64,000 nucleotides of DNA from Clostridia bacterium (GTDB lineage: Bacteria > Bacillota > Clostridia > Christensenellales > Borkfalkiaceae), in contig JAGASM010000021.1 of the NCBI GenBank assembly GCA_017621735.1, forward strand, positions 1 through 64,000, in the 5' to 3' direction. The first letter of the stretch is position 1; every line of letters starts with the position of its first letter. This document shows positions 1-64,000 of the stretch, piece after piece. The notes under the pieces were generated by a model that worked only from the letters and a program-made list of their open reading frames with translations, was not told the origin of the DNA and ran no database searches. The position numbers and the translations under genes were made by a program.

Positions 1-1
1 C

Positions 2-742
2 AACGGCTCGCTTTCAACAAATACGATAATGTACGGTATAACCGTTCAAACGGATAGTGGAAAACTTACAATCGAGAATGCTAAACTTAACATTACAACC
101 ACAGGTGCTATGGCTATCGGTATTCAGGCAACCGATTTTGTAATGACAAGTGGCGATTTAAAAATTACCGCATCGATGATAGGTGTTGGAACTTCTAAAG
201 AAGATGGAATTTGTATTAATGGTGGCTCAGTAGAAATTGGCACTGCTACGGGTGGATATGCATTCATCTATTTGGATTTTGAGCATCTGAGTTTCAATCC
301 GATCGCGCCCGACCTTTCAGGTTACGTTGGCGCATACAAGATGACCGCAGGCACCAACGTAGACGGCAGCGATGCTACCGATTTTAACGAGCTGTATCTC
401 AGTTCTTACAAGTACGTGAAAGTAGAGGCTCTCCACGTTCATAATCACGGCACGGCTTGGGAAAGCGATGCAAACGAGCATTGGAACGAATGCGAGTGTG
501 GCGATAAAGCAAACAAGGCGGCTCATAACGACGGAAATGCAGACGGCAAATGCGACGTTTGTGATTATCAAATGACAAACGGTGGCGGCGCTTCTGAACC
601 GAAAGACGGACTTTCTGCGGGTGCGATCGTCGGTATTGCAGTTGGCTCCGTTGCGGTAGTCGGCGTTGGCGGATTTGCTCTCGTTTGGTTTGTTGTCAAA
701 AAGAAAACGTGGGCAGATCTTGTTGCAATCTTCAAAAAATAA
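2..742 (+). CDS. C-terminal part of a membrane-anchored surface protein (5' end outside window)
   Basis: The frame is open to the left edge, so this is the end of a larger protein; about 246 residues are visible. The first ~100 residues are Thr/Ser/Gly-rich, with short alternating beta-like segments typical of repetitive beta-helical cell-surface proteins. A His/Cys-rich stretch follows (CECGDK, then GKCDVCDY about 20 residues later), a motif pair common in clostridial surface proteins. The C-terminus is one hydrophobic helix starting AGAIVGIAVGSVAVVGVGG, then KKK and a short basic tail. I infer an extracellular protein held by this helix; no LPXTG is seen. The ligand is unknown. A terminator follows at once. 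Confidence 0.6.
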   Translation, partial: NGSLSTNTIMYGITVQTDSGKLTIENAKLNITTTGAMAIGIQATDFVMTSGDLKITASMIGVGTSKEDGICINGGSVEIGTATGGYAFIYLDFEHLSFNPIAPDLSGYVGAYKMTAGTNVDGSDATDFNELYLSSYKYVKVEALHVHNHGTAWESDANEHWNECECGDKANKAAHNDGNADGKCDVCDYQMTNGGGASEPKDGLSAGAIVGIAVGSVAVVGVGGFALVWFVVKKKTWADLVAIFKK

Positions 743-766
743 CAAATAAAGCAAAATAATCTTGCA

Positions 767-798
767 GGCGGTGGATGAAAACGTCCACCGCCCGTTTT
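767..798 (+). terminator. Rho-independent terminator after the surface-protein gene
   Basis: GGCGGTGGA and TCCACCGCC pair around a short A-rich loop and are followed by a T-rich stretch (CGTTTTGT). It lies 25 bp after the stop codon and separates this gene from nfnA. Confidence 0.75.
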
Positions 799-830
799 GT
801 ATTAAAATCGTAAGAAGGTACCGTTTGCAG

Positions 831-859
831 TTGACAAAATATGATAACCTTTGTATAAT
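831..859 (+). promoter_or_regulatory. Sigma-A promoter of nfnAB
   Basis: A perfect -35 TTGACA (831-836) and -10 TATAAT (854-859) are separated by 17 bp. The start codon of nfnA lies 30 bp downstream, after an AGAAGGA ribosome site. Confidence 0.85.
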
Positions 860-888
860 ATCTTACAACGCATTTTTAGAAGGAAATT

Positions 889-1728
889 ATGTATCAGATC
901 ATCAAAAAACGGGCGTTAAATTCAACCGTAACACTTATGGAAATTCACGCTCCGTACGTAGCGGCAAAAGCGAAAGCGGGGCAGTTTATCATTCTCCGCG
1001 TCGATGAGGACGGGGAACGGATCCCTCTTACCGTGGCGGGATGCAACGTAGAAATGGGGTCGGTAACGATCATTTTCCAAGTTGTTGGAGCAACGACGAT
1101 GTCGCTCAATGAGAAAGCGGAGGGGGAATATATCCAAGATTTCGTCGGTCCGCTCGGAAACGCAACCGCAATCGACGGGTTAAAAGAAGTTGCCGTTGTC
1201 GGCGGCGGAGTTGGATGCGCGATTGCGCTTCCAGTTGCGCGCGCTTTGCACGAAAACGGATGTAAAGTAGTCGGAATTATCGGATTCCGCTCTCGCGACC
1301 TTGTCATTTTGGAAGAAGAATTTCGCGCTTATTGCGATGAATTATACATCGTAACGGACGACGGAAGTTACGGAGAAAAGGGAAACGTTTGTCTTCCCCT
1401 TGAACGGCTCTTGAAAGAGGGGAAACACTTTGACGAAGTAATTACGATCGGTCCGCTTATCATGATGAAATACGTATCGCTTACGACGAAACAGTACAAC
1501 GTCAAAACGGTTGCAAGCATGAACCCCGTTATGATCGACGGCACGGGAATGTGTGGAGGGTGTCGTTTGACCGTTGGCGGAGAAACGAAATTTGCTTGCG
1601 TCGACGGCCCTGAATTCGACGCACACCTCATTGATTTCGACGAAGCGATCAAGCGTTCCCGCATTTATCAAGACTTTGAACGGCACGCGCGGGAAGAACA
1701 TTGTAATTTGTACAAAAAGAAGGTTTAA
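889..1728 (+). CDS. nfnA: NfnA-type FAD/NAD-binding ferredoxin-NADP+ reductase subunit
   Basis: This is the small subunit of the NADH-dependent reduced ferredoxin:NADP+ oxidoreductase. By family knowledge the enzyme bifurcates electrons between NADPH, ferredoxin and NAD+ in the cytoplasm of anaerobes. The 279 residues follow the dihydroorotate dehydrogenase electron-transfer layout: an N-terminal FAD barrel with a RIPLT flavin motif near residue 45, a dinucleotide-binding VVGGGVGCAIALP near residue 103, and a C-terminal cysteine cluster (GMCGGCR, then FACVDGP) for a [2Fe-2S] centre. The next gene encodes the large subunit three bases away, which favours NfnA over PyrK. SudB of a sulfide dehydrogenase is the same family under another name. 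Confidence 0.88.
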   Translation: MYQIIKKRALNSTVTLMEIHAPYVAAKAKAGQFIILRVDEDGERIPLTVAGCNVEMGSVTIIFQVVGATTMSLNEKAEGEYIQDFVGPLGNATAIDGLKEVAVVGGGVGCAIALPVARALHENGCKVVGIIGFRSRDLVILEEEFRAYCDELYIVTDDGSYGEKGNVCLPLERLLKEGKHFDEVITIGPLIMMKYVSLTTKQYNVKTVASMNPVMIDGTGMCGGCRLTVGGETKFACVDGPEFDAHLIDFDEAIKRSRIYQDFERHAREEHCNLYKKKV

Positions 1729-1731
1729 GCA

Positions 1732-3129
1732 ATGTCGAAAATCAATCTTAATCCGAAAAAATGTGCGATGCCGACGCAAGATCCGACCGTTCGGCGGCGG
1801 AATTTTGACGAAGTAACGCTTGGATATACGGAAGAACTTGCCGTAGAAGAGGCGCGTCGGTGTCTTAACTGTAAAAATAAACCGTGTGTGGAAGGTTGCC
1901 CCGTCAAAATTCGCATTCCCGAATTTATTTCCCTCGTCGCGGAAGGAGAATTTGAAAAGGCTTATCAAGTTTTACAAGAATCCACCTCGCTTCCCGCTGT
2001 TTGCGGACGCGTATGCCCGCAAGAAAATCAATGTGAAGGAAAATGTACGCGCGGAATCAAGGGAGAACCTGTTGCCATCGGTCGGTTGGAGCGTTTTGTT
2101 GCGGATTTTCACAACGAACGCCAAACGGAATTTGTAAATAAAGTTTGTCCGAACGGACACAAAGTCGCCGTCGTAGGCTCCGGCCCTGCGGGGCTTGCAT
2201 GTGCGGGCGATTTGGCAAAACTTGGGTATCAAGTTACCGTTTTCGAGGCGTTACACGTCGCGGGCGGGGTACTTGTTTACGGAATTCCGGAATTCCGACT
2301 TCCCAAAGCAATCGTCGCAAAAGAAATCGAACATTTAGAGGCGCTCGGCGTAAAAATTGAGCGCAACGTCGTAATCGGTCAAACGCTTACCGTACAAGAA
2401 CTGAAAGAAAATTTGGGGTTTGAAGCGGTATTTCTTGGCAGCGGCGCAGGACTTCCCCGCTTTATGGGAATCAAGGGCGAAAACGCGGAAGGGGTATATT
2501 CGGCAAACGAATATCTTACGCGAAACAACTTGATGAAAGCGTATAAACCCAACGGAAAAACGCCGATTTTACATGCGAAAAACGTTGCCGTCGTCGGAGG
2601 CGGAAACGTTGCAATGGACGCCGCGCGTACCGCTATGCGTTTGGGTGCGGAAACGGTTACCGTCGTCTATCGCAGAGGGAAAGAAGAACTTCCTGCGCGG
2701 AAAGAAGAGGTCGAACACGCGGAAGAAGAGGGGATTGCTTTCCGCTTTTTGACCAACCCTGTGGAAATTTTAACGGATGATAACGGTCGCGCTTGCAAGA
2801 TGAAATGTGTCGAAATGCAACTCGGCGAAGCGGACGCGTCCGGACGGCGCACCCCTTGCGTCAAAGAAGGGAGTGAGTTCTTGTTAGACGTTGACTGCGT
2901 GATTATGTCGCTTGGAACGTCGCCGAATCCTCTTTTAAGACGCACGACAGACGGACTTGCAACCACCCGCCGCGGCGAAATTATAACGGACGAAAACGGA
3001 TTGACTTCCATCGAAGGAGTCTATGCGGGCGGCGACGCGGTAACGGGCGCGGCGACGGTAATTCTTGCAATGGGAGCAGGAAAAAACGCCGCCAAAGCGA
3101 TTGACGAATATCTTCAAAACAAAAATTAA
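1732..3129 (+). CDS. nfnB: NfnB, large subunit of NADH-dependent ferredoxin:NADP+ oxidoreductase (GltA-like)
   Basis: The 465 residues match the glutamate synthase small-chain/NfnB family in length and order. Two N-terminal cysteine clusters (CLNCKNKPCVEGCP near residue 45, CGRVCPQENQCEGKC near residue 91) hold [4Fe-4S] centres. The FAD motif VVGSGPAGLACAG lies near residue 147 and the NADPH motif VVGGGNVAMDAARTA near residue 286. It follows nfnA by three bases and shares its promoter. No large glutamate synthase chain is adjacent, so NfnB fits better than GltD; many databases call this protein 'homotetrameric glutamate synthase'. The product should exchange electrons between ferredoxin, NADH and NADPH. 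Confidence 0.88.
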   Translation: MSKINLNPKKCAMPTQDPTVRRRNFDEVTLGYTEELAVEEARRCLNCKNKPCVEGCPVKIRIPEFISLVAEGEFEKAYQVLQESTSLPAVCGRVCPQENQCEGKCTRGIKGEPVAIGRLERFVADFHNERQTEFVNKVCPNGHKVAVVGSGPAGLACAGDLAKLGYQVTVFEALHVAGGVLVYGIPEFRLPKAIVAKEIEHLEALGVKIERNVVIGQTLTVQELKENLGFEAVFLGSGAGLPRFMGIKGENAEGVYSANEYLTRNNLMKAYKPNGKTPILHAKNVAVVGGGNVAMDAARTAMRLGAETVTVVYRRGKEELPARKEEVEHAEEEGIAFRFLTNPVEILTDDNGRACKMKCVEMQLGEADASGRRTPCVKEGSEFLLDVDCVIMSLGTSPNPLLRRTTDGLATTRRGEIITDENGLTSIEGVYAGGDAVTGAATVILAMGAGKNAAKAIDEYLQNKN

Positions 3130-3134
3130 CGATC

Positions 3135-3170
3135 GGGAAACGGAAATCGCGCCGTTTCCCTCTTTTTTTT
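3135..3170 (+). terminator. Terminator after nfnAB
   Basis: GGGAAACGG and CCGTTTCCC form a 9 bp stem followed by TC and eight T residues. Confidence 0.9.
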
Positions 3171-3202
3171 ACAAAAAACATAAAAAATTTTTCCGTTTAG
3201 TA

Positions 3203-3231
3203 TTGAAAGTTTGAACAATATATAGTATAAT
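3203..3231 (+). promoter_or_regulatory. Promoter of the glycogen operon (glgB)
   Basis: -35 TTGAAA (3203-3208), a 17 bp spacer and -10 TATAAT (3226-3231). It lies between the nfn terminator and glgB. Confidence 0.8.
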
Positions 3232-3278
3232 ATGGAAGATAAGGCGGCATATATTCCGTGCCGTCGGCGGAGGAAGCA

Positions 3279-5234
3279 ATGGAATATTTGAAGACAACCA
3301 CTGAAGAACAAAACGACACTGATTTCCCGCTTTATTTATACCATCACGGAAAAAACGACCATTTGTACGAATTTCTCGGTTCGCACAAAGCAATGCTTGA
3401 CGGCGTCGCGGGTTACGTTTTCCGCGTCTGGGCACCGCGCGCAAAGAGCGTGAGCGTCGTCGGCGATTTTAACGAATGGAATGAAGACGCCAACCCTATG
3501 CAAAAAATGGTAGACGGAGAAACGTTTGAAACGTTTATCCCCGAACGGAAGGTGTTTGATAATTACAAGTATTGTATCAAGACGCAAGACGGACGCACAC
3601 TCTTAAAGGCGGATCCGCTCGCGTTTCATGCCGAAACCGCACCCGAAACCGCCTCGAAAATTTACGAAATCGACGGTTATGAGTGGGAAGATCAAGAGTA
3701 CTTTGACAATCTTTCAAAAAAGAATATCTATTCTTCTCCCGTCAACGTATACGAAGTCAATCTTCTTTCGTGGAAACAACACGAAGACGGAAGTTATTTA
3801 ACCTATCGCGAACTTGCGGAGGAACTCGTTCCTTACGTCAAGTCGATGAACTATACGCATGTCGAATTTATGCCCGTTACCGAGTTTCCGTTCGACGGCT
3901 CGTGGGGGTATCAAGTAACGGGTTATTTTGCGGTAACCTCACGCCTTGGCACTCCGCACGATTTGATGTATTTAATCGATCAATTTCACAAATCGGGGAT
4001 CGGGGTAATTATCGACTGGGTGCCCGCGCATTTCCCCAAAGACGCGCACGGACTTTACGAATTCGACGGTTATCCGCTGTATGAATGCAGTCAATGGGAC
4101 CGCATGGAAAATCGGAGTTGGGGAACACGGCAATTTGATTTCGGAAGAAACGAAGTCATGTCCTTTCTTACGTCCAGCGCATGTTTTCTCTTTGAAAAAT
4201 ACCACGTTGACGGATTGCGCATTGACGCCGTTGCTTCCATGTTGTACCTTGATTACGACAAAGAACCCGGAAAGTGGATGCCGAATATTTACGGCGAAAA
4301 TAAAAACTTAGAAGCGATTGCTTTCTTGCGCCGATTAAACGAAACAGTCTTTTTGCGCTTTCCGTACGCATTGATGATTGCGGAAGAATCGACGGCATGG
4401 GGGTACGTTACCAAACCGACTTCCATCGGTGGATTAGGGTTTAACTTTAAGTGGAATATGGGTTGGATGAACGACGTCCTTTCTTACGTCGCGCTCAATC
4501 CGTTTTTCCGCATGAACAACCACAATAAGTTGACCTTTTCCATGATGTACGCCTTCTCGGAAAATTACGTATTGCCTATTTCTCACGACGAAGTCGTTCA
4601 CGGAAAATTTTCACTCATCAATAAGATGTCGGGAACTTACGAAGAGAAATTCGCAGGCGTTCGCTCTTTCCTCGGCTATATGATCGGGCACCCCGGGAAA
4701 AAACTCAACTTCATGGGAAATGAGTTCGGGCAATTCAAAGAGTGGAACTACAAAGAAGGCTTGGAATTTTTCTTGCGCGACAATTATGAGATGCACGAAA
4801 AACTTTCCAACTACGTCAAAGAATTAAACGCATTTTACCTTGCGCACTCGGAACTGTACGATATCGAAGATTCGTGGGACGGATTTGAATGGCTCGCGGC
4901 AAACGATGCCGACCGTAATATCGTCAGTTTCATTCGGCGCAACCGTGCGGGAGAAGAACTTTTCGCCGTCATCAGTTTTTCGGGTGCCGTCGGAAAGGAT
5001 TATCTCATCGGTGTAAATGAAAAGGGGAAATATCGGTTAATTTTCAACTCGGACGATAAAAAATACGGCGGAACGGGTTCGCTGAAAAAGAAACTCTTTC
5101 CTGCGGTAAAACGGCCGAGCCACGGCAAGGAATACTCCATTCCGATTGATATGCCAAAATTGACGTGTTTGTTTTTTATCAAAGAGCCGCAAGGCAAAAA
5201 AACGGTAAAAACGGCGAAAGCCGTAAATGATTAG
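3279..5234 (+). CDS. glgB: 1,4-alpha-glucan branching enzyme
   Basis: GlgB makes alpha-1,6 branches in glycogen. An N-terminal CBM48-like module (VFRVWAPRAKSVSVVGDFNEWN near residues 45-65) precedes the GH13 barrel. The barrel has the four conserved regions: DWVPAHF, the nucleophile in GLRIDAVASM, the acid/base Glu in MIAEEST, and ISHDEVVH. The length, 651 residues, is usual. I chose ATG 3279 because GGAGGA (3269-3274) sits at ribosome-site distance; a GTG at 3258 is in frame but lacks such a site. It is the first gene of a run glgB-C-D-A-P plus a GH13 hydrolase. Confidence 0.95.
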   Translation: MEYLKTTTEEQNDTDFPLYLYHHGKNDHLYEFLGSHKAMLDGVAGYVFRVWAPRAKSVSVVGDFNEWNEDANPMQKMVDGETFETFIPERKVFDNYKYCIKTQDGRTLLKADPLAFHAETAPETASKIYEIDGYEWEDQEYFDNLSKKNIYSSPVNVYEVNLLSWKQHEDGSYLTYRELAEELVPYVKSMNYTHVEFMPVTEFPFDGSWGYQVTGYFAVTSRLGTPHDLMYLIDQFHKSGIGVIIDWVPAHFPKDAHGLYEFDGYPLYECSQWDRMENRSWGTRQFDFGRNEVMSFLTSSACFLFEKYHVDGLRIDAVASMLYLDYDKEPGKWMPNIYGENKNLEAIAFLRRLNETVFLRFPYALMIAEESTAWGYVTKPTSIGGLGFNFKWNMGWMNDVLSYVALNPFFRMNNHNKLTFSMMYAFSENYVLPISHDEVVHGKFSLINKMSGTYEEKFAGVRSFLGYMIGHPGKKLNFMGNEFGQFKEWNYKEGLEFFLRDNYEMHEKLSNYVKELNAFYLAHSELYDIEDSWDGFEWLAANDADRNIVSFIRRNRAGEELFAVISFSGAVGKDYLIGVNEKGKYRLIFNSDDKKYGGTGSLKKKLFPAVKRPSHGKEYSIPIDMPKLTCLFFIKEPQGKKTVKTAKAVND

Positions 5235-5258
5235 GAATAAATCAGGGGGAAAATTACC

Positions 5259-6455
5259 ATGCAAAGAAAGAAAGAATGCGTTGCGATGTTGCTCGCGGGC
5301 GGTCAAGGCAGCCGACTGTACGCGTTAACGAATAACATCGCAAAACCCGCAGTTGCTTTTGGCGCGAAGTATCGTATTATCGACTTCCCGCTTTCCAACT
5401 GCATTAACTCGGGCATCGATACGGTCGGCGTTTTGACGCAGTATCAACCGCTCGAATTGAACGAATATATCGGCAACGGTCAACCGTGGGATTTAGACCG
5501 TGCGTTCGGCGGGGTGCACATTCTGTCGCCTTATCAAGCGAAGAAAAAATCTTCTTGGTACGAAGGAACGGCGAATGCGATTTACCAAAATATGCATTTC
5601 ATGAAGATGTACAATCCCGAATACGTTCTTATCCTTTCGGGCGACCACATCTATAAAATGGATTATGCGCAAATGCTCGACGCACACAAGCGCACGGGAG
5701 CGGACTGTACCATTGCGGCAATCGAAGTTCCCATGAAAGAAGCGTCCCGTTTCGGAATTCTTAACACAAATGCGGACGGCTCTATTTATCAGTTTGAAGA
5801 AAAACCCAAACAGCCCAAATCCAACTTGGCGTCGATGGGGATTTACATTTTCACCGCAAGCAAACTCTTCAAGTATTTGGAAGAAGACGAAGCAAATCCC
5901 GCTTCGAGCAAAGACTTCGGAAAAGACGTGCTTCCTGCAATGCTCAACGCGGGCGAAAAGATGTATTCTTACCTCTTCCGCGGATACTGGAAGGACGTTG
6001 GAACGATTTCTTCGCTTTGGGAATCGAATATGGATTTGCTTGGCGAAAATCCCGCGTTCGACGTCGGCGATCCGTCATGGAAAATTCACTCGAGAAACCC
6101 GCTCGCGCCTCCCGGATATATCGGAGAAAGTGCAATCGTCGGAAATTCTATGATCGCGCTTGGTTGTGAAATCGAAGGCACCGTCCAAAATTCCGTCCTT
6201 GCAAGCAACGTCGTCGTTGAAGAAGGGGCGAAAGTTATCGACAGCGTCATTATGGCAGGCTCTGTCATCAAGAAGGGCGCTACGGTTTCCTATTCCATTC
6301 TCGACGAAAACGTCGTTGTTGAAGAAGGGGCAACGGTCGGAGCAAACAAAGGAAAATCAGCGGATATCGCCGTTCTCGGACGGGATATCACCATTGCCGC
6401 AGGCGTCCAAGTGGACGGCGGTAAAATTCTCGATAAGGATTATAAGGGGGAATAA
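5259..6455 (+). CDS. glgC: Glucose-1-phosphate adenylyltransferase (catalytic subunit)
   Basis: GlgC makes ADP-glucose from ATP and glucose-1-phosphate, the committed step of bacterial glycogen synthesis. The N-terminal nucleotidyltransferase carries the pyrophosphorylase loop [13 protein letters not shown] (residues 11-23), then [19 protein letters not shown] and the metal-site segment [11 protein letters not shown] near residue 127. The last ~120 residues contain hexapeptide repeats of a left-handed beta-helix ([22 protein letters not shown]). An AGGGGGA ribosome site lies upstream. glgD starts three bases after its stop, so a GlgC/GlgD heteromer is likely, as in Bacillus. Confidence 0.95.
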
Positions 6456-6458
6456 ACA

Positions 6459-7565
6459 ATGGCTTCTGCAGTAGGTGTAATTTTTTCTAATATTCACGAC
6501 GAAAAAATCCCCGAACTCTCCCGCCACAGAACAATGGCTTCCATTCCGTTCGGCGGTAGATACCGTTTGATTGATTTCCCGCTTTCCAACATGGTAAATT
6601 CGGGAATTACAACGGTCGGGCTTGTAACCAAATACAACTATCAATCGCTCATCGACCACCTCGGTAGCGGAAAAGACTGGGATCTTGCCCGTAAAGACGG
6701 GGGAATTATTCTCCTTCCTCCTTATTCTGATGAAACGGACGCGCCTTATACCAACCGTTTAGAAGCGTTAAAAGGCATTACGGGATTCTTAAACCGCAGA
6801 AAGGAAGATTACGTCGTCATTACCGATTGCGACGGCGTTGCACGCATCGATATCGCGGATATCATTCGCTATCATGCCGAAAAACAAGCGGACATTACAA
6901 TGGTATATCATGAAGAAGAGGACATCTCTTCTAACTATTTTATCACCATTCAACCGGACGAATCGGGAAGAGTCAAAGATTTACAAATCAACCCCAGCGG
7001 AAACGGCAAGGTGAATTTGTATATCAACGTAATGGTCATTAGCCGCGAATACTTACTCAACATCATCAAAACGGCAATCGCGCACGGATTGAGCAGTTTT
7101 GGGCGTGATATTCTCGCGAAGAACGTCAACACGATGAAAATTTACGGCTATAAGTTCGACGGTTATTATGCGGGCGTAAAGTCGTTGAAATCGTACTTCA
7201 AGCACAATATGGAATTGCTTGATAAAGACGTTCGCGACGAATTATTCGGCGCACGCGATATTTACACGAAGGTACGCGATTCCGCACCCTCTAAATATAT
7301 CGAAGGCGCACAGGTGAAAAATTCGCTCGTTTCCGACGGATGTATCATCGAAGGCGTGGTTGAAAACAGCATTCTCTTCCGCGGCGTAAAAGTCGGAAAG
7401 GGGAGCGTCGTTAAAAACTGCGTCGTCATGCAAGATACCGTCATCGGTTCCAACGTCGAACTGAATTGCGTCATCACGGATAAAAACGTCGTCATTCGCG
7501 ACCGCCGTCATCTTGCGGGCTGCGAAATCTTACCTTACTTCATCTCTAAGGGAAGAATGATTTAA
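6459..7565 (+). CDS. glgD: GlgD, regulatory (non-catalytic) ADP-glucose pyrophosphorylase subunit
   Basis: A GlgC paralogue of 368 residues. It keeps the framework (FGGRYRLIDFPLSNM near residue 29, ITDCD near residue 121, C-terminal beta-helix repeats) but lacks the GGQGSRL pyrophosphorylase loop that GlgC has at its N-terminus. That loss is the hallmark of GlgD, which in Bacillota tunes GlgC without catalysing. The tight spacing after glgC supports co-translation of a heteromer. Confidence 0.93.
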   Translation: MASAVGVIFSNIHDEKIPELSRHRTMASIPFGGRYRLIDFPLSNMVNSGITTVGLVTKYNYQSLIDHLGSGKDWDLARKDGGIILLPPYSDETDAPYTNRLEALKGITGFLNRRKEDYVVITDCDGVARIDIADIIRYHAEKQADITMVYHEEEDISSNYFITIQPDESGRVKDLQINPSGNGKVNLYINVMVISREYLLNIIKTAIAHGLSSFGRDILAKNVNTMKIYGYKFDGYYAGVKSLKSYFKHNMELLDKDVRDELFGARDIYTKVRDSAPSKYIEGAQVKNSLVSDGCIIEGVVENSILFRGVKVGKGSVVKNCVVMQDTVIGSNVELNCVITDKNVVIRDRRHLAGCEILPYFISKGRMI

Positions 7566-7590
7566 GCGAAATAAGAAATTTTCAAACACG

Positions 7591-7632
7591 ACGCACAGAC
7601 CGTTTGCAAAATCGGTCTGTGCGTGTTATAAT
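7591..7632 (+). promoter_or_regulatory. Promoter of glgA embedded in a perfect 12 bp inverted repeat
   Basis: ACGCACAGACCG (7591-7602) and CGGTCTGTGCGT (7613-7624) are perfect inverted copies with a 10 bp loop. The loop holds a -35 TTGCAA (7604-7609), and -10 TATAAT follows at 7627-7632 with a 17 bp spacer. The stem has no T-run, so it may be an operator or an upstream terminator rather than a plain terminator. Confidence 0.65.
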
Positions 7633-7663
7633 AGAACGGTTATGAGCCGAAAGGAGATATCGT

Positions 7664-9241
7664 ATGAGTACTGAAAAATCCACGGGAACGAAGAAAACGA
7701 CGGCGAGAAAAGCGCCCGTTAAAAAGATAAAAAACGATGAAACGAAGCCGATCGTCGAAGTTGTTGAGACGGTTTGTGCTCCGAGCGTAAAAGAAGAAAA
7801 GGACGTTCAAGTTTCCGCAAAGAAAAAGATTTTATTCGTTGCGTCCGAAGCGGCGCCGTTTATCGCTACGGGCGGACTTGCAGAAGTAATCGGTTCTCTT
7901 TCCAAAGCGCTTGCAAAAGAGGAAAAATACGACGTACGCGTCATGATTCCGCTGTATCAAGACATCAAAAAAGAGTATCGGAAAAATTTCCGTTTTATCG
8001 GGAACATTTTTGTTCCGCTTTCTTGGAGAAATCAATATTGCGGAATTTTTGAATATACGGAAAATAACGTAACGTTTTACTTTATTGACAACGAATATTA
8101 CTTCAAGCGCTCCGGATGCTACGGATATTACGACGACGGCGAACGCTTTGCGTTCTTCTCGCGCGCCACGCTTGAAATTATGGGATTCCTCAATTTCTAT
8201 CCCGACGTTTTACATTGCCACGACTGGCAAGCGGCGCTCGCTGCGCTTTATTTGAAGACGATTTATTGTTTCCGTCCCGAATATCAGTTTATTCGTGCGG
8301 TATTTACCATTCATAACATCGAATATCAGGGAAAATATTCGCTCGACATTTTGGAAGATTTGTTCGGTATTTCTTACGAGCACGTTAACCTTGTCGAATA
8401 CGACCGTTGTATTAACTTGATGAAGGGCGCGATTGAATGTTGCGAACGGTTCTCCACCGTAAGTCCTTCGTATGCAAACGAAATCAAAGACCCTTACTAT
8501 GCGCACGGACTCGATCATATCGTTCGCCGCAACGAATCGAAGTTGTGCGGAATCTTAAACGGCATCGATCCAGATTATTACAATCCCGAAACGGATAAGG
8601 CGCTCTTTGCAAATTATAGTGCGAACGATTTTTCCAACAAAGCCGTTTGCAAAAAAGAATTGCAAAAGATGTTAAACTTGCCTGAAAAAGCGGATACGCC
8701 GATCGTCGCAATGATCACCCGTCTTGTCAGCCACAAAGGGCTTGATCTCGTCAAAGAGGTCATCGAGCAAGCGCTCCGTCAAGACGTACAATTCGTCTTA
8801 CTCGGAACGGGGGATAAGGCATACGAAACGTACTTTGCCGATCTTGCCCGCCGCTATCCGGGGAAAGTCGTTTCTATCATCGCCTTCAATTCCGACCTTT
8901 CAAGAAAGATCTATTCGGGCGCCGATTTGTTCTTAATGCCTTCCAAGAGCGAACCTTGCGGACTTTCGCAAATGATTTCCTCGCGTTACGGAACAGTTGC
9001 AATCGTTCGGGAAACGGGGGGGCTTCGCGACAGTATTACCCCGTATAAGAACGGCGGAAACGGCTTTACGTTCTCCTCTTACAACGCATACGACATGCTT
9101 TTTGTCATCAACGAAGCACTTGAAACGTATCGCAACAAAGAAGAGTGGAAAAAATTAGTACAAAAAGCGATGGATAGCGATTTCACGTGGGCAAAATCCG
9201 CCCGTGAATACGAGGAATTGTATTTGGATTTATTACGTTAA
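7664..9241 (+). CDS. glgA: Glycogen synthase (ADP-glucose), with an N-terminal Lys/Ala-rich extension
   Basis: GlgA extends alpha-1,4-glucan chains from ADP-glucose (GT5). The enzyme core starts at KKKILFVASEAAPFIATGGL (near residue 48), which holds the ADP-glucose-binding GGL motif, and ends with the GT-B site SKSEPCGLSQ near residue 428. The 525 residues exceed the usual ~480 because of a ~48-residue basic/acidic, low-complexity tail (for example TKKTTARKAPVKKIK). The AAAGGAGA ribosome site before ATG 7664 supports that start, so the tail is probably translated. No internal Met lies near the core start. Confidence 0.93.
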   Translation: MSTEKSTGTKKTTARKAPVKKIKNDETKPIVEVVETVCAPSVKEEKDVQVSAKKKILFVASEAAPFIATGGLAEVIGSLSKALAKEEKYDVRVMIPLYQDIKKEYRKNFRFIGNIFVPLSWRNQYCGIFEYTENNVTFYFIDNEYYFKRSGCYGYYDDGERFAFFSRATLEIMGFLNFYPDVLHCHDWQAALAALYLKTIYCFRPEYQFIRAVFTIHNIEYQGKYSLDILEDLFGISYEHVNLVEYDRCINLMKGAIECCERFSTVSPSYANEIKDPYYAHGLDHIVRRNESKLCGILNGIDPDYYNPETDKALFANYSANDFSNKAVCKKELQKMLNLPEKADTPIVAMITRLVSHKGLDLVKEVIEQALRQDVQFVLLGTGDKAYETYFADLARRYPGKVVSIIAFNSDLSRKIYSGADLFLMPSKSEPCGLSQMISSRYGTVAIVRETGGLRDSITPYKNGGNGFTFSSYNAYDMLFVINEALETYRNKEEWKKLVQKAMDSDFTWAKSAREYEELYLDLLR

Positions 9242-9270
9242 CAAACCTTTTAGGAGTTTTATAAAGGCAC

Positions 9271-11697
9271 ATGAGTACAAATTTGACAGAAGTAGAAGCA
9301 CAACAACTGATTCGTGGTAAACTTTCCCGCTATTTCGGCGTTTCACCCGCCGAGGCATCCCGCGATCAAGTGTATAAAGCGGTCGTCATGAGCGTTCGCG
9401 ACATTATGCTTGAGAAGCGCCAACAGTTCCACATCAAAACAAAGAAAGAAAAAGCAAAACGCGTTTACTATCTTTGCATGGAATTTTTGATGGGACGTTC
9501 TCTCAAAAACAGCGTTCATAACCTTGGAATTGTCGAAGCGATCAACGGTGCATTAAAGGGTTACAATACTTCCCTTGACGAACTTTATGAGGAAGAACCC
9601 GATGCGGGGCTCGGAAACGGGGGACTCGGCCGTCTTGCGGCTTGTTTCCTCGACGGGCTCGCCACACAGGACTATCCCGCAATGGGATTTTCCATTTGTT
9701 ACGAATACGGCTTATTCAAACAAAAAATCGTTGACGGTTGGCAAATGGAACTTCCTGACGTATGGCTCCCCGGCGGAGAAGTTTGGTTGACCCAACGCAG
9801 CGATAAGACGTTTATCGTACGTTTTGACGGTGAACTTGAAGAGCGTTGGACGGACCACGGAATGGAAACCATTTACCACAACGCAAAAGAGGTGCAGGCA
9901 ATCGCATACGATATGATGGTATCGGGTGCCGATTCTCAAGCGATCAGTGTACTTCGCCTTTGGAAGTCGCGTGCCGTGCAAAACTTCGACATGAAACTCT
10001 TCTCGCAAGGACAATATGCCGCGGTAATGCAAGAGGATAACGAAGCGGGGCTTATTTCCAAAGTTTTATATCCCTCCGACAATCATTCGGAAGGAAAATC
10101 TCTCCGCTTGAAACAGCAGTATTTCCTTGTTTCGGCGTCGTTGCAATGCATCGTTTCCGACCACAAGCGCCGTTACGGCTCTCTTGATTTGTTGCCTGAA
10201 ATGGCTGCGATTCACATCAACGACACGCATCCTGCGCTTTCCATTCCCGAATTGATGCGTATTCTCATCGACGACAACTATTACAGTTGGGAAAAAGCGT
10301 GGAATCTTACCACGGCGACGTGTGCATATACCAACCACACCGTCCTTGCGGAAGCGCTTGAAACGTGGTCGGAAGATCTTGTTGCCCGCCGTTTGCCCCG
10401 TATTTATGGCATTTTAAAAGAAATCAATCGTCGTTTCTGTGAAGATTTGTGGGCGAAATATCCTGGGGACTGGAATAAAATTTCCCGCATGGCAATTATG
10501 TCGCACAATATGGTTCGTATGGCAAATCTTTGCGTCATGGGAAGTCATAGCGTAAACGGCGTTTCCGCACTTCATAGCGACATTATTAAAGACAGTATCT
10601 TTAAGGATTTTTACGACTACTCGCCCGAAAAATTCACCAACGTTACAAACGGTATTGCGCATAGAAGATGGTTGAATCAATCCAACCCCGAACTTTGCGC
10701 GCTTTTGAACGACTGTATCGGCGACGGATACACGAAAGACGCCGAAAAACTTTCCGAATTTGCAAAATTTAAGGACGATCAAAGCGTTTTAAGCTGTTTG
10801 GACGAAATTAAAAAGACCAAAAAGTTGCAGTTTGCCGATTTTGCGAAAAAGCATCAAGGTTTGATTATCGATCCGAACACCGTTTTCGACGTGCAAGCAA
10901 AGAGAATGCACGAATACAAACGTCAACTTTTGAACGTCTTGCATATCATTGCCGATTACAATGCTTTGCGCGAAAATCCCAACCTTGACGTACTTCCCAA
11001 GACGTACATTTTTGGGGCAAAAGCGGCAAGCGGATATTATATGGCAAAGCAAATTATGAAACTGATTTGTTACCTTGCCGAAGATATTCGCAAAAACAAA
11101 AAGATTGCGGAAAAACTCAACGTCGTTTACATGGAAAACTACAACGTTTCCATGTCGGAAAAATTGATGCCCGCATCGGAAATTTCCGAACAAATTTCAC
11201 TTGCAGGAAAGGAAGCAAGCGGAACGGGAAACATGAAATTCATGATCAACGGCGCGCTTACCATCGGTACGCTTGACGGTGCAAACGTCGAAATGGCGGA
11301 AAAAGCGGGCATGGACAACATCTTTATCTTCGGTTTGAAGGCGGACGAAGTTGCCGAAATTTGGGGAAAGGGGTACAATTCGAGTTCCTACTATAACCAA
11401 GATCCTGCAATGAGAAAGGTCATCGAATCGTTGATTATCGGGTTTAACGGGACCTCTTTTGCCGATATCGCAAACTATTTGCTCCGCAATGCGCCCGTTG
11501 CCGACCCGTATATGTGTCTTGCCGACTTCGAGTCTTACGTTTCCACGCAAAACGAGATGTCCGCGCTTTACCGCAACAATAAGGCGGAATGGAACAAAAA
11601 GTCGCTGATGAATATCGCGTCCGCGGGATTCTTCTCCGCCGACAGAAGCATTCGCGATTACGCAAACAACATTTGGAATTTGAAACCCGTAAAATAA
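9271..11697 (+). CDS. glgP: Glycogen/alpha-glucan phosphorylase
   Basis: GlgP releases glucose-1-phosphate from glycogen with pyridoxal phosphate. The 808 residues are normal for the family. The N-terminal glucan/phosphate region GLGNGGLGRLAACF lies near residue 112. The PLP site is in EASGTGNMKFMINGALTIG near residue 650, where the Lys forms the Schiff base. It follows glgA by 29 bp and precedes a GH13 hydrolase by one base, so synthesis and degradation genes sit in one transcription unit or two overlapping ones. Confidence 0.95.
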   Translation: MSTNLTEVEAQQLIRGKLSRYFGVSPAEASRDQVYKAVVMSVRDIMLEKRQQFHIKTKKEKAKRVYYLCMEFLMGRSLKNSVHNLGIVEAINGALKGYNTSLDELYEEEPDAGLGNGGLGRLAACFLDGLATQDYPAMGFSICYEYGLFKQKIVDGWQMELPDVWLPGGEVWLTQRSDKTFIVRFDGELEERWTDHGMETIYHNAKEVQAIAYDMMVSGADSQAISVLRLWKSRAVQNFDMKLFSQGQYAAVMQEDNEAGLISKVLYPSDNHSEGKSLRLKQQYFLVSASLQCIVSDHKRRYGSLDLLPEMAAIHINDTHPALSIPELMRILIDDNYYSWEKAWNLTTATCAYTNHTVLAEALETWSEDLVARRLPRIYGILKEINRRFCEDLWAKYPGDWNKISRMAIMSHNMVRMANLCVMGSHSVNGVSALHSDIIKDSIFKDFYDYSPEKFTNVTNGIAHRRWLNQSNPELCALLNDCIGDGYTKDAEKLSEFAKFKDDQSVLSCLDEIKKTKKLQFADFAKKHQGLIIDPNTVFDVQAKRMHEYKRQLLNVLHIIADYNALRENPNLDVLPKTYIFGAKAASGYYMAKQIMKLICYLAEDIRKNKKIAEKLNVVYMENYNVSMSEKLMPASEISEQISLAGKEASGTGNMKFMINGALTIGTLDGANVEMAEKAGMDNIFIFGLKADEVAEIWGKGYNSSSYYNQDPAMRKVIESLIIGFNGTSFADIANYLLRNAPVADPYMCLADFESYVSTQNEMSALYRNNKAEWNKKSLMNIASAGFFSADRSIRDYANNIWNLKPVK

Positions 11698-11698
11698 G

Positions 11699-13513
11699 AT
11701 GTACTACTATAATCCGCTCGACCGCGCTTGCAAGAGCCAAATCGGTGCAATCGCTCGCGCGAGCGAAATTACCTTTCATATTTTTCAAGATGACAGCGGA
11801 GAGAACCTCTCCGCCGATTCTTGTTATATTGAACTCTCCGCCGACGATTTACCGCGCAAACAGTATGCAATGAAACGCACGGACGATGGATTTTGCATTA
11901 CGCTCCGCATTCACCGTGTTGGATTATATTTTTATTGTTTCAAAATCGGGAATCGGTATTTTTCCTGCGGAAATTTGAAGAGGGGACGGTTTACCGAAAA
12001 GCCGAATTTATGGCAACTTACCGTCTTTGACGCAAATTTTTCCACCCCAGAATGGTTAAAGGGTGGAGTTATGTACCAAATTTTCCCCGATCGGTTTCAT
12101 AAATTTGGCGATTTGCCCGTTCCTGAAGGTAAAATTTTGCATAAATCATGGGGCGAAATGCCCTGTTTTCGTCCAAACGAGCACGGAAAAGTGTTAAATT
12201 GCGACTTTTTTGGCGGTAACTTGCGTGGAATCGAAGAAAAACTCGACTATTTACAGTCGTTGCACGTGTCAACCGTCTACTTAAATCCGATTTTTGAAGC
12301 ATATTCCAACCACCGTTACGATACGGGCGATTATATGAAGATTGACAGTCTTCTCGGTACGGAAGATGACTTGCGCTCCCTCGTTTTACAAGCGAAAAAA
12401 CGCGGAATAAAACTGATTTTGGACGGTGTGTTTAACCATACGGGCGATAATAGCCGTTACTTTAACCGCTACGGAAAATACGATAGCGTCGGCGCGTATC
12501 AATCGAAAAACTCTCCATATTACGGTTGGTATCATTTTACCGATTATCCAAATCGTTACGAAAGTTGGTGGGGAATTGAAACGCTGCCGGCGGTGGAAGA
12601 ACGTTCTCAATCATATCAAGATTTCATTTTTGGCAAAGACGGGGTTTTGAAAAAATGGCTTGGGTTTGGAATCGGAGGATATCGGCTTGACGTCGCAGAT
12701 GAACTTCCCGACTTTTTCCTCGAAAAATTGCGCGACTCCGTTAAAGAAGAAAACGAAGACGCCGTCATTATCGGCGAGGTTTGGGAAGACGCAACAAACA
12801 AAATCGCTTACGGACAACGTAGACAATATTTACACGGCTACGAACTCGATAGTGTTATGAATTATCCGTTGAAAGACGCGATTATTCAGTTCGTTTTAAG
12901 TGGCAATACCACTAAATTCCGCGAAACGATCTTTACGTTAATAGACCATTACCCCAAACAAGTTCTTGATTGTCTAATGAACGTACTCGGAACACACGAT
13001 ACGGCACGTATTCTCAACGTTTTATGCGAAAAACGCTGTAATAATAAAGAAGAGATGTCCAAAACGCGTTTATCGGACGAAGAACGTGCGCTCGGGAAGG
13101 AAAGAATGAAGATCGCCGCACTCTTGCAATTTACGTTACCGGGCGTTCCGTGCATTTATTACGGAGATGAAATTGCAATGGAAGGCGATATCGATCCGTT
13201 TTGCCGAAAATGCTTTGACTGGAACGCACACGAAGAAGAATTTACCGATTATTACCGAATGCTCGGCGATATTCGCACAAAGCAATATCCGAGCGTTTTC
13301 AAAGACGGTGCATATCGAGAAATATTCGCCGACGACGGGTTTTTGTTGTACGAGCGAAAATCGCAGTCAAATCGAGTGCTCGTTTACGTTAACTTATCAA
13401 AAAAAGATTATTCGCTTACTTTGGAAGAGGGCTACCACGATCTTTTTGCAAAAAAACCGTGCGCAAGCACTTATCAAATTCAAGCAAAGTCCTACGGAAT
13501 TCTCGCAAAATAA
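11699..13513 (+). CDS. GH13 alpha-glucan hydrolase (neopullulanase/cyclomaltodextrinase-like)
   Basis: The 604-residue protein has an N-terminal beta domain followed by a GH13 barrel starting near GGVMYQIFPDRF (residue 120). Conserved regions are visible: ILDGVFNHTGD, the nucleophile Asp in GYRLDVADEL, the acid/base Glu in IIGEVWED, and GTHDTARIL in place of the usual NHD. No signal peptide is seen, so it should act in the cytoplasm on maltodextrins released from glycogen by GlgP. The start ATG is one base after the glgP stop, so translation is probably coupled. Exact specificity (neopullulanase, cyclomaltodextrinase or maltogenic amylase) cannot be decided. Confidence 0.85.
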   Translation: MYYYNPLDRACKSQIGAIARASEITFHIFQDDSGENLSADSCYIELSADDLPRKQYAMKRTDDGFCITLRIHRVGLYFYCFKIGNRYFSCGNLKRGRFTEKPNLWQLTVFDANFSTPEWLKGGVMYQIFPDRFHKFGDLPVPEGKILHKSWGEMPCFRPNEHGKVLNCDFFGGNLRGIEEKLDYLQSLHVSTVYLNPIFEAYSNHRYDTGDYMKIDSLLGTEDDLRSLVLQAKKRGIKLILDGVFNHTGDNSRYFNRYGKYDSVGAYQSKNSPYYGWYHFTDYPNRYESWWGIETLPAVEERSQSYQDFIFGKDGVLKKWLGFGIGGYRLDVADELPDFFLEKLRDSVKEENEDAVIIGEVWEDATNKIAYGQRRQYLHGYELDSVMNYPLKDAIIQFVLSGNTTKFRETIFTLIDHYPKQVLDCLMNVLGTHDTARILNVLCEKRCNNKEEMSKTRLSDEERALGKERMKIAALLQFTLPGVPCIYYGDEIAMEGDIDPFCRKCFDWNAHEEEFTDYYRMLGDIRTKQYPSVFKDGAYREIFADDGFLLYERKSQSNRVLVYVNLSKKDYSLTLEEGYHDLFAKKPCASTYQIQAKSYGILAK

Positions 13514-13534
13514 ATACTATGCGTGACATAATAC
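13513..13534 (+). repeat. Copy of a 22 bp interspersed motif at the end of the GH13 gene
   Basis: Begins at the last base of the GH13 stop codon: AATACTATG, then CGTGAC, then ATAATAC. It matches 61466-61487 at 18 of 22 bases and 32687-32708 at 17 of 22. All three copies lie at or just past the end of a gene. Function unknown. Confidence 0.45.
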
Positions 13535-13728
13535 GGGCATAAATCCCCCAAAATAATGTTATATAGCGAAGTTTATTTTATAAGATTTAGCGTATTTTGG
13601 CTCTAAATTTCTAACTTTAATTGATAAATGGATTGCTAAATTCTATCCATCGTTTTTTTCATTCTAATTTTTATTTACGGACAAAAACGAATGTAACGGC
13701 AAAATTACGCCCTATTTTTTGCCTATAC
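13535..13728. other. AT-rich intergenic spacer between the glycogen operon and the dif-like site
   Basis: No open frame with a ribosome site, no clear promoter and no strong hairpin. It is AT-rich host DNA leading into the attachment site. Confidence 0.5.
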
Positions 13729-13756
13729 TATTCGTAAAAGTGTAGTTTTGCGAAGA
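13729..13756 (+). other. dif-like recombination site at the left prophage junction (attL)
   Basis: An 11-6-11 layout: left arm TATTCGTAAAA (13729-13739), centre GTGTAG (13740-13745), right arm TTTTGCGAAGA (13746-13756). The reverse complement of the right arm, TCTTCGCAAAA, matches the left arm at 9 of 11 positions. This is the geometry of Xer sites. It does not look like canonical XerCD dif but resembles difSL of streptococci in arrangement, with a XerS-like gene nearby. Replacing the right arm by the one at 19369-19379 raises the match to 10 of 11, which I take as the pre-integration host site. Confidence 0.7.
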
Positions 13757-13764
13757 GTTATCTT
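13745..13764 (+). repeat. Left 20 bp direct repeat flanking the prophage
   Basis: GTTTTGCGAAGAGTTATCTT, matching 19368-19387 at 19 of 20 bases; the sixth base is G here and A there. By pairing logic this copy carries the phage-derived arm. Confidence 0.8.
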
Positions 13765-13826
13765 GTGCTTTATTATACGCTAAAAATTCCCCTTTGTCAA
13801 ATACTCAAACGGGATTTTTTTGGATT

Positions 13827-15041
13827 TTATTGAAAAAATTTAGGAATTTTCACGTTGTCGTAGATTTTCCAGCCTTTTAACGCCATTCTCGTGAATTTTA
13901 CACTGTCACTTGCCGTTCCAAGACAAGGAGCGGAACGGCAAGCTAACGCTCTCAACTCACTATACGGAACACCCTGCTCAAGAAAATACTCGAAAACGCT
14001 TTTTCTCCTCTTTCCTAACTTTGTACGTGGAGCGCGCCAAGGTTCACGGTTCGCTCGATGAATCATCATTTTAATGCCCTTTTGCTTATAATGATAGTAC
14101 TTATCATTCGGTAAAGCTAAAAGACGTTGCATATCGTCAGAACGAGTCAGATCAAGTTGCGAATTTATGTTCTTCCAATACTCGATATAAGCTTGATACG
14201 TCAGATCAGCGTCGCGAACTTCGCTATACCGTTCACGCTTAAATTTAGCATCAAAATACGCTTTTGCGCCTTTCTCTTTATTAACATAGCGGTAATCAAA
14301 CGCCTTTTCACCGTTCTCGTCAACGTAGTTATACGCTTCATCAATATACTTTTGCCACACGCCACGGGGAATCGTATAAAGTTTGCCATCATGCATAAAG
14401 CCTTTCGTTTCGCCTTTCATAAATCGGTCATAAAGCGGTTCAATGCCAATTTTTTGAGAGAAAAGCATAAACGTGTCGCTTCCTCTATCTTTGCTTATGT
14501 ACTTTGTGCAATAACGCGCCGTTGCGGCATTGATATGAATGCTATCGACGGAACACACACGACCATGCAGCCAAGTATCACAAAGCGTTTTACTTCTATA
14601 TATCGAATTACCGCGCTTACTTCTCTTATAAAATACGAGGTCGTCAAAACAAAAGCCGAATAGAATGACGTGAAAATGCGGACGTCCTGTACGCTTTCCA
14701 TACTCAAAAGCCGCCATATATTTGAAAGGACGTTTGGGAAACTTTGCGCGCAACCGCTTGATAAACTTTTGAAAGTCCTCTTTCTTGCCTTTGCTCGTCA
14801 TATCTTCAGGCAAACGCTCTCCGATGATTTTCCCTGTTTTAGTATCATGAATCCATTCATCATATGTCAACGTTATCATGCAATTTTGAGCGTGCTGTTT
14901 TGCTTCCGCGACCGCGCGAATAGCCCATTTGCTTGCTTTTTGTTTCAAGCATTCGGGACATGCTCCGCATTGGAACGCGGTCATTCCATAACGATAATAC
15001 GCTTTACTATATGCAGACGTTGGACGGGAAAATAAACACAT
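13827..15041 (-). CDS. Microvirus replication initiation protein VP4 (HUH endonuclease)
   Basis: This is the rolling-circle initiator that nicks the phage origin. The 404-residue protein starts MCLFSRPTSAYSKAYY, like gokushovirus VP4 proteins, then CGACPECLKQK and an ITLTYDE motif 1. The metal-binding HUH motif is GRPHFHVILFG near residue 136, and the catalytic tyrosine motif is ARYCTKYISKD with two Tyr spaced by three residues, as in phiX174-type initiators. I chose the ATG at 15041, behind AGAGGA, rather than one 90 bases upstream that has no family match. It lies downstream of a terminator after VP1, so it probably has its own promoter. Confidence 0.9.
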   Translation of the reverse strand: MCLFSRPTSAYSKAYYRYGMTAFQCGACPECLKQKASKWAIRAVAEAKQHAQNCMITLTYDEWIHDTKTGKIIGERLPEDMTSKGKKEDFQKFIKRLRAKFPKRPFKYMAAFEYGKRTGRPHFHVILFGFCFDDLVFYKRSKRGNSIYRSKTLCDTWLHGRVCSVDSIHINAATARYCTKYISKDRGSDTFMLFSQKIGIEPLYDRFMKGETKGFMHDGKLYTIPRGVWQKYIDEAYNYVDENGEKAFDYRYVNKEKGAKAYFDAKFKRERYSEVRDADLTYQAYIEYWKNINSQLDLTRSDDMQRLLALPNDKYYHYKQKGIKMMIHRANREPWRAPRTKLGKRRKSVFEYFLEQGVPYSELRALACRSAPCLGTASDSVKFTRMALKGWKIYDNVKIPKFFQ

Positions 15042-15219
15042 GAAAATGTCCTCTTTTTGAATGATAGGTTGTCCGCGAACGGGGTTCGCGAACGTGTTGG
15101 CATTGTTCGGCGTGGCAACCGAACACAACAAACTAAACGCTTTTATCTTACACGGCTCTGCCTACGCTATCGCATGAGCGCTTACGCGCTTCCTATTAAA
15201 CGATAATTGCTTTGAACGC

Positions 15220-15248
15220 TTGACAACGTTTCGCGCGTATGTTACAAT
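15220..15248 (+). promoter_or_regulatory. Plus-strand promoter inside the prophage
   Basis: TTGACA (15220-15225), a 17 bp spacer, then TACAAT (15243-15248). It points against all phage structural genes and toward a 49-residue membrane-protein gene starting at 15277. Confidence 0.75.
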
Positions 15249-15276
15249 ATAGAAAATCATGCAAGGAGTTTGTTAA

Positions 15277-15426
15277 ATGATATCGGCATTATTAGAAGTT
15301 GTAGCATTAATAGGCATTATCGCATTTACATGGTTTTTATTATGGAAAATATTTTTTGGAATTATTAATAAAACAACTAAAAACCATGATACGCATGCAA
15401 GTCGGAAAAAAAAGGACGATGAATAA
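15277..15426 (+). CDS. Small single-span membrane protein encoded antisense to the phage genes
   Basis: A 49-residue frame with AAGGAG 12 bases before its ATG and a near-consensus promoter further up. The N-terminus MISALLEVVALIGIIAF begins one transmembrane helix (to about residue 28); the C-terminus is charged and ends RKKKDDE. It ends at the stem of a terminator shared with VP1. Microvirus genes normally all read in one direction, so a promoter-driven gene on the other strand is odd. It would be expressed from the prophage but not from packaged plus-strand DNA until a second strand is made. I recognise no family. Lysogenic conversion or superinfection exclusion is only a guess. Confidence 0.6.
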   Translation: MISALLEVVALIGIIAFTWFLLWKIFFGIINKTTKNHDTHASRKKKDDE

Positions 15427-15438
15427 CATCGTCCTTTT
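15402..15438 (-). terminator. Bidirectional terminator between VP1 and the small plus-strand gene
   Basis: AAAAGGACGATG and CATCGTCCTTTT pair around AATAA. On the minus strand the stem is followed by a run of T (the A-run at 15405-15412), a strong terminator for the VP1 transcript. On the plus strand the following T-run is shorter. It includes the last codons of the 49-residue gene. Confidence 0.8.
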
Positions 15439-15441
15439 ACT

Positions 15442-17193
15442 TTACTCAAGTTCAGGAACGCTATAAACTGGCATAGGCAATTCCTTATCAATTTCAAAAA
15501 CAAACTCACCATAAAACTGATTCGTATTTTCAGACGTAACTTGAATCGTACGGTCGACTACGTCTTTCGTATTCGACTTTAACCAATTACCCGTCGCGGT
15601 TATAAGACCTACGTCAAAATCGTCCGCATACGTCCACTGCGCCAAAGACTGCGCGGACTGCTCTCCGTCGGGTTGCGGACGCATCATACCACTAACCATG
15701 TCAGGCTCATAACGATATTCCGCCCATGCTTCTTGATATCCAAATACAGACGTTTCAATGCTCGACGAAGCAGGAACAGTCGCAAACGGATTGATTTCAC
15801 GGGTGTAAACAGGTTGCTCGCCAAGATTCGCAAGTTGAGGTTGATAAAAATCCATCATCGAAAGACGGAAGTTATCGCGCGAAAGATACGAGCTATAAAT
15901 ATTCTTATGACGAACAACGCAAAATACATGAAGATAGCCATGTTCAAGCGCAGTAAATACGCCATTTTGAAACAACTGACCGCCATTTTTCGTAAACGAA
16001 AACGCAGCTAAATCGCCTTGATACGAATCTCCACTACTTGCGGAAGTTTGCGCAGTTTGATACGTTTCCAAATCACGACGCAAATGCCCAAGATACGTTG
16101 GAACATCGCGCATGGGATTTTGAACCTCAATACCAAAGAAACCCGCAATGTACTCGCGATAACGCGAACCGATACGACCAAGTTGTTCCTGCAACCGTTG
16201 AACCGCACTTGCGCGACGTAAATCTTCAACAGAAATACTTACTTGACCTTTCAAATTGTTCGGACCAAACGGAACTGAACCAGACGGGAAGTAACCTGAT
16301 GTATTAATAGTCAAAGTTCCACCATCAGTTCCAACGGCACCCGACGGAGCTACAACCAACGCACGTGCGGAAGAACCTGAAGTTGTATTATTAAAAGTCA
16401 AATTACCAAAATCGTCGGTCGTCAAACCATAATTAGCCAACTCAGTAATCGCGTTATAATTTTTAGCAGCATAAACGGGGACATCACTCGCAATAATTAC
16501 GGGCGCACCGCGTTGAGGTTGCGGAAGAACAGACGTAAAATAATCATGCGTTTTATTAACACGAAGAACTCGGTCAATACTCGTTGAACTTCCAGAAAAC
16601 CAATTTGCTTGTCCAGATTTATTATACGTCAACTTAGGTTGATAGTTTTGATCACGAAAATACTCGTTGTAACACTCGTAAAAACCGCGATATTTCAGAT
16701 CGTTCATTTGAACAAGCAACTCACCAGGAATATTGCCTTGCGTGGGAATACCATAATGGTCTGCTATCGTTCCAACACCGAATTGATAACCGCTTTGCGC
16801 AATACTCGCTTGCGTAGAAGCGTCAACCAACGTAGGCAAAGTAACGTCATTCAGAGGATTGCCGAAACCAGCATTGTCATCCTCGCCGAATACCTCTTTC
16901 CAACCGTCATAAACAATACGGTTGGGTACAAAAAATGCATAAAAATCAACGAAAAGATTTCCGATGACGGGAGTTTTCATCGTAACTTCACGAATAAGAA
17001 AGTTCAAATTCATGCGGATACTTTGAGACGGGAGCATTTCGCGGCAATAAATAGGCGTTAACTCACTTGCGTTAAAAGTAGTAATATGACGAGGCTTCGC
17101 CGTCATACGAGAACGTTCAGGAAGTTCCGTAACTGCCGCTTCAAAGCGCGTTTGATTACTCGACGTTTTAATATTAGTATATTGATTAGCCAT
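15442..17193 (-). CDS. Microvirus major capsid protein VP1
   Basis: The 583-residue coat protein builds the T=1 microvirus shell. The N-terminal region carries the family landmarks HITTFNASELTPIYCREMLP near residue 36 and VDFYAFFVPNRIVYDGW near residue 82, close to the FVPNR..W signature of gokushovirus capsids. The middle, from about residue 220 to 310, is Gly/Ser/Thr-rich and may include the surface insertion. The C-terminus ends MPVYSVPELE. The gene starts seven bases after the VP3 stop and is followed by a strong terminator. The frame is intact, which argues against an old, decayed prophage. Confidence 0.93.
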   Translation of the reverse strand: MANQYTNIKTSSNQTRFEAAVTELPERSRMTAKPRHITTFNASELTPIYCREMLPSQSIRMNLNFLIREVTMKTPVIGNLFVDFYAFFVPNRIVYDGWKEVFGEDDNAGFGNPLNDVTLPTLVDASTQASIAQSGYQFGVGTIADHYGIPTQGNIPGELLVQMNDLKYRGFYECYNEYFRDQNYQPKLTYNKSGQANWFSGSSTSIDRVLRVNKTHDYFTSVLPQPQRGAPVIIASDVPVYAAKNYNAITELANYGLTTDDFGNLTFNNTTSGSSARALVVAPSGAVGTDGGTLTINTSGYFPSGSVPFGPNNLKGQVSISVEDLRRASAVQRLQEQLGRIGSRYREYIAGFFGIEVQNPMRDVPTYLGHLRRDLETYQTAQTSASSGDSYQGDLAAFSFTKNGGQLFQNGVFTALEHGYLHVFCVVRHKNIYSSYLSRDNFRLSMMDFYQPQLANLGEQPVYTREINPFATVPASSSIETSVFGYQEAWAEYRYEPDMVSGMMRPQPDGEQSAQSLAQWTYADDFDVGLITATGNWLKSNTKDVVDRTIQVTSENTNQFYGEFVFEIDKELPMPVYSVPELE

Positions 17194-17200
17194 TATTCAC

Positions 17201-17647
17201 TTATCCTTGTGCTTGTGCTTGTGCTTGTGCTTGTTTCGCTTCTTCAACTGCTTTCAAACGTTCGTACTCAGCTTTAATTGCCTCAGCTTTAGCAAGTGTT
17301 TCGTTTACTTGCTCATTCAACGCATTCAGCGCGGTATCATCCATATTCATAATTGCTTGAATATCGCGAATATCACCGAGATTTTGCCGTTTTGTCAAAG
17401 CACATTGAGCAATAGCAGCGTTAATATCACTATGATAATCCGCGCTTTCCGCGAACGAGGCAACATATTCGGGCGTAATCTTGTACTCATGTTCTACTTC
17501 GTCATAAAACACGCCACCATCACGCTTTACACGTTCAACAAGCTTATAAGTTTCCTTTTCATAAACAGTATGAACAGGATTTGACGGACACACGCGCATA
17601 AATTGCGCGCGGTCACCTAAAATTGTACACTTTTTGCACTCACTCAT
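17201..17647 (-). CDS. Microvirus internal scaffolding protein VP3
   Basis: 148 residues between the J-like gene and VP1, the usual VP3 place and size. The region near residues 37-60 (VERVKRDGGVFYDEVEHEYK) resembles the stretch in gokushovirus VP3 that recalls substrates and protein-protein contacts; the C-terminal part (residues 105-148) is a predicted coiled coil ending in QAQAQAQA, encoded by a short repeat at 17207-17233. By family knowledge it guides procapsid assembly and is absent from mature virions. Its ATG overlaps the J-like stop (ATGA). Confidence 0.8.
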   Translation of the reverse strand: MSECKKCTILGDRAQFMRVCPSNPVHTVYEKETYKLVERVKRDGGVFYDEVEHEYKITPEYVASFAESADYHSDINAAIAQCALTKRQNLGDIRDIQAIMNMDDTALNALNEQVNETLAKAEAIKAEYERLKAVEEAKQAQAQAQAQG

Positions 17648-17748
17648 AACCGAGTACCTCCGCGCGATACGCGCACTTTATTCAGACTATTCGGACGAGT
17701 GCCACTTTGAGCCATGCCACTCTTACGAGTTACTTGAATTCTCTTCAT
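17644..17748 (-). CDS. J-like small basic DNA-packaging protein (34 residues)
   Basis: A 34-residue frame, MKRIQVTRKSGMAQSGTR, then PNSLNKVRVSRGGTRL. It is Lys/Arg-rich with no acidic residue. It ends RGGTRL, as gokushovirus small DNA-binding proteins typically end RGG-x-RL. It overlaps the end of the 73-residue gene by 26 bases and the VP3 start by four (ATGA). I infer it coats packaged single-stranded DNA, like phiX174 J. Confidence 0.72.
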   Translation of the reverse strand: MKRIQVTRKSGMAQSGTRPNSLNKVRVSRGGTRL

Positions 17749-17944
17749 TTTTAATTCCCTCCGTTTTTAATAAAAGCGATACGTCAATACTGCTTACATA
17801 CTCACGCATTACTTTTTCTACTCTTTCGTCGTTCTTGAGATTTTCGACGAAAGTTTTGTGTCCTTCTTCCGTTTCCGTGATAAAAGACACATGCAACTGA
17901 GTTTCATTTTTCATTTTAATCAAATATCGATATTGAATTAACAT
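17723..17944 (-). CDS. Hypothetical 73-residue phage protein
   Basis: Starts MLIQYRYLIKMKNETQLHVS behind a clear AGGAG ribosome site (17951-17956 region). It is mixed alpha/beta, acidic toward the end (KNEENSSNS), with no transmembrane segment. It lies between the decayed methyltransferase and the J-like gene. I recognise no family; by size and position it may be a small accessory DNA-binding or VP5-like protein. Confidence 0.6.
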   Translation of the reverse strand: MLIQYRYLIKMKNETQLHVSFITETEEGHKTFVENLKNDERVEKVMREYVSSIDVSLLLKTEGIKNEENSSNS

Positions 17945-17953
17945 AATTTTCTC

Positions 17954-18272
17954 CTAAAAATTCCATTGAGTTGCCATTGCCCAAGCAATCCCGGGGAATG
18001 ACTTTGAACGTGCTTTTGAACCGAAATGTGTACCTACCCAAGAAGGACAAATATTTCGCGTTTGGCCGACGGGAGCATAACATTGTACAAGGCGGGTGCG
18101 CAACTACCAAGTCCCATTTGTCATAGAGGACTTCACGAACATCACCTTGAATATGCCACTCAGGATATCCGCCGCTGCAACGTTGAATATCGCAAGAATA
18201 GACTTCATGACCTTTCTGACGAAAAGCTTTACACGACGTTTGGCTCTCTTCACATGCAATAAGTACTTTCAT
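17954..18272 (-). pseudogene. Decayed phage DNA methyltransferase gene (internal deletion and frameshift)
   Basis: The N-terminal frame from ATG 18272 reads MKVLIACEESQTSCKAFRQK, then GHEVYSCDIQRCSGGYPEWH and VVAHPPCTM. This matches the start of small phage cytosine methyltransferase-like proteins, including the PPCT catalytic region. From about 18080 the family sequence continues only in the +1 frame, as WVGTHFGSKARSKSFPGIAW, then AMATQWNF and a stop at 17954. That is the typical C-terminus of the family, and the stop meets the ribosome site of the next gene exactly. The middle (roughly 80 or more residues) is missing. In the N-terminal frame translation runs on unrelated codons to 17916. 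I infer an acquired gene now non-functional. Confidence 0.65.
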
Positions 18273-18274
18273 AA

Positions 18275-18898
18275 CTAAAATCCAAAATGTAACGGCTTTT
18301 CTTTTTTTGCCGCCCACATGCGCGCGCCTTCTTTCGCGTATGCAGTAGCAACGCCACCAGCAACATTGCCGGCAACTAATCCTACTAAACTAAGTAAAGT
18401 AGACATTGTTTGCACCCCTTGCTTATTACTTGCAAACTGTCCATGACTAACCGAACCAACGCCAGACGACGTTGCTTGCGAAGAAGATAAGCCACCCGAC
18501 GAAATACCATGACCTAAAGCTAGCACGGGATTTATACCCGCTTTTTTCATATCCTCAACCGCCGTTTGATAAAGAGAAGCCCTCATTTTTTCATCCCAAT
18601 CACGCTGAATTTGCGCTTCTTGAGCGTTAAAAGAGTTTGATTTATCTACAAGATAATTTTGCATAGCAAATTCATTAATTTGACTACGCAAAGCATTAGA
18701 ATTATCTTCCGCTTGTACTTTTTGAGGCAAAGTACCAAATCCACTAAATAAACCTCGATACGCTTCATTTGATAATTGAGTATACGGCAATTCAAAATCA
18801 CTCATGTTAGCACTAACTGAAGTAGAAAGACCTGCATTAGGAATTGTATGATTTTGACCCGTAACAGGCTCATCATATAAACCATACGTTAAACTCAT
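18275..18898 (-). CDS. Microvirus DNA pilot protein VP2
   Basis: 207 residues with the pilot-protein signature RDWDEKMRASLYQTAVEDMK followed by KAGINPVLALG (residues ~100-130). In related VP2 proteins this reads WQ..MSNTAYQ..V.DMK.AGLNP. An SSGGLSSSQATSSGVGS low-complexity stretch and a hydrophobic Ala/Gly-rich helix (LLSLVGLVAGNVAGGVATAY, residues 168-187) follow. VP2 helps inject the genome through the envelope. The gene is three bases after the 112-residue gene's stop, and the methyltransferase relic starts at its end. Confidence 0.88.
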   Translation of the reverse strand: MSLTYGLYDEPVTGQNHTIPNAGLSTSVSANMSDFELPYTQLSNEAYRGLFSGFGTLPQKVQAEDNSNALRSQINEFAMQNYLVDKSNSFNAQEAQIQRDWDEKMRASLYQTAVEDMKKAGINPVLALGHGISSGGLSSSQATSSGVGSVSHGQFASNKQGVQTMSTLLSLVGLVAGNVAGGVATAYAKEGARMWAAKKEKPLHFGF

Positions 18899-18901
18899 AA
18901 A

Positions 18902-19240
18902 CTACTCCTTTTTCTTCAATTGAGAACGGATAAGTTCGACGCTATCAACGACACGTTGAATATCTTCATAAATCGATATGATAGACTGTTCAACGTTATA
19001 TCGTTCCTCTTCCGTGGGCGTTTCCGTGGGCGCTTTTGCAGGCGGCGATTGAGTTTCCGAAGGCGTTTCCGATGTCTTAAATTTAGTCAAAGACGATCTA
19101 TCTTCCGAACAAACAGATCCAGTCATGCGAAATTCCTTGCGGAAATTTCCCGTGCGTACGAAGTTAACTATCCCGCTTATAAGCGATATAAGTCCGAGAA
19201 CTCCGTACAGTACTACAGTTAGAATCTCTTGTGTAGTCAT
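18902..19240 (-). CDS. First phage gene: 112-residue membrane protein with acidic/coiled tail
   Basis: Starts MTTQEILTVVLYGVLGLISL, a single N-terminal transmembrane helix (to about residue 29), then a basic stretch, a Thr/Pro/Glu-rich linker (residues 55-80) and a C-terminal amphipathic helix ending SQLKKKE. The ribosome site AAGGAGGT is the best in the prophage. It is the first gene after the attachment region and should be in the leading transcript. I recognise no family. A role in lysis (by membrane insertion) or as a membrane anchor is possible, unproven. Confidence 0.65.
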   Translation of the reverse strand: MTTQEILTVVLYGVLGLISLISGIVNFVRTGNFRKEFRMTGSVCSEDRSSLTKFKTSETPSETQSPPAKAPTETPTEEERYNVEQSIISIYEDIQRVVDSVELIRSQLKKKE

Positions 19241-19264
19241 GTGCTACACCTCCTTAAATTATTC

Positions 19265-19387
19265 AGATAACTGCTTCGCAAAACTATCTTTTTGAAAAGA
19301 GTTCGCGCACTTACAGAACAATCGACAAAAAGAAAAGCACGCTGAACTCTTCTCAAAAGTCTTTAACGTTTTACGAAGAGTTATCTT
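19265..19387. other. Right attachment region with nested inverted repeats (attR, contains most of attP)
   Basis: The outer arm 19265-19284 (AGATAACT, extra G, CTTCGCAAAAC) is the inverted copy of the 20 bp repeat at 19368-19387 (one extra mismatch) and, with only the bulged G, of 13745-13763. The inner arms are TTTTGAAAAGAGTTC (19290-19304) and GAACTCTTCTCAAAA (19344-19358), 14 of 15 paired, with a 39-base loop. Unpaired centres are 19285-19289 and 19359-19367. At the junction itself the arms are separated by 10 bp, so attR is not a normal 11-6-11 Xer site. Confidence 0.75.
19368..19387 (+). repeat. Right 20 bp direct repeat flanking the prophage
   Basis: GTTTTACGAAGAGTTATCTT. It carries A at the one position where the left copy has G, and this A restores symmetry with the host left arm at 13729-13739. 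Confidence 0.8.
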
Positions 19388-19458
19388 AATTCCCCATCGC
19401 CGATTTTTGTCGGCAATTTTTCTTTTTTGATGAAATTTTCATCGGGCGCCCTCTTTTA

Positions 19459-19500
19459 ACTATTCGTAAAATTGACATCTCTCTTCTATCGTGTTATAAT
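19459..19500 (+). promoter_or_regulatory. Promoter of the XerS-like gene with an abutting dif half-site
   Basis: TTGACA (19472-19477), 17 bp, TATAAT (19495-19500): a full consensus promoter. Immediately upstream and touching the -35, ACTATTCGTAAAA (19459-19471) repeats exactly the left arm of the dif-like site (13727-13739). The ATG at 19507 is where transcription should begin, so the mRNA is probably leaderless. Binding of the recombinase to the half-site could repress its own gene. Confidence 0.75.
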
Positions 19501-19506
19501 ATTGTC

Positions 19507-20559
19507 ATGAAGAAGCAATCAAATTATTACGTAGAACGAAATTTAAAAAATCTTGATCGCATTGATGAACTCTTAAATGAACTACCCTATTTTTGTGAAG
19601 ATTATTTGCGAGGCGTTGAAAACCGTACGAGTCCCCTCACACGGTTAAACTACGTCTACGATTTGCGCATCTTTTTTGATTTTCTCACAAAAAAGAAATT
19701 TCGCTCAAAGCAAGTTCAAGAAATAACGTTAGAAGATTTAGAACGCGTTACGGATACGGACGTCGAGATCTATTTGAGTTATCTTTCAAACTACACCTTT
19801 CAAGGCAAACGCCTTTCTTGCAACGAACGGGCAAAAGCGCGAAAACTCTCCTCTCTCCGTGCGATATTCAAGTACTTTTTTAACAAGGGCTTAATTGAAG
19901 TCAATCATACGGCAAAAGTCCCCACCCCCAAGTTGCATGACAAAGAAATTATCCGTTTGGAAGGAAACGAAGTTTCTACGCTGATTCATACTGCGGAAAT
20001 GGGCAACGGACTTTCGCGCCACGCAAGCGGATATCACAATAAAACTCGGGTGCGCGATACGGCAATTATTACCCTCTTTCTCGGCACGGGAATCCGTATT
20101 TCCGAACTCGTCGGGTTAAACGACGAGAGTATTGATTTTTCAAACTCCTCTTTCGTCGTTACGCGAAAAGGCGGAAATCAATCAATTTTATATTTTTCGG
20201 AGGAAGTTGGCGAAGCGCTTGCCGCCTATCTTGCGCAAAAGGAAGAAGATCCCCTCGTTCCGCCTGATGAACACGCGCTCTTCCTTTCGATGCAATACCG
20301 TAGAATTACTGTACGAGCGGTGGAAAATCTCGTCAAAAAATATGCAAAAATCGTTACTCCGTTAAAGAAAATTACCCCACACAAGCTGCGCTCCACGTAC
20401 GGTACGAATCTTTACCGAGAAACGGGCGATATTTATATTGTAGCGGACGTTCTCGGGCATCGGGACGTAAATACAACGCGAAAACACTATGCCGCAATTA
20501 CCGAGGACAACCGTCGCGCGGTTGCAAATAAGGTTAAATTGCGGAAAGACGACGAATAA
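19507..20559 (+). CDS. XerS-like tyrosine recombinase
   Basis: 350 residues with an N-terminal SAM-like core-binding domain (MPYFCEDYL-type start at residue 25, LNYVYDLRIFFDFL near 44) and a catalytic domain. The catalytic set is visible: Arg in GTGIRISEL (near 200), Lys in VTRKGGNQS, HKLRSTYG (near 298), and LGHRDVNTTRKHY with the Tyr nucleophile near 328. Length and N-terminal pattern resemble streptococcal XerS more than XerC/XerD (~300 residues). Like XerS it lies next to a dif-like palindrome. I infer that it resolves chromosome dimers and served the phage as integrase. It is outside the repeats and on the opposite strand from the phage genes, so it is host-encoded. Confidence 0.8.
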   Translation: MKKQSNYYVERNLKNLDRIDELLNELPYFCEDYLRGVENRTSPLTRLNYVYDLRIFFDFLTKKKFRSKQVQEITLEDLERVTDTDVEIYLSYLSNYTFQGKRLSCNERAKARKLSSLRAIFKYFFNKGLIEVNHTAKVPTPKLHDKEIIRLEGNEVSTLIHTAEMGNGLSRHASGYHNKTRVRDTAIITLFLGTGIRISELVGLNDESIDFSNSSFVVTRKGGNQSILYFSEEVGEALAAYLAQKEEDPLVPPDEHALFLSMQYRRITVRAVENLVKKYAKIVTPLKKITPHKLRSTYGTNLYRETGDIYIVADVLGHRDVNTTRKHYAAITEDNRRAVANKVKLRKDDE

Positions 20560-20560
20560 T

Positions 20561-21781
20561 ATGCAAGAAAATACAGAAAAAATATACGTGATTCAACCCC
20601 TATTTCACGATCAAAATAACAGTGTGTTGCACGATGAGATCGTTGCGCTTATTGAGAGCGCCGGCGCGGAATATGCGGGAACAATTTACCAAAATATTCG
20701 TGAAATCAATCCCGCCACCTTTATCGGAGAAGGAAAACTAACCGAACTGCGCGAAAGATTAGACGGACTTGATTTGACCGTATTATTCAACGGCGAACTT
20801 TCCCCTTCGCAAACGTTAAATATTTCCGCAGCGCTTGACGGTAAGAAGGTCATTGACCGTACAACGCTAATTTTAGATATTTTCGCCTTACGTGCGCAAA
20901 GCAGCGAAGGAAAAATACAAGTAGAACTCGCTCAATTACGCTACTTATACCCTCGCTTAAAGGGAAAAGGCGAGGCGCTTTCCCGCCTTGGCGGTGGAAT
21001 CGGCACTCGAGGCCCCGGCGAAACACAGTTGGAAACGGATCGTCGGCACATCCGCACGCGTATTCATGCACTCGAACAAAAACTTGACGAAACGGAAAAA
21101 CGGCGCTCCATGCAAGTAGAGCGCCGCAAAAAAGACCGCGTAAAGACCATTGCTCTCGTCGGATATACCAACACAGGTAAATCGACTCTATTAAATTACG
21201 TTACGGGGGCAAACGTGCTTGCAAAAAACGCCCTTTTCGCCACCCTTGATCCAACGGCTCGCAGTTTTGAGATTGAGGGCGTGGAATTTTTAATGGTTGA
21301 TACCGTCGGTTTTTTACAAAGTCTTCCTCACCACTTGATCAAAGCCTTCCGTTCCACTTTGGAAAGCGCACTTCATTGCGACCTTGCGCTTATCGTTTGC
21401 GACGGTGGCGGCGATTATCAAATGCAACTTGATACCACGTTATCGACGCTTCAAGATATGAATTTCCACTCCCCTTATCTTGTCGTCGTCAATCAGTGCG
21501 ATAAGTTAACCGACCTATCCGCCTTTCCCAAAGACGCCGTATGTATTTCGGCGAAAACAGGACAGGGCGTCGACGCGTTAAAAGAAAGAATTTTCCATGC
21601 GTTAAAAGATGATTTTTTGCGAGTTCGCCTCACTGTTCCGTATGAAAAAATGTCCGAATATGCGTCGGTACGCTCACTCGTTACCGAACGCACGGTCGAA
21701 TATACCGATTTCGGCGCGGAAATCGACGCGATCGTCCCTACCGTCTATTCGGAAAAAGTAAAACCCTTTCTAAATAAATAA
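20561..21781 (+). CDS. hflX: GTPase HflX
   Basis: HflX is a ribosome-associated GTPase that splits stalled or hibernating 70S ribosomes. The 406-residue protein has the N-terminal ND1-type domain (through ~170, with the glycine-rich RLGGGIGTRGPGETQLETD), then the G domain: G1 GYTNTGKSTLLN, G3 DTVGFLQSLP and G4 NQCDKL. The ATG at 20561 begins one base after the recombinase stop, so the two genes are probably co-transcribed. An in-frame ATG at 20489 inside the recombinase gene is unlikely to be used. A terminator follows directly. Confidence 0.93.
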   Translation: MQENTEKIYVIQPLFHDQNNSVLHDEIVALIESAGAEYAGTIYQNIREINPATFIGEGKLTELRERLDGLDLTVLFNGELSPSQTLNISAALDGKKVIDRTTLILDIFALRAQSSEGKIQVELAQLRYLYPRLKGKGEALSRLGGGIGTRGPGETQLETDRRHIRTRIHALEQKLDETEKRRSMQVERRKKDRVKTIALVGYTNTGKSTLLNYVTGANVLAKNALFATLDPTARSFEIEGVEFLMVDTVGFLQSLPHHLIKAFRSTLESALHCDLALIVCDGGGDYQMQLDTTLSTLQDMNFHSPYLVVVNQCDKLTDLSAFPKDAVCISAKTGQGVDALKERIFHALKDDFLRVRLTVPYEKMSEYASVRSLVTERTVEYTDFGAEIDAIVPTVYSEKVKPFLNK

Positions 21782-21810
21782 AAGCGCTTGGCATAGCCAA
21801 GCGCTTTTTT
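21781..21810 (+). terminator. Terminator after hflX
   Basis: AAAGCGCTTGGC and GCCAAGCGCTTT pair around ATA, followed by T residues. It sits between the convergent hflX and the lipoprotein gene. Confidence 0.9.
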
Positions 21811-21821
21811 CTAACCGCACG

Positions 21822-23330
21822 TTACGTTGTCCCATTTTTTCTAGCATCCTTTCGTGCGGTCAAATACTCTTTTGCCGCGTTTGCCGCTTCGTCTAAAGCC
21901 TGTTCAAACGCCGTCTTATATGATTGCATTCCGTTGATTACCGACGCTTTTCTCTCTTCTATCGCCGCCAACTCCTCTTCCGACAAATCTTTTTCGATTA
22001 AATCAAGATATTCATCCGCCTTTTGTTGAAGGAAGTTTGCCTTCTCGCGCAGGACTTTGACGTCCAACGTCTCCCCTTCAAGAATAGCGTCAAACTCGGT
22101 TAAAACGTCCTTTAAGTCGGCCGTCGCCGTATTCAATACGGATATGACGCTGCTCGGTAACACGCTAAAAGCCGTTTCTACACTCGTCAAAATTTGCCGC
22201 GCGCTTTCTACCGCACGCTCAACTTGCGGTTTGTATTCCGCCGCCATCTCGCTGACTTTCTCTTTGATGACAAGTTCCGCGGAAGCAAGCGCTTCGCTCA
22301 AAGCGTTTTTTGTTTGCTCCAATGCGTCCGAAGCGGGCGTATTCTTAAACAAGCGATCCGCGTATGCCTCGATACTCTGTAAGGTAACCTCTCCATCTGC
22401 GTTTTTAAGCGGCTCGGACGACTGCATGCCAAGCGCAGAAACAACCGCGTCGATTTGCTCTTCGCTGAACGGATATTTTTCCGCTTTTGCGCCTAATTCG
22501 GCTACGTCGCACACGACGTCAAACCCCTTTGCTGCCGAGGCATACATTTGATATACGCCCCCGTAATACGCCGTCAACGGGTGGGTTAATACTTTTTCGA
22601 GGTAGAATTGCGTATAGACACCGTAAACCGCAAGTTGTGTTGCCTGCTCGTAAACGGCGAGCGCTTTTATCTTTGCTTGCTCATACGCGTCGGTTGCAAA
22701 CGCTTCGATTTGCGGATGTAATTCTTTTAATTTTTGAATGAGTTCCGAATCGTCGAGCTCCGCCGCCGCCTCCAAAGAAAGATCTCCTTTTTCCGATACG
22801 GAAAGCGCAAGTTTGAACTTTTGTACTGACATCGACTGAATTGCCGCATTGTTTGGAAATTGATTTTTTATTTCTTCCATTTTGCGGAGAAGAGAATACG
22901 CCCCCTTTCCGTCCGTCGTTACCGACAATCCGAGATTTGCAGCGGTTGCGGAAACGGTAGCGTTGACCTTCTCCAACAACTCGCTCGCAAACTCATCGTC
23001 ATCTGACGCGATCAGCGTGTCGATTACCTTGTTCTCTTCGTCAAGATAGCCGTACTCAATGGCAAGATCGGTTATTTTTGCAATCGCGTCGTCAATCGAC
23101 GTACCTTCGATTCCCGTTTCTTCATATAACAGTACTTGTCCGTCTTCATTTTCCCCGCGCACACTGACAACTTGATTTTTTTCATCGACGATCAATTCGA
23201 TTGCGGGATTGATATCAAGACTGACGTACGCCCCCTTTGCTTGCGGCTCTCCTTCTCCGCAAGCGGCAAGCGCAAAAGACGTGCCGAGAAGAATTGCGGA
23301 AAGCGTAATTGCACCGAGATTCTTTTTCAT
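21822..23330 (-). CDS. Lipoprotein with an RsgI-type extracytoplasmic domain
   Basis: The 502-residue protein begins with a lipoprotein signal ending LLGTSFALAAC (Cys23 lipidated). Residues ~33-120 (AYVSLDINPAIELIVDEKNQ, then VVSVRGENEDG) match the extracellular domain of RsgI-type anti-sigma factors, including the Asn-Pro step where those proteins are known to self-cleave. The rest is long, Ala/Glu-rich and helical. The anti-sigma gene 63 bp upstream carries the same domain (LEINPAVSF). I infer a secreted paralogue that may compete with or tune the membrane sensor. The ligand is unknown. It is third in an operon after the sigma factor and the anti-sigma gene. Confidence 0.7.
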   Translation of the reverse strand: MKKNLGAITLSAILLGTSFALAACGEGEPQAKGAYVSLDINPAIELIVDEKNQVVSVRGENEDGQVLLYEETGIEGTSIDDAIAKITDLAIEYGYLDEENKVIDTLIASDDDEFASELLEKVNATVSATAANLGLSVTTDGKGAYSLLRKMEEIKNQFPNNAAIQSMSVQKFKLALSVSEKGDLSLEAAAELDDSELIQKLKELHPQIEAFATDAYEQAKIKALAVYEQATQLAVYGVYTQFYLEKVLTHPLTAYYGGVYQMYASAAKGFDVVCDVAELGAKAEKYPFSEEQIDAVVSALGMQSSEPLKNADGEVTLQSIEAYADRLFKNTPASDALEQTKNALSEALASAELVIKEKVSEMAAEYKPQVERAVESARQILTSVETAFSVLPSSVISVLNTATADLKDVLTEFDAILEGETLDVKVLREKANFLQQKADEYLDLIEKDLSEEELAAIEERKASVINGMQSYKTAFEQALDEAANAAKEYLTARKDARKNGTT

Positions 23331-23393
23331 AAAAATACCTCCGTTTTCGATGTTTTCTACTCATTAAACAACGACGGAGGCATTTTTATTGCA

Positions 23394-24770
23394 TCAATTT
23401 ATTTTTTCTTTCCAAAAATTATCAAACGAGCCGTAATTTTCTAAAATATCATTGCAAAATTGCTCGTAATCAGCGGATGAAATTTGTTCCCGCTCCCTTT
23501 CGTACTCCTCAATATACCGTTCCGCCCGCTCTTCTCCAACCGATTTTACTGCGGAATGAATTTTTTCAAGATATTCGTCGGTTGTTTGAGGTACGGAAAC
23601 GAGCGTTTCAAATTTTGATACGTCGCACCCAACGTTTTTCAACATGCCGATAAACGTTACCGCGGAACTTGAAAACTGCTCTTTGGAAAGGGATTCGAAC
23701 AGTTCGCTCAAGTTGAGGTCAAGCAAGGACGCATACACGTCCGCCGTCGACGAAAACGCCTCTAAACTGTCCAGCCGAACCCCGTACTTTTCCTCATACT
23801 CATCGAGAAGCATTTGCATTTCTTCCATCAAATTTGCAAATTCCCCTTGATATTCCGCGTGTATATATTGTTTGAGCGACCAAAAATCGGTTGGAATCGG
23901 ATACGTCGGATTTTGCGGATGCATCATAATTTGATAGGCGCAGAGTCTAATTTGCGTCAGAGCGTGCAAGTTTTCGACAATCGCCGTCGAATAGTCTAAC
24001 AAATCGCTTTTAATCAAATCAAACAGTTGCGCTTGCAACACGTATTCGTCGTAACGCGCTTGCAATAATTCAATGCTCGCTTGTTCCACATATCGCTCCC
24101 CGTACGTCTCCGAGTAAGATTGTACCTTATCCGCCAACGCATTGAGCGAATCAACGCTTTCTACGCCGATCCGATTTGTAAATTCAATAAGAGGTAAAAC
24201 CTCTTCAACGACGATAGCAAAAATTCCACGATCCTTAAAATAACCGCTCAACTGTCCGCTTGTTGCGGAAAGCAACTCCTTGCTCGCTTCATCCCCGCAA
24301 CTCAATCGCACAGCACTGCCCTGTGCCGCTACATCTAAATACCCGAGTTTTGCCGCGCAGTCGGTATAAATGACGGCTGCGTCCGATATATTTGCGCCTT
24401 TTAATTTGATTAACGTATCGTCAAAGGAAAGAACGACGTCCGCATCCTCATTGAGCGCGCTCACCGACTCAACGGTGCCCTCTTCATCCGTTACAAATGA
24501 AACCGCAGGATTGATTTCAAGCGAAAAAACAAAACGTTCGATCGGAGAATGAGGCGTAAGGATTCCAAGCCCACCTAAAACGGAGAAAACGACAAGTAAG
24601 ACGGCGACGAAACATGCGATTGCCCAAACGATCCCCTTTCGCCTTACGAGCACGTTTCCGCCCATAACCTCATCGCCGGAAGTCGGGATCGGCGCAAGGC
24701 GTACGCCGTCGTCTAACGGCGGTATTTGTGCGTCTAATTCTTCTTTTAAGCGTTTTTTCCACGACTTCAT
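23394..24770 (-). CDS. Membrane-bound RsgI-like anti-sigma factor
   Basis: 458 residues: a short cytoplasmic N-terminus (~47 residues), one transmembrane helix (IVWAIACFVAVLLVVFSVLG, residues ~49-70), then an outside domain starting FSLEINPAVSFVTDEEGTVE. This is the RsgI-type layout with an Asn-Pro step; RsgI factors of Clostridium are known to self-cleave at such a site to pass on a signal. A long helical C-terminal part (residues 170-458) with no recognised binding module may be the sensor. The start overlaps the sigma gene by four bases (ATGA). I infer that it holds the adjacent sigma factor until an outside cue arrives. Confidence 0.75.
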   Translation of the reverse strand: MKSWKKRLKEELDAQIPPLDDGVRLAPIPTSGDEVMGGNVLVRRKGIVWAIACFVAVLLVVFSVLGGLGILTPHSPIERFVFSLEINPAVSFVTDEEGTVESVSALNEDADVVLSFDDTLIKLKGANISDAAVIYTDCAAKLGYLDVAAQGSAVRLSCGDEASKELLSATSGQLSGYFKDRGIFAIVVEEVLPLIEFTNRIGVESVDSLNALADKVQSYSETYGERYVEQASIELLQARYDEYVLQAQLFDLIKSDLLDYSTAIVENLHALTQIRLCAYQIMMHPQNPTYPIPTDFWSLKQYIHAEYQGEFANLMEEMQMLLDEYEEKYGVRLDSLEAFSSTADVYASLLDLNLSELFESLSKEQFSSSAVTFIGMLKNVGCDVSKFETLVSVPQTTDEYLEKIHSAVKSVGEERAERYIEEYEREREQISSADYEQFCNDILENYGSFDNFWKEKIN

Positions 24771-25294
24771 TTTCTTTCTTCCTCCTTTAAGTATTTTTTT
24801 AATTTTTCTACCGCCCTTTTATACTTGGAAGTAACCGTTCCAAGCGGACAGTTCAACATCTTTGCAATCTCTTTGTGTTTGTACGACCATATAACGTGAA
24901 GAACGATCAACCGTTTTTCTTCGTCGCTTAACACGCGGTTCATCGCATCCGTAATACTATCGCGCAAAACTGCAACGTCGATTACGCTTTCCTCTTCCGT
25001 TTGCGTGTAATTTTGCGTCCGGTACGTACGTTTGCGCAATTCGTTCAATGCGGTATTTTTTGCAATTTGTAAAATCCAAGCGAGTCCGTTCGAACCGACT
25101 CGATATTGCGAGATGCACGTTTTAATCTTCATATAAACGTCTTGCATTGCGTCTTCGCAGTCGGCGTAATTTGTAAGGTAGGTCGATAAAAACGCATAAA
25201 CGCCGCGTTTTGTTTCAAGATATAGTTTTTCAAACGCACGGTTGTCGCCTTGGGAGATAAGGTATAGCAAACCGTCAATTTCTCGCTTATTCAT
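24767..25294 (-). CDS. ECF-type RNA polymerase sigma factor
   Basis: 175 residues with sigma region 2 (ENCDAMQDVYMKIK-like segment ADCEDAMQDVYMKIKT near residues 44-60) and region 4 (LSDEEKRLIVLHVIWSYKHK, then EIAKMLNCPLGTVTSKYKRA, a helix-turn-helix for the -35 element). It is first in a three-gene operon with its anti-sigma factor and a paralogous lipoprotein. It should respond to an envelope or polysaccharide signal; the regulon is unknown. Confidence 0.88.
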   Translation of the reverse strand: MNKREIDGLLYLISQGDNRAFEKLYLETKRGVYAFLSTYLTNYADCEDAMQDVYMKIKTCISQYRVGSNGLAWILQIAKNTALNELRKRTYRTQNYTQTEEESVIDVAVLRDSITDAMNRVLSDEEKRLIVLHVIWSYKHKEIAKMLNCPLGTVTSKYKRAVEKLKKYLKEEERK

Positions 25295-25396
25295 AGCTCA
25301 CCTGAACGAGATTATCATTACGCCTATTAAACGCATAAAACTTGTATTTTATTGCACGAAACAAAAAAAATGCGCGGCATACAGCCACGCAAGCAA

Positions 25397-25579
25397 TTAT
25401 TCGTGATATTCTTTCGGGTCGGTATACAATTTATCAATTCGAATGGAGGCAAACTCTTTTACGTCCAAACACTTTCCGCAGTTATCGCATACTTTGCTTG
25501 GATCCAAGTCGCATATTTCACATTCCAAGCAACCGTCGCATTCTTTTTCGTCATCTAATACACACATCATACGTTCCAT
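25397..25579 (-). CDS. Small cysteine-rich protein (metal or zinc ribbon type)
   Basis: 60 residues from MERMMCVLDDEKECDGCLEC, then CDLDPSKVCDNCGKCL. Two paired CxxC motifs make a likely metal-binding fold. A -10 TATAAT lies at 25598-25603, so an upstream ATG at 25597 falls at or before the transcription start; the ATG at 25579, behind AGAGGA, is therefore chosen. The protein is common beside lexA in Clostridia but has no known function. It is divergent from lexA. Confidence 0.7.
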   Translation of the reverse strand: MERMMCVLDDEKECDGCLECEICDLDPSKVCDNCGKCLDVKEFASIRIDKLYTDPKEYHE

Positions 25580-25597
25580 ATCCGTTCCTCTTTTCAT

Positions 25598-25626
25598 ATT
25601 ATACCGCTATTTTCGAAAAAAAACAA
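25598..25626 (-). promoter_or_regulatory. Promoter of the cysteine-rich protein gene
   Basis: On the minus strand: -35 TTGTTT (25621-25626), 17 bp, -10 TATAAT (25598-25603). Confidence 0.7.
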
Positions 25627-25657
25627 TTCTTTTTACGAAAAAAGAAAAAAATTTTTA

Positions 25658-25696
25658 GAACAAATGTTTGCATTTTAGCAGTTGATGTGTTATAAT
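25658..25696 (+). promoter_or_regulatory. lexA promoter with an SOS box
   Basis: GAACAAATGTTT (25658-25669) fits the core of the Gram-positive LexA box GAAC-RNRY-GTTY. It overlaps the -35 TTGCAT (25668-25673); -10 TATAAT is at 25691-25696 (17 bp spacer). This is the expected autoregulation of lexA. Confidence 0.8.
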
Positions 25697-25714
25697 ACAC
25701 GTGGAGGTAATATT

Positions 25715-26314
25715 ATGCTCGACCAAAAGAAGTTATACGACGTTCTCGATTTTATCAATCAATACGGCGAAGAAAACGGATTCCCCCCCACCATTCGCGA
25801 TATTTGCGGAAAACTCGGCATCAAATCCACCGCCACTGCATACAGTTACGTCAATCGCTTAAATTCTATGGGACTTTTGAACAAAGCGGACAATAAAAAG
25901 CGTGCCGTCGCCTTAAAGAGCGGGGACGCCGTCAAAGTCCCGCTAATCGGTACGGTTACCGCAGGTCAACCGATTTTTGCCGTGGAAAATTTCGACGGAT
26001 ATTACTCCCTTCCCACCGCAGAATTTAAGGGGGACGATTTGTTTTTATTGCGCGTGTTTGGCGACAGTATGATCGAAGCGGGCATTTTTAGCGGTGATAA
26101 AATCGTTGTGCGAAAGCAATCAACTGCCGAAAACGGCGATATTGTCGTTGCGATGTTTGATGAAGACGGAACGGAAGCAGGCGCTACGGTCAAACGCTTT
26201 TTCCGTCGGGACGGTAAAATTATTCTACACCCCGAAAACAGCACGATGAGCGATTTCGTGCTCGACGAGGTTGTTATTTTGGGTAAAGTCATCGGACTTT
26301 TAAGAAGTTACTAA
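25715..26314 (+). CDS. lexA: SOS repressor LexA
   Basis: LexA represses DNA-damage genes until RecA triggers its self-cleavage. The 199-residue protein starts MLDQKKLYDVLDFINQYGEE behind GGAGGT. It has an N-terminal winged helix (GFPPTIRDICGKLGIKSTAT), the Ala-Gly cleavage site in GTVTAGQP (near residue 82), and the S24 catalytic Ser in GDSMIEAGI (near 118) with the Lys in TVKRFF (near 158). An SOS box covers its own promoter. It is one of the few plus-strand genes to the right of the dif-like site. Confidence 0.95.
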   Translation: MLDQKKLYDVLDFINQYGEENGFPPTIRDICGKLGIKSTATAYSYVNRLNSMGLLNKADNKKRAVALKSGDAVKVPLIGTVTAGQPIFAVENFDGYYSLPTAEFKGDDLFLLRVFGDSMIEAGIFSGDKIVVRKQSTAENGDIVVAMFDEDGTEAGATVKRFFRRDGKIILHPENSTMSDFVLDEVVILGKVIGLLRSY

Positions 26315-26318
26315 AGAT

Positions 26319-26351
26319 AAAAAAAACCGACGCGCATGCGTCGGTTTTTTT
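26319..26351. terminator. Bidirectional terminator between lexA and rluB
   Basis: AAAACCGACGC and GCGTCGGTTTT pair around GCAT, with A- and T-runs on both sides, serving the convergent lexA and rluB genes. Confidence 0.9.
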
Positions 26352-27054
26352 ATAAATTACTCAAATAGAAAATCTCTTCCTTGGTTAATTTTCTAACGCT
26401 TCCCCTGTCTAATCCACTCAACGTTAAATCGCCGATTCGAATACGTTTCAAAAAGTCGACGTTTTTTCCAACCGTTTCAAACATCCGTCTGATTTCACGG
26501 TTTTTTCCTTCCGTTAAGACAACGTGCATCTTTGTATACGATTTATTCGTTTCTACTACGTTGATCTTGCATTTTTTGGTAACGACGCCTTTCTCTATTT
26601 CTACGCCTGCGCGCAAACGGTTGAGTTGTACGTCGGTAATCGTCCCTTCAATGCGCACAAGATACGTCTTGGGAATTTCGTTTTTGGGAACGGTTAAACG
26701 GTATGCTAAATCGCCGTCGCTCGTCAAAATCAAAAGCCCTTCCGAATCGTAGTCAAGCCGACCGACGGGGAACACACGACCTGCGCCGGCGGGAAGTAAA
26801 TCCATTACCGTTTTGCGCCCCTTTTCATCGCTGACCGTACAAACGTAACCCTTGGGCTTGTTCATCAAATAATACTCGTAATTGACTTTGTGGGATAAAA
26901 TTTTTCCGTCTACCTGAACGACGTCCGACGCTTCTACGCTGTCGCCCGCTTTCGCGCGCACGCCATTGATCGTAACGCGCCCCTCTTCAATCAGTTTGTC
27001 GCTTCCACGGCGGGAGGCAACCCCTTGTTCCGCAAGAAATTTGTTAATTCTCAT
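26350..27054 (-). CDS. rluB: 23S rRNA pseudouridine synthase (RluB/RsuA family)
   Basis: 234 residues: an N-terminal S4 RNA-binding domain (MRINKFLAEQGVASRRGSDK, with VTINGVRAKAGD) and a RsuA-type catalytic domain with the Asp motif GRLDYDSEGLLILTSDG near residue 98, ending with the EGKNREIRRMFE motif near residue 188. The family turns specific uridines of rRNA into pseudouridine. RluB fits by size; RsuA or RluE cannot be excluded. Confidence 0.9.
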   Translation of the reverse strand: MRINKFLAEQGVASRRGSDKLIEEGRVTINGVRAKAGDSVEASDVVQVDGKILSHKVNYEYYLMNKPKGYVCTVSDEKGRKTVMDLLPAGAGRVFPVGRLDYDSEGLLILTSDGDLAYRLTVPKNEIPKTYLVRIEGTITDVQLNRLRAGVEIEKGVVTKKCKINVVETNKSYTKMHVVLTEGKNREIRRMFETVGKNVDFLKRIRIGDLTLSGLDRGSVRKLTKEEIFYLSNL

Positions 27055-27093
27055 TTTTTTATGCGGCGTATTCGCCGTCGCTCCTTTTGTAAC

Positions 27094-28074
27094 CTATTCT
27101 ATGATATACAAATTTTGCGAAAAAATCAAGTTATTTTCAAGATAGATTTCCATTCTTCCGCCCAAATTAGCGGACGGAGCCGTAAGGCGGACAATGCGGA
27201 CGTCAACCGCTTCGTCCTTGCTCAACGGATAGCAAAAGTCCTCGTTCATTTGCATATTTTCGATACGATCCCCCGCTTTGCATATCCGCTTTAACTCATA
27301 CCGATCAAATACGCGTTGCAGCAACTCTTTCGTTCGTTCATACATTTCGGGACTATTCAAAACGACGCAAACGACCGTCATCCCGTTCTTTTGCGCTGCG
27401 GTTACCAAACACCGCCCTGCAAGTACCGTAAATCCCGTTTTCACGCCGATTGCACCGTCAAAAGTGTAGAGCATTTTATTCTTGTTTTGCCACCCTTTTT
27501 CTTGATAATAATGACAGGAAACAATTTCAGAAAATACACAATTTTGCATTGCGTATGCGGAAATTAACGACAAATCCCTCGCTGTCGTGTAGTGATTCTC
27601 ACTCGGTAGCCCGTGCGGATTTTCAAAACGACTGTCCGTTGCGCCCATTGCTTCCGCCCGACGGTTCATGACGGACGCAAACCTCGCGATACTCCCGCTA
27701 TGATGTAGTGCAAGTGTTACCGCACAGTCGTTTCCCGAACGGAGCATCAATCCGTATAAAAGATCTCGCACGGTCAGTTTATCCCCCGCCTTCAAATAAA
27801 CGCTGGAACCTTCAATCCCCGCGCCCTCGCGCGGAACGGTGATCATCTCGTCAAGATTGCAATCTTCAATGATGATGATCGCCGTTAAAATTTTCGTCGT
27901 GCTCGCCATAGGCAAGGATACGTCCGCATTCTTTTCATGCAAAAAGCGACGGGATGAAATCTCCGTAACGCACTCCGCCTTGCTCACCGACGCCCCTTCT
28001 GCGCGGATATTTGTCAACGGAAGAAAAAGCAAGCAAATTAAGGTAAAAATTTTTACGGATATCTTTTTATTCAT
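27094..28074 (-). CDS. D-alanyl-D-alanine carboxypeptidase (DacB/DacF type)
   Basis: A low-molecular-weight penicillin-binding protein that trims the terminal D-Ala of peptidoglycan stem peptides outside the membrane. A signal peptide (ISVKIFTLICLLFLPLTNIR) is followed by the catalytic motifs SxxK (MASTTK), SxN (SGND) and KTG (GVKTGFT). The start at 28074, behind AAAGGA, avoids seven extra residues and overlaps ytfJ by eight bases. It follows ytfJ in the same block, as in sporulation clusters where dacB or dacF modifies spore cortex. Which paralogue this is remains open. Confidence 0.88.
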   Translation of the reverse strand: MNKKISVKIFTLICLLFLPLTNIRAEGASVSKAECVTEISSRRFLHEKNADVSLPMASTTKILTAIIIIEDCNLDEMITVPREGAGIEGSSVYLKAGDKLTVRDLLYGLMLRSGNDCAVTLALHHSGSIARFASVMNRRAEAMGATDSRFENPHGLPSENHYTTARDLSLISAYAMQNCVFSEIVSCHYYQEKGWQNKNKMLYTFDGAIGVKTGFTVLAGRCLVTAAQKNGMTVVCVVLNSPEMYERTKELLQRVFDRYELKRICKAGDRIENMQMNEDFCYPLSKDEAVDVRIVRLTAPSANLGGRMEIYLENNLIFSQNLYIIE

Positions 28075-28447
28075 CCTTTTTCGTCCGATTTGCAATGTTT
28101 TGAATGAGTTCGCCCGCCTTTTCCATCAATCCTTCCAGCGGTTCTTCACTAATTTTAACAAGACGGCAACCCGTTCCGTCATCAATGAGAAATCCCGTCG
28201 GTTTTATGTTAACGACCGTTCCCGCACCGCCCGCAAACGGGTAACACTCTTCGTCTTTCAACGCTTTTACGTCGCCGTATTCTCCTCCGCCCGTCAAATA
28301 TCCCATTGTAATTTTAGAAAACGGAATCACTTGTGTTCCGCTTGCAGTGGTAATCGGTTGCCCGATGACAGTATTAACGTCAACTAAGCCGGAGAGTTTT
28401 TCCGCCGTTTTTTCCAAAATACCGTCGATTTTCTTTTTTTGTTCCAT
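28067..28447 (-). CDS. ytfJ: GerW family sporulation protein YtfJ
   Basis: 126 residues with the family core VIGQPITTASGTQVIPFSK, then GYLTGGGEYG and FAGGAGTVVNIKPTGFLI (residues ~25-95). YtfJ is a spore protein needed for efficient germination in Bacillus. It overlaps the upstream DUF2953 gene by 64 bases, the usual partner of ytfJ in Clostridia. Confidence 0.9.
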   Translation of the reverse strand: MEQKKKIDGILEKTAEKLSGLVDVNTVIGQPITTASGTQVIPFSKITMGYLTGGGEYGDVKALKDEECYPFAGGAGTVVNIKPTGFLIDDGTGCRLVKISEEPLEGLMEKAGELIQNIANRTKKDE

Positions 28448-29010
28448 TCTATGATAACCTCCAAAATTTTCTTTGACAATGCAACGGTCAGCACAAGCCC
28501 GTTAAATATCATCGTTACGCCAACCGTGATCTTCGCGCTTCCTTCTTTGGAAAGCAACGTTGTGTTTTTGAGCGAAAGAAACGGGTGCGCAGTTTGTAAA
28601 ACGGAAAATGCGTTATTTGCCACCGTTTGCACAAACGAGGCAACGATTATGCCGCTCGGTTTATCGACCAGCCCCGCTTCGAATATTTGATGAAATCGAT
28701 ACAGTTGAAATCCTTTTGTAATTTCAAATTTTTTTCCCGTATCTCCCAACTGTGCATACGGTATTACGATAATTTTCTTCCCAACGTAAACGCATACGCC
28801 CTCTTGCGACAGTTTTACGTATCCGCCAAAAACTTTTACGAAGCGAAACATACGGATAGAAAACCAGCAACGATTCTCCCCCACGTCTAAAAAGGCGTCG
28901 AAATTGACGAATACGGGAAACAAGAATAGCAACGTACCGAAAAATAGCGAGTAAATAAAAAATTCGCTCATACCTTCAGTATGAGCGAATGAAAAATTAT
29001 TATAAGGCAT
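28384..29010 (-). CDS. DUF2953 membrane protein
   Basis: 208 residues beginning MPYNNFSFAHTEGMSEFFIY with a transmembrane helix near residues 15-38, a beta-rich middle (FVKVFGGYVKLSQEGVCVYV) and a second hydrophobic segment near residue 170. DUF2953 proteins accompany ytfJ in spore formers; the function is unknown. The basic C-terminus overlaps ytfJ. Confidence 0.7.
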   Translation of the reverse strand: MPYNNFSFAHTEGMSEFFIYSLFFGTLLFLFPVFVNFDAFLDVGENRCWFSIRMFRFVKVFGGYVKLSQEGVCVYVGKKIIVIPYAQLGDTGKKFEITKGFQLYRFHQIFEAGLVDKPSGIIVASFVQTVANNAFSVLQTAHPFLSLKNTTLLSKEGSAKITVGVTMIFNGLVLTVALSKKILEVIIEWNKKRKSTVFWKKRRKNSPA

Positions 29011-29727
29011 TTAGTCGATTTTAACGATATCCGCATCGTCTAACCCACGGAGGAAATCGGGAATTTCATATTCCGATTCGACTTCCTTTTTCGGTTTCGG
29101 TTGCGGTTTGTTTTCTTGCGGCTCGTCCGATTTTTCTTTAGATTCGACGTTTTCTACGTCTTCATACTCTTCACGGGCATAAAGATAACTGTCTTTTTCC
29201 TCTTCGGGACGCGCAATCGCCGCCATCAATTCGTCGTAATCGGGCAAATCCTCCAAAGACGACAACTTAAAGCGCTTCAAAAAGTCGTCGGTGGTGGCAT
29301 ATAAAATCGGCTTACCGACCGCGTCTTTTCTTCCGCAAGCGTAGATCAAATTTAAGTCAAGCAGCGCGCGCACCGCATAATCGCTGTTTAATCCGCGCAA
29401 AAGTTCAATTTCCGTCTTTGTAATCGGCTGTTTGTAAGCAATAATTGCCACACATTCCAAAATCGTTCGCGTTAATTCTTTCTCTCGGATAGGATTTAAT
29501 ACTGCCGATACGCCCTCTTTATATGCAGGATTCGAGCCAAGTTGCGCTTTATTATTAAAGAGTAAAAGTTGGATCCCGCCCTCTTCTCCATATTTTTCTT
29601 TGAGTGCCGCGAGCGATTTTTTTACTTCACCCGTCGTTACGCCGAGTTTATCGGCAATATCGGAAATCGCAACGCTCTTTCCCGAAGCAAATAATACCGC
29701 CTCAATTATATTCGTCAATTTCTCCAA
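29011..29727 (-). CDS. scpB: Segregation and condensation protein ScpB
   Basis: ScpB with ScpA forms the non-SMC part of the condensin complex. From TTG 29727 it reads LEKLTNIIEAVLFASGKSVA with tandem winged helices (to ~160); the C-terminal ~70 residues are acidic and Lys/Pro-rich (QENKPQPKPKKEVESEYE). AAGGAGG lies nine bases before this TTG; an ATG 51 bases upstream has no such site and is inside scpA. It overlaps scpA by 26 bases, so translation is coupled. The long charged tail is longer than usual. Confidence 0.9.
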   Translation of the reverse strand: MEKLTNIIEAVLFASGKSVAISDIADKLGVTTGEVKKSLAALKEKYGEEGGIQLLLFNNKAQLGSNPAYKEGVSAVLNPIREKELTRTILECVAIIAYKQPITKTEIELLRGLNSDYAVRALLDLNLIYACGRKDAVGKPILYATTDDFLKRFKLSSLEDLPDYDELMAAIARPEEEKDSYLYAREEYEDVENVESKEKSDEPQENKPQPKPKKEVESEYEIPDFLRGLDDADIVKID

Positions 29728-30523
29728 GGGTATCTTCCTCCTTGCGGTCGGGATTGAGAGAAACGGTAATCTCCCCAAATACTTCCGACTGTCGTACTCT
29801 TAAATATTGATGTTTCAAAAGTTCCAACATGGCTTGGAACGTGGTAATAATTTCCGCTTTGGTAACGTCGTGAGAGAAAAACTGTTCAAAATTTAGCGAC
29901 TTCGTTTCCTCTAAACTTTCCAAAATAAATTGTACCTTTTGCGCAACGGTATACTCGTCGCGCGGAATTTCCCGCACTTCTTCTTCCGCCGTCGCCTCTT
30001 CCCGCTTTAACAAAAATTGAGAAAACGCATTGATTAGCCCGTCAAGGTTAAAATCGGTGTATACGATTCTCGTTTCTCCAACGCTCTTGTCCGGTTCTTT
30101 GAAAAAGTAACCGATCGTTTCTAATTCCTTGAGTTTCTTCGTTTCTTCTTTGATAAGACGAAACTCTTCCAACGCACGCAACAGTTCCGCTTTATCCCGT
30201 TCGATCTCATCGTCGATGTTTGGATCTTCCGTCAAATTCGGAACAAGACTTTGCGCCTTGATTTTAATGATGGTTGCGGCGATGTTTAAGTATTCGCTCA
30301 CCTTTTCAACGTCCAAATAAGGAAGTCCCTTCATGTAACCGAGGAACTGTTCGGTTACTTCGGAAACGAATACGTCCTTAATTTCAATTTGTTCTTTATT
30401 GATGAGAAAAAGCAACAAATCGAGCGGACCTTCAAAGTTGCTTAAAACAGTCGTATAATCGACCACCGATTCAAAATCTTCTACTTTCAAAATACCAACC
30501 CCCAAAGCGCAGTAATCGGCCAA
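29702..30523 (-). CDS. scpA: Segregation and condensation protein ScpA
   Basis: ScpA is the kleisin that bridges SMC heads. The N-terminal signature FEGPLDLLLFLINKEQIEI lies near residue 30; the helical middle is acidic (ERDKAELLRALEEFRLIKEE), and the winged helix follows at the C-terminus (FQAMLELLKHQYLRVRQSE). Two starts are possible: ATG 30523, or TTG 30490, which overlaps the M50 stop as TTGA and is nearer the conserved sequence; I keep the longer form. The gene pair scpAB follows the M50 protease gene. Confidence 0.92.
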   Translation of the reverse strand: MADYCALGVGILKVEDFESVVDYTTVLSNFEGPLDLLLFLINKEQIEIKDVFVSEVTEQFLGYMKGLPYLDVEKVSEYLNIAATIIKIKAQSLVPNLTEDPNIDDEIERDKAELLRALEEFRLIKEETKKLKELETIGYFFKEPDKSVGETRIVYTDFNLDGLINAFSQFLLKREEATAEEEVREIPRDEYTVAQKVQFILESLEETKSLNFEQFFSHDVTKAEIITTFQAMLELLKHQYLRVRQSEVFGEITVSLNPDRKEEDTLGEIDEYN

Positions 30524-31170
30524 CCGACGTACTTTGTCGCAAACTGCATTACGTAACCGAGAATATCAAAATATCCCGTTTGATATACGCCAAGGCGAAC
30601 GAAAAAGTCGCAAATAAAACTTTCTACTATCAAAAATAACAGGATATAGTACCCGTAATTGCGGAGGAAACGATAGACCTTTCCCCGTCTTCTATCCACC
30701 GCCTCGATGACGCGAAACCCGTCTAACGGATAAAACGGCAACAAATTAAAGACGCAAAAGGACAAACTATACGCGAACAACAAATATCCGACGTACCACA
30801 AAAAATCCAAAAAGAAATTCGGTGCGGCGATATATGCACGCCACAACAGTTGATAAATGGGAAAGAAAAGGAACGCCGTCAAAAAATTCATTAAAATTCC
30901 TGCAATCGACGTCCAAACACATCCTGCGCGGTACTTTTTGAAGTTGTTCGGGTTGATCGGAACGGGCTTCGCCCATCCGAATCCAACGAGCGCAAAACAT
31001 AAAATCCCCGTTAAATCAAAGTGTTTTAACGGATTCAGCGTCATTCTTCCGCTCCATTTAGCGGTCGGATCCCCGCATTTATATGCGACGAAAGCGTGTG
31101 CAAATTCGTGCAAGGTTAAAACTACGGCAACCGCGATAAAACTTGCAAGCAAATCAAATAATTGCGACAT
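30487..31170 (-). CDS. M50 site-2 protease family membrane metalloprotease (YwhC-like)
   Basis: 227 residues with about six transmembrane helices. The zinc motif HEFAHAF (residues ~21-27) and the second site NLLPFYPLDGFR (near residue 143) mark the short S2P subfamily without PDZ domain. It cleaves within the membrane; the substrate is unknown. The scpA start overlaps its end, as in other Bacillota. Confidence 0.88.
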   Translation of the reverse strand: MSQLFDLLASFIAVAVVLTLHEFAHAFVAYKCGDPTAKWSGRMTLNPLKHFDLTGILCFALVGFGWAKPVPINPNNFKKYRAGCVWTSIAGILMNFLTAFLFFPIYQLLWRAYIAAPNFFLDFLWYVGYLLFAYSLSFCVFNLLPFYPLDGFRVIEAVDRRRGKVYRFLRNYGYYILLFLIVESFICDFFVRLGVYQTGYFDILGYVMQFATKYVGWPITALWGLVF

Positions 31171-31238
31171 AATACAATTATACTTTATTTTTCAAAAAAT
31201 GGCAAGTAAACGAAGAACGTTGCCGAAAATTTCACAAA

Positions 31239-31267
31239 AACGCCTCGTTTTATTAAAACGAGGCGTT
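31239..31267 (-). terminator. Terminator after lysA
   Basis: AACGCCTCGTTTTA pairs with its inverted copy; on the minus strand the stem is followed by a T-run (the A-run before 31239). Confidence 0.8.
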
Positions 31268-31271
31268 ATAC

Positions 31272-32597
31272 TTATTTCAACCGATCGGGAATGACGTCGT
31301 TACGGACAAGATCGGAATACGTTTGCGGCTTGACGATATATTCCGCATTTCCTTCGTTGACAAGTACGACGGGCGGAATAAAATTGCGGTTATAGTTGCT
31401 CGCCATGGAGTAGTTATACGCTCCCGTCGAAAGAATTGCCATAATATCTCCGCTTTGCGCTTTGGGTAAGTTGAGATTGACGCCGATCAAATCACCGCTT
31501 TCACAGCATTTCCCCGCAACGGAAACAAGTTCGCAAGGGGCCTCGTTCGCGCGGTTTGCAAGAATCGCCGTATATTTACTTTGATAGAGCGCGTAACGGG
31601 GATTATCAAACATTCCCCCGTCGATCGCAACGTATTTTTTGACGTTGGGAATATCTTTGATTGCCCCAACGGTATAAAGCGTAATCCCCGCTTCCCCGAC
31701 GATCGAACGCCCCGGTTCAATCAAAAGATAAGGTTTTTTCAAGGAATATTGCTCGCACCCGACGTTCACCGCTTGAATCAGCGCTTGCAAGTATCCTTTA
31801 TAACCGTTTACGTCAATTTTTGCGTCTTCGTCCGTGTACCAAATACCAAATCCACCGCCAAGGTTGAGCGTCTGCGCCTCATATCCAAGCGCATCTTTGA
31901 TTTGCGCAATAAAGCGCAAATTCTTTTCCACCGCCAAAACAAACGACTGCTTTTCAAATATTTGCGATCCGATATGGCAATGGTATCCCTTTAAGTTTAA
32001 GTTCTTCTTTGAAAGAACGTAAGAGGTGAACGACTGCGCCGTTCCGTCCTGCGTGGAAAATCCAAACTTCGAGTCGGTTGTCGCCGTTTGCACGTATGCG
32101 TGCGTATGCGCTTCAACCCCCGGATTGATACGAATCAAAACGTCTTGAACGATTCCGCGTTTTTTCGCCTCCTCATCGACGAGATCCGCTTCCGTGTATG
32201 CGTCGAGTACGATCGTACCGATCCCGCAATCAAGTGCGTAACTGATTTCACGGGGAAGTTTGTTATTTCCGTGCATGTAGGCGTTTTTAGCGTCAAACCC
32301 CGCTTGCACGGCGGTATAAAGTTCCCCTCCGGATACGACGTCAACCCCAACCTTTTCTTGACGTGCAATTGCATAGATCGCTTCGCAAGAAAAAGCCTTC
32401 GAGGCATATAAAACCATTCCGTTCCCTGCGTATTCCTTCTCAATCGTATCGCGATAAACGCGCATCATCGAGCGAATATACGCCTCGTCAAAAACGTACA
32501 AAGGCGTTCCGAACTTATTTGCTAAATCAACGCAATCGCATCCACCGATTTCAAGATGACCTTTTTCGTTTACTTTTAACGTTTCTCTCGTGTTCAT
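31272..32597 (-). CDS. lysA: Diaminopimelate decarboxylase
   Basis: LysA makes L-lysine from meso-diaminopimelate with pyridoxal phosphate. The 441-residue sequence has the Schiff-base Lys in LYASKAFSC (near residue 51), the phosphate-binding GGGFGIWY, the substrate motif EPGRSIVGEAG (near residue 294) and the dimer-interface Cys motif CCESGD (near 359). It stands alone between an upstream promoter and its own terminator. 20 residues more than the shortest family members, but normal. Confidence 0.95.
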   Translation of the reverse strand: MNTRETLKVNEKGHLEIGGCDCVDLANKFGTPLYVFDEAYIRSMMRVYRDTIEKEYAGNGMVLYASKAFSCEAIYAIARQEKVGVDVVSGGELYTAVQAGFDAKNAYMHGNNKLPREISYALDCGIGTIVLDAYTEADLVDEEAKKRGIVQDVLIRINPGVEAHTHAYVQTATTDSKFGFSTQDGTAQSFTSYVLSKKNLNLKGYHCHIGSQIFEKQSFVLAVEKNLRFIAQIKDALGYEAQTLNLGGGFGIWYTDEDAKIDVNGYKGYLQALIQAVNVGCEQYSLKKPYLLIEPGRSIVGEAGITLYTVGAIKDIPNVKKYVAIDGGMFDNPRYALYQSKYTAILANRANEAPCELVSVAGKCCESGDLIGVNLNLPKAQSGDIMAILSTGAYNYSMASNYNRNFIPPVVLVNEGNAEYIVKPQTYSDLVRNDVIPDRLK

Positions 32598-32624
32598 AAT
32601 ATAAACCTATCAAAATTTTTATTT

Positions 32625-32653
32625 ATTATAACACATTTACAAAGAAAGGTCAA
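32625..32653 (-). promoter_or_regulatory. lysA promoter
   Basis: Minus strand: -35 TTGACC (32648-32653), 17 bp, -10 TATAAT (32625-32630). Confidence 0.78.
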
Positions 32654-32686
32654 ATTATTTATAGAAAGGAAAAACAACAAATTCCA

Positions 32687-32708
32687 TATACTATGTGTGG
32701 CGTATTAC
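32687..32708 (+). repeat. Copy of the 22 bp interspersed motif
   Basis: TATACTATG, then TGTGGC, then GTATTAC, 21 bp past the stop of the carboxypeptidase gene. It matches 13513-13534 at 17 of 22 positions. Confidence 0.4.
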
Positions 32709-32728
32709 TATGCTAATTGTCGTATTTT

Positions 32729-33883
32729 TTAATTCCAAGCGTGAATAATTTCCTCTAATGCCTCAAACCAAGAAAATTTTTCGGCACTTTCGCTTGAAAG
32801 AAGTTTACAGCAATCCACCTCTACCCCATCAAGATATAGCGTTGCGTTTCCAAGCACTTCTTCTTTTTCAACGGGAGCACAAACGTTTTCATTTATTTCA
32901 ATGACAACTTCACATTTTTTATCGCTCCCTTTGGGCAAGAATACGGTTAAATCGTGCGATGGAATCAACTTTATCTCTTTAACCGCACTTCCACTTACAC
33001 GAGCCGTTTGTTCAAGTTCGTTTTTCGACGACAAACAGATACGTTTCTCATAGTTTGAAAACGCATAATTTATCATATTCTTTGTATTTTGAAATCGAAC
33101 GTCCGACGTATTTGCACCGATAACGACGGAAATCAACCTAACGCCCCCACGACATACCGTCGCCGCCAAGCAAAAGCCTGCCTGCGCAGTATACCCGGTT
33201 TTACCGCCATCGCAACCGTCTAAAAATCGAACTAATTTATTCGTATTCGTCATAACGGTCGTTCTACCGTCCGGATGCCGCATATCTTCCGTCCAAATTT
33301 TTGAATATTCAAAGTATTTTTCATGCTTTATCAGTTCGCGGAACATTGCCGCAACGTCTTTCGCGCACGAATATTGCGGATCTTTTGGAAGCCCCGTACA
33401 ATTCGCAAAGAGCGTATCGCAAGCGCCGAGTCCCCTCGCGCGCTCATTCATTCTGTCTACAAAATTCGCCTCCGAACCGCAAATTCGCTCCGCCAAGGCG
33501 ACGCAAGAATCGTTCGCCGAACAAACGACGACGCTTTTGATCAAATCTTGCACAGGATAAGAGAGTCCGGTTTGTAAAAACACTTGCGAACCGCCCATTC
33601 CGGAAGCATTCTCGCTGACAACGATCGGCTCGTCGTATGACATTCTTCCCCCTTCCACTTCTTCAAAAGTGAGGAGAAGCGTCATAATTTTACACATACT
33701 TGCAATCGGTAAGCGCTTTGTCGGTTGCACGGAATACGCCTCCGTTCCGCTTGTAACTTCGCACAAATACGCCGATTTACATTCCGTCAACTCCTCTTGC
33801 GCGCCGACCTTCATTTGATTTCCCATCGAAATCATTCCCGCAAACGCAATCACCGCCGCGGAAAGACATAATAACTTTTTCAT
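32729..33883 (-). CDS. Second D-alanyl-D-alanine carboxypeptidase (DacF-like)
   Basis: 384 residues: signal peptide (LLCLSAAVIAFAGMISMG), catalytic SxxK in ASMCKIM (near residue 63), SxN in CSANDSC (near 124), KTG in GGKTGYTAQAG (near 230), then a beta-rich C-terminal domain (DLTVFLPKGSDKKCEVVIEI). It removes terminal D-Ala from cell-wall precursors. Its place two genes after spoIVB and next to a membrane protein suggests a sporulation role, as for DacF in forespores. It is a paralogue of the gene at 27094-28074 but longer at the C-terminus. Confidence 0.9.
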   Translation of the reverse strand: MKKLLCLSAAVIAFAGMISMGNQMKVGAQEELTECKSAYLCEVTSGTEAYSVQPTKRLPIASMCKIMTLLLTFEEVEGGRMSYDEPIVVSENASGMGGSQVFLQTGLSYPVQDLIKSVVVCSANDSCVALAERICGSEANFVDRMNERARGLGACDTLFANCTGLPKDPQYSCAKDVAAMFRELIKHEKYFEYSKIWTEDMRHPDGRTTVMTNTNKLVRFLDGCDGGKTGYTAQAGFCLAATVCRGGVRLISVVIGANTSDVRFQNTKNMINYAFSNYEKRICLSSKNELEQTARVSGSAVKEIKLIPSHDLTVFLPKGSDKKCEVVIEINENVCAPVEKEEVLGNATLYLDGVEVDCCKLLSSESAEKFSWFEALEEIIHAWN

Positions 33884-33916
33884 ACCGACAGTTTGAGCAA
33901 GTTTTTATATTTTATC

Positions 33917-34519
33917 CTATAAAAGCGCACCGATCGGATGATATAACACGAGAAGTAAAATCATTTCAAGCAAACACACGGCGACAATCAAAATACAATC
34001 CCGTATAAAATTCGAAAACAGTTGAGCAAAATCACGTTTTTGCCACGAAAATTCTTTTACGCGCGCGAAGGAACACACGCTGCAGCACACGTATATAAAA
34101 TCGCACAAAAGCCGAATGGGAACGTACAACACAAGTAAAACGAATACTCCCGACATTTTATAAACGGAAACGAAGATCCACGCCGCTCCGCCAAAGGTAT
34201 ATGCGCGATAGCATAAAACGGTTGGGATCATCGCGCAAGCCGGAATGATATGAACGGAACAAACGGAAATAAGCGCAAGATACGCGCAACACCCAAGCGT
34301 TCGTTTTAAAAAAATTAAGACGACGTTTGTTTGGGAATAACATACTCGGTTCAAAAACCGTTCACAGGAACGAAAATGATATTCGTATACGGACGGCGTT
34401 TTAATAAATACGATGCCGAGAATCAAACAAATCGCGTAGAGCGCCGCAAACAAGACGAGCGTTTTTCTCCGTTCGAGCAAAATGCGTACTTTTTCGTGAT
34501 AATAGGAAAAAAGGTGCAT
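33917..34519 (-). CDS. Multi-pass membrane protein, possibly SpoIIM-like
   Basis: 200 residues with about five hydrophobic helices (first: TLVLFAALYAICLILGIVFI near residue 21; last: ILIVAVCLLEMILLLVLYH). Size, N-terminal basic start and helix pattern recall stage II sporulation protein M (SpoIIM), which with SpoIID/SpoIIP hydrolyses septal peptidoglycan during engulfment. Its neighbours spoIVB and a DacF-like gene support a sporulation role. The match is by pattern only. Many Cys occur in the middle part (RLLCDFIYVCCSVC). Confidence 0.5.
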   Translation of the reverse strand: MHLFSYYHEKVRILLERRKTLVLFAALYAICLILGIVFIKTPSVYEYHFRSCERFLNRVCYSQTNVVLIFLKRTLGCCAYLALISVCSVHIIPACAMIPTVLCYRAYTFGGAAWIFVSVYKMSGVFVLLVLYVPIRLLCDFIYVCCSVCSFARVKEFSWQKRDFAQLFSNFIRDCILIVAVCLLEMILLLVLYHPIGALL

Positions 34520-34553
34520 ACGTTAACGTATGCACACTTCCCAACAAAATATG

Positions 34554-35567
34554 TCAACGATCTATCATGTGTTCGATAGAAATGCCGTATCCGCGCGTCG
34601 GATCGTTCAAAAAAACGTGCGTAACCGCGCCGATCAACTTTCCGTTTTGAAGAATCGGACTCCCGCTCATTCCTTGCACGATTCCGCCCGTTTCTTCAAT
34701 CAATTCTTTATCGACAATTTTGATAACAAAATTTTTACGGTCTTTGTTTTGCGCATCCACTTTAGCGATCGCAACGTCGTACTCCTTCACCTGCGTCCCG
34801 TCGACCGTTGAATAAATAACGGCTTCCCCGATCTCCGCCTCGGATACGGGCGCCGCCTCCACCGTTTGCAGATAAGAAAAATCATAATTCCCTTCAAAGA
34901 CGCCGAACAAACCGCAAGAGGTAATTTTTTCCGCGCGCGCAACCGTTTTATCGTTCAAAAACAACCCGCGCAATTCCCCCGCCTTTCCGCGGCAACCGCG
35001 GTTTACTCCGATAATACTGCAAAGATATACCTTTGCACCCGCAACCGAAAGGGGCGTTCCCTTTTCATCCGAAACGGAATGCCCAAGCGCGCCGAATTTA
35101 CCCGTTTCCCGTTCAATATACGTAATCGTTCCGATTCCGGATACAGTATCGCGAATGACGATTCCCAACTTGTATTTTTTGCCGTCGCGGTCTTGCGCAG
35201 GACTTACCTCAACGGATGCGCGCTCGCCGTTTCGCTCGACCGTAAGCCGTAAAGCCCTCCCTTCGCACCGCTCTAAAATTTGATTGAGTTGCGCCGTTTC
35301 CGTAACCGAAACCCCGTCTATCTCGACGATCATATCGCCGACGCAAAGTCCCACGTCGCGCGCAGGACTGCGCTCTCCGTCTTTCGTACGCACGTCGTTA
35401 AATCCGATAATTTGTATTCCGCCCGCCCCAAGTAAAAAACCTGCCGTCATGCCGCCGACGTAATAACTTCCTTCGGTTGCGTGTACGTGAACGCTTTTAT
35501 ATCCGATTGCGGATACGGCGCATAAACATACGGCGATTGCCGTTGTAAGCGTTTTCCATTTTCGCAT
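34554..35567 (-). CDS. spoIVB: Stage IV sporulation protein B (SpoIVB serine peptidase)
   Basis: SpoIVB is made in the forespore and cleaves SpoIVFA, which frees the protease SpoIVFB to activate sigma-K. The 337 residues show an N-terminal membrane helix, a PDZ domain (residues ~55-120, DVGLCVGDMIVEIDGVSVTE) and the S55 peptidase domain. The catalytic His is in GALGHSVSD (near residue 167) and the Ser in VQGMSGSPILQNGKLIGAVT (near 294). It follows recN as in B. subtilis. The next gene there, spo0A, is not present here. Confidence 0.92.
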   Translation of the reverse strand: MRKWKTLTTAIAVCLCAVSAIGYKSVHVHATEGSYYVGGMTAGFLLGAGGIQIIGFNDVRTKDGERSPARDVGLCVGDMIVEIDGVSVTETAQLNQILERCEGRALRLTVERNGERASVEVSPAQDRDGKKYKLGIVIRDTVSGIGTITYIERETGKFGALGHSVSDEKGTPLSVAGAKVYLCSIIGVNRGCRGKAGELRGLFLNDKTVARAEKITSCGLFGVFEGNYDFSYLQTVEAAPVSEAEIGEAVIYSTVDGTQVKEYDVAIAKVDAQNKDRKNFVIKIVDKELIEETGGIVQGMSGSPILQNGKLIGAVTHVFLNDPTRGYGISIEHMIDR

Positions 35568-35628
35568 ACCATCCCCCTTCCCGAGATATTTTGCGCAAAC
35601 GTACCCGCATTATACAAAAAACCCCCTT

Positions 35629-37329
35629 TTAGTGAAGGGAGTTTTTGTATTCGTTTGAAGTTTTTAACATCTCATTCGCATGAACAAACGCAGCGTCGCT
35701 GCCAAGATCTCCGCCGATTAGGCGCACGATTTCACCTTTTCTACCCTCTTCTCCGAGAGGAGTAAGTCGCGTATACGTCTTCCCGCCCTCTTGTTTTTTC
35801 TCAATTAAAATATGAGAATCCGCCATGGCGGCAATTTGCGCAAGGTGCGATACGGCAATAATTTGCGTCGAAAGGGAAATGCGAGCAAACTTTTCCGCAA
35901 CGACTTTCGCCGTTATCCCGCTAATTCCTGCGTCGATTTCGTCAAAAAGATACGTACCGATCTCATTCACCGAAGAAAGTTGCGCTTTGATTGCAAGCAT
36001 GAAACGGCTCATTTCCCCGCCGCTTATAATCTTGCCAAGTTCTTTCATCGGCTCACCCGCATTTGCGGAAAAGAGAAACTTTACGGCGTCTAAACCATCT
36101 CCCGTCGCGCGGGGAACGTCCGACTCCTCGTATGGCGCAAAAGCAATATCAAATTGCGCCGACGCGATATTTAACGTCTTTAACTCCGAAGTTACACGGC
36201 TTGTAAACGATTTCGCCGTTTCCTTTCTCACTTTTGTCAAGCGGCAGCATGCGGAATACAACTCCCGTTCCAAAACCGAAAGTTCCCCTGTTAAACGCAC
36301 GTACCGTTCCCCGCTATCGGAGAGCACATCGTATTCTTCCTTTGCACGCGAAAGAAAATCCAAGACAGAAGAAACGTTTCCGCCGTATTTCTTTTTTACC
36401 GTTTTGATCTCGTCGAGGCGAGCCTCGATGCGCTCCGCCTCTTCTTCGTCCAGCGACGTTTCATCCATCAAATCCTGTAAACTTTCTTTGACGTCGGAAA
36501 GTTCGGAGAGCACTTCTTCCAGCCGTTCTGAAAAAATTCCCCCTTGCGGCTCGTATCGTTCGATTGACGAAAGCGCCCGTTGCGCGGAAAGAATCGCATC
36601 CATTCCGCTCCCGTCCGCATTTAAGCAAGAGATTGCGGTATTCAACCCGTCAAGAATACGTTCGGCGTTGAGGATCTTATCCCGCTTTCCGCGAAGTTCT
36701 TCTTCCTCTCCTTCTTTTAAGTCGGCGCGTTCAATTTCGTCAATTTGAAAACGCAATACGTCAAGGCGACGTTCCCGCTCGCTTTCGTCCCCGCCGAGCA
36801 TCTTTAACGAAGAAAGAATTTCCCGTCGTTTTGCAAGCGCTCTTGCAACCTTCTCCTTTTCTTCTCGCACGGTATCTCCGCCGATTTCATCCAAAAGGCG
36901 AAGTTGATTGCTCTCCCGAAGCAAATAGAAATGCTCACTCTGACCGTGCACGTCAACAAGATAAGCGGTAATTTTACGCAACATCGTCGCAGTTACGTTA
37001 CACCCGTTTACCTTGATTTGACTTTTTCCGTCTAACGTAAACTTCCTCGAGATAAGAATGCAATCTTCCCATTCAAGGTCCATTTCCTCAAATACTTCCC
37101 GAAGCCGCAAATTTTCCCCAACGGAAAAGAGCGCGCGCACAAGGCAAAACTCCTCTCCATAGCGAATCATACTCTTGTCCGCCTTCGCGCCGAGTACAAA
37201 ATCTATGGAATCGAGAATAATCGACTTCCCCGCGCCCGTTTCGCCTGAAAGCACGTTCAAACCGCGCGAAAATTCAATTTCCGCACGGTCGATCAAAGCA
37301 ATATTTTGTATGGTAAGTTTTTCCAACAT
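35629..37329 (-). CDS. recN: DNA repair protein RecN
   Basis: RecN is an SMC-like ATPase that gathers DNA ends for recombinational repair. 566 residues: Walker A GETGAGKSIILDS (near residue 30), long coiled coils (residues ~150-380, for example VLSELSDVKESLQDLMDE), the ABC signature ISGGEMSRFMLAIK (near 440) and Walker B YLFDEIDAGISG (near 465). It lies between argR and spoIVB, the conserved Bacillota order. No SOS box was searched for beyond the visible upstream region, where I see none. Confidence 0.94.
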   Translation of the reverse strand: MLEKLTIQNIALIDRAEIEFSRGLNVLSGETGAGKSIILDSIDFVLGAKADKSMIRYGEEFCLVRALFSVGENLRLREVFEEMDLEWEDCILISRKFTLDGKSQIKVNGCNVTATMLRKITAYLVDVHGQSEHFYLLRESNQLRLLDEIGGDTVREEKEKVARALAKRREILSSLKMLGGDESERERRLDVLRFQIDEIERADLKEGEEEELRGKRDKILNAERILDGLNTAISCLNADGSGMDAILSAQRALSSIERYEPQGGIFSERLEEVLSELSDVKESLQDLMDETSLDEEEAERIEARLDEIKTVKKKYGGNVSSVLDFLSRAKEEYDVLSDSGERYVRLTGELSVLERELYSACCRLTKVRKETAKSFTSRVTSELKTLNIASAQFDIAFAPYEESDVPRATGDGLDAVKFLFSANAGEPMKELGKIISGGEMSRFMLAIKAQLSSVNEIGTYLFDEIDAGISGITAKVVAEKFARISLSTQIIAVSHLAQIAAMADSHILIEKKQEGGKTYTRLTPLGEEGRKGEIVRLIGGDLGSDAAFVHANEMLKTSNEYKNSLH

Positions 37330-37333
37330 GAGT

Positions 37334-37789
37334 TTAATCTTGAATGATCTTATTTAATCTTTCGCGAACAAGATGCGCCTTTTCTTCCGTTTCACAGATA
37401 AGAAGCGTCGTATCGTCCCCGGCGACGCAACCGACGACCTCTTTATAATTAAGCCTGTCGATGACGACTCCGGCATTTGCGCCGTTGCCGTTCAGCGTTT
37501 TAATGACGATCAAATTGCCAACGGAACGGATTTCAATCACGCAAGCGCGAAAGAGTGAACGCATTTTATCGGAAAGTTCCCCTTCGTTCTCATTGATACA
37601 GGTATAGCGAAAGCGCTTATTGATTCCCGCAACCTTAAACAGGTGCAATTCTTTGATATCACGGGAAATCGTCGCTTGCGTAACGGAGAAATTACATTTA
37701 TTTAATTCCTCGCAAAGTTCCTCTTGCGTTTCGATTTCCTTCTCCGAAATAATTTCGAGAATTTTACCGTGTCTTGCATTTCTTAACAT
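37334..37789 (-). CDS. argR: Arginine repressor ArgR/AhrC
   Basis: 151 residues: N-terminal winged helix (LEIISEKEIETQEELCEELN, then VTQATISRDIKELHL) that binds ARG boxes, and a C-terminal oligomerisation/arginine-binding domain (LNYKEVVGCVAGDDTTLLIC). It activates arginine catabolism or represses arginine synthesis in related bacteria. It lies four bases before recN and is probably co-transcribed with it. Confidence 0.94.
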   Translation of the reverse strand: MLRNARHGKILEIISEKEIETQEELCEELNKCNFSVTQATISRDIKELHLFKVAGINKRFRYTCINENEGELSDKMRSLFRACVIEIRSVGNLIVIKTLNGNGANAGVVIDRLNYKEVVGCVAGDDTTLLICETEEKAHLVRERLNKIIQD

Positions 37790-37819
37790 GTTTTCACCCT
37801 ATCATAATTGTATTTTTTA

Positions 37820-38620
37820 TCAATAACTGATTTTTTCCGTCAAGCGGCGGAAAAACCCGTTTCGATCCTTCGTTAAAAAGCGAACGACGCGATTGCTTTT
37901 CCGCACGATTAAAGCATCGTCCCCCTTGACTTCGCCTAAAAATTTCCCGTCCCCGTACAAAATCAAACTCCCTAAATGAGAAGGGAATTCAAACGACAAC
38001 GTACTGTTATCCGAGTATGCAATCGGTCGACTCTTTAAGGAAAACGCACAAAGCGGCGTTATCATAAACGTGGGACAATCCGGCGTCATAATGCTCCCGC
38101 CTGCGGAAAGCGAATAGGCAGTCGAGCCCGTCGGCGTACACACAATTAATCCGTCGGCACGGAAATCCCCCGCGCTGCTCCCGTCGATTTTTACCGTAAT
38201 CGTCGCTATTTGCACGTCCTTTTTGGCGGAAATATTGCGGTGCAGCGTCATTTCGTTCAAACAATGCGTTTTAACGCCGTTTAAGTCAACCTCTAACATC
38301 GCGTGAGAAACGACGGCACATTCTTCATCCAAAATCAAATCAACCGCATTTTCAATTTCATTGCGTTCAAATTCAGTCAAAAAACCGAGGGTTCCGTAAT
38401 TGATTCCAACGATCGGAACGCCCGTCTTTGACGCCGCTTTTGCCGCACTTAAAACGGTCCCGTCCCCGCCGAGAACGAGAAGTCGGTCAACACCGTCGAT
38501 TTCTTCCGCCGAACGGAAAACAACCGCCTTGCTGCCACGGCGGTCGATCAACTGGGAAATATGTACGATGACGCTTTCATCGCGCACCTTGTTTTCTTTA
38601 TAAAAAATCCCGACTTTCAT
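37820..38620 (-). CDS. nadK: NAD kinase
   Basis: NadK phosphorylates NAD+ to NADP+. 266 residues from ATG 38620: GGDGTVLSAAK (near residue 50), NYGTLGFLTEF (near 75) and the substrate-loop TPTGSTAYSLSAGGS (near 160). A consensus promoter ends seven bases before the ATG, so the mRNA is probably leaderless; an ATG 36 bases further up lies inside that promoter and is rejected. The start codon also sits in the loop of an 8 bp inverted repeat. It stands between tlyA and argR. Confidence 0.92.
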   Translation of the reverse strand: MKVGIFYKENKVRDESVIVHISQLIDRRGSKAVVFRSAEEIDGVDRLLVLGGDGTVLSAAKAASKTGVPIVGINYGTLGFLTEFERNEIENAVDLILDEECAVVSHAMLEVDLNGVKTHCLNEMTLHRNISAKKDVQIATITVKIDGSSAGDFRADGLIVCTPTGSTAYSLSAGGSIMTPDCPTFMITPLCAFSLKSRPIAYSDNSTLSFEFPSHLGSLILYGDGKFLGEVKGDDALIVRKSNRVVRFLTKDRNGFFRRLTEKISY

Positions 38621-38656
38621 CGGGATTATTATATACGAAAAAATGTATATTTGCAA
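38607..38656 (-). promoter_or_regulatory. nadK promoter and hairpin at its start codon
   Basis: Minus strand: -35 TTGCAA (38651-38656), 17 bp, -10 TATAAT (38628-38633). The ATG is at 38620, where transcription should start. AATCCCGA and TCGGGATT (38606-38627 region) pair around CTTTCA, placing the start codon in the loop; a longer transcript from further up would fold and could hide it. Confidence 0.65.
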
Positions 38657-38691
38657 GAGTTTTTCAAAAAATTATTTATATTTTGCAAAAT

Positions 38692-39462
38692 TTATTCATT
38701 TTCAAGGAAGGACGTTGCGCGCAAAACAAACTCCTCTTCGTTCATTGCACGCCCGCCTTTTTCCAAGAGTGCAACGTATTCTACGTTCTTCTTTGCGCGA
38801 ATCGGTGCGTTTGTTACGCCGACGGGAGATAAGTTTAATTGCACCGCCGTACGGTAAATCCCCCGAAGGACGGACGGATGCTCCCCTTTTGAAACGATTC
38901 CACTCTTTCCAAGTTTGCCCTTTCCCACTTCAAATTGCGGTTTAATTAAAACGAGCGCAAGACCTCCCGCCTCGAGAAGTTCGGCAACCGCAGGCAAAAT
39001 AAGTTTTAACGAAATAAAACTCACGTCCGAAACCACCCCGAACGGCGGGATCGGAAACTGATCTTTCGTCAAATAACGCGCATTCGTTCGATCCATTACA
39101 CAAACGCGATGATCGGATGAAATCGTTTGGTCAAGTTGACTTTCACCAACGTCAACGCAATACACGTAGCGCGCGCCGTTTTGAAGCAAACAATCGGTAA
39201 AACCGCCGTTGCTCGCCCCGATATCTACCCAAACTTTTTCCGAAACGTCGCAACCGAACACAGTTAATGCCCGCGCAAGTTTATACCCGCCGTTGGATAC
39301 AAACGACTGCTCCGCGCGCAAAAATTCAAACGAATCCGTTTCGCTGACGTTATCCGACGGTTTTAAGGGTTTTCCGTTGCGCAAAACGTATCCCTTCCCG
39401 ATCATTTCGGAGGCTTTTGTGCGCGAACCGAATTTTTCCGCAAAATATTTATCCGCGCGCAT
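38692..39462 (-). CDS. tlyA: TlyA family rRNA 2'-O-methyltransferase
   Basis: 256 residues: an N-terminal S4 domain (MRADKYFAEKFGSRTKASEM) and a Rossmann-type methyltransferase with SAM motif WVDIGASNGGFTDCLLQNGA (near residue 82) and a second motif DVSFISLK (near 144). In other bacteria TlyA methylates 16S and 23S rRNA; it is often mislabelled haemolysin. The ATG at 39462 behind GAGGA is chosen; it overlaps dxs by 14 bases. Confidence 0.9.
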   Translation of the reverse strand: MRADKYFAEKFGSRTKASEMIGKGYVLRNGKPLKPSDNVSETDSFEFLRAEQSFVSNGGYKLARALTVFGCDVSEKVWVDIGASNGGFTDCLLQNGARYVYCVDVGESQLDQTISSDHRVCVMDRTNARYLTKDQFPIPPFGVVSDVSFISLKLILPAVAELLEAGGLALVLIKPQFEVGKGKLGKSGIVSKGEHPSVLRGIYRTAVQLNLSPVGVTNAPIRAKKNVEYVALLEKGGRAMNEEEFVLRATSFLENE

Positions 39463-41170
39463 AAATTTCCTCGAGATATTCGTCAATTTCCGCTTCGCTT
39501 ACGCCAAATTTTTCCGAAAGCGAAACAATTCCGCCGTGCGGAATAAACGCATCGTGATAAGCAAAATTGCGAATGATCTTACCTTGATTTAAGTAAAATC
39601 GGTTGATTGCAGCGCCAAGCCCTCCGATTTCCACGTTATCTTCAATGGTAATCACGTATTTAGAAGAAACCGACGAAAGCAACGCCTCGTCAAGCGGCTT
39701 CAAAAAACGCGCGTTTATGAGAGTAAAGTCTTTTCCTTCTTTTTGACGTTTTGCGAGAACGTTTTTTGCGAACGACAAAGGTCTTTCCCCCGCCGCAATT
39801 ACCGTTATGTCAGACATACTACTGTGTAAAACGTCAAATTTACCATATTCAATCGGGGAAATTTCTATTTCCACCGCTTTCCCCGAACGAGGATATCGAA
39901 TAGCAAGCGGCTTTTCAAACGTTTCACTCCACTTTATCATCGCACGGAATTCTGAAATACAAGAAGGAATTGCCACCGTAAGATTTGGAATTAACGCGAG
40001 ATAGGATAAATCAAATACGCCGTGATGCGTTTCCCCATCCGCTCCCGTAATCCCCGCGCGATCAATGCAAAAGGTTACGGGAAGATTTTGCCCGCAAACG
40101 TCATGAATAATTTCATCGTAGGCGCGCTGTAAAAAGGTGGAATAAATCGCATAGTACGGCTTTAACCCCTCCGTTGCCATTGCAGCGCACAACACGGACG
40201 CATGCTCTTCGCAGATCCCCACGTCGAACGAACGCTCGGGAAATTTATCAAAAAATCCACGCAGCCCCAAACTGTCCGTCATCGCAGCGGTAATCACTAC
40301 AATTCGGCCGTTCTTTTGGGCAAGGGTAGTAAGTTCCTCCCCAAGCGCCGTAGAATATTCCTCGTCTTTTACGTTTTTTGTAGGAGAAATTCCATGCGTT
40401 ACGTCGGGCGCATTTTCACAAAAAGCGTAACCGTATCCTTTTTTTGTGTGCACGTGGAGCAAAACGCTTCCGTTTTTTAACAACCCTTTTGCCTTTTCAA
40501 GCGCATGAATACTCTCCTCCACGTTATTCCCGTCGTAAAGACCGAGATACTGTATTCCGAATTGCTCGAACAAGGCAACGTTTTTTCCCCCGCCCGCACC
40601 GTTCATTTCAGACAAAATATCATGCGTTCCACCCACGGTAGGCGCGATAGACATTCCGTTATCGTTCAAAATAACTAAAATCGGCGCGTTCAAAATTTTC
40701 AAACTGTTTAACGCCTCGTAGACAAGCCCATTGTTAAACGAACCGTCCCCGACAAATGCAATGACTGAAAAATCTTCCCCTTTCAGATCACGCGCTTTTG
40801 CAATTCCGAGCGCCGCGGAAACGGCAGTTCCCGCATGTCCCGTATCGTAACAGTCGAATTCGCTTTCGCTGCGTTTAGGAAACCCCGAAAGCCCCCCTTC
40901 TTTTCGAAGGGTGGAAAATCTTTCCGCGCGCCCCGAAAGCAATTTATGCGGATAACATTGATGTCCGACGTCGAATACGATTTTATCTTTAGGAAAATCA
41001 AATACGCGATAGAGCGCAACCGTCAATTCAACCGCACCGAGATTTGAGGACAAGTGCCCTCCGCACTCCGAAACGGTTGTAAAAATTCGCTCACGCATTT
41101 CATCGCAAAGTTTATGAAGTTGTTCAAAAGAAGCCCCTTTTACGAACTCTTTATTAAAATGATTCCCCAT
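39449..41170 (-). CDS. dxs: 1-deoxy-D-xylulose-5-phosphate synthase
   Basis: Dxs joins pyruvate and glyceraldehyde-3-phosphate, the first step of the MEP isoprenoid pathway, with thiamine diphosphate. 573 residues, shorter than the usual ~620. Visible: GHAGTAVSAALGIAKA (near 110), the TPP-binding GDGSFNNGLVYEALN (near 140), the transketolase-like VGICEEHASVLCAAMA (near 340) and DRAGITGADGETHHG (near 376). Near residue 451 the octapeptide LHSSMSDI recurs, almost codon for codon, in spoIIIAE. It follows ispA. Confidence 0.94.
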   Translation of the reverse strand: MGNHFNKEFVKGASFEQLHKLCDEMRERIFTTVSECGGHLSSNLGAVELTVALYRVFDFPKDKIVFDVGHQCYPHKLLSGRAERFSTLRKEGGLSGFPKRSESEFDCYDTGHAGTAVSAALGIAKARDLKGEDFSVIAFVGDGSFNNGLVYEALNSLKILNAPILVILNDNGMSIAPTVGGTHDILSEMNGAGGGKNVALFEQFGIQYLGLYDGNNVEESIHALEKAKGLLKNGSVLLHVHTKKGYGYAFCENAPDVTHGISPTKNVKDEEYSTALGEELTTLAQKNGRIVVITAAMTDSLGLRGFFDKFPERSFDVGICEEHASVLCAAMATEGLKPYYAIYSTFLQRAYDEIIHDVCGQNLPVTFCIDRAGITGADGETHHGVFDLSYLALIPNLTVAIPSCISEFRAMIKWSETFEKPLAIRYPRSGKAVEIEISPIEYGKFDVLHSSMSDITVIAAGERPLSFAKNVLAKRQKEGKDFTLINARFLKPLDEALLSSVSSKYVITIEDNVEIGGLGAAINRFYLNQGKIIRNFAYHDAFIPHGGIVSLSEKFGVSEAEIDEYLEEIYARG

Positions 41171-41206
41171 AAGATTAAATAGGCGCGAAAACCGCGCCTT
41201 TCCTTT

Positions 41207-42076
41207 TTATTTTTTGCGCATTCTTACGTAATCGACGAGTAAGCGGAAAAATTCCGTATCCCGTTCAATCGGCTCTAAAAGCAACCGACAGCGTTCCGCA
41301 AGTAAATCCGCTTGCAACTCCGAAGCATTTAACCCATAAAGTTTTACAATCGTCAATTTATCGCTCGCCTTGTCTTTTCCAAGCGTTTTTCCGAGCGTTT
41401 CGTCGCCTTTTTCATCTAAAATATCGTCCGTTAATTGAAAAAGCGAACCGAGCGCCTCCCCGAATTTTTCCAAATCGAGAGAATGCACCCCCGCAATCAT
41501 TGCCGCCATAACCAAGGGTGCAACAATGAGTTTTCCCGTCTTATGGTCATAGACAAAGCGCAACTCTTCTTCAGAAGCGTCCTGGTTTGCAGTATAGAGT
41601 AAATCCGCCGATTGCCCCGCAATCATGCCGCCCGCTCCTGCCGCATCGCAAAGGTAACGCGCCGCACGCAAATACTCTTCTCCGCGAGCACTTTCCGCAA
41701 ACATCATCGAATACGCCAAATTCAAAAGCGCGTCGCCCGCTAAAATCGCATGCGCCTCCCCGAACATCTTGTGGTTGGAAGGCTTGCCCCGACGAAAATC
41801 ATCGTTATCCATCGCCGGAAGATCGTCGTGGATCAGCGAATACGTATGAATACATTCGATTGCAATGGCAATATTCAGTTCTTTTTTCCAGTCGAGCCCA
41901 AACATATCGAGCGCAGAAAGAAATAAAACGGGACGAAGGCGTTTCCCGCCGATCGTCAAACTGTAACGCATACTCTCCTTCAATCGCTCGGGTAAAAACT
42001 GCATTTTATCGCAAAATTCTAACAACGCCCGTTCAAATTCTTCCGCATATTCACGATAACGCACTTGAAAGTCCAT
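41207..42076 (-). CDS. ispA: Farnesyl/geranyl diphosphate synthase (polyprenyl synthetase)
   Basis: IspA condenses isoprenyl diphosphates into farnesyl diphosphate for undecaprenol and menaquinone-type lipids. 289 residues with the first Asp-rich motif LIHDDLPAMDNDD (near residue 82), a GKTLGKDKASDKLTIVKLYG region and the second Asp-rich motif LTDDILDEKGDE (near 222). It sits between folD and dxs, so isoprenoid precursors are made by one gene cluster. Confidence 0.94.
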   Translation of the reverse strand: MDFQVRYREYAEEFERALLEFCDKMQFLPERLKESMRYSLTIGGKRLRPVLFLSALDMFGLDWKKELNIAIAIECIHTYSLIHDDLPAMDNDDFRRGKPSNHKMFGEAHAILAGDALLNLAYSMMFAESARGEEYLRAARYLCDAAGAGGMIAGQSADLLYTANQDASEEELRFVYDHKTGKLIVAPLVMAAMIAGVHSLDLEKFGEALGSLFQLTDDILDEKGDETLGKTLGKDKASDKLTIVKLYGLNASELQADLLAERCRLLLEPIERDTEFFRLLVDYVRMRKK

Positions 42077-42928
42077 TTATTTCTCCATTGATAATTCCGC
42101 AGCATCGCAAACGTTTTTCATGAGCATCGCAATCGTCATCGGCCCCACACCGCCCGGAACGGGCGTAATATAAGACGCCTTATTCAAAACGGCCTCATAG
42201 TCGACGTCCCCGCAAAGTTTTCCGTTTTCGTCGCGATTGATTCCCACGTCAACGACCACAGCACCGTCTTTTACCATGTCTTCCGTAATAAATTTCGCCT
42301 TGCCGATCGCCGCAACCAAAATATCCGCACGCAGACAATCTTCTTTCAAATCTTTGGTACGGGAATGGCAAACGGTTACCGTTGCGTTTGCGTTCAAAAG
42401 GAGCATTGCCATCGGCTTTCCGACAATGTTACTGCGCCCAACAACGACCGCCCGTTTTCCTTCAACGGATACGCCGTAACGTTGCAAAAGTTCCATGACA
42501 CCAAGCGGTGTGCACGCAACCGTTGCCCTTTGCCCCATCGCAAGCGCACCGATATTTTCCGCCGAGAAACCGTCGACGTCCTTTTCAAAGGGAATTTTTG
42601 CCAAAATCCGATCGGCATCTAACCCTTTGGGAAGAGGAAGTTGCACCAAAATTCCATGCACGTCCTCATTGCTTGCCAAATCGGAAACAAGTTCTTCCGC
42701 CTCTTTTTGGCTTACCGTTTCAGGCAAATAATTTGCATACGAGCGAACGCCCACGTCTTCACAAGCCTTGATCTTATTGCGAACGTATACCTGCGACGCG
42801 GGATCCGCCCCAATTAAAACGACCGCAAGCCCCACCTTTTTGCCGTACTTTTCTTCAAATGCACGCGTGCGCTCACGAAGTTCCCCTCGAATGGTCGCCG
42901 CCGTTGCCTTTCCGTCGATTACCGTCAT
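42077..42928 (-). CDS. folD: Methylenetetrahydrofolate dehydrogenase/cyclohydrolase
   Basis: FolD converts 5,10-methylene-THF to 10-formyl-THF in two steps. 283 residues: the catalytic Lys in YVRNKIKACEDVG (near residue 53), LPLPKGLDADRIL (near 99), the NADP site VVVGRSNIVGKPMAMLLLNA (near 163) and the C-terminal TPVPGGVGPMTIAMLMKN. Adjacent ispA begins one base later. Confidence 0.95.
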   Translation of the reverse strand: MTVIDGKATAATIRGELRERTRAFEEKYGKKVGLAVVLIGADPASQVYVRNKIKACEDVGVRSYANYLPETVSQKEAEELVSDLASNEDVHGILVQLPLPKGLDADRILAKIPFEKDVDGFSAENIGALAMGQRATVACTPLGVMELLQRYGVSVEGKRAVVVGRSNIVGKPMAMLLLNANATVTVCHSRTKDLKEDCLRADILVAAIGKAKFITEDMVKDGAVVVDVGINRDENGKLCGDVDYEAVLNKASYITPVPGGVGPMTIAMLMKNVCDAAELSMEK

Positions 42929-43317
42929 GAATTAATCACCCCCGCAAGTACTCCATTGACAAAGTTTGCGGAGTTTTCCGTCGAAAACTTCCGCGCAAGC
43001 GCCGCCGCTTCACTCACAGATACAACGGGCGGAACGTCATCGCAATAGAAAATTTCAGCAAGCGCAATCAATAAAATTGCCTTATCCGCAGAATAGATTC
43101 GGTAATCGGCAAACCGCTCGACGCGCTTGGTCAGTTGTGCGGTCAATTCTTCTTTGTGTTCTTCCACGAGGGAAACAAGGCGCAAGGCAAATTCCGCGTC
43201 CTCCCCCTTTAACCCAGACTTGCGGAGAACGGACGACTTGAACGCACCGTCGCAACCGTCGTGAAATAATTGAGCAAAAATAATCTTGAAAGCCGACTCT
43301 CTCGCTTCGCTTCTCAT
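42925..43317 (-). CDS. nusB: Transcription antitermination factor NusB
   Basis: 130 residues, all helical, of the NusB fold (SEARESAFKIIFAQLFHDG, later IALAEIFYCDDVPPVVSVSE and SANFVNGVLAGVINS). NusB binds boxA RNA with S10 in rRNA antitermination. It overlaps folD by four bases and follows asp23, the usual order in Bacillota. Confidence 0.9.
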   Translation of the reverse strand: MRSEARESAFKIIFAQLFHDGCDGAFKSSVLRKSGLKGEDAEFALRLVSLVEEHKEELTAQLTKRVERFADYRIYSADKAILLIALAEIFYCDDVPPVVSVSEAAALARKFSTENSANFVNGVLAGVINS

Positions 43318-43371
43318 ATGTCCTTCCTCTTTACGACAAATTCCCCTTCCGAGTGGGAAAGGGGAAAATTC

Positions 43372-43752
43372 TTATTTATGATTTTCCGAGTCCGTCAAAA
43401 CGTCTTCCACCGTCATTTGAACAGGTTCGGACGACGGGAAAACGACGCTTTGTACGTGCACGTCGATTTTTGCAATTTTGCACTTCGTCATCGATTCGAC
43501 CATATGCTTAATCTTTTGTTGAATGTTATAAGCAAGTTCCGGCACGTTATAACCGTAGTGCGCAATAAACGACACGTCGACAAAAATCCCCTCTTTTTCA
43601 AAACAAAGTTTAATTCCTTTGTTTTTAGAAGGAACAAGTTCGATCCCTTCCGTTTCTTGCAAACTGAGAATGACAATGTCGCTGACAATGTCGGAATGGT
43701 ACGTTATTTTACCGTTATAATTGCCGTGCGGCGAAAGTTTAATACTTGACAT
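43372..43752 (-). CDS. Asp23/Gls24 family envelope stress protein
   Basis: 126 residues from ATG 43752 (AAGGAGAG upstream). The conserved core GIKLCFEKEGIFVDVSFIAH, YGYNVPELAYNIQQKIKHMV and VDVHVQSVVF marks the Asp23 family (YqhY in Bacillus), which sits before nusB. YqhY is membrane-associated and linked to acetyl-CoA carboxylase balance in Bacillus; the local role is inferred from synteny. Confidence 0.88.
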   Translation of the reverse strand: MSSIKLSPHGNYNGKITYHSDIVSDIVILSLQETEGIELVPSKNKGIKLCFEKEGIFVDVSFIAHYGYNVPELAYNIQQKIKHMVESMTKCKIAKIDVHVQSVVFPSSEPVQMTVEDVLTDSENHK

Positions 43753-43816
43753 AACGCTCTCCTTTTTTGGATACAAACATTATATCACATATTTTTCGAT
43801 TTTACTACTGTTTTTT

Positions 43817-44302
43817 TTAACTTTCTGCGTAAACAGGCATAATTATCACGTTTCCGGAAGCGATTCCCGTTTCATTTTTCAGCATACTGTAAATAGAAAG
43901 CGCAGAATCGTACGTGAGTTCGGACGAGTTGATAAAAACGTTCACGTTATCCGAGTCGTAACCGATGGACACAACGGCGTCGGAAAACCCAAGCGATTTT
44001 ATCATCGTTTCCAAAACGAGTTCGTCTTCCATAATGCCAACCATTTTTTGTTTCATGGCAGCCGCTTCTTTGTATTCGTCGCTCTCCGCCTCATAAACGG
44101 ACAATACACTGTCAAGTTGAACAAACTCTTCGCTCCGCGTGCTACTCCGCTCCGAACGGTAGGTGGTAAAATAATTTGCCTCGACTGCCGCCCCCGTTGC
44201 ATCCGCATCGCCCGTACCCGCAAGCACGAAATTAAAGATTGCCGTAACCGCCAACAGTAAAACAAGCGTAGACATCAGTGCAATTTTCTTTGTGTTTGTC
44301 AT
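43817..44302 (-). CDS. spoIIIAH: Stage III sporulation protein AH
   Basis: 161 residues: one N-terminal membrane helix (LMSTLVLLLAVTAIFNFVLA) and an outside domain with VYEAESDEYKEAAAMKQKMV and AVVSIGYDSDNVNVFINSSE, the YscJ/FliF-like ring module. SpoIIIAH faces the forespore and pairs with SpoIIQ to join the two cells of the sporangium. The ATG at 44302 follows AAGGAGA; the other ATG two codons up is also possible. Last gene of the spoIIIA operon. Confidence 0.88.
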   Translation of the reverse strand: MTNTKKIALMSTLVLLLAVTAIFNFVLAGTGDADATGAAVEANYFTTYRSERSSTRSEEFVQLDSVLSVYEAESDEYKEAAAMKQKMVGIMEDELVLETMIKSLGFSDAVVSIGYDSDNVNVFINSSELTYDSALSIYSMLKNETGIASGNVIIMPVYAES

Positions 44303-44347
44303 AACCATTCTCCTTTATTTTACGGCGTTTTTCGCCTTATTTCCAAA

Positions 44348-44698
44348 TCATTTATTTCCTGTAAAGTAAACGCTGACGTTTTTTCGTTCCGTTTGCAACA
44401 CGTTCCCAACGACGTCCGCAATTTGAACGCGCGTCATGAGGCTATCCTCACCGCGATAAACCACGACGGCGTTTACCGCTCCTTCCGTCCGCGAGATCAA
44501 GACGTCAACCGCATCAACCCCGTCCATTTCTTGTAAAATGCTGCTCAAACGCACCTCTTCTTCCGTTTCGGAACGCGACGCGTCTTTCTCTTCCGAAAAG
44601 AACGCCCCTTTGATTAAAACGAGCAATGCAACAACGCCAACCACCAAAAGAACGATGCGCGCCGTTTTAGCGGTTAGAATTTTTTTCACCCACTCCAT
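44348..44698 (-). CDS. spoIIIAG: Stage III sporulation protein AG
   Basis: 116 residues: a membrane helix (IVLLVVGVVALLVLIKGAFF near 14) then an outside ring-building domain. Shorter than the usual ~200 residues, so the Asp/Lys-rich insertion is reduced. In Bacillus, SpoIIIAG forms a 30-subunit ring in the channel. It overlaps spoIIIAF by 32 bases. Confidence 0.8.
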   Translation of the reverse strand: MEWVKKILTAKTARIVLLVVGVVALLVLIKGAFFSEEKDASRSETEEEVRLSSILQEMDGVDAVDVLISRTEGAVNAVVVYRGEDSLMTRVQIADVVGNVLQTERKNVSVYFTGNK

Positions 44699-45149
44699 AA
44701 ACCGTTACCTCGCATAAATATCTCTCTTCAATCAATCGCGTCATTTCATTTACAATATCTATATGTTGTCCGTCCTCGAATATTCCCAAATCGGGCACGC
44801 TAATTTGAATGCTTTTGACGGAAAAAGGCGAATCCTCTTCACAGTCGGCAAGCGCAGTTACGGCAAGAGAATATTCCCCGTTGATAAGCGCCACCACCTC
44901 TTCTTCGACGGCATCTTCCGCAAATTGCTCGCATGCCGCAACGTACGAGGCGTCCGTCAAGATATCATCCCCCAACCACTCCGTACCCTCTCCAAATTCA
45001 AGCCGTGCAAACGGGGCGACCAGAACGGACAGGCAAGCAACTTTCAAAAATCCGTTGATTGCTTTTCCCATTTTTCCGGACGGCAGTAAAATTCCAAGCG
45101 TCGCACATAGCAATACGATCCCCGCAACGGATAATACGTATTCTTTCAT
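44667..45149 (-). CDS. spoIIIAF: Stage III sporulation protein AF
   Basis: 160 residues from ATG 45149, overlapping the spoIIIAE stop as ATGA: MKEYVLSVAGIVLLCATLGI, a second helix (INGFLKVACLSVLVAPFARL), then a soluble domain. This is the SpoIIIAF layout: two membrane helices and a ring-like soluble domain. It forms part of the feeding-tube channel between mother cell and forespore. Confidence 0.85.
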   Translation of the reverse strand: MKEYVLSVAGIVLLCATLGILLPSGKMGKAINGFLKVACLSVLVAPFARLEFGEGTEWLGDDILTDASYVAACEQFAEDAVEEEVVALINGEYSLAVTALADCEEDSPFSVKSIQISVPDLGIFEDGQHIDIVNEMTRLIEERYLCEVTVYGVGEKNSNR

Positions 45150-46324
45150 AGAATCACCCCGGACGAACAAACGAGCATTAGGACGGTAATAAAATACAAG
45201 AACGCCACACAAAGAATTCCCGCTATAAAATAACTTAAACTTGACGATAGCCTTGACAAAAAGGCGGAAACGCGACCGCCGATCGACTCGGTTGCCGCTG
45301 CGGAAAAACGCAAAAACAGTTGAAGGGAAACAAATAGCATTAACGGTTTTACGATTGTTCCGACAAGCAAAAAGAGAGAAAAAGAACCAACCGCGTTCTT
45401 GATGATGGCACTTCCCGCCAAAACGAGTTCAATTCCGCCCGATAAAAACCCGCCGACGATCGGAACGGACGAAGATACGGCATATTTTGCCGCCCGAAGG
45501 GATATCCCGTCGTATTGCGCGGAAGTAATCCCTTGAACGGTCAAATAAAAACTAAACAGCCCTAACGAAAGACCGATCAGCCACTTGCATACACTTTGAA
45601 AGAGTTCGCTTAATTTTTTTAAGCGAAAGGAATCGGATAAACTTCCAACAAACGATAAAACGATAATTAAAATTGCGACGGGAAATACCACCGACGTAAA
45701 TAATTCAACGATACCGCTGCTCAAAAATGCGACCGCTGGACGAAAGATGGACGCCGATACGACGCCGCCGCTTCCCGCCATTAACGTAAGCAAAACGGGG
45801 TATAGAAGTTGCATTTGCATTTTCATTTGCTGAACAGTGTCAAATCCGGCGTTTAAGACGGAAATCAAGCAAGACAGTACGATTGCACCGACACACAAAT
45901 AAGATATGTAGTATATTATGTCAGACATAGAACTGTGTAAAATATCGCTTTTTGCGGTATTTATGACACTACAAAGCAGCGTAATTGCCAAAATCATAGC
46001 AAATGCAGGAAGTAACACGCTAACTTCTTCCCAAAAAAGGGACAGTATCCCGTCGAATAATGATTTATAGTTGATAGAAAAATCTCCGCTTAATACCTCT
46101 TTTAACTTTTCTTTTACGGAAACCCCTTTGAATTGCGCAAATTCGTCTAAATAATTTTGTAATTCGCTCAAATCCAACTCATTCAAGAGCAAGTCGATTT
46201 GCTCCATGAGTTTCTCCTCTCCATTCTCCATTGCCCCTTCCTCGGCATGCGCAACAACAGCGCTTGGACATACAATCACACACAACAGTAGAAAAAATAA
46301 TATAAAATACGGGATTTTCTTCAT
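45146..46324 (-). CDS. spoIIIAE: Stage III sporulation protein AE
   Basis: 392 residues with a signal-like N-terminus (IPYFILFFLLLCVIVCPSAV) and about eight more membrane helices (for example LPAFAMILAITLLCSVINTA, VGGFLSGGIELVLAGSAIIK). SpoIIIAE is the largest membrane part of the sporulation channel. The octapeptide LHSSMSDI near residue 131 recurs in Dxs with nearly the same codons. It overlaps spoIIIAD by four bases. Confidence 0.9.
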   Translation of the reverse strand: MKKIPYFILFFLLLCVIVCPSAVVAHAEEGAMENGEEKLMEQIDLLLNELDLSELQNYLDEFAQFKGVSVKEKLKEVLSGDFSINYKSLFDGILSLFWEEVSVLLPAFAMILAITLLCSVINTAKSDILHSSMSDIIYYISYLCVGAIVLSCLISVLNAGFDTVQQMKMQMQLLYPVLLTLMAGSGGVVSASIFRPAVAFLSSGIVELFTSVVFPVAILIIVLSFVGSLSDSFRLKKLSELFQSVCKWLIGLSLGLFSFYLTVQGITSAQYDGISLRAAKYAVSSSVPIVGGFLSGGIELVLAGSAIIKNAVGSFSLFLLVGTIVKPLMLFVSLQLFLRFSAAATESIGGRVSAFLSRLSSSLSYFIAGILCVAFLYFITVLMLVCSSGVIL

Positions 46325-46716
46325 GACATTAGTCCAATCAGTCGATATATGAGATCGAGAACACTCTCTAAAATCGGGACCGACAGGAGCAATAGCGTTA
46401 TTTTTCCCGCAAATATCAACTTGTCCGCGACGGAATTTTGCCCAAAATCCCGAATCATTCCCGCACTAAACTCAACCAAATATCCGATTCCCAGCATTTT
46501 TAACAGCGTTTTGAATACATCGGATTTTATTCCCGTCGCACTTGCAATTTTTTCAAAGACGGACACCCCCTCTCGAAACATTTCAAATGCAAACAGCAAC
46601 AAAATGATCCCACCCGCTACGGAAATGCAAAATGAAAGTTCAGGCCGCGAGTCCTTTAATAAAAGCGCCGAGATCGCCGTAATCATTGCAATTCCTATCA
46701 ACTGAAAGGTCATCAA
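46321..46716 (-). CDS. spoIIIAD: Stage III sporulation protein AD
   Basis: 131 residues with four membrane helices (MTFQLIGIAMITAISALLLK; LSFCISVAGGIILLLFAFEM; LLKMLGIGYLVEFSAGMIRD; LIFAGKITLLLLSVPILESV). SpoIIIAD with AC and AE forms the membrane part of the channel. Overlaps spoIIIAC by four bases. Confidence 0.9.
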   Translation of the reverse strand: MMTFQLIGIAMITAISALLLKDSRPELSFCISVAGGIILLLFAFEMFREGVSVFEKIASATGIKSDVFKTLLKMLGIGYLVEFSAGMIRDFGQNSVADKLIFAGKITLLLLSVPILESVLDLIYRLIGLMS

Positions 46717-46910
46717 TATACCCCGAATATCGTCTTAACCGTTTCAAAAAGATCACCGATCATCGTTACGGAAACGGTTAAAACGATAACGAGCCCAACG
46801 ATTGATACAACCGTCGCAACGTCGTCCCGATCAGATTTTTTTAAGATTTGGCACACAATCGTAACGATAATGCCGATTGCGGCAAGTTTGAAAATAACCG
46901 AAATATCCAT
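46713..46910 (-). CDS. spoIIIAC: Stage III sporulation protein AC
   Basis: 65 residues with two membrane helices (LAAIGIIVTIVCQILKKSDR and VVSIVGLVIVLTVSVTMIGD), usual size and order. Starts four bases downstream of the spoIIIAB stop. Confidence 0.92.
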   Translation of the reverse strand: MDISVIFKLAAIGIIVTIVCQILKKSDRDDVATVVSIVGLVIVLTVSVTMIGDLFETVKTIFGVY

Positions 46911-46913
46911 ACT

Positions 46914-47381
46914 TTACACGATAAGAATGACGATAGCAAGCCCCGAAAGCAAGCCTAATTTCAAATACAATTCACCGCGATTTTTCGCCTCTGCCTCCGC
47001 CTCTTTACACGACCTTTCAAGTTCACCCTTTCTTGTCGCAAACCACCCCGTTTGCGTCTTTGCGTCCGCCCGGCCGACCGCGTGAAAGTATTCCATCAAA
47101 TATTCATACTCGTCCTCGCTCAAATAAGAAGGCTTACGCACCGAATCGCGCTCAACCAAAGCGCAATTCGCCATATGATAGAAATCCCCCTCTTTCCTTT
47201 CCTTTTGAATAAACTCCGCAAGCGCACGGCGCGTATAGCACAACTCCGCCAAAAACTTTTCGTTAAACGATTGAAACGCTTGAAAATAACTCTTTCTCAA
47301 ACGGTATTTTCCCGCGGAAAGATATCCAACGAATACCGACACCGCAACAATTAACAGCGCTACCGCGAATTTTAACCACAC
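46914..47381 (-). CDS. spoIIIAB: Stage III sporulation protein AB
   Basis: 155 residues: an N-terminal helix (FAVALLIVAVSVFVGYLSAG), a helical soluble region with GRADAKTQTGWFATRKGELE, and a C-terminal helix (YLKLGLLSGLAIVILIV). This is the membrane topology expected of SpoIIIAB, a GspF-like scaffold of the channel. One base separates it from spoIIIAA. Confidence 0.9.
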   Translation of the reverse strand: MWLKFAVALLIVAVSVFVGYLSAGKYRLRKSYFQAFQSFNEKFLAELCYTRRALAEFIQKERKEGDFYHMANCALVERDSVRKPSYLSEDEYEYLMEYFHAVGRADAKTQTGWFATRKGELERSCKEAEAEAKNRGELYLKLGLLSGLAIVILIV

Positions 47382-47382
47382 G

Positions 47383-48207
47383 TTACACCCCGCTCACAAC
47401 AGATCCAACGCACCCTAGAGCGTTTAACGTTACGACGTAATCAAATAACCCTTTTGGAATAGACGACGCGTCCGTGCGGTGCGCGGACGCAAACACGTGA
47501 ACACCGCCCTCCCTTATCAATTCAATTACGGAAAAATCAGACAATCTCAACTCATCCGTTACAATCAAATCGGGGCACATCGCGCGAATTCCTTCCGCAA
47601 ACGCAGTCTTTTTCTCCGCAAACCGCACCACGTCCGAAGTAATTCCAACGTTTCCGCACGAAAGTTCTCCCCGCTCATCGCAAACAAGCACGTTTTTCGT
47701 CAGTCGTTCACACACAAGTCGGGAAAGATCTCGCAACATCGTCGTTTTCCCAAGCCCGGGCGGCGCTAAAATGAGAACGGAGCGCAACCCGTTGGATAGA
47801 CATCTATCGTATATCCCTTTTGCACAACCGACGATTTCGTGCGGAACGCGAATACATAGCGAAGATACTGAATGGATTGATAAAATGCTTCCACCCTCAT
47901 ATACGACGTCCCCGCAAATTCCCACGCGAACGCCGTTTTTCGTCGTTATAAATCCCTGCCGAATTTGATTTTCTACCGCATAAATGGAATAACCGCACGC
48001 AGCGTGAAGAGCATCGTTCACCTCTTCCGCAGTTGGAAAATAGGCGTTTTTAACGGCGCTCGATAGCCCGTCTTGTCCGAGAAAATAGTATTTACCTTCA
48101 AAATTTACAAAGAGCGGTTTGTTGGCACGCAAGCGAATTTCATACAGTAAATTTACGTTGATTTTTATAAGCAATCGAGAAATTGATTTCGGTAAAAAAT
48201 CTAACAT
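47383..48207 (-). CDS. spoIIIAA: Stage III sporulation protein AA (secretion-type ATPase)
   Basis: 274 residues: P-loop ILAPPGLGKTTMLRDLSRL (near residue 145), then DERGELSCGNVGITSDVVRF and the Walker B DLIVTDELRL. SpoIIIAA is a type II/IV secretion-like ATPase that drives the channel. The ATG at 48207 is almost at the transcription start of a sigma-E-type promoter and has no ribosome site, so a leaderless transcript is likely. First gene of the operon. Confidence 0.92.
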   Translation of the reverse strand: MLDFLPKSISRLLIKINVNLLYEIRLRANKPLFVNFEGKYYFLGQDGLSSAVKNAYFPTAEEVNDALHAACGYSIYAVENQIRQGFITTKNGVRVGICGDVVYEGGSILSIHSVSSLCIRVPHEIVGCAKGIYDRCLSNGLRSVLILAPPGLGKTTMLRDLSRLVCERLTKNVLVCDERGELSCGNVGITSDVVRFAEKKTAFAEGIRAMCPDLIVTDELRLSDFSVIELIREGGVHVFASAHRTDASSIPKGLFDYVVTLNALGCVGSVVSGV

Positions 48208-48212
48208 GCTAT

Positions 48213-48241
48213 ACTATATGGACGAGTTATCAAAGATATGA
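48213..48241 (-). promoter_or_regulatory. Sigma-E-type promoter of the spoIIIA operon
   Basis: Minus strand: TCATATC (48235-48241), a 14 bp spacer, CATATAGT (48213-48220). These fit the Bacillus sigma-E consensus (KMATATT, 14 bp, CATACAHT). In Bacillus the spoIIIA operon is sigma-E dependent. Confidence 0.65.
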
Positions 48242-48297
48242 CAAAAAAAGAGCGCTCGCTTAATAGCGAAACGCCCTTTTCTTATCCCCGCGTATTT

Positions 48298-50901
48298 TTA
48301 TTCAATGACAAATACACATACACTGTTATTCTTAATGACGGTGTTCAATTCGTCGTTTTTGACTGCAATTTCCGTATACGTTGGCGTAATATTATGACGC
48401 TTACCAACTTTGTTCCCGATTTCGTTGATAACCGTTTCATCTTCATGCCAAAGTTCGGTAACCTGCGCTCTGCTCTTTTTGGAGAAATTCTTCAACGCAA
48501 CAGACAGTTCTTCGTCTTTTCCGGAAACGTTGACGACCTTCAAATAAATCTTGCCGTCTTCCCCAACCGTCGCACTTTGGAAAACTCTTTCGTTGACCTT
48601 CCAAATGTTCTTAAACAAAACTTCGTGCCATTCCCCATCCTTATAGATGGACGCCGTAAACGTCTTGCGGGTGTAGACAAGTTTCATGACGTTTCCTTCG
48701 GGACTATAACCAAGGAACTTATCCTTCCCCATCATTTCGCACGCGGTACGCATAAAATCGACGCGTTTATCAAAGGAAACGTTATATCCCTTATGGTTTT
48801 TCCCGTACTGACAGCAAATGGAAAAACCTGCGCAATCCATCGTTCCCGCGTCGCGCACGTCGGCAACGCCAACGCCTGCTATAAAACTCTGCTCCCCGCT
48901 GATACGGCGGAAGGAGATTTCCACTTCGCAATCGGAAAAACTTTGTTCGTCGTAATAGAAACCGTTGAACGCATCACTCGCTTCCACGATGAGTTCGCCG
49001 TTCACAATTTCCCCGCCGCGGCAGTTTGGATAGACCTTCCATCCGCCCAACCCGTCTTTGAATTCGTGGTGATAAATCACTTTTCCGCTTGCAATATCCT
49101 TTACGGTTACCGCAGAAACGGCACTCTTTGTTCTGTGTCCGCCAAACAAAAGACCGCCCGCGTTGTCGTCGTTTACGGGACTAACGCCGTTTAAGACGTA
49201 TTTTCCAACGTTTTTCGCAAACATTTGCTGAACGTAGTAGTTGGGCGTAAGCATCACGTCGCGCGCGTTGAACCAAATCATGTTCGGCGTCCAGCGATAG
49301 TTGTTCGTCGCCGCAAACAACGGCGCATAACACGTCATTTTTACCACGTCGGAATTGCGTTCGCACCCCGTCAAGAACGCCGCTTCCGCAAGCGCCGAAC
49401 GAAGGTTGTTGTCCCCGTTCAATCTTCCGCGCCCGTCCGACATCGTATGCATTGCATATTCGCCCATGAATACCTTTGCACCCGTACGATCGTAACAGTC
49501 GTAACGTTTCGTATTGTCGATAAACCATTGATAAGAGTTATAGACGTGTTCGTCTACGATCATATCGCGATATTTTTCGTTGATGATCTTCCACGAATCG
49601 TTGCTGTCCGAGGGACGGATATCGACACCGCACGTCGTTACAATGGTAATGTCAAACAATTTCAAAAGGTCGGTAACTTGCCCCTTGTACATATATTGAC
49701 GAACGCCAAGCAAGCAAGAAGCAAAGTTGTCGAAATACTCATAGCCCCAGTTTTCATTCCCGATGCCGATGAATTTAAGTTCAAACGGAGCAGGATGCCC
49801 CATTTCCGCACGCACGTTTGCCCAATACGCCTCGTTTTTATCCGTAGAATTTACGTCGCCTTTTGCAAAGTAAATCAAATCGGCAACGTTATCGATTACT
49901 TCCGTTTGGAAGGCTTGCGTTCCGGGCATAATCCGTTGATATCCCGTCTTGCGCTGTTCTCCCATACGGATTTGACACAACAAACCGCAATGAAGAACGG
50001 GAAGCGGGGACATATTCAAGTCCTCGCAAAGAGCAAAGTACTCGTAAAAGCCGATCCCGTACGACTGCATATAACGCCAAAGGTTGGGAATTTGCTTCCG
50101 CTCCTCCAAGCGCCCGACGGTATTCCGCCATTTATACATATAATCGAACGAAACGTCCCCTTCAACGACGCAACCGCCCGGGAAGCGGAAGAAGGACGGA
50201 TGACAATCTTTCAATACCTCGACAATACGAGGGGAAAGTTTTCCGTTGCGATACTTGTCGGGATCCCCCCACGTCTTTGCGGGAATCAAAGAAACGTAGT
50301 CAACGCCGATTTTGCCGTTCCCTTCAAAACTAATGCAAAGACGCCCCATCGTTTGTTTTTCCGCAACGATCGAAGTGGAAACCTTAACCCATTCGCCGTC
50401 TGTACCTTCGGGAATGGCGATTTCACCCACCGTCGTATGGCAACCGTGCGCACCCTTTACAAATACCTTTGCAACCCCTTTGAAACCGAGTTTTTTTACG
50501 TACATAGAGAAATGATACGTTTCCCCGTTTTCAATCGGCATTCCGTACAAATCGTACCCACCGTTCGTGTAGTACCCGGGATTTTCCATATGATAGATCC
50601 CGCCGACGTTCAAAAAGAGGTAAGACGGGTTATTTGCATTCATTCCGCCCTCATGAGAAATCCAACGGGGACCCGCGCCGTAAATGTCCCAAAAAAGCCA
50701 ACCTTGCTTTCTGGATTCCACTCGGCTTTCGCAGTTAAAATCATCATACGTAAAATACTCGTACTCAAACGAATTGTTGATGACCATTTCAGCATTCAAT
50801 CCACCGTCGGCGGCTTGATTGATGTCCTCGAAAAAGAGTCCGTACAAGTGTTTTGATACTTCAATGCCCTTCTTTTTTGCATCCAAAACAAACTTTGCCA
50901 T
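48298..50901 (-). CDS. Alpha-L-arabinofuranosidase (GH51)
   Basis: 867 residues. The catalytic barrel has the acid/base Glu in IGIGNENWGYEYFD (near residue 373) and the nucleophile Glu in KVFMGEYAMH (near 470), the GH51 pattern. The family removes arabinose side chains from arabinan and arabinoxylan. The beginning (LYGLFFEDINQAADGGLNAE) matches GH51, and a large insert (residues ~90-210, CBM4-like beta region) enlarges it above the usual ~500. A further lectin-like domain lies at ~620-770. No signal peptide, so it works inside the cell on imported oligosaccharides. Its promoter faces a putative operator; it lies two genes from an AraC regulator. Confidence 0.92.
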   Translation of the reverse strand: MAKFVLDAKKKGIEVSKHLYGLFFEDINQAADGGLNAEMVINNSFEYEYFTYDDFNCESRVESRKQGWLFWDIYGAGPRWISHEGGMNANNPSYLFLNVGGIYHMENPGYYTNGGYDLYGMPIENGETYHFSMYVKKLGFKGVAKVFVKGAHGCHTTVGEIAIPEGTDGEWVKVSTSIVAEKQTMGRLCISFEGNGKIGVDYVSLIPAKTWGDPDKYRNGKLSPRIVEVLKDCHPSFFRFPGGCVVEGDVSFDYMYKWRNTVGRLEERKQIPNLWRYMQSYGIGFYEYFALCEDLNMSPLPVLHCGLLCQIRMGEQRKTGYQRIMPGTQAFQTEVIDNVADLIYFAKGDVNSTDKNEAYWANVRAEMGHPAPFELKFIGIGNENWGYEYFDNFASCLLGVRQYMYKGQVTDLLKLFDITIVTTCGVDIRPSDSNDSWKIINEKYRDMIVDEHVYNSYQWFIDNTKRYDCYDRTGAKVFMGEYAMHTMSDGRGRLNGDNNLRSALAEAAFLTGCERNSDVVKMTCYAPLFAATNNYRWTPNMIWFNARDVMLTPNYYVQQMFAKNVGKYVLNGVSPVNDDNAGGLLFGGHRTKSAVSAVTVKDIASGKVIYHHEFKDGLGGWKVYPNCRGGEIVNGELIVEASDAFNGFYYDEQSFSDCEVEISFRRISGEQSFIAGVGVADVRDAGTMDCAGFSICCQYGKNHKGYNVSFDKRVDFMRTACEMMGKDKFLGYSPEGNVMKLVYTRKTFTASIYKDGEWHEVLFKNIWKVNERVFQSATVGEDGKIYLKVVNVSGKDEELSVALKNFSKKSRAQVTELWHEDETVINEIGNKVGKRHNITPTYTEIAVKNDELNTVIKNNSVCVFVIE

Positions 50902-50955
50902 AAAAATTTTTTCTCCTTCTCACGTCCCCCCACGGAACGGTAATTTGATAACTCT

Positions 50956-50984
50956 ATTATACCAACGAACGTTCTTTTCGTCAA
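50956..50984 (-). promoter_or_regulatory. Promoter of the GH51 gene
   Basis: Minus strand: -35 TTGACG (50979-50984), 17 bp, -10 TATAAT (50956-50961). The spacer contains the palindrome GAACGTTC, a possible operator. Confidence 0.7.
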
Positions 50985-51017
50985 TATCTTTATAAAATAT
51001 TTTATCTTGAATTGAAG

Positions 51018-51049
51018 AAAAAATCCACTGTATTAACAGTGGATTTTTT
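51018..51049 (-). terminator. Terminator after the SGNH lipoprotein gene
   Basis: AAAAATCCACTG and CAGTGGATTTTT pair around TATTAA, with T-runs on both strands. It serves the lipoprotein gene ending at 51061. Confidence 0.85.
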
Positions 51050-51060
51050 GATTGAATTAT

Positions 51061-53589
51061 TTAGCCTTCTTGCACGTCGCCGTTTTCCACATCATCTCCG
51101 CCGTCGGCGTTCGTTTGAAGGAAGGTTTGCAACGCATCGTACACATACGTCTTTGCACTATTCTTAATCTTTGTAAATCCGCTCGAAGAAACAACGCTCG
51201 TCGTAATTCCGTCCATCGTTCCATCGTCGAAAAGTGCCATATAAACACCAACGGCTTTATAACAATCTTTTCCTGCGTTCGTGGAAACGCTATAGTTTTC
51301 ATATGCGTCGCTGAAGAAAATCGGTTTTATATCAAATTCCGAACACCATGCACCGATCGTCGCCGTATAGAATGCGCTTACCTCTGCAGCCGTCGCCGTT
51401 TCATCCGTTCCGGTATTGACGTAGTTCAAACCCTCGGCGCCTTCCGTCGTAAAGATCGTAGGATTTGCACCAGCCATATAACTCATCAAATAGATATTTT
51501 CCGTTTCCGCCTTCAAAATCGGCAGGATCGCTTGCAACGCAGCCTTTTCCCTTGCAATGACGTCCGCCGCAGACGAGGTAATTCTACGCGAGAATTGCAA
51601 GATAATTGCATCAAACTCATGCTCGGCAAGCGCCTCTCTCATTCCGTAATCCGTTTCATCCGCCGTTAATTCGTTAAAGACAAACGCTCCGTCCAAAACG
51701 GTAACAACGTTTGCGGCAGTCGCATTCGTCTTGCCCGACTGCGTTATAAAACTTTCAAGAACGTCATCAAACTTTTCACCGTCATTTGCACCTTGAATCA
51801 TATTATTCGAGCCAAGGACGAGAATGGAATAGGTCGTATCGACAGGATCGTCCCCCGGTTCGGGATCAGGTTCAGGCTCGGGCTCGGGTTCAGGTTCGGG
51901 TTCCACCCAAGAATCTAAATTGTATTTTGCGCAACTATTGCGAATCGCTTCGGCAACGGACGCATCAACCCCTGCCAAACTTGCCGTTTGGGCAATTTCC
52001 GATTGGAAAATCGCATAATACAAGCAACATGCACGGGTATAACCCTTTTCCGCATCGCTGGAAGGTCCCGCCTCTACCCATGCAGAGCCTTGGTCAATGA
52101 CACCGCAACCCAATTCCTGCGCCCACGTTTGGGCAAGCGTTGCGTAGAATTCCGTCATTTCCGCTGCAGTCTTCGATTCTTTAGATCCCGTATCAGTGTA
52201 CCCGATTTCGTCAACCGCCGTCGTAAAGATCTTCGGGTTTGCCTGACCGTTCATTGTAAAGAGGTAAATGTTTTCCGTGTTCTCTTCTAAAACAGGATAA
52301 ATTGCCTCCAAAGCGGACAATTCGCTTTCGATGACGTCCGTTGCGCTCGGCGTAATTCGGCGCGCAATCGTCAAGACGATCGCATCAAATTTTCTCGCCT
52401 CGAGCGTTTCGCGCAAGGTGAAATCGGTCGAATCGTGTTTCATTTTGCTAAACACGCCCGTTGAATCGGTTAAATAAACCAAATTCAAGGGTAATTGATC
52501 CCCTTCTTCCATCATAGAAGCAAGCCCCGTCGCTATGTCGTAACTGTCGATGATATCGGGCCCTACCACTAAAATGTCATACTTTGTTTCGTCGTCCACC
52601 TGAACAACGGGATCGCGCGGGTCGGGATTTAAGTCGGGAATTTCCCCGTCAATTACCGTACGCTTTGCAATTTCTTGCAACGTAGGCGCTTGCATCGTTC
52701 CGCCCCAAAACGTATTGCCGACGGGCGACTCGTTGAAAACGGTTGCAAATACCGTACATGCGGCAAGATACGATCCTTCCAAAGACGGGTGGGTTAAGTC
52801 GCTGTGATACAAATTGATCTCTGGATAATGATCAATACAGTTTTCAAACGCGTATCCCGCCATTGCAAGCGTAACGCCGCCGATCGCCGTAGAAACCTCT
52901 TCGTTGACAGACTTGATAAACTCAACGTGCTCCCAACGGGGATAATCGTAGTGAGTTTCGCCCTTTACCATCGCGGTAGGATTGCTTGCATCGTATTCGG
53001 AAATCTTTCCATTGTTATTTCCCCATGGAGTGTACAAAATTACTCGCGCTCCCGCTTCAGCTGCCATTTCCGCAATAATTCTGGAGGAATTGATTTCCGC
53101 TTGTTTTGTTGTATTTTCGAAAGGAGTGATTCTTCTCGACGGAGTTATAAAGACGTAATCCCACTCTTGCGTCGTCAATTTTTCATGCGCGGAAGGACCG
53201 ACGTCGGTATTCGTATATGCAAAGTCCGAAACCGTCGCACCGCCCCTCGTAACGGAATCGACGTATACGTTTTTCCCTGCGTTCGTCGCAAGACTTCTAA
53301 ACATGCCGGGCATATCGTTGTAGAACGTCAAAGAGTTCCCCAAAAATAAAAATCGAAGCATTTCAGGAGGCTCGGGAGTTTCGCCGCCGGGTGTTTCACC
53401 TCCGGGTGTTTCGCCGCCGGGAGTTTCGCCGCCGGGTGTTTCGCCGCCGGGTGTTTCGCCGCCGGGAGTTTGTTGCGTTCCTTCATTCGGGTTAGGTTCG
53501 GGCGTAGGCGTTTCACCGCATGCCACCGCTGAAAAACAAAGCAATACAGACATACAAATTAAAAAGAGATACTTCAAAATTTTTTTCAT
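51061..53589 (-). CDS. Lipoprotein with three SGNH-like domains (DUF4886 type)
   Basis: 842 residues. A lipoprotein signal ends SAVAC (Cys24). A Pro/Gly/Thr/Glu linker of PGGET repeats follows (residues ~40-75). Domain 1 (~78-330) has LFLGNSLTFYNDMP and the DLTHPS motif, an intact SGNH/GDSL esterase site. Domains 2 (~340-590) and 3 (~615-830) repeat its fold (both keep ARRIT/SRRIT, an ALEAIYPVL-like helix and ANPxIFTT) but lack GNSL and THPS. A Glu/Pro linker (EPEPEPEPEPDPEP) joins 2 and 3. I infer an esterase on cell-surface or dietary polysaccharide with two non-catalytic copies, perhaps binding. It shares a promoter region with the AraC gene. Confidence 0.75.
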   Translation of the reverse strand: MKKILKYLFLICMSVLLCFSAVACGETPTPEPNPNEGTQQTPGGETPGGETPGGETPGGETPGGETPGGETPEPPEMLRFLFLGNSLTFYNDMPGMFRSLATNAGKNVYVDSVTRGGATVSDFAYTNTDVGPSAHEKLTTQEWDYVFITPSRRITPFENTTKQAEINSSRIIAEMAAEAGARVILYTPWGNNNGKISEYDASNPTAMVKGETHYDYPRWEHVEFIKSVNEEVSTAIGGVTLAMAGYAFENCIDHYPEINLYHSDLTHPSLEGSYLAACTVFATVFNESPVGNTFWGGTMQAPTLQEIAKRTVIDGEIPDLNPDPRDPVVQVDDETKYDILVVGPDIIDSYDIATGLASMMEEGDQLPLNLVYLTDSTGVFSKMKHDSTDFTLRETLEARKFDAIVLTIARRITPSATDVIESELSALEAIYPVLEENTENIYLFTMNGQANPKIFTTAVDEIGYTDTGSKESKTAAEMTEFYATLAQTWAQELGCGVIDQGSAWVEAGPSSDAEKGYTRACCLYYAIFQSEIAQTASLAGVDASVAEAIRNSCAKYNLDSWVEPEPEPEPEPEPDPEPGDDPVDTTYSILVLGSNNMIQGANDGEKFDDVLESFITQSGKTNATAANVVTVLDGAFVFNELTADETDYGMREALAEHEFDAIILQFSRRITSSAADVIAREKAALQAILPILKAETENIYLMSYMAGANPTIFTTEGAEGLNYVNTGTDETATAAEVSAFYTATIGAWCSEFDIKPIFFSDAYENYSVSTNAGKDCYKAVGVYMALFDDGTMDGITTSVVSSSGFTKIKNSAKTYVYDALQTFLQTNADGGDDVENGDVQEG
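53374..53471. repeat. 15 bp tandem repeats encoding PGGET
   Basis: Six full and one partial units of the GGGWGTTTCRCCKCC type, coding the PGGET linker of the lipoprotein in the minus direction. Unit changes are mostly synonymous. Confidence 0.85.
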
Positions 53590-53606
53590 AAAATTTTACC
53601 TTTTTA

Positions 53607-53659
53607 TTGCAAAAGTCCTCCTTATTTGGTATTATATCATTAGTTATGGGTGGTGTAAA
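53607..53659. promoter_or_regulatory. Divergent promoters sharing one -10 region
   Basis: Plus strand: TTGCAA (53607-53612), 17 bp, TATTAT (53630-53635), toward the AraC gene. Minus strand: TTTACA (53654-53659), 17 bp, TATAAT (53631-53636), toward the lipoprotein. The two -10 boxes overlap, so RNA polymerase can use only one at a time. Confidence 0.65.
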
Positions 53660-53701
53660 TCATGAAATTTGCCCAAATTTATCCCAAAAATTGTTCACGG
53701 T

Positions 53702-54541
53702 ATGGAAAGAATTTTACAGTGCGAAATCAACCCCACAGCCAACTCATCCTCTTACGTTATGCAACCGCAACGCGCAAGAAACGTAAAGTGCCTTTATCAG
53801 GCCGCAACCATCGGATACGAATATAACGAAAAAGGTTACAATATCAAGCGAAACAACGCAACGAGTTACTTGATTGCATATACGAAAAGCGGAGAATGCA
53901 CCGTCGAATACGAAGGCGCTTCGTTTACGTTAAACGCGGGGAGCCTCCTCTTTATCAATCTTGCAAACGAAAGCAGTATCCGCGCACTTGATTCGCATTG
54001 GGAAATTTATTTTATGCACGTCGTTGGATCGGATATCGACGATATTTACCGTAATTTTACCAAAAATCAAGGATATTACATCGAGCAATACGAAAGTCGG
54101 TTTGTCGATGACTTTCAACGCTTGTATCAATCATGCACCGCTCCCGTCGTCAATTTTTACGATATTTCCAGTCAAATTTATACGATGCTGATGGATATCT
54201 TAAAGCACGCGACTTCCGCCGATTATCACTCTATCGTCAATCACGCGATGGAATACATCGAACAAAACTACACAAAAGAATTGAGTATCAACGAATTGAG
54301 CAAATCGCTTTTTGTTTCAAAATATTTTCTCATTCGGAAGTTTCACGAACAAACGGGCTATTCCCCCAAACAATATTTAACGAAGATCCGTTTGGATAAA
54401 GCAAAACAACTTCTCGCACAAACAAATCATTCGATTGCAGAAATCGCACAGGCGGTCGGCTTTCACAATGAAAAAAACATTTATTATGCCTTCAAATCAT
54501 TAACGGGATTAAGCCCCAAAGAATTCCGAGAAAACTATTAA
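53702..54541 (+). CDS. AraC family transcriptional regulator
   Basis: 279 residues from ATG 53702. The N-terminal cupin-type domain (residues ~35-130, YTKSGECTVEYEGASFTLNA) should bind a sugar. The C-terminus has two helix-turn-helix motifs (LSINELSKSLFVSKYFLIRK and SIAEIAQAVGFHNEKNIYYA) with the family signature GLSPKEFRENY. An upstream TTG (53669) gives eleven more residues without a better ribosome site. It is divergent from the lipoprotein gene and near the GH51 gene, so I infer it activates this polysaccharide set. Confidence 0.88.
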   Translation: MERILQCEINPTANSSSYVMQPQRARNVKCLYQAATIGYEYNEKGYNIKRNNATSYLIAYTKSGECTVEYEGASFTLNAGSLLFINLANESSIRALDSHWEIYFMHVVGSDIDDIYRNFTKNQGYYIEQYESRFVDDFQRLYQSCTAPVVNFYDISSQIYTMLMDILKHATSADYHSIVNHAMEYIEQNYTKELSINELSKSLFVSKYFLIRKFHEQTGYSPKQYLTKIRLDKAKQLLAQTNHSIAEIAQAVGFHNEKNIYYAFKSLTGLSPKEFRENY

Positions 54542-54571
54542 ATAGACCTCACGGATCCCGTGAGGTCTATT
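54541..54571. terminator. Bidirectional terminator between araC-type gene and GIY-YIG gene
   Basis: AATAGACCTCACGG and CCGTGAGGTCTATT pair around ATC, with T-rich flanks. It includes the last codons of the convergent genes. Confidence 0.85.
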
Positions 54572-55031
54572 TATTTCCTCTTGTTTTATTGTAACCATGT
54601 GCAAACGCATCATATGTTTTAATCGTATCGCGCTCTAAAGAATTCAAGCTGCTGTATCCACTTTCTTGCAAAGAAATCGCCTTAATTGTAAATTCGTCCC
54701 CGTACTTAAAATCAGCATAAACATCACCATTTCCTCGCCCTGTGAAATGTGCGTTAACCCGATTAATCACTTTATTGGCTTGACCGATATAATACATATT
54801 CTTGGTTTTATTATATAATATGTAAACACCCTTAAAATTATATTTCAACGCGTATTTTGGTGTACCTCGTCCTCCAAAACTAAAATTTCTCATTTTTTTA
54901 AACTCTTCAGGAGTCATTTCAATTGATTTATTCGACAATCCTTTGATTTGTTTATTAATTTTATTGCGCTTATACAAGGCGTATATCCCCACAGAAGCAA
55001 TGAACGCGATAAACAAATATAATATATCCAT
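54567..55031 (-). CDS. Membrane-anchored GIY-YIG nuclease-like protein
   Basis: 154 residues: an N-terminal membrane helix (DILYLFIAFIASVGIYALY) followed by a GIY-YIG domain (GVYILYNKTKNMYYIGQANK, residues ~67-86; then VNAHFTGRGN and a C-terminal Glu in SLERDTIKTYDA). The family motif is intact: GVYILYN, then YYIGQA, Arg in VINRVNAH. A single-span anchor on a GIY-YIG domain is unusual. Its role is unknown; it may act on incoming DNA or on envelope-associated nucleic acid. Base composition is more AT-rich than its neighbours. Confidence 0.72.
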   Translation of the reverse strand: MDILYLFIAFIASVGIYALYKRNKINKQIKGLSNKSIEMTPEEFKKMRNFSFGGRGTPKYALKYNFKGVYILYNKTKNMYYIGQANKVINRVNAHFTGRGNGDVYADFKYGDEFTIKAISLQESGYSSLNSLERDTIKTYDAFAHGYNKTRGNK

Positions 55032-55082
55032 TTTACTACCTAATATTTTTTTTGATATTCATATAAATGACAAAACTAAAAA

Positions 55083-55121
55083 AAGGTTAGAAACAAACCA
55101 TTACTTTTTGTCCCTAACCTT
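55083..55121 (-). terminator. Terminator after tRNA-Leu
   Basis: AAGGTTAG and CTAACCTT form the stem, followed on the minus strand by a T-run. Confidence 0.7.
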
Positions 55122-55124
55122 ATT

Positions 55125-55211
55125 TGGTGCCGCTGATCGGAGTCGAACCGATACGGTATCACTACCACTGGATTTTGAGTCCAGCGCGTCTGCCAATTTC
55201 ACCACAGCGGC
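55125..55211 (-). tRNA. tRNA-Leu (anticodon CAA)
   Basis: Minus strand, 87 bases including an encoded CCA end. The acceptor stem is GCCGCTG/CAGCGGC, the anticodon loop is CTCAAAA between CTGGA and TCCAG, and the D arm is GGTGAAATTGGCAGACGC. A long variable arm TGGTAGTGATACCG and the T arm with GGTTCGACTCC mark a class II tRNA. Anticodon CAA reads UUG. Confidence 0.95.
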
Positions 55212-55278
55212 AAGTGTGTTTATTATATATGATTCGGCGGAAAAATGCAAGTGATTTTTCCGCCGTTTTTAATATTTT

Positions 55279-56730
55279 TTAATATTTTCTTGACCACACC
55301 TTTGGAGAGAAGAGGAAAAGGATCGGAAAAATCTCCAATCTTCCGATTAGCATGTTCAACATCATCACCGTTTTGCTTCCCCAATCAAACGCCAAATAAG
55401 AAGACGTTGCGCCTACCGACGCGTCAATGCAAGGCCCCGTGTTGTTAAACATTGCAATCGTCGTATAAAACGAAGCGGAAAAAGAATGTCCAAAAACACT
55501 TAACGCAAACACCGAAACGAATATAACAAGGATATAGAGCAAGAAATATCCGACAACTCCTTCCGTATCTTCCCGACTGATTGCCTTTTTGTTAAGTTTT
55601 ACAATGTGCACGCTATTTGGCCGAATGGAGGAAAGCAACGTCGTGTAAGACGCTTTGACGACGACCATAAACCGAGAAAACTTCAAGCCCCCGCCCGTAC
55701 TTCCCGCACAAGCGCCAAGAATGGTTGAAATCGTTAAAATTGCCTTCGCCGCTTCCGACCAAAGGGAAAAATCCACCGTTGTAAACCCCGTTGACGAGGC
55801 AAGCGAAACGACCGCAAACGCCGCGTGGCGCAACGAAACCCCAAAACTGCCGACCGACGACATGATGGCAAGCGCAACGCCGACAATGGAGAGAACGACG
55901 TAAATGATATAGATACGGAACTCCTCATCTTTGAACGCCGTAGAAAACTTTTTGAGTACCATTAAATAATAGACGTTAAAATTGATGGAGAAAATGAGCA
56001 TAAATACAATGACAACAATTTCTACGTACAAACTGTCATACGCCAAAATGCTCGTATTGTGAACGGCAAATCCCCCCGTTCCCGCCGTTGAAAGCGCCAC
56101 GTTCAAACTGTCGAAAAATCCGATATTTCCAAATAAGAGGAATACCATTTCCAACATCGTCAGTCCAAAATAAATGACGTACAAAATCGCAGCGGAATGG
56201 CGAACCTTTGAAACAAGTTTTCCCACCTGGGGACCGGGCGCCTCAAATCGCATTAATTGAAACGCGCTTCCGTCCGTGTTAGGAAGCACGGCAAGAAGGA
56301 ATACCAAAATTCCCATTCCGCCGATCCAATGCGTAAGCGACCGCCAAAGAAGTACCCCTTTCGAAAGGGATTCTACGTCGTTAATTACGGTTGCGCCCGT
56401 TGTGGTAAATCCGCTGATCGTTTCAAATAAGGCATTGTAATAGTTGGGAATCGCCCCCGAAAAAACAAAGACAAACGCTCCGATGGAAGAGATGAGAATC
56501 CACGAGAGTCCTACCGTAATCAACCCCTCTTTTCGACCGAGTTTTTTATTTTTGGGGGATACGGGCGACAAGAGAAACCCGACACCCTCATAAATGAGCG
56601 CCGTGTAGACAAACGACGTTATCACGTCAAATTCACGATAACAAAGGGATGCGATCATCGGAATCACTAAAAACACCCCGACAATCTTACAAATAACCCC
56701 TAAATAATAACTAACCGCACGGTAATTCAT
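55279..56730 (-). CDS. trkH: Potassium uptake protein TrkH
   Basis: 483 residues with about ten membrane helices and selectivity-filter-like loops (STAGTGGFAVHNTS, SSTGFTTVDFSLWS, GACAGSTGGGLKFSR). TrkH is the K+-conducting membrane subunit of the Trk/Ktr system. The start overlaps the trkA stop by four bases (ATGA), so the two are co-translated; the energy-coupling partner TrkA follows upstream on this strand. Confidence 0.95.
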   Translation of the reverse strand: MNYRAVSYYLGVICKIVGVFLVIPMIASLCYREFDVITSFVYTALIYEGVGFLLSPVSPKNKKLGRKEGLITVGLSWILISSIGAFVFVFSGAIPNYYNALFETISGFTTTGATVINDVESLSKGVLLWRSLTHWIGGMGILVFLLAVLPNTDGSAFQLMRFEAPGPQVGKLVSKVRHSAAILYVIYFGLTMLEMVFLLFGNIGFFDSLNVALSTAGTGGFAVHNTSILAYDSLYVEIVVIVFMLIFSINFNVYYLMVLKKFSTAFKDEEFRIYIIYVVLSIVGVALAIMSSVGSFGVSLRHAAFAVVSLASSTGFTTVDFSLWSEAAKAILTISTILGACAGSTGGGLKFSRFMVVVKASYTTLLSSIRPNSVHIVKLNKKAISREDTEGVVGYFLLYILVIFVSVFALSVFGHSFSASFYTTIAMFNNTGPCIDASVGATSSYLAFDWGSKTVMMLNMLIGRLEIFPILFLFSPKVWSRKY

Positions 56731-58085
56731 GACTGCAATATCTCTTCCAACTCGTAAAGTTGTTCCGCCGTCGAAACGACGACGATTTCATCATTTTCTT
56801 CCAAAACAAAATTTCCGTCCGGAATATGAACGGTTGCATTACGGATTACTGCCGAAATCAAATTGCCGCGTTTAATTTTTAAGTCTTTGAGCGGTTTTCC
56901 GATGAAACGCTCATCTTTGTCAACCTTAAATAAAAGCGCCTCCGCTCCCTCGTTGGCAATTTTATACATCGCAAGCACTTGATGCCCTTCTTCCACGTCA
57001 ATCGCACGCAAATAACGCGCAAGTTCCGCCGCCGCGAGGCGATAAGGCGAAATCGACGATTCCAACTTAATGTTCTCCAAAAGCCCGCGATAGCCGTCGC
57101 CATGCAGCAAAGGAATCACCTTTTCTACCCCTTGCTCTTTTGCATAAAGGGCGATAACAATATTATTTTCGTCGTGTTCCGACATGCAAACGACGGCGTC
57201 CGCGTCGGAAATCCCCTCTCGATCCAAAATTTCGCGGTCGGTATAGTCCCCGCAAACAACTTGCGTGTGTTTGAGTCCGCTTTTAATTTCACGGCAACGG
57301 TCGTAATCGTGTGCAATGATCTTAACGGAAAACGCGCTTTCTTCCAACATCCTCGCAAGATAAAAGGCATCCCTTCCGCCGCCGAGAATCACCACCGATT
57401 GCACTCTATGCTTTAACAACCCGTAATTTCTGAAAAAAGTACGGAGTGCCGCATGCTTTGCGCAAACGTTGATGACGTCGTCTTCTTGTAAAACGGTACT
57501 TCCATCGGGAATAAACGTTTTTCCGTCGCGCTCTATGGCAACAACAAGCACCTTCGGTTTCGACTGTTTCCCGATCTCCGCAAGCGAAGCCCCGATGAGT
57601 TTGCAACCCGACGGGATTTTACATTCGATAATTTCCACTTTTCCCGCCGAAAAAGAACTGACCTTCATTGCCGTCGGGAAACGCAAGATACGCGAAATTT
57701 CGTGGGATGCGGCAACTTCGGGGTTTACGAGTGAATTGATCCCAAGACTTTCTCTCATAAACTGAAACTGCTCGTAATATTCGGGATCACGGACGCGCGC
57801 AACGACGCGCTTTGCCCCGAGCACCCGAGCGACCATACAGCAAAGCAAATTGTTTTCGTCTTGCGCGGTAACCGCGACGAATAAATCGCATTGCGCAACC
57901 CCCGCCGATTGAAGATTTTCCGCAACGCAACCGTTTCCGACAATACCTTGAATATCAAGATGATTGACGCTTTCTTGCAACGTTTCGGCATTTCGTTCAA
58001 TGGCTACGATATCGTGTCCCTCTTCGCATAAAACTTTTGCGAGCGTTAAACCGACTCTCCCAAGTCCAACGATGACTACTTTCAT
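56727..58085 (-). CDS. trkA: Trk system potassium regulator TrkA
   Basis: 452 residues with two RCK/KTN units. The first NAD-binding GLGRVGLTLAKVLCEEGHDI is at the N-terminus; the second, VVILGGGRDAFYLARMLEES, is near residue 229. Each is followed by a TrkA_C domain (KVSSFSAGKVEIIECKIPSG near 141, LIKRGNLISAVIRNATVHIP-like region near 405). TrkA binds NAD(H) or nucleotides and gates TrkH. Confidence 0.95.
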   Translation of the reverse strand: MKVVIVGLGRVGLTLAKVLCEEGHDIVAIERNAETLQESVNHLDIQGIVGNGCVAENLQSAGVAQCDLFVAVTAQDENNLLCCMVARVLGAKRVVARVRDPEYYEQFQFMRESLGINSLVNPEVAASHEISRILRFPTAMKVSSFSAGKVEIIECKIPSGCKLIGASLAEIGKQSKPKVLVVAIERDGKTFIPDGSTVLQEDDVINVCAKHAALRTFFRNYGLLKHRVQSVVILGGGRDAFYLARMLEESAFSVKIIAHDYDRCREIKSGLKHTQVVCGDYTDREILDREGISDADAVVCMSEHDENNIVIALYAKEQGVEKVIPLLHGDGYRGLLENIKLESSISPYRLAAAELARYLRAIDVEEGHQVLAMYKIANEGAEALLFKVDKDERFIGKPLKDLKIKRGNLISAVIRNATVHIPDGNFVLEENDEIVVVSTAEQLYELEEILQS

Positions 58086-58102
58086 AATCCTACCCTAATC
58101 AA

Positions 58103-59053
58103 TTAATAAAAGGTTGCGAGTTCCTGTTCAGGCGGCTCACAATAATCGAGAGAAGACGCCTTTAATACGGGTCCTTCTTGCTCGTATATACTATGGTATT
58201 CCAAATCAATTCGTGCCGTGATCATAACCCAGTCGCGCGTTTTAAGCGGAAGAACAGACGCATGCAAACAAACGATTCCGCTGTAGGCGATATCCGCCTC
58301 GCAACACGTCATAATATGTCTGCCGATTACAATCGTGCCGTCGGGAATGCGTCGATCCGTCGCCACCAACCCCTTAAAACGCACCGTTTTTCCACGATAT
58401 TTTTGCATATCTTCCATCAAATCGCGGTAAAAAAATGCAAAATCGCGGTCTTCAATTTGAACGATCTTCGCGTTGATATCATACGGAAGCGGATCTTCTA
58501 TATCGTCGTATTCCGCACGCCCGTCCGCGTACTCGTAGACAATTTCGGGGCGGCGGGAAACACCGCGGACAATTTTATGAAATACTTCCTTTTTATATTC
58601 TTCACGGAAGCGGTTAAATACAACCATATCGGTAAACTGCAATTTATCGAACGTCAACTGCCGCATGTTTTGGTTGTAGGAAAGGAAGGTCGAAGAATCA
58701 AAAAATGTCATGACCTGCGCAATCATCCACCCCTCGGGCATCGCCTCGAAAAACTGATTGAGTTCGCGCATTCCATTCCACTCGACGACAACGCGGTCGG
58801 GGCGGTGTTTTTTGACAAGCGACGTAAGATAGCGCACGTTTACACCGCGCTCTTCCACCACTTCTACCGCACATTTTTTTACGGCAAAACGGGAAGATTC
58901 ATACTCCTCTTCCCCTTCTTCAAACACAAGAAGAAGCGTTCTTTCCTCCGCGCCAAAACGCGGATCTTCTAACGTTTCTTGAATAAATTTCGTTTTCCCC
59001 GACTCTAAAAACCCTAAAAAGAGATAGACGGGAACTTCTTTTACTTGAGCCAT
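58103..59053 (-). CDS. CobW-like GTPase fused to a DUF1980 (YcgQ-type) domain
   Basis: 316 residues. The N-terminal P-loop is YLFLGFLESGKTKFIQETLE (residues 10-29), followed by a G3E-type GTPase body (VVVEWNGMRELNQFFEAMPE near 90). The C-terminal ~120 residues (GKTVRFKGLVATDRRIPDGT, IVIGRHIMTCCEADIAYSGI) match the DUF1980/TIGR03943 family, including the conserved CC. It lacks the CxCC motif of its neighbour. The fusion of CobW and DUF1980 in one chain is notable. The two GTPase genes are adjacent (one base apart) and co-oriented, so I infer a shared job in metal handling, probably zinc. Confidence 0.7.
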   Translation of the reverse strand: MAQVKEVPVYLFLGFLESGKTKFIQETLEDPRFGAEERTLLLVFEEGEEEYESSRFAVKKCAVEVVEERGVNVRYLTSLVKKHRPDRVVVEWNGMRELNQFFEAMPEGWMIAQVMTFFDSSTFLSYNQNMRQLTFDKLQFTDMVVFNRFREEYKKEVFHKIVRGVSRRPEIVYEYADGRAEYDDIEDPLPYDINAKIVQIEDRDFAFFYRDLMEDMQKYRGKTVRFKGLVATDRRIPDGTIVIGRHIMTCCEADIAYSGIVCLHASVLPLKTRDWVMITARIDLEYHSIYEQEGPVLKASSLDYCEPPEQELATFY

Positions 59054-59054
59054 A

Positions 59055-60128
59055 TTAACCTAAAAATAACCGAGAAAGTTCTTCTTCCTTTATGTCGCAC
59101 CCGATGACGCAAAGTCTACCCGTTACGGAAGGGTTCCCCGTTCGGATATCCGCCTCTTCAGGAACGTAGTCAAAATAAATCCAACCGTCTTTTCCTTGCA
59201 CAATTCCCTTTGCACGAAGAATGTTGCCGTATTTCCCACTGTCGAGCATTTTCAATGCCGAAGCAAGTTGCTCCAAGTCAAAGATTTTTGCCGTTTCTAT
59301 CCCCCAACTTTGGAACACTTCATCTGCATGATGATGCTCGTGATGGTCGTGGTCGTGATGGCAATGATCGTGGTCGTGCTCATGATCGTGATGGCAATGC
59401 TCGTGGTTATGATCGTGATCGTGATGGCAATGCTCATGGTCGTGGTCGTGATGGCAATGCTCGTGGTTATGATCGTGATCGTGATGGCAATGCGCGTGAT
59501 GATGCTCCTCTTCTAAATCGGAAATTGCGCTTGTCAGCGTATTCGTCTGCTCGATTGCCGATAAAATATCCCTTCCGTTCAACAAATTCCAATCCGTCGT
59601 AACAATCGTCGCGTTGGTGTGAGCGCGCAACTGCTCGACGGCGGACGTAATCTTTTCGCCTGCACCTGCAGTATGAGAAAGAACAATGCACGTCGCATGC
59701 TTGACTTGATCGAGGAAAAATTCGCCGAAATTCTTCAAGTACATTTTGCACTTTTTCGCGTCGACAACGGCACAAGCAGAATTTAACCGACTGTCGGGAA
59801 CGCGCGCGTTTTCAACCGCCTTGATGACGTCGGAAAGTTTCCCGACGCCCGACGGCTCTATGATAATGCGGTCGGGTTGATACCGATTTGCAACTTCTTT
59901 TAACGCTTTTGAAAAATCGCCGACGAGCGAGCAGCAAATACAACCGCTGTTCATTTCCGTTACTTCAATGCCCGCTTCTTGCATAAATCCGCCGTCAATG
60001 CCGATTTCCCCAAATTCATTTTCAATGAGGACAACCTTTTCTCCCGCGTATGCTTCCGCAATCAATTTTTTAATCAGCGTCGTTTTTCCAGCCCCCAAAA
60101 AGCCGGAAAAAATATCAATTAAAACCAT
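59055..60128 (-). CDS. COG0523/CobW-type metallochaperone GTPase with a His-rich metal-binding tract
   Basis: 357 residues: P-loop FLGAGKTTLIKKLIAEA (near residue 10), metal-binding NSGCICCSLVGDF (near 60), the GTP-base motif VLSHTAGAGEKI and a C-terminal CobW_C domain. Residues ~205-275 form a tract of repeated HCHHDHDHNHE units, nearly all His, Asp and Glu with a Cys every 8-12 residues. COG0523 proteins insert Zn, Co or Fe into client enzymes, and the tract should store or pass metal. Zinc fits best. The client is unknown; the M29 aminopeptidase upstream (a metal enzyme) is a candidate. Confidence 0.88.
   Translation of the reverse strand: MVLIDIFSGFLGAGKTTLIKKLIAEAYAGEKVVLIENEFGEIGIDGGFMQEAGIEVTEMNSGCICCSLVGDFSKALKEVANRYQPDRIIIEPSGVGKLSDVIKAVENARVPDSRLNSACAVVDAKKCKMYLKNFGEFFLDQVKHATCIVLSHTAGAGEKITSAVEQLRAHTNATIVTTDWNLLNGRDILSAIEQTNTLTSAISDLEEEHHHAHCHHDHDHNHEHCHHDHDHEHCHHDHDHNHEHCHHDHEHDHDHCHHDHDHHEHHHADEVFQSWGIETAKIFDLEQLASALKMLDSGKYGNILRAKGIVQGKDGWIYFDYVPEEADIRTGNPSVTGRLCVIGCDIKEEELSRLFLG
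59330..59515. repeat. Coding repeat of the His-rich tract
   Basis: A run of units such as CGTGGTCGTGATGGCAATG recurs four to five times, coding the HCHHDHDH units on the minus strand. The repeat is coding, not CRISPR-like. Confidence 0.85.
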
Positions 60129-60137
60129 ATCTTCTCC

Positions 60138-61364
60138 TTAAAATGCCCAGTTACCATTCTTGAAAATTTGAATACGTTCTCCGTTTTTCGTTACACCTAC
60201 GATATCCAAATCCTTCGATCCGATCATAAAATCGACGTGAATAATACTGTCGTTGATTCCCATTTCTTTTAACTGTTCGTCCGTATACGAATCGTAATCG
60301 ACGACGCAGTTGGTAAACCCGCGCCCGAGCGCCAAATGACAACTTGCATTCTCATCGAAAAGCGTATTATAAAAGAGAATCCCCGCGTTATTGATAGGAG
60401 AATCGTATGCAATCAGCGCAACTTCTCCAAGCATTGCGGCGCCCTCGTCCATATTGACCATTTTTTCAAGCAAAGCTTGATTTTTTTCTGCTTTAACTTC
60501 AACAACCTTTCCTTTTTCAAAACGGACGGAGAAATTATCAATTACTTCCCCTTGATAAGAAAGCGGCTTGGAGGAATATACGATCCCTTCCGCCTCGCCT
60601 GCTTTGGGAGAGGTAAAAATTTCTTCACTTGGAATATTTGGATTGAAATAGCGTCCGTTCAAATCAATTTCGCCCCCGCCCATAAACTGTGCTTGAGGCA
60701 AAAGCCCAACGGTAAAATCCGTCCCGTTCGACGATTTATATTCGAGCGAAACAAGCCCAAGTCTGTTCAAATAATCGCAACGAGCGGCGATATTATCATT
60801 ATGACGCGCCCATTCACGCACGGGATCGGCGCCGTCCGCACGGGAGGCTTTCAAAATTTCGTCCCATAATTTTTCAACCGCTTGGTTTACCGAAAGGCTC
60901 GGGAAGAGTTTTTTCGCCCACTTTTTGCCGGGAACGGCGGCAATACACCATTGATAACGGTTGTCCATCGCATCGCGATACGCCTTAATTACCTTCATGC
61001 GGTTGATGCGGACGTTCGTCATCTTTTCCTGATCGATGCCCGCAAGACCGTCGGGATCTTCCGATTCAAGATAAAGCATCGCGGGAAGCGTCTTTTTACG
61101 ATATTCCCACTTTTCGATCTCCCACTTTTGTATTTCGGAAAGCGTCTTCTCCGTTTGATATTTATAATGTAACTTGGTAAGCGGTTGATGCGTCCATTCG
61201 ACGGTAACCTCTCCCGCTCCCGCGCGATACAGTTCCTCTACAACCATTTCTACAAATTCCGGTTGATCGAGTTCGGCATATACCATTACCCATTGTCCCT
61301 TTTTTACGTTAATGCCCGTCTTTGCAAGCAATTTGGCATAGCGGCGTAACTGTAATTTATTCAT
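60138..61364 (-). CDS. M29 family aminopeptidase (AmpS/PepS type)
   Basis: 408 residues. The M29 metal ligands are visible: the two Glu in FTSPKAGEAEGIVYSSKPLS (near residue 250) and MVNMDEGAAMLGEVALIAYD (near 305), the His in CHLALGRGF (near 338) and the HVDFMIGS near 375. The enzyme trims N-terminal residues from peptides in the cytoplasm using a dinuclear metal centre. It starts upstream of two metal-chaperone genes, so transcription is probably shared. Confidence 0.9.
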   Translation of the reverse strand: MNKLQLRRYAKLLAKTGINVKKGQWVMVYAELDQPEFVEMVVEELYRAGAGEVTVEWTHQPLTKLHYKYQTEKTLSEIQKWEIEKWEYRKKTLPAMLYLESEDPDGLAGIDQEKMTNVRINRMKVIKAYRDAMDNRYQWCIAAVPGKKWAKKLFPSLSVNQAVEKLWDEILKASRADGADPVREWARHNDNIAARCDYLNRLGLVSLEYKSSNGTDFTVGLLPQAQFMGGGEIDLNGRYFNPNIPSEEIFTSPKAGEAEGIVYSSKPLSYQGEVIDNFSVRFEKGKVVEVKAEKNQALLEKMVNMDEGAAMLGEVALIAYDSPINNAGILFYNTLFDENASCHLALGRGFTNCVVDYDSYTDEQLKEMGINDSIIHVDFMIGSKDLDIVGVTKNGERIQIFKNGNWAF

Positions 61365-61435
61365 GAATTCCTCCGTATGTACAAATTATTTTTCTCTATT
61401 ATATCCCATTTTGGAAAAATAGTCAAATTATATCG

Positions 61436-61465
61436 AAAAAAACGCAGAAAAGACCTGCGTTTTTT
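61436..61465 (-). terminator. Terminator after nrdDG
   Basis: AACGCAG and CTGCGTT pair around a short loop, followed by T residues on the minus strand. Confidence 0.75.
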
Positions 61466-61487
61466 AATACTATGTCAGATATAATAC
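61466..61487 (+). repeat. Copy of the 22 bp interspersed motif at the end of nrdG
   Basis: AATACTATG, then TCAGAT, then ATAATAC. It overlaps the last codons of nrdG. The central TATGTCAGA half resembles the TATGTCAGACATA palindromes inside dxs and spoIIIAE. Confidence 0.4.
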
Positions 61488-61991
61488 TACGCTCCCGACT
61501 TCTAAAGTGCGTTTTACGTCGATCACTCGTTGATTAGACGATCCGCGAAATCTCAAGCGCACGTCTTTTAATTCCTCAACAAATCGCCCGTCTACAAGCA
61601 CGTCAAACAGAGAAATCATCTCCTCCGTTACTTCGCAGTTTGCCTGTTCTTCCCGCAAACGTCCGTTTTCAAACGTATAGCCTGTATAACACCAAACGTT
61701 TTTCCTCGGAAAACGCTCTTTGAACCGCTTCAAAAACGGAAACAAGGCGCGTTGATTTTCAACTTCGAGCGGTTCTCCGCCAAGCAAGGTAAGCCCCGCA
61801 ACGTAATCGGGCGCAATCGCTTGAAAGATCTCCTCTTCCACCTCGCGCGTAAACGGTTTTCCGTAAGAAAAATCCCACGCGATCTTGTTAAAACAGTTTT
61901 TACACCCGCGCGTGCAACCGGATACGAAGAGGGAAACCCGCACTCCCTCTCCGTTCGCAATATCCGTCTTTTTTAATTCTGCATAATTCAT
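61470..61991 (-). CDS. nrdG: Anaerobic ribonucleotide reductase activating protein
   Basis: A radical-SAM enzyme that installs the glycyl radical of NrdD. 173 residues with FVSGCTRGCKNCFNKIAWDF (near residue 23; the CxxxxCxxC-type cluster motif of NrdG) and GLTLLGGEPLEVEN (near 69) for SAM binding. It overlaps the nrdD stop by one base, so the pair is co-expressed. Usual length. Confidence 0.93.
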   Translation of the reverse strand: MNYAELKKTDIANGEGVRVSLFVSGCTRGCKNCFNKIAWDFSYGKPFTREVEEEIFQAIAPDYVAGLTLLGGEPLEVENQRALFPFLKRFKERFPRKNVWCYTGYTFENGRLREEQANCEVTEEMISLFDVLVDGRFVEELKDVRLRFRGSSNQRVIDVKRTLEVGSVVLYLT

Positions 61992-64000
61992 TACAAATGA
62001 AGTACCCTGTCTTTAATCTCTTGCGTTCTGCCTTGGTTCCAGTATTGCGTACCGATGTACCCGCACGTTCTCCGAGCGACGTTCATTTTTGCCTGATCGC
62101 GGTTGTGGCAATGAGGGCATTCCCAAACGAGTTTTCCGTCCTCTTCCGCAATTTGAATCTCTCCGTCGTAACCGCATACTTGACAATAATCGCTCTTCGT
62201 GTTCAATTCCGCATACATAATGTTGTCGTAAATAAATTGCATAACTGCAATGACCGCAGGGATATTGTCCTGCATATTCGGAACTTCTACGTACGAAATC
62301 GCTCCACCGGGCGAAAGTTGTTGGAATTCACTTTCAAATTTCAGTTTGGTAAATGCGTCGATCGGCTCGGACACGTGCACGTGATAACTGTTGGTGATAT
62401 AACTTTTGTCCGTTACCCCTTTAACAATGCCAAAACGCTTTTGAAGGGACTTTGCAAACTTATACGTCGTGCTTTCGAGCGGCGTGCCGTAAAGGGAGAA
62501 ATCAATATTTTCCTTTTGCTTCCAGCCCTTACACTTATCGTTCATATATTGCATTACAGAAAGCGCAAACGGCTTCGCCTCGTCGTCCGTGTGCGATTTT
62601 CCCGTCATGTACTTGACGCATTCGTAAAGCCCCGCATAGCCGAGTGAAATGGTCGAATACCCGCCGTAAAGCAATTTATCAATCGTTTCACCCTTCTTTA
62701 AGCGGGCAAGCGCGCCGTATTGCCAAAGAATCGGCGCAGCGTCGGAGAACGTCCCCTTCAACCGCTCGTGGCGACACATCAAAGCGCGATAGCAAAGTTC
62801 GAGTCTTTCGTCGAAGATCTTCCAAAACTTCTCTACGTCGCCCCCGGAAGAAAGCGCAACGTCAACGAGATTGATGGTAACGACGCCCTGATTAAATCTT
62901 CCGTAATACTTGGGTTTTCCGTTTTCGTCAACGTAAGGCGTCAAGAAACTGCGGCATCCCATGCACGTGTAGCAATGCCCTTCCCCGTTTTTATCCACCT
63001 TATATTCAAGCATTTTCTTCTCGGAAATATAATCGGGTACCATACGCTTTGCGGTGCATTTTGCCGCGAGTTCCGTGAGGTAGAAATAAGGAGAACCTTC
63101 TTTGACGTTATCCTCTTCCAAAACGTAAATAAGTTTGGGGAATGCAGGCGTAATCCAAACCCCTGCTTCGTTTTTCACCCCTTGGATACGCTGTTTTAAC
63201 GTTTCTTCAATGATGAGAGCCAAGTCCTTGCGTTCACGCTCGTTGCGCGCTTCCCCAAGATACATAAATACGGTAACGAAAGGCGCCTGTCCGTTCGTCG
63301 TCAAAAGCGTAACGACTTGATATTGAATCATTTGAATTCCCTTGCGAATTTCTTCCAACAAGCGGCTTTCGGTAATTTCGTCAATCAATTTTTCACTCGC
63401 CTTGACGGACGCAAGTTCCTCACGAACCGAACGGTTGATCTTTTCGCGCGAAACTTGTACAAACGGCGCAAGATGCGTCAACGTAATGCTTTGCCCGCCG
63501 TATTGCGAAGATGCCACTTGCGCGATGATTTGCGTTGCAATATTGCATGCCGTCGAGAAAGAATGCGGCTTTTCAATAAGCGTACCGGAAATAACCGTCC
63601 CGTTTTGGAGCATATCTTCCAAATTGACGAGGTCGCAGTTGTGCATGTGTTGCGCAAAGTAATCCGCGTCGTGGAAGTGAATGATCCCCTCGTCGTGCGC
63701 ACGCACAATATCGCTCGGAAGTAAAATACGGCGCGTTAAATCCTTGGACACTTCCCCCGCCATATAGTCGCGTTGAACGGAATTGACCGTCGGATTTTTA
63801 TTCGAGTTTTCTTGCTTTACCTCTTCGTTATTGCACTCGATCAAACTGAGAATTTGCGCGTCCGTCGTATTCGACGTACGAACGAGCGTACGGGTATAGC
63901 GGTAGGTGATATACTTCCGCGCGACGGCAAACGCCTTTTGATCCATAATTTGATTTTCGACAAAGTCTTGAATCTCTTCTACGTTTACCGCGCGGTTCAA
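61991..64000 (-). CDS. nrdD: Anaerobic ribonucleoside-triphosphate reductase (5' end outside window)
   Basis: The class III reductase makes dNTPs without oxygen. About 669 residues are visible; the frame runs to the window edge and the ATP-cone start lies beyond. The ATP cone ends in VEEIQDFVENQIMDQ, followed by the catalytic body (HDADYFAQHMHNCDLVNLED near residue 130; CMGCRSFLTPYVDENGKPKY near 345). The zinc site YCQVCGYDGE ... WECPHCHN and the glycyl radical loop RTCGYIGTQYWNQG lie at the C-terminus. All catalytic elements look intact. Confidence 0.93.
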   Translation of the reverse strand: MNRAVNVEEIQDFVENQIMDQKAFAVARKYITYRYTRTLVRTSNTTDAQILSLIECNNEEVKQENSNKNPTVNSVQRDYMAGEVSKDLTRRILLPSDIVRAHDEGIIHFHDADYFAQHMHNCDLVNLEDMLQNGTVISGTLIEKPHSFSTACNIATQIIAQVASSQYGGQSITLTHLAPFVQVSREKINRSVREELASVKASEKLIDEITESRLLEEIRKGIQMIQYQVVTLLTTNGQAPFVTVFMYLGEARNERERKDLALIIEETLKQRIQGVKNEAGVWITPAFPKLIYVLEEDNVKEGSPYFYLTELAAKCTAKRMVPDYISEKKMLEYKVDKNGEGHCYTCMGCRSFLTPYVDENGKPKYYGRFNQGVVTINLVDVALSSGGDVEKFWKIFDERLELCYRALMCRHERLKGTFSDAAPILWQYGALARLKKGETIDKLLYGGYSTISLGYAGLYECVKYMTGKSHTDDEAKPFALSVMQYMNDKCKGWKQKENIDFSLYGTPLESTTYKFAKSLQKRFGIVKGVTDKSYITNSYHVHVSEPIDAFTKLKFESEFQQLSPGGAISYVEVPNMQDNIPAVIAVMQFIYDNIMYAELNTKSDYCQVCGYDGEIQIAEEDGKLVWECPHCHNRDQAKMNVARRTCGYIGTQYWNQGRTQEIKDRVLHL

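What the first reader, a model, noticed from the sequence alone, without database searches (positions are those of the whole stretch)
19265..19387. Folded dif-like attP: nested inverted repeats in the phage attachment region
When the phage circle is rebuilt (19265-19367 joined to 13745-13763), 19265-19284 pairs with 13745-13763 over 19 bp with a single bulged G. Inside, 19290-19304 pairs with 19344-19358 (14 of 15 bp, 39-base loop). Between these stems lie unpaired stretches (5 and 9 bases). The double-stranded form therefore has no ordinary site, but a single strand would fold into arm, unpaired centre, arm, the shape of a Xer site. CTXphi of Vibrio uses this trick for ssDNA integration (established). 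I know of none for microviruses; novelty is inference.
Basis: partly seen in the sequence, partly recalled or inferred. Interest (0 to 1): 0.9.

Follow-up and report, generated by a model that had tools for sequence, protein, structure and literature searches.

The report
Folded single-strand phage attachment site
A tiny single-stranded-DNA phage of gut Clostridia carries a sequence that folds back on itself to imitate the host's chromosome-resolution site (dif), which very probably lets the host's own recombinase insert the incoming single-stranded genome into the chromosome, as the cholera-toxin phage does.

Summary
A gokushovirus-like microvirus prophage (13745-19367) sits in the chromosomal dif, at the GC-skew switch and just upstream of a XerS-like recombinase gene. 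Its rebuilt attP holds two inverted dif-like copies: one with a 10-nt centre, where the junction lies, and one with the normal 6-nt centre. On one strand they pair into arm / unpaired centre / arm.

The same architecture is present in two other prophages (L080, L065), in six circular microvirus genomes and in one inovirus (L316). The six circular genomes show compensatory changes (covariation 0.156 against 0.059 shuffled, 0/500). A covariance model built only from them finds the window site (E=7e-7), L080 and L065, always best on the gene-sense (virion) strand. In 297 genomes of the order it finds only the window's own site. In all three prophages the junction is at the long-centre copy, as one exchange on the virion strand of a folded site predicts. 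Other clostridial microviruses have one ordinary site.

Best reading: CTXphi-like integration of folded single-stranded DNA by a single XerS-like recombinase. Folding and junctions are shown; single-strand use is inferred. Krupovic & Forterre (2011) had noted a second dif-like site in some Bacteroidetes microvirus proviruses.

The parts
13745..19367 (-). microvirus (gokushovirus-like) prophage, 5623 bp, genes on - strand, so virion strand = reverse complement of the window
   Evidence: MCP 15442-17193 Pfam Phage_F 322 bits; Rep 13827-15131 REP_ORF2-G2P 65 bits; pilot protein 18275-18898 PHROGs; flanked by dif halves
13730..13755 (.). attL: host arm ATTCGTAAAA + 6-bp host centre gtgtag + phage arm TTTTGCGAAG; reconstitutes a dif with canonical spacing
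   Evidence: direct reading; 25 of 25 empty dif sites in the genus have a 6-bp centre
19349..19378 (.). attR: phage inner arm TCTCAAAA + long centre gtctttaacg (19359-19368) + host arm TTTTACGAAG (19369-19378), host dif flank continuing to 19387
   Evidence: direct reading; same arrangement in L080 and L065
19265..19284 (-). outer arm, 3' side of the hairpin on the virion strand; pairs with 13745-13763; carries the one extra (extrahelical) base
   Evidence: the same bulge (after TTTTGCGAAN) in L186, L354, L355, L356, L358 and L316
13745..13763 (-). outer arm, 5' side on the virion strand (AGATAACTCTTCGCAAAAC), inferred cleaved arm
19290..19304 (-). inner arm, 3' side on the virion strand
19344..19358 (-). 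inner arm, 5' side on the virion strand
19274..19299 (.). second duplex dif-like copy with 6-bp centre CTTCGCAAAA-ctatct-TTTTGAAAAG, intact inside the prophage and not used for the junction
   Evidence: equivalent unused 6-bp copies in L080 and L065
19507..20559 (+). XerS-like single tyrosine recombinase (350 aa) of the host, dif-linked
   Evidence: NCBIfam XerS 204.8 bits (cut-off 267), XerC 158, XerD 143 bits; no second XerC/D-grade gene in the genome; orthologue in 58 of 61 relatives searched
19462..19477 (+). dif half-site ATTCGTAAAA abutting the TTGACA -35 box of the recombinase promoter
   Evidence: conserved in 17 of 28 relatives by a strict pattern

Best explanation
This is a CTXphi-type folded attachment site in a microvirus. 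SHOWN: the phage carries two dif-like copies in inverted orientation about 60 nt apart. On the virion strand they pair into outer arm / asymmetric unpaired centre (9-10 nt on the 5' side, 5-6 nt on the 3' side) / inner arm. The host dif has a 6-bp centre. attL keeps the host's 6-bp centre and attR holds the phage's 10-nt centre. INFERRED: after infection the circular single-stranded genome folds and the arms imitate one dif site. The host's single XerS-like recombinase pairs it with chromosomal dif, cuts both after 5'-TTCGYAAAA on the virion strand and the matching host strand, and exchanges this one strand. The second exchange is blocked because the centres are unlike, and the junction is resolved by host replication. 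The resulting prophage leaves a good dif at attL and a long-centred attR, so Xer excision should be poor or absent, as for CTXphi.
For: Position at the dif: GC skew changes sign at the prophage, empty dif AACTATTCGTAAAA-N6-TTTTGCGAATAGTT lies in the same gap in relatives, recombinase gene adjacent. Fold: z -3.8 to -9.3 in nine attPs, 0/300 shuffles each. Covariation among six circular phages: 98.8% of cells paired, 4 pairs with double changes, score 0.156 against 0.059 shuffled (0/500) and at most 0.027 when slid; one inner pair is G-C, A-T and T-A in different phages. Model from those six finds the three prophage sites it was not built from (E 2.6e-8, 1.4e-7, 6.8e-7) and only the window's own site in 297 genomes. 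Strand: in the six clade members and L065 the model scores far higher on the gene-sense strand (79-107 against 34 or less; 46 against 25); 8 of 9 fold energies favour it and the ninth is equal. Junction at the long-centre copy in 3 of 3 prophages although a 6-bp copy lies beside it. Same fold and polarity in an inovirus.
Against: No experiment: single-strand use is not shown. Energies of the two strands differ by only 1-4 kcal/mol, so a cruciform extruded from duplex DNA is not excluded. difSL of XerS has an 11-bp central region (PMC5357621), so a long centre may be tolerated by this enzyme class. The exact cleavage base cannot be fixed within the shared GTTTT. Only three integrated examples; four microvirus lineages at most.
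Confidence: 0.82

Rival explanations
1. Duplex integration: the long-centre copy is an ordinary double-stranded attP (VGJphi- or gokushovirus-like) and the hairpin is by-product of two nearby dif-like copies.
For: Enterobacterial gokushoviruses integrate with one dif motif in a double-stranded model (PMC7062461); several clostridial microviruses here have one canonical site (L083, L085, L087); difSL has an 11-bp centre.
Against: Host dif centre is 6 bp in 25 of 25 relatives yet the junction copy has 9-10; the 6-bp copy beside it is unused in 3 of 3; inner arms covary although a duplex would not need them to pair with each other; virion-strand bias.
Confidence: 0.1
2. The folded form is right, but it is a cruciform extruded from the supercoiled replicative form, or the strand displaced in rolling-circle replication, rather than the infecting virion strand.
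For: Both strands fold nearly as well; the phage encodes a rolling-circle Rep.
Against: G.T wobbles sit on the virion strand at the same inner-arm position in three lineages, which would be A.C mismatches on the other strand. This favours the virion strand but does not tell incoming from displaced copies.
Confidence: 0.25
3. The hairpin serves replication, packaging or transcription termination, and its likeness to dif is incidental.
For: It lies in the intergenic region next to Rep in most carriers and intergenic hairpins are common in microviruses.
Against: The arms are host dif arms, the prophage junctions fall exactly in it in 3 of 3 cases, related phages with similar genes lack it (L359-L365), and stems are A+T-rich without a T-run.
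Confidence: 0.03

Closest known systems
CTXphi attP(+) of Vibrio cholerae (Inoviridae; PMC4246890)
   Same: Two inverted dif-like copies close together (about 90 bp apart in CTXphi, about 60 nt here), one with an extended centre (12 bp there, 10 here), one with 5-7 bp (6 here); folds on the + strand; no phage integrase; junction as expected from one strand exchange.
   Different: Microvirus, not inovirus; host has a single XerS-like recombinase instead of XerC+XerD; dif arms are palindromic; a one-base extrahelical base in the outer arm.
Gokushovirus prophages of enterobacteria (EC6098; PMC7062461)
   Same: Microviridae integrated at dif by host Xer, no integrase.
   Different: One dif motif, double-stranded model, continuing excision; no folded double site described.
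Bacteroidetes microvirus proviruses BMV1-7 (PMC3091885)
   Same: Microviridae at dif; BMV4-6 have a second dif-like sequence near one end, which the authors compared with CTXphi.
   Different: Other host phylum, XerC/XerD hosts; no fold, covariation or strand analysis in the passages read.
XerS/difSL of streptococci and lactococci (PMC5357621)
   Same: Single recombinase about 350 aa, gene next to its dif site.
   Different: NCBIfam XerS cut-off not reached; dif here is symmetric with a 6-bp gap between arms, difSL is asymmetric with an 11-bp centre.
Integron attC sites (own knowledge)
   Same: Folded single-strand substrate of a tyrosine recombinase with extrahelical bases and one strand exchange.
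   Different: attC is recombined by IntI, not by a dif-resolving Xer enzyme; no sequence relation tested.

Membership tests
CTXphi-type folded attP | two dif-like copies in inverted orientation, one with a long centre and one with about 6 bp | tested here: met
   10 and 6 in window, 9 and 6 in L080, 10 and 6 in L065, 8-10 and 6-7 in six circular phages
CTXphi-type folded attP | single strand folds into paired arms around an unpaired centre | tested here: met
   fold z-scores and covariation
CTXphi-type folded attP | integration at chromosomal dif with junctions of one strand exchange at the folded site | tested here: met
   attL keeps host 6-bp centre, attR holds phage long centre in window, L080, L065; GC-skew switch
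CTXphi-type folded attP | no phage-encoded integrase | tested here: met
   no integrase hit among phage proteins tested
CTXphi-type folded attP | host XerC plus XerD, XerC catalysis alone | tested here: not met
   one XerS-like enzyme; no second XerC/D-grade gene in a 95.6% complete genome
CTXphi-type folded attP | + single strand is the integrating form in vivo, junction resolved by replication | not testable with these tools
   needs strand-specific delivery assay
Microviridae, Gokushovirinae-like | F/VP1 capsid protein, gokushovirus-type Rep, pilot protein | tested here: met
   Phage_F 322 bits, REP_ORF2-G2P 65 bits, PHROG pilot families
XerS | score above the NCBIfam equivalog cut-off | tested here: not met
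   204.8 against 267 bits, best family nevertheless
XerS | gene adjacent to its dif site, single Xer recombinase | tested here: met

The most novel reading that the evidence does not exclude
Folded single-strand dif mimics are a recurrent integration strategy of unrelated ssDNA phages (at least three microvirus lineages and an inovirus) in Clostridia with one symmetric dif and one XerS-like recombinase, and a conserved extrahelical base in the outer arm together with the asymmetric centre tells the enzyme which strand to cut, as extrahelical bases do in integron attC sites.
Probability: 0.45. Interest if true: 0.82.

Novelty: new variant of a known kind. Interest (0 to 1): 0.72.

Why it matters
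Single-strand integration through a folded attP is established for CTXphi and its inovirus relatives and was only hinted at for microviruses in 2011. Here it has comparative support (compensatory changes, strand bias, junction position) in Microviridae, the commonest ssDNA phages of the gut, and in hosts with one recombinase. It would explain how integrase-less microviruses lysogenise Clostridia without simply being cut out again, and it gives a simpler one-enzyme system in which to study how a tyrosine recombinase tells strands apart on folded DNA. The covariance model gives a way to predict temperate microviruses from metagenomes.

Tried and rejected
A generic search for nested inverted repeats without the dif arms gave many unspecific hits. 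Three of the IMG/VR pattern scans returned mostly unrelated contigs, including tailed phages; only L065/L351 and L316 proved real. The exact pattern in 396 genomes of the order gave one unrelated hit. The eight closest MCP relatives of the window phage and L080 (L149-L156, 45-50% MCP identity) carry no recognisable folded site. L168/L158, adjacent to serS, first looked like a decayed hairpin but is a single-site phage. An alignment across all lineages (A2) was misregistered by one base at the long centre and was not used for counting; counts rest on the six-member clade alignment A1. I considered that attL's centre might be phage DNA: rejected, because then the host dif would have a 10-bp centre, unlike all 25 relatives.

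Full report
WHAT IS THERE. The window lies in a 1.78 Mb, 95.6% complete genome assembly; the order's named relatives among matched records are Clostridia and Christensenella. Between a neopullulanase-like gene (11699-13513) and a tyrosine-recombinase gene (19507-20559) sits a microvirus prophage with all recognised phage genes on the - strand: Rep 13827-15131, major capsid protein 15442-17193 (Phage_F, 322 bits), pilot protein 18275-18898. By established knowledge of Microviridae the virion strand is the gene-sense strand, here the reverse complement of the window. GC skew is positive to the left and negative to the right of the prophage, as at a replication terminus.

THE HOST SITE. In relatives of the same genus the same gap holds AACTATTCGTAAAA-N6-TTTTGCGAATAGTT; the centre is 6 bp in 25 of 25 sites, while its sequence varies. 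This is the host dif: palindromic arms, terminus position, recombinase gene next to it. The enzyme scores best with XerS (204.8 bits, below the 267 cut-off), and the genome has no second gene of XerC/D grade, only weaker integrase-like hits. So this is a single-recombinase, XerS-like system.

JUNCTIONS. attL reads ATTCGTAAAA-gtgtag-TTTTGCGAAG (13730-13755) and attR TCTCAAAA-gtctttaacg-TTTTACGAAG (to 19378). The 6-bp centre at attL is therefore host and the 10-nt centre at attR is phage. Read on the virion strand, this is one exchange after 5'-TTCGYAAAA: host arm joined to phage centre, phage arm joined to host centre. The shared GTTTT leaves the exact cut base open. The rebuilt attP contains this long-centre copy and, inverted, a second copy with a 6-bp centre (19274-19299).

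THE FOLD. Energies: -31.2 kcal/mol on the virion strand, -27.9 on the complement, both beyond all 300 shuffles.

RELATIVES. (a) G117 (L080), same genus, different gene order, MCP 44% identical: prophage in the same gap; attL centre 6, attR centre 9, a 17-bp outer stem, and an unused 6-bp copy. (b) L065, an IMG/VR contig with its own XerS-like gene (57%), MCP 34% identical: long centre gtttatcagt at one end, host centre gcatag at the other, unused copy with centre aagggc; genes run toward the recombinase gene, the opposite orientation to the window. (c) Six circular genomes from rodent and marmot faeces (L186, L354-L358), fold directly after Rep. (d) An inovirus contig, L316, with a Zot-family protein: AACTATTCGCAAAA-gtggatatcg-TTTGCGAATAGTTG ... 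CAACTATTACGCAAAA-tatata-TTTTGCGAAT[C]AGTTTG. In every case the long centre is on the 5' side of the gene-sense strand. An extra base after TTTTGCGAAN on the 3' side is present in the window, five of the six circular phages (displaced in L357) and L316; it is absent in L080 and L065.

STATISTICS. On the six-member alignment 98.8% of cells pair, four pairs change on both sides, and covariation is 0.156 against 0.059 shuffled and at most 0.027 slid. Examples: inner pair G-C / A-T / T-A; upper stem TACTTAC/GTAAGTA in L186 against TAGTTGC/GCAACTA in its close relative L354. The covariance model from these six finds L080 (2.6e-8), L065 (1.4e-7) and the window (6.8e-7), and scores single-site phages at 18-27 bits; in 297 genomes only the window's site passes. 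A capsid tree puts the folded site in at least three separate places, with single-site phages between (three changes forced), so it has been gained, lost or exchanged repeatedly.

MECHANISM. Shown: two inverted dif mimics, the fold, its conservation, junctions at the long-centre copy in 3 of 3 prophages. Inferred: the folded virion strand is the substrate; one strand is exchanged by the XerS-like enzyme; replication finishes the job; excision is disfavoured because attR has a 10-nt centre. This is the published CTXphi scheme (PMC4246890), where attP1 has a 12-bp and attP2 a 5-7-bp centre. The base just after TTCGYAAAA matches between phage and host strand in all three prophages (C, G, G), and in the window and L065 only the observed orientation gives this match; numbers are too small to press.

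LIMITS. No experiment. Three prophages. XerS sites with an 11-bp centre exist (PMC5357621), so the duplex route is unlikely but not excluded. A cruciform is not excluded. Genomes are metagenome assemblies.

NOVELTY. Microvirus integration at dif is known (PMC3091885, PMC7062461), and a CTX-like second dif in BMV4-6 was remarked on in 2011. I found no paper in the library that describes a folded attP with comparative support in microviruses, or one for a single-recombinase host. Hence new variant of a known kind.

Noticed in passing
window 19459-19477: A dif half-site (ACTATTCGTAAAA) abuts the TTGACA -35 box of the recombinase promoter and is conserved in at least 17 of 28 relatives: a likely autoregulatory operator of the XerS-like gene.
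   Followed up: partly
window 15220-15426 (+): A 49-aa ORF (15277-15426) antisense to all other phage genes, between Rep and capsid genes, with one predicted hydrophobic stretch, TTGACA-17-TACAAT and AAGGAG before its ATG; no Pfam hit. Unusual for a microvirus; perhaps expressed in the prophage.
   Followed up: no
window 17916-18317 (-): ORF whose start resembles a phage DNA-methyltransferase family (phrog_757, E 1.3e-21) but is matched only over about 65 residues: a truncated gene in a 5.6-kb phage.
   Followed up: no
L081 2600-2820, L097 about 1100-1230, L003 upstream of the recombinase gene: A stretch next to the capsid gene of the G008 prophage recurs in host intergenic DNA between dif and the recombinase gene of other strains: possible remnants of earlier dif-integrated elements.
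   Followed up: no
L316 1-185: An inovirus, probably of Clostridia with this dif type, has the same folded attP with a very strong extra stem in the loop (z -13.5); a CTX-type site outside Vibrio relatives.
   Followed up: partly
L186, L354, L355, L356, L357, L358, L080: The 5' side of the inner stem holds a conserved unpaired insert (AAAG...GCGGTAG) shared by the circular clade and the G117 prophage; role unknown.
   Followed up: no
L082, L168: In another family of the order the dif-integrated microviruses lie on the far side of serS, about 2-4 kb from the recombinase gene, so dif-xer linkage is looser there.
   Followed up: partly
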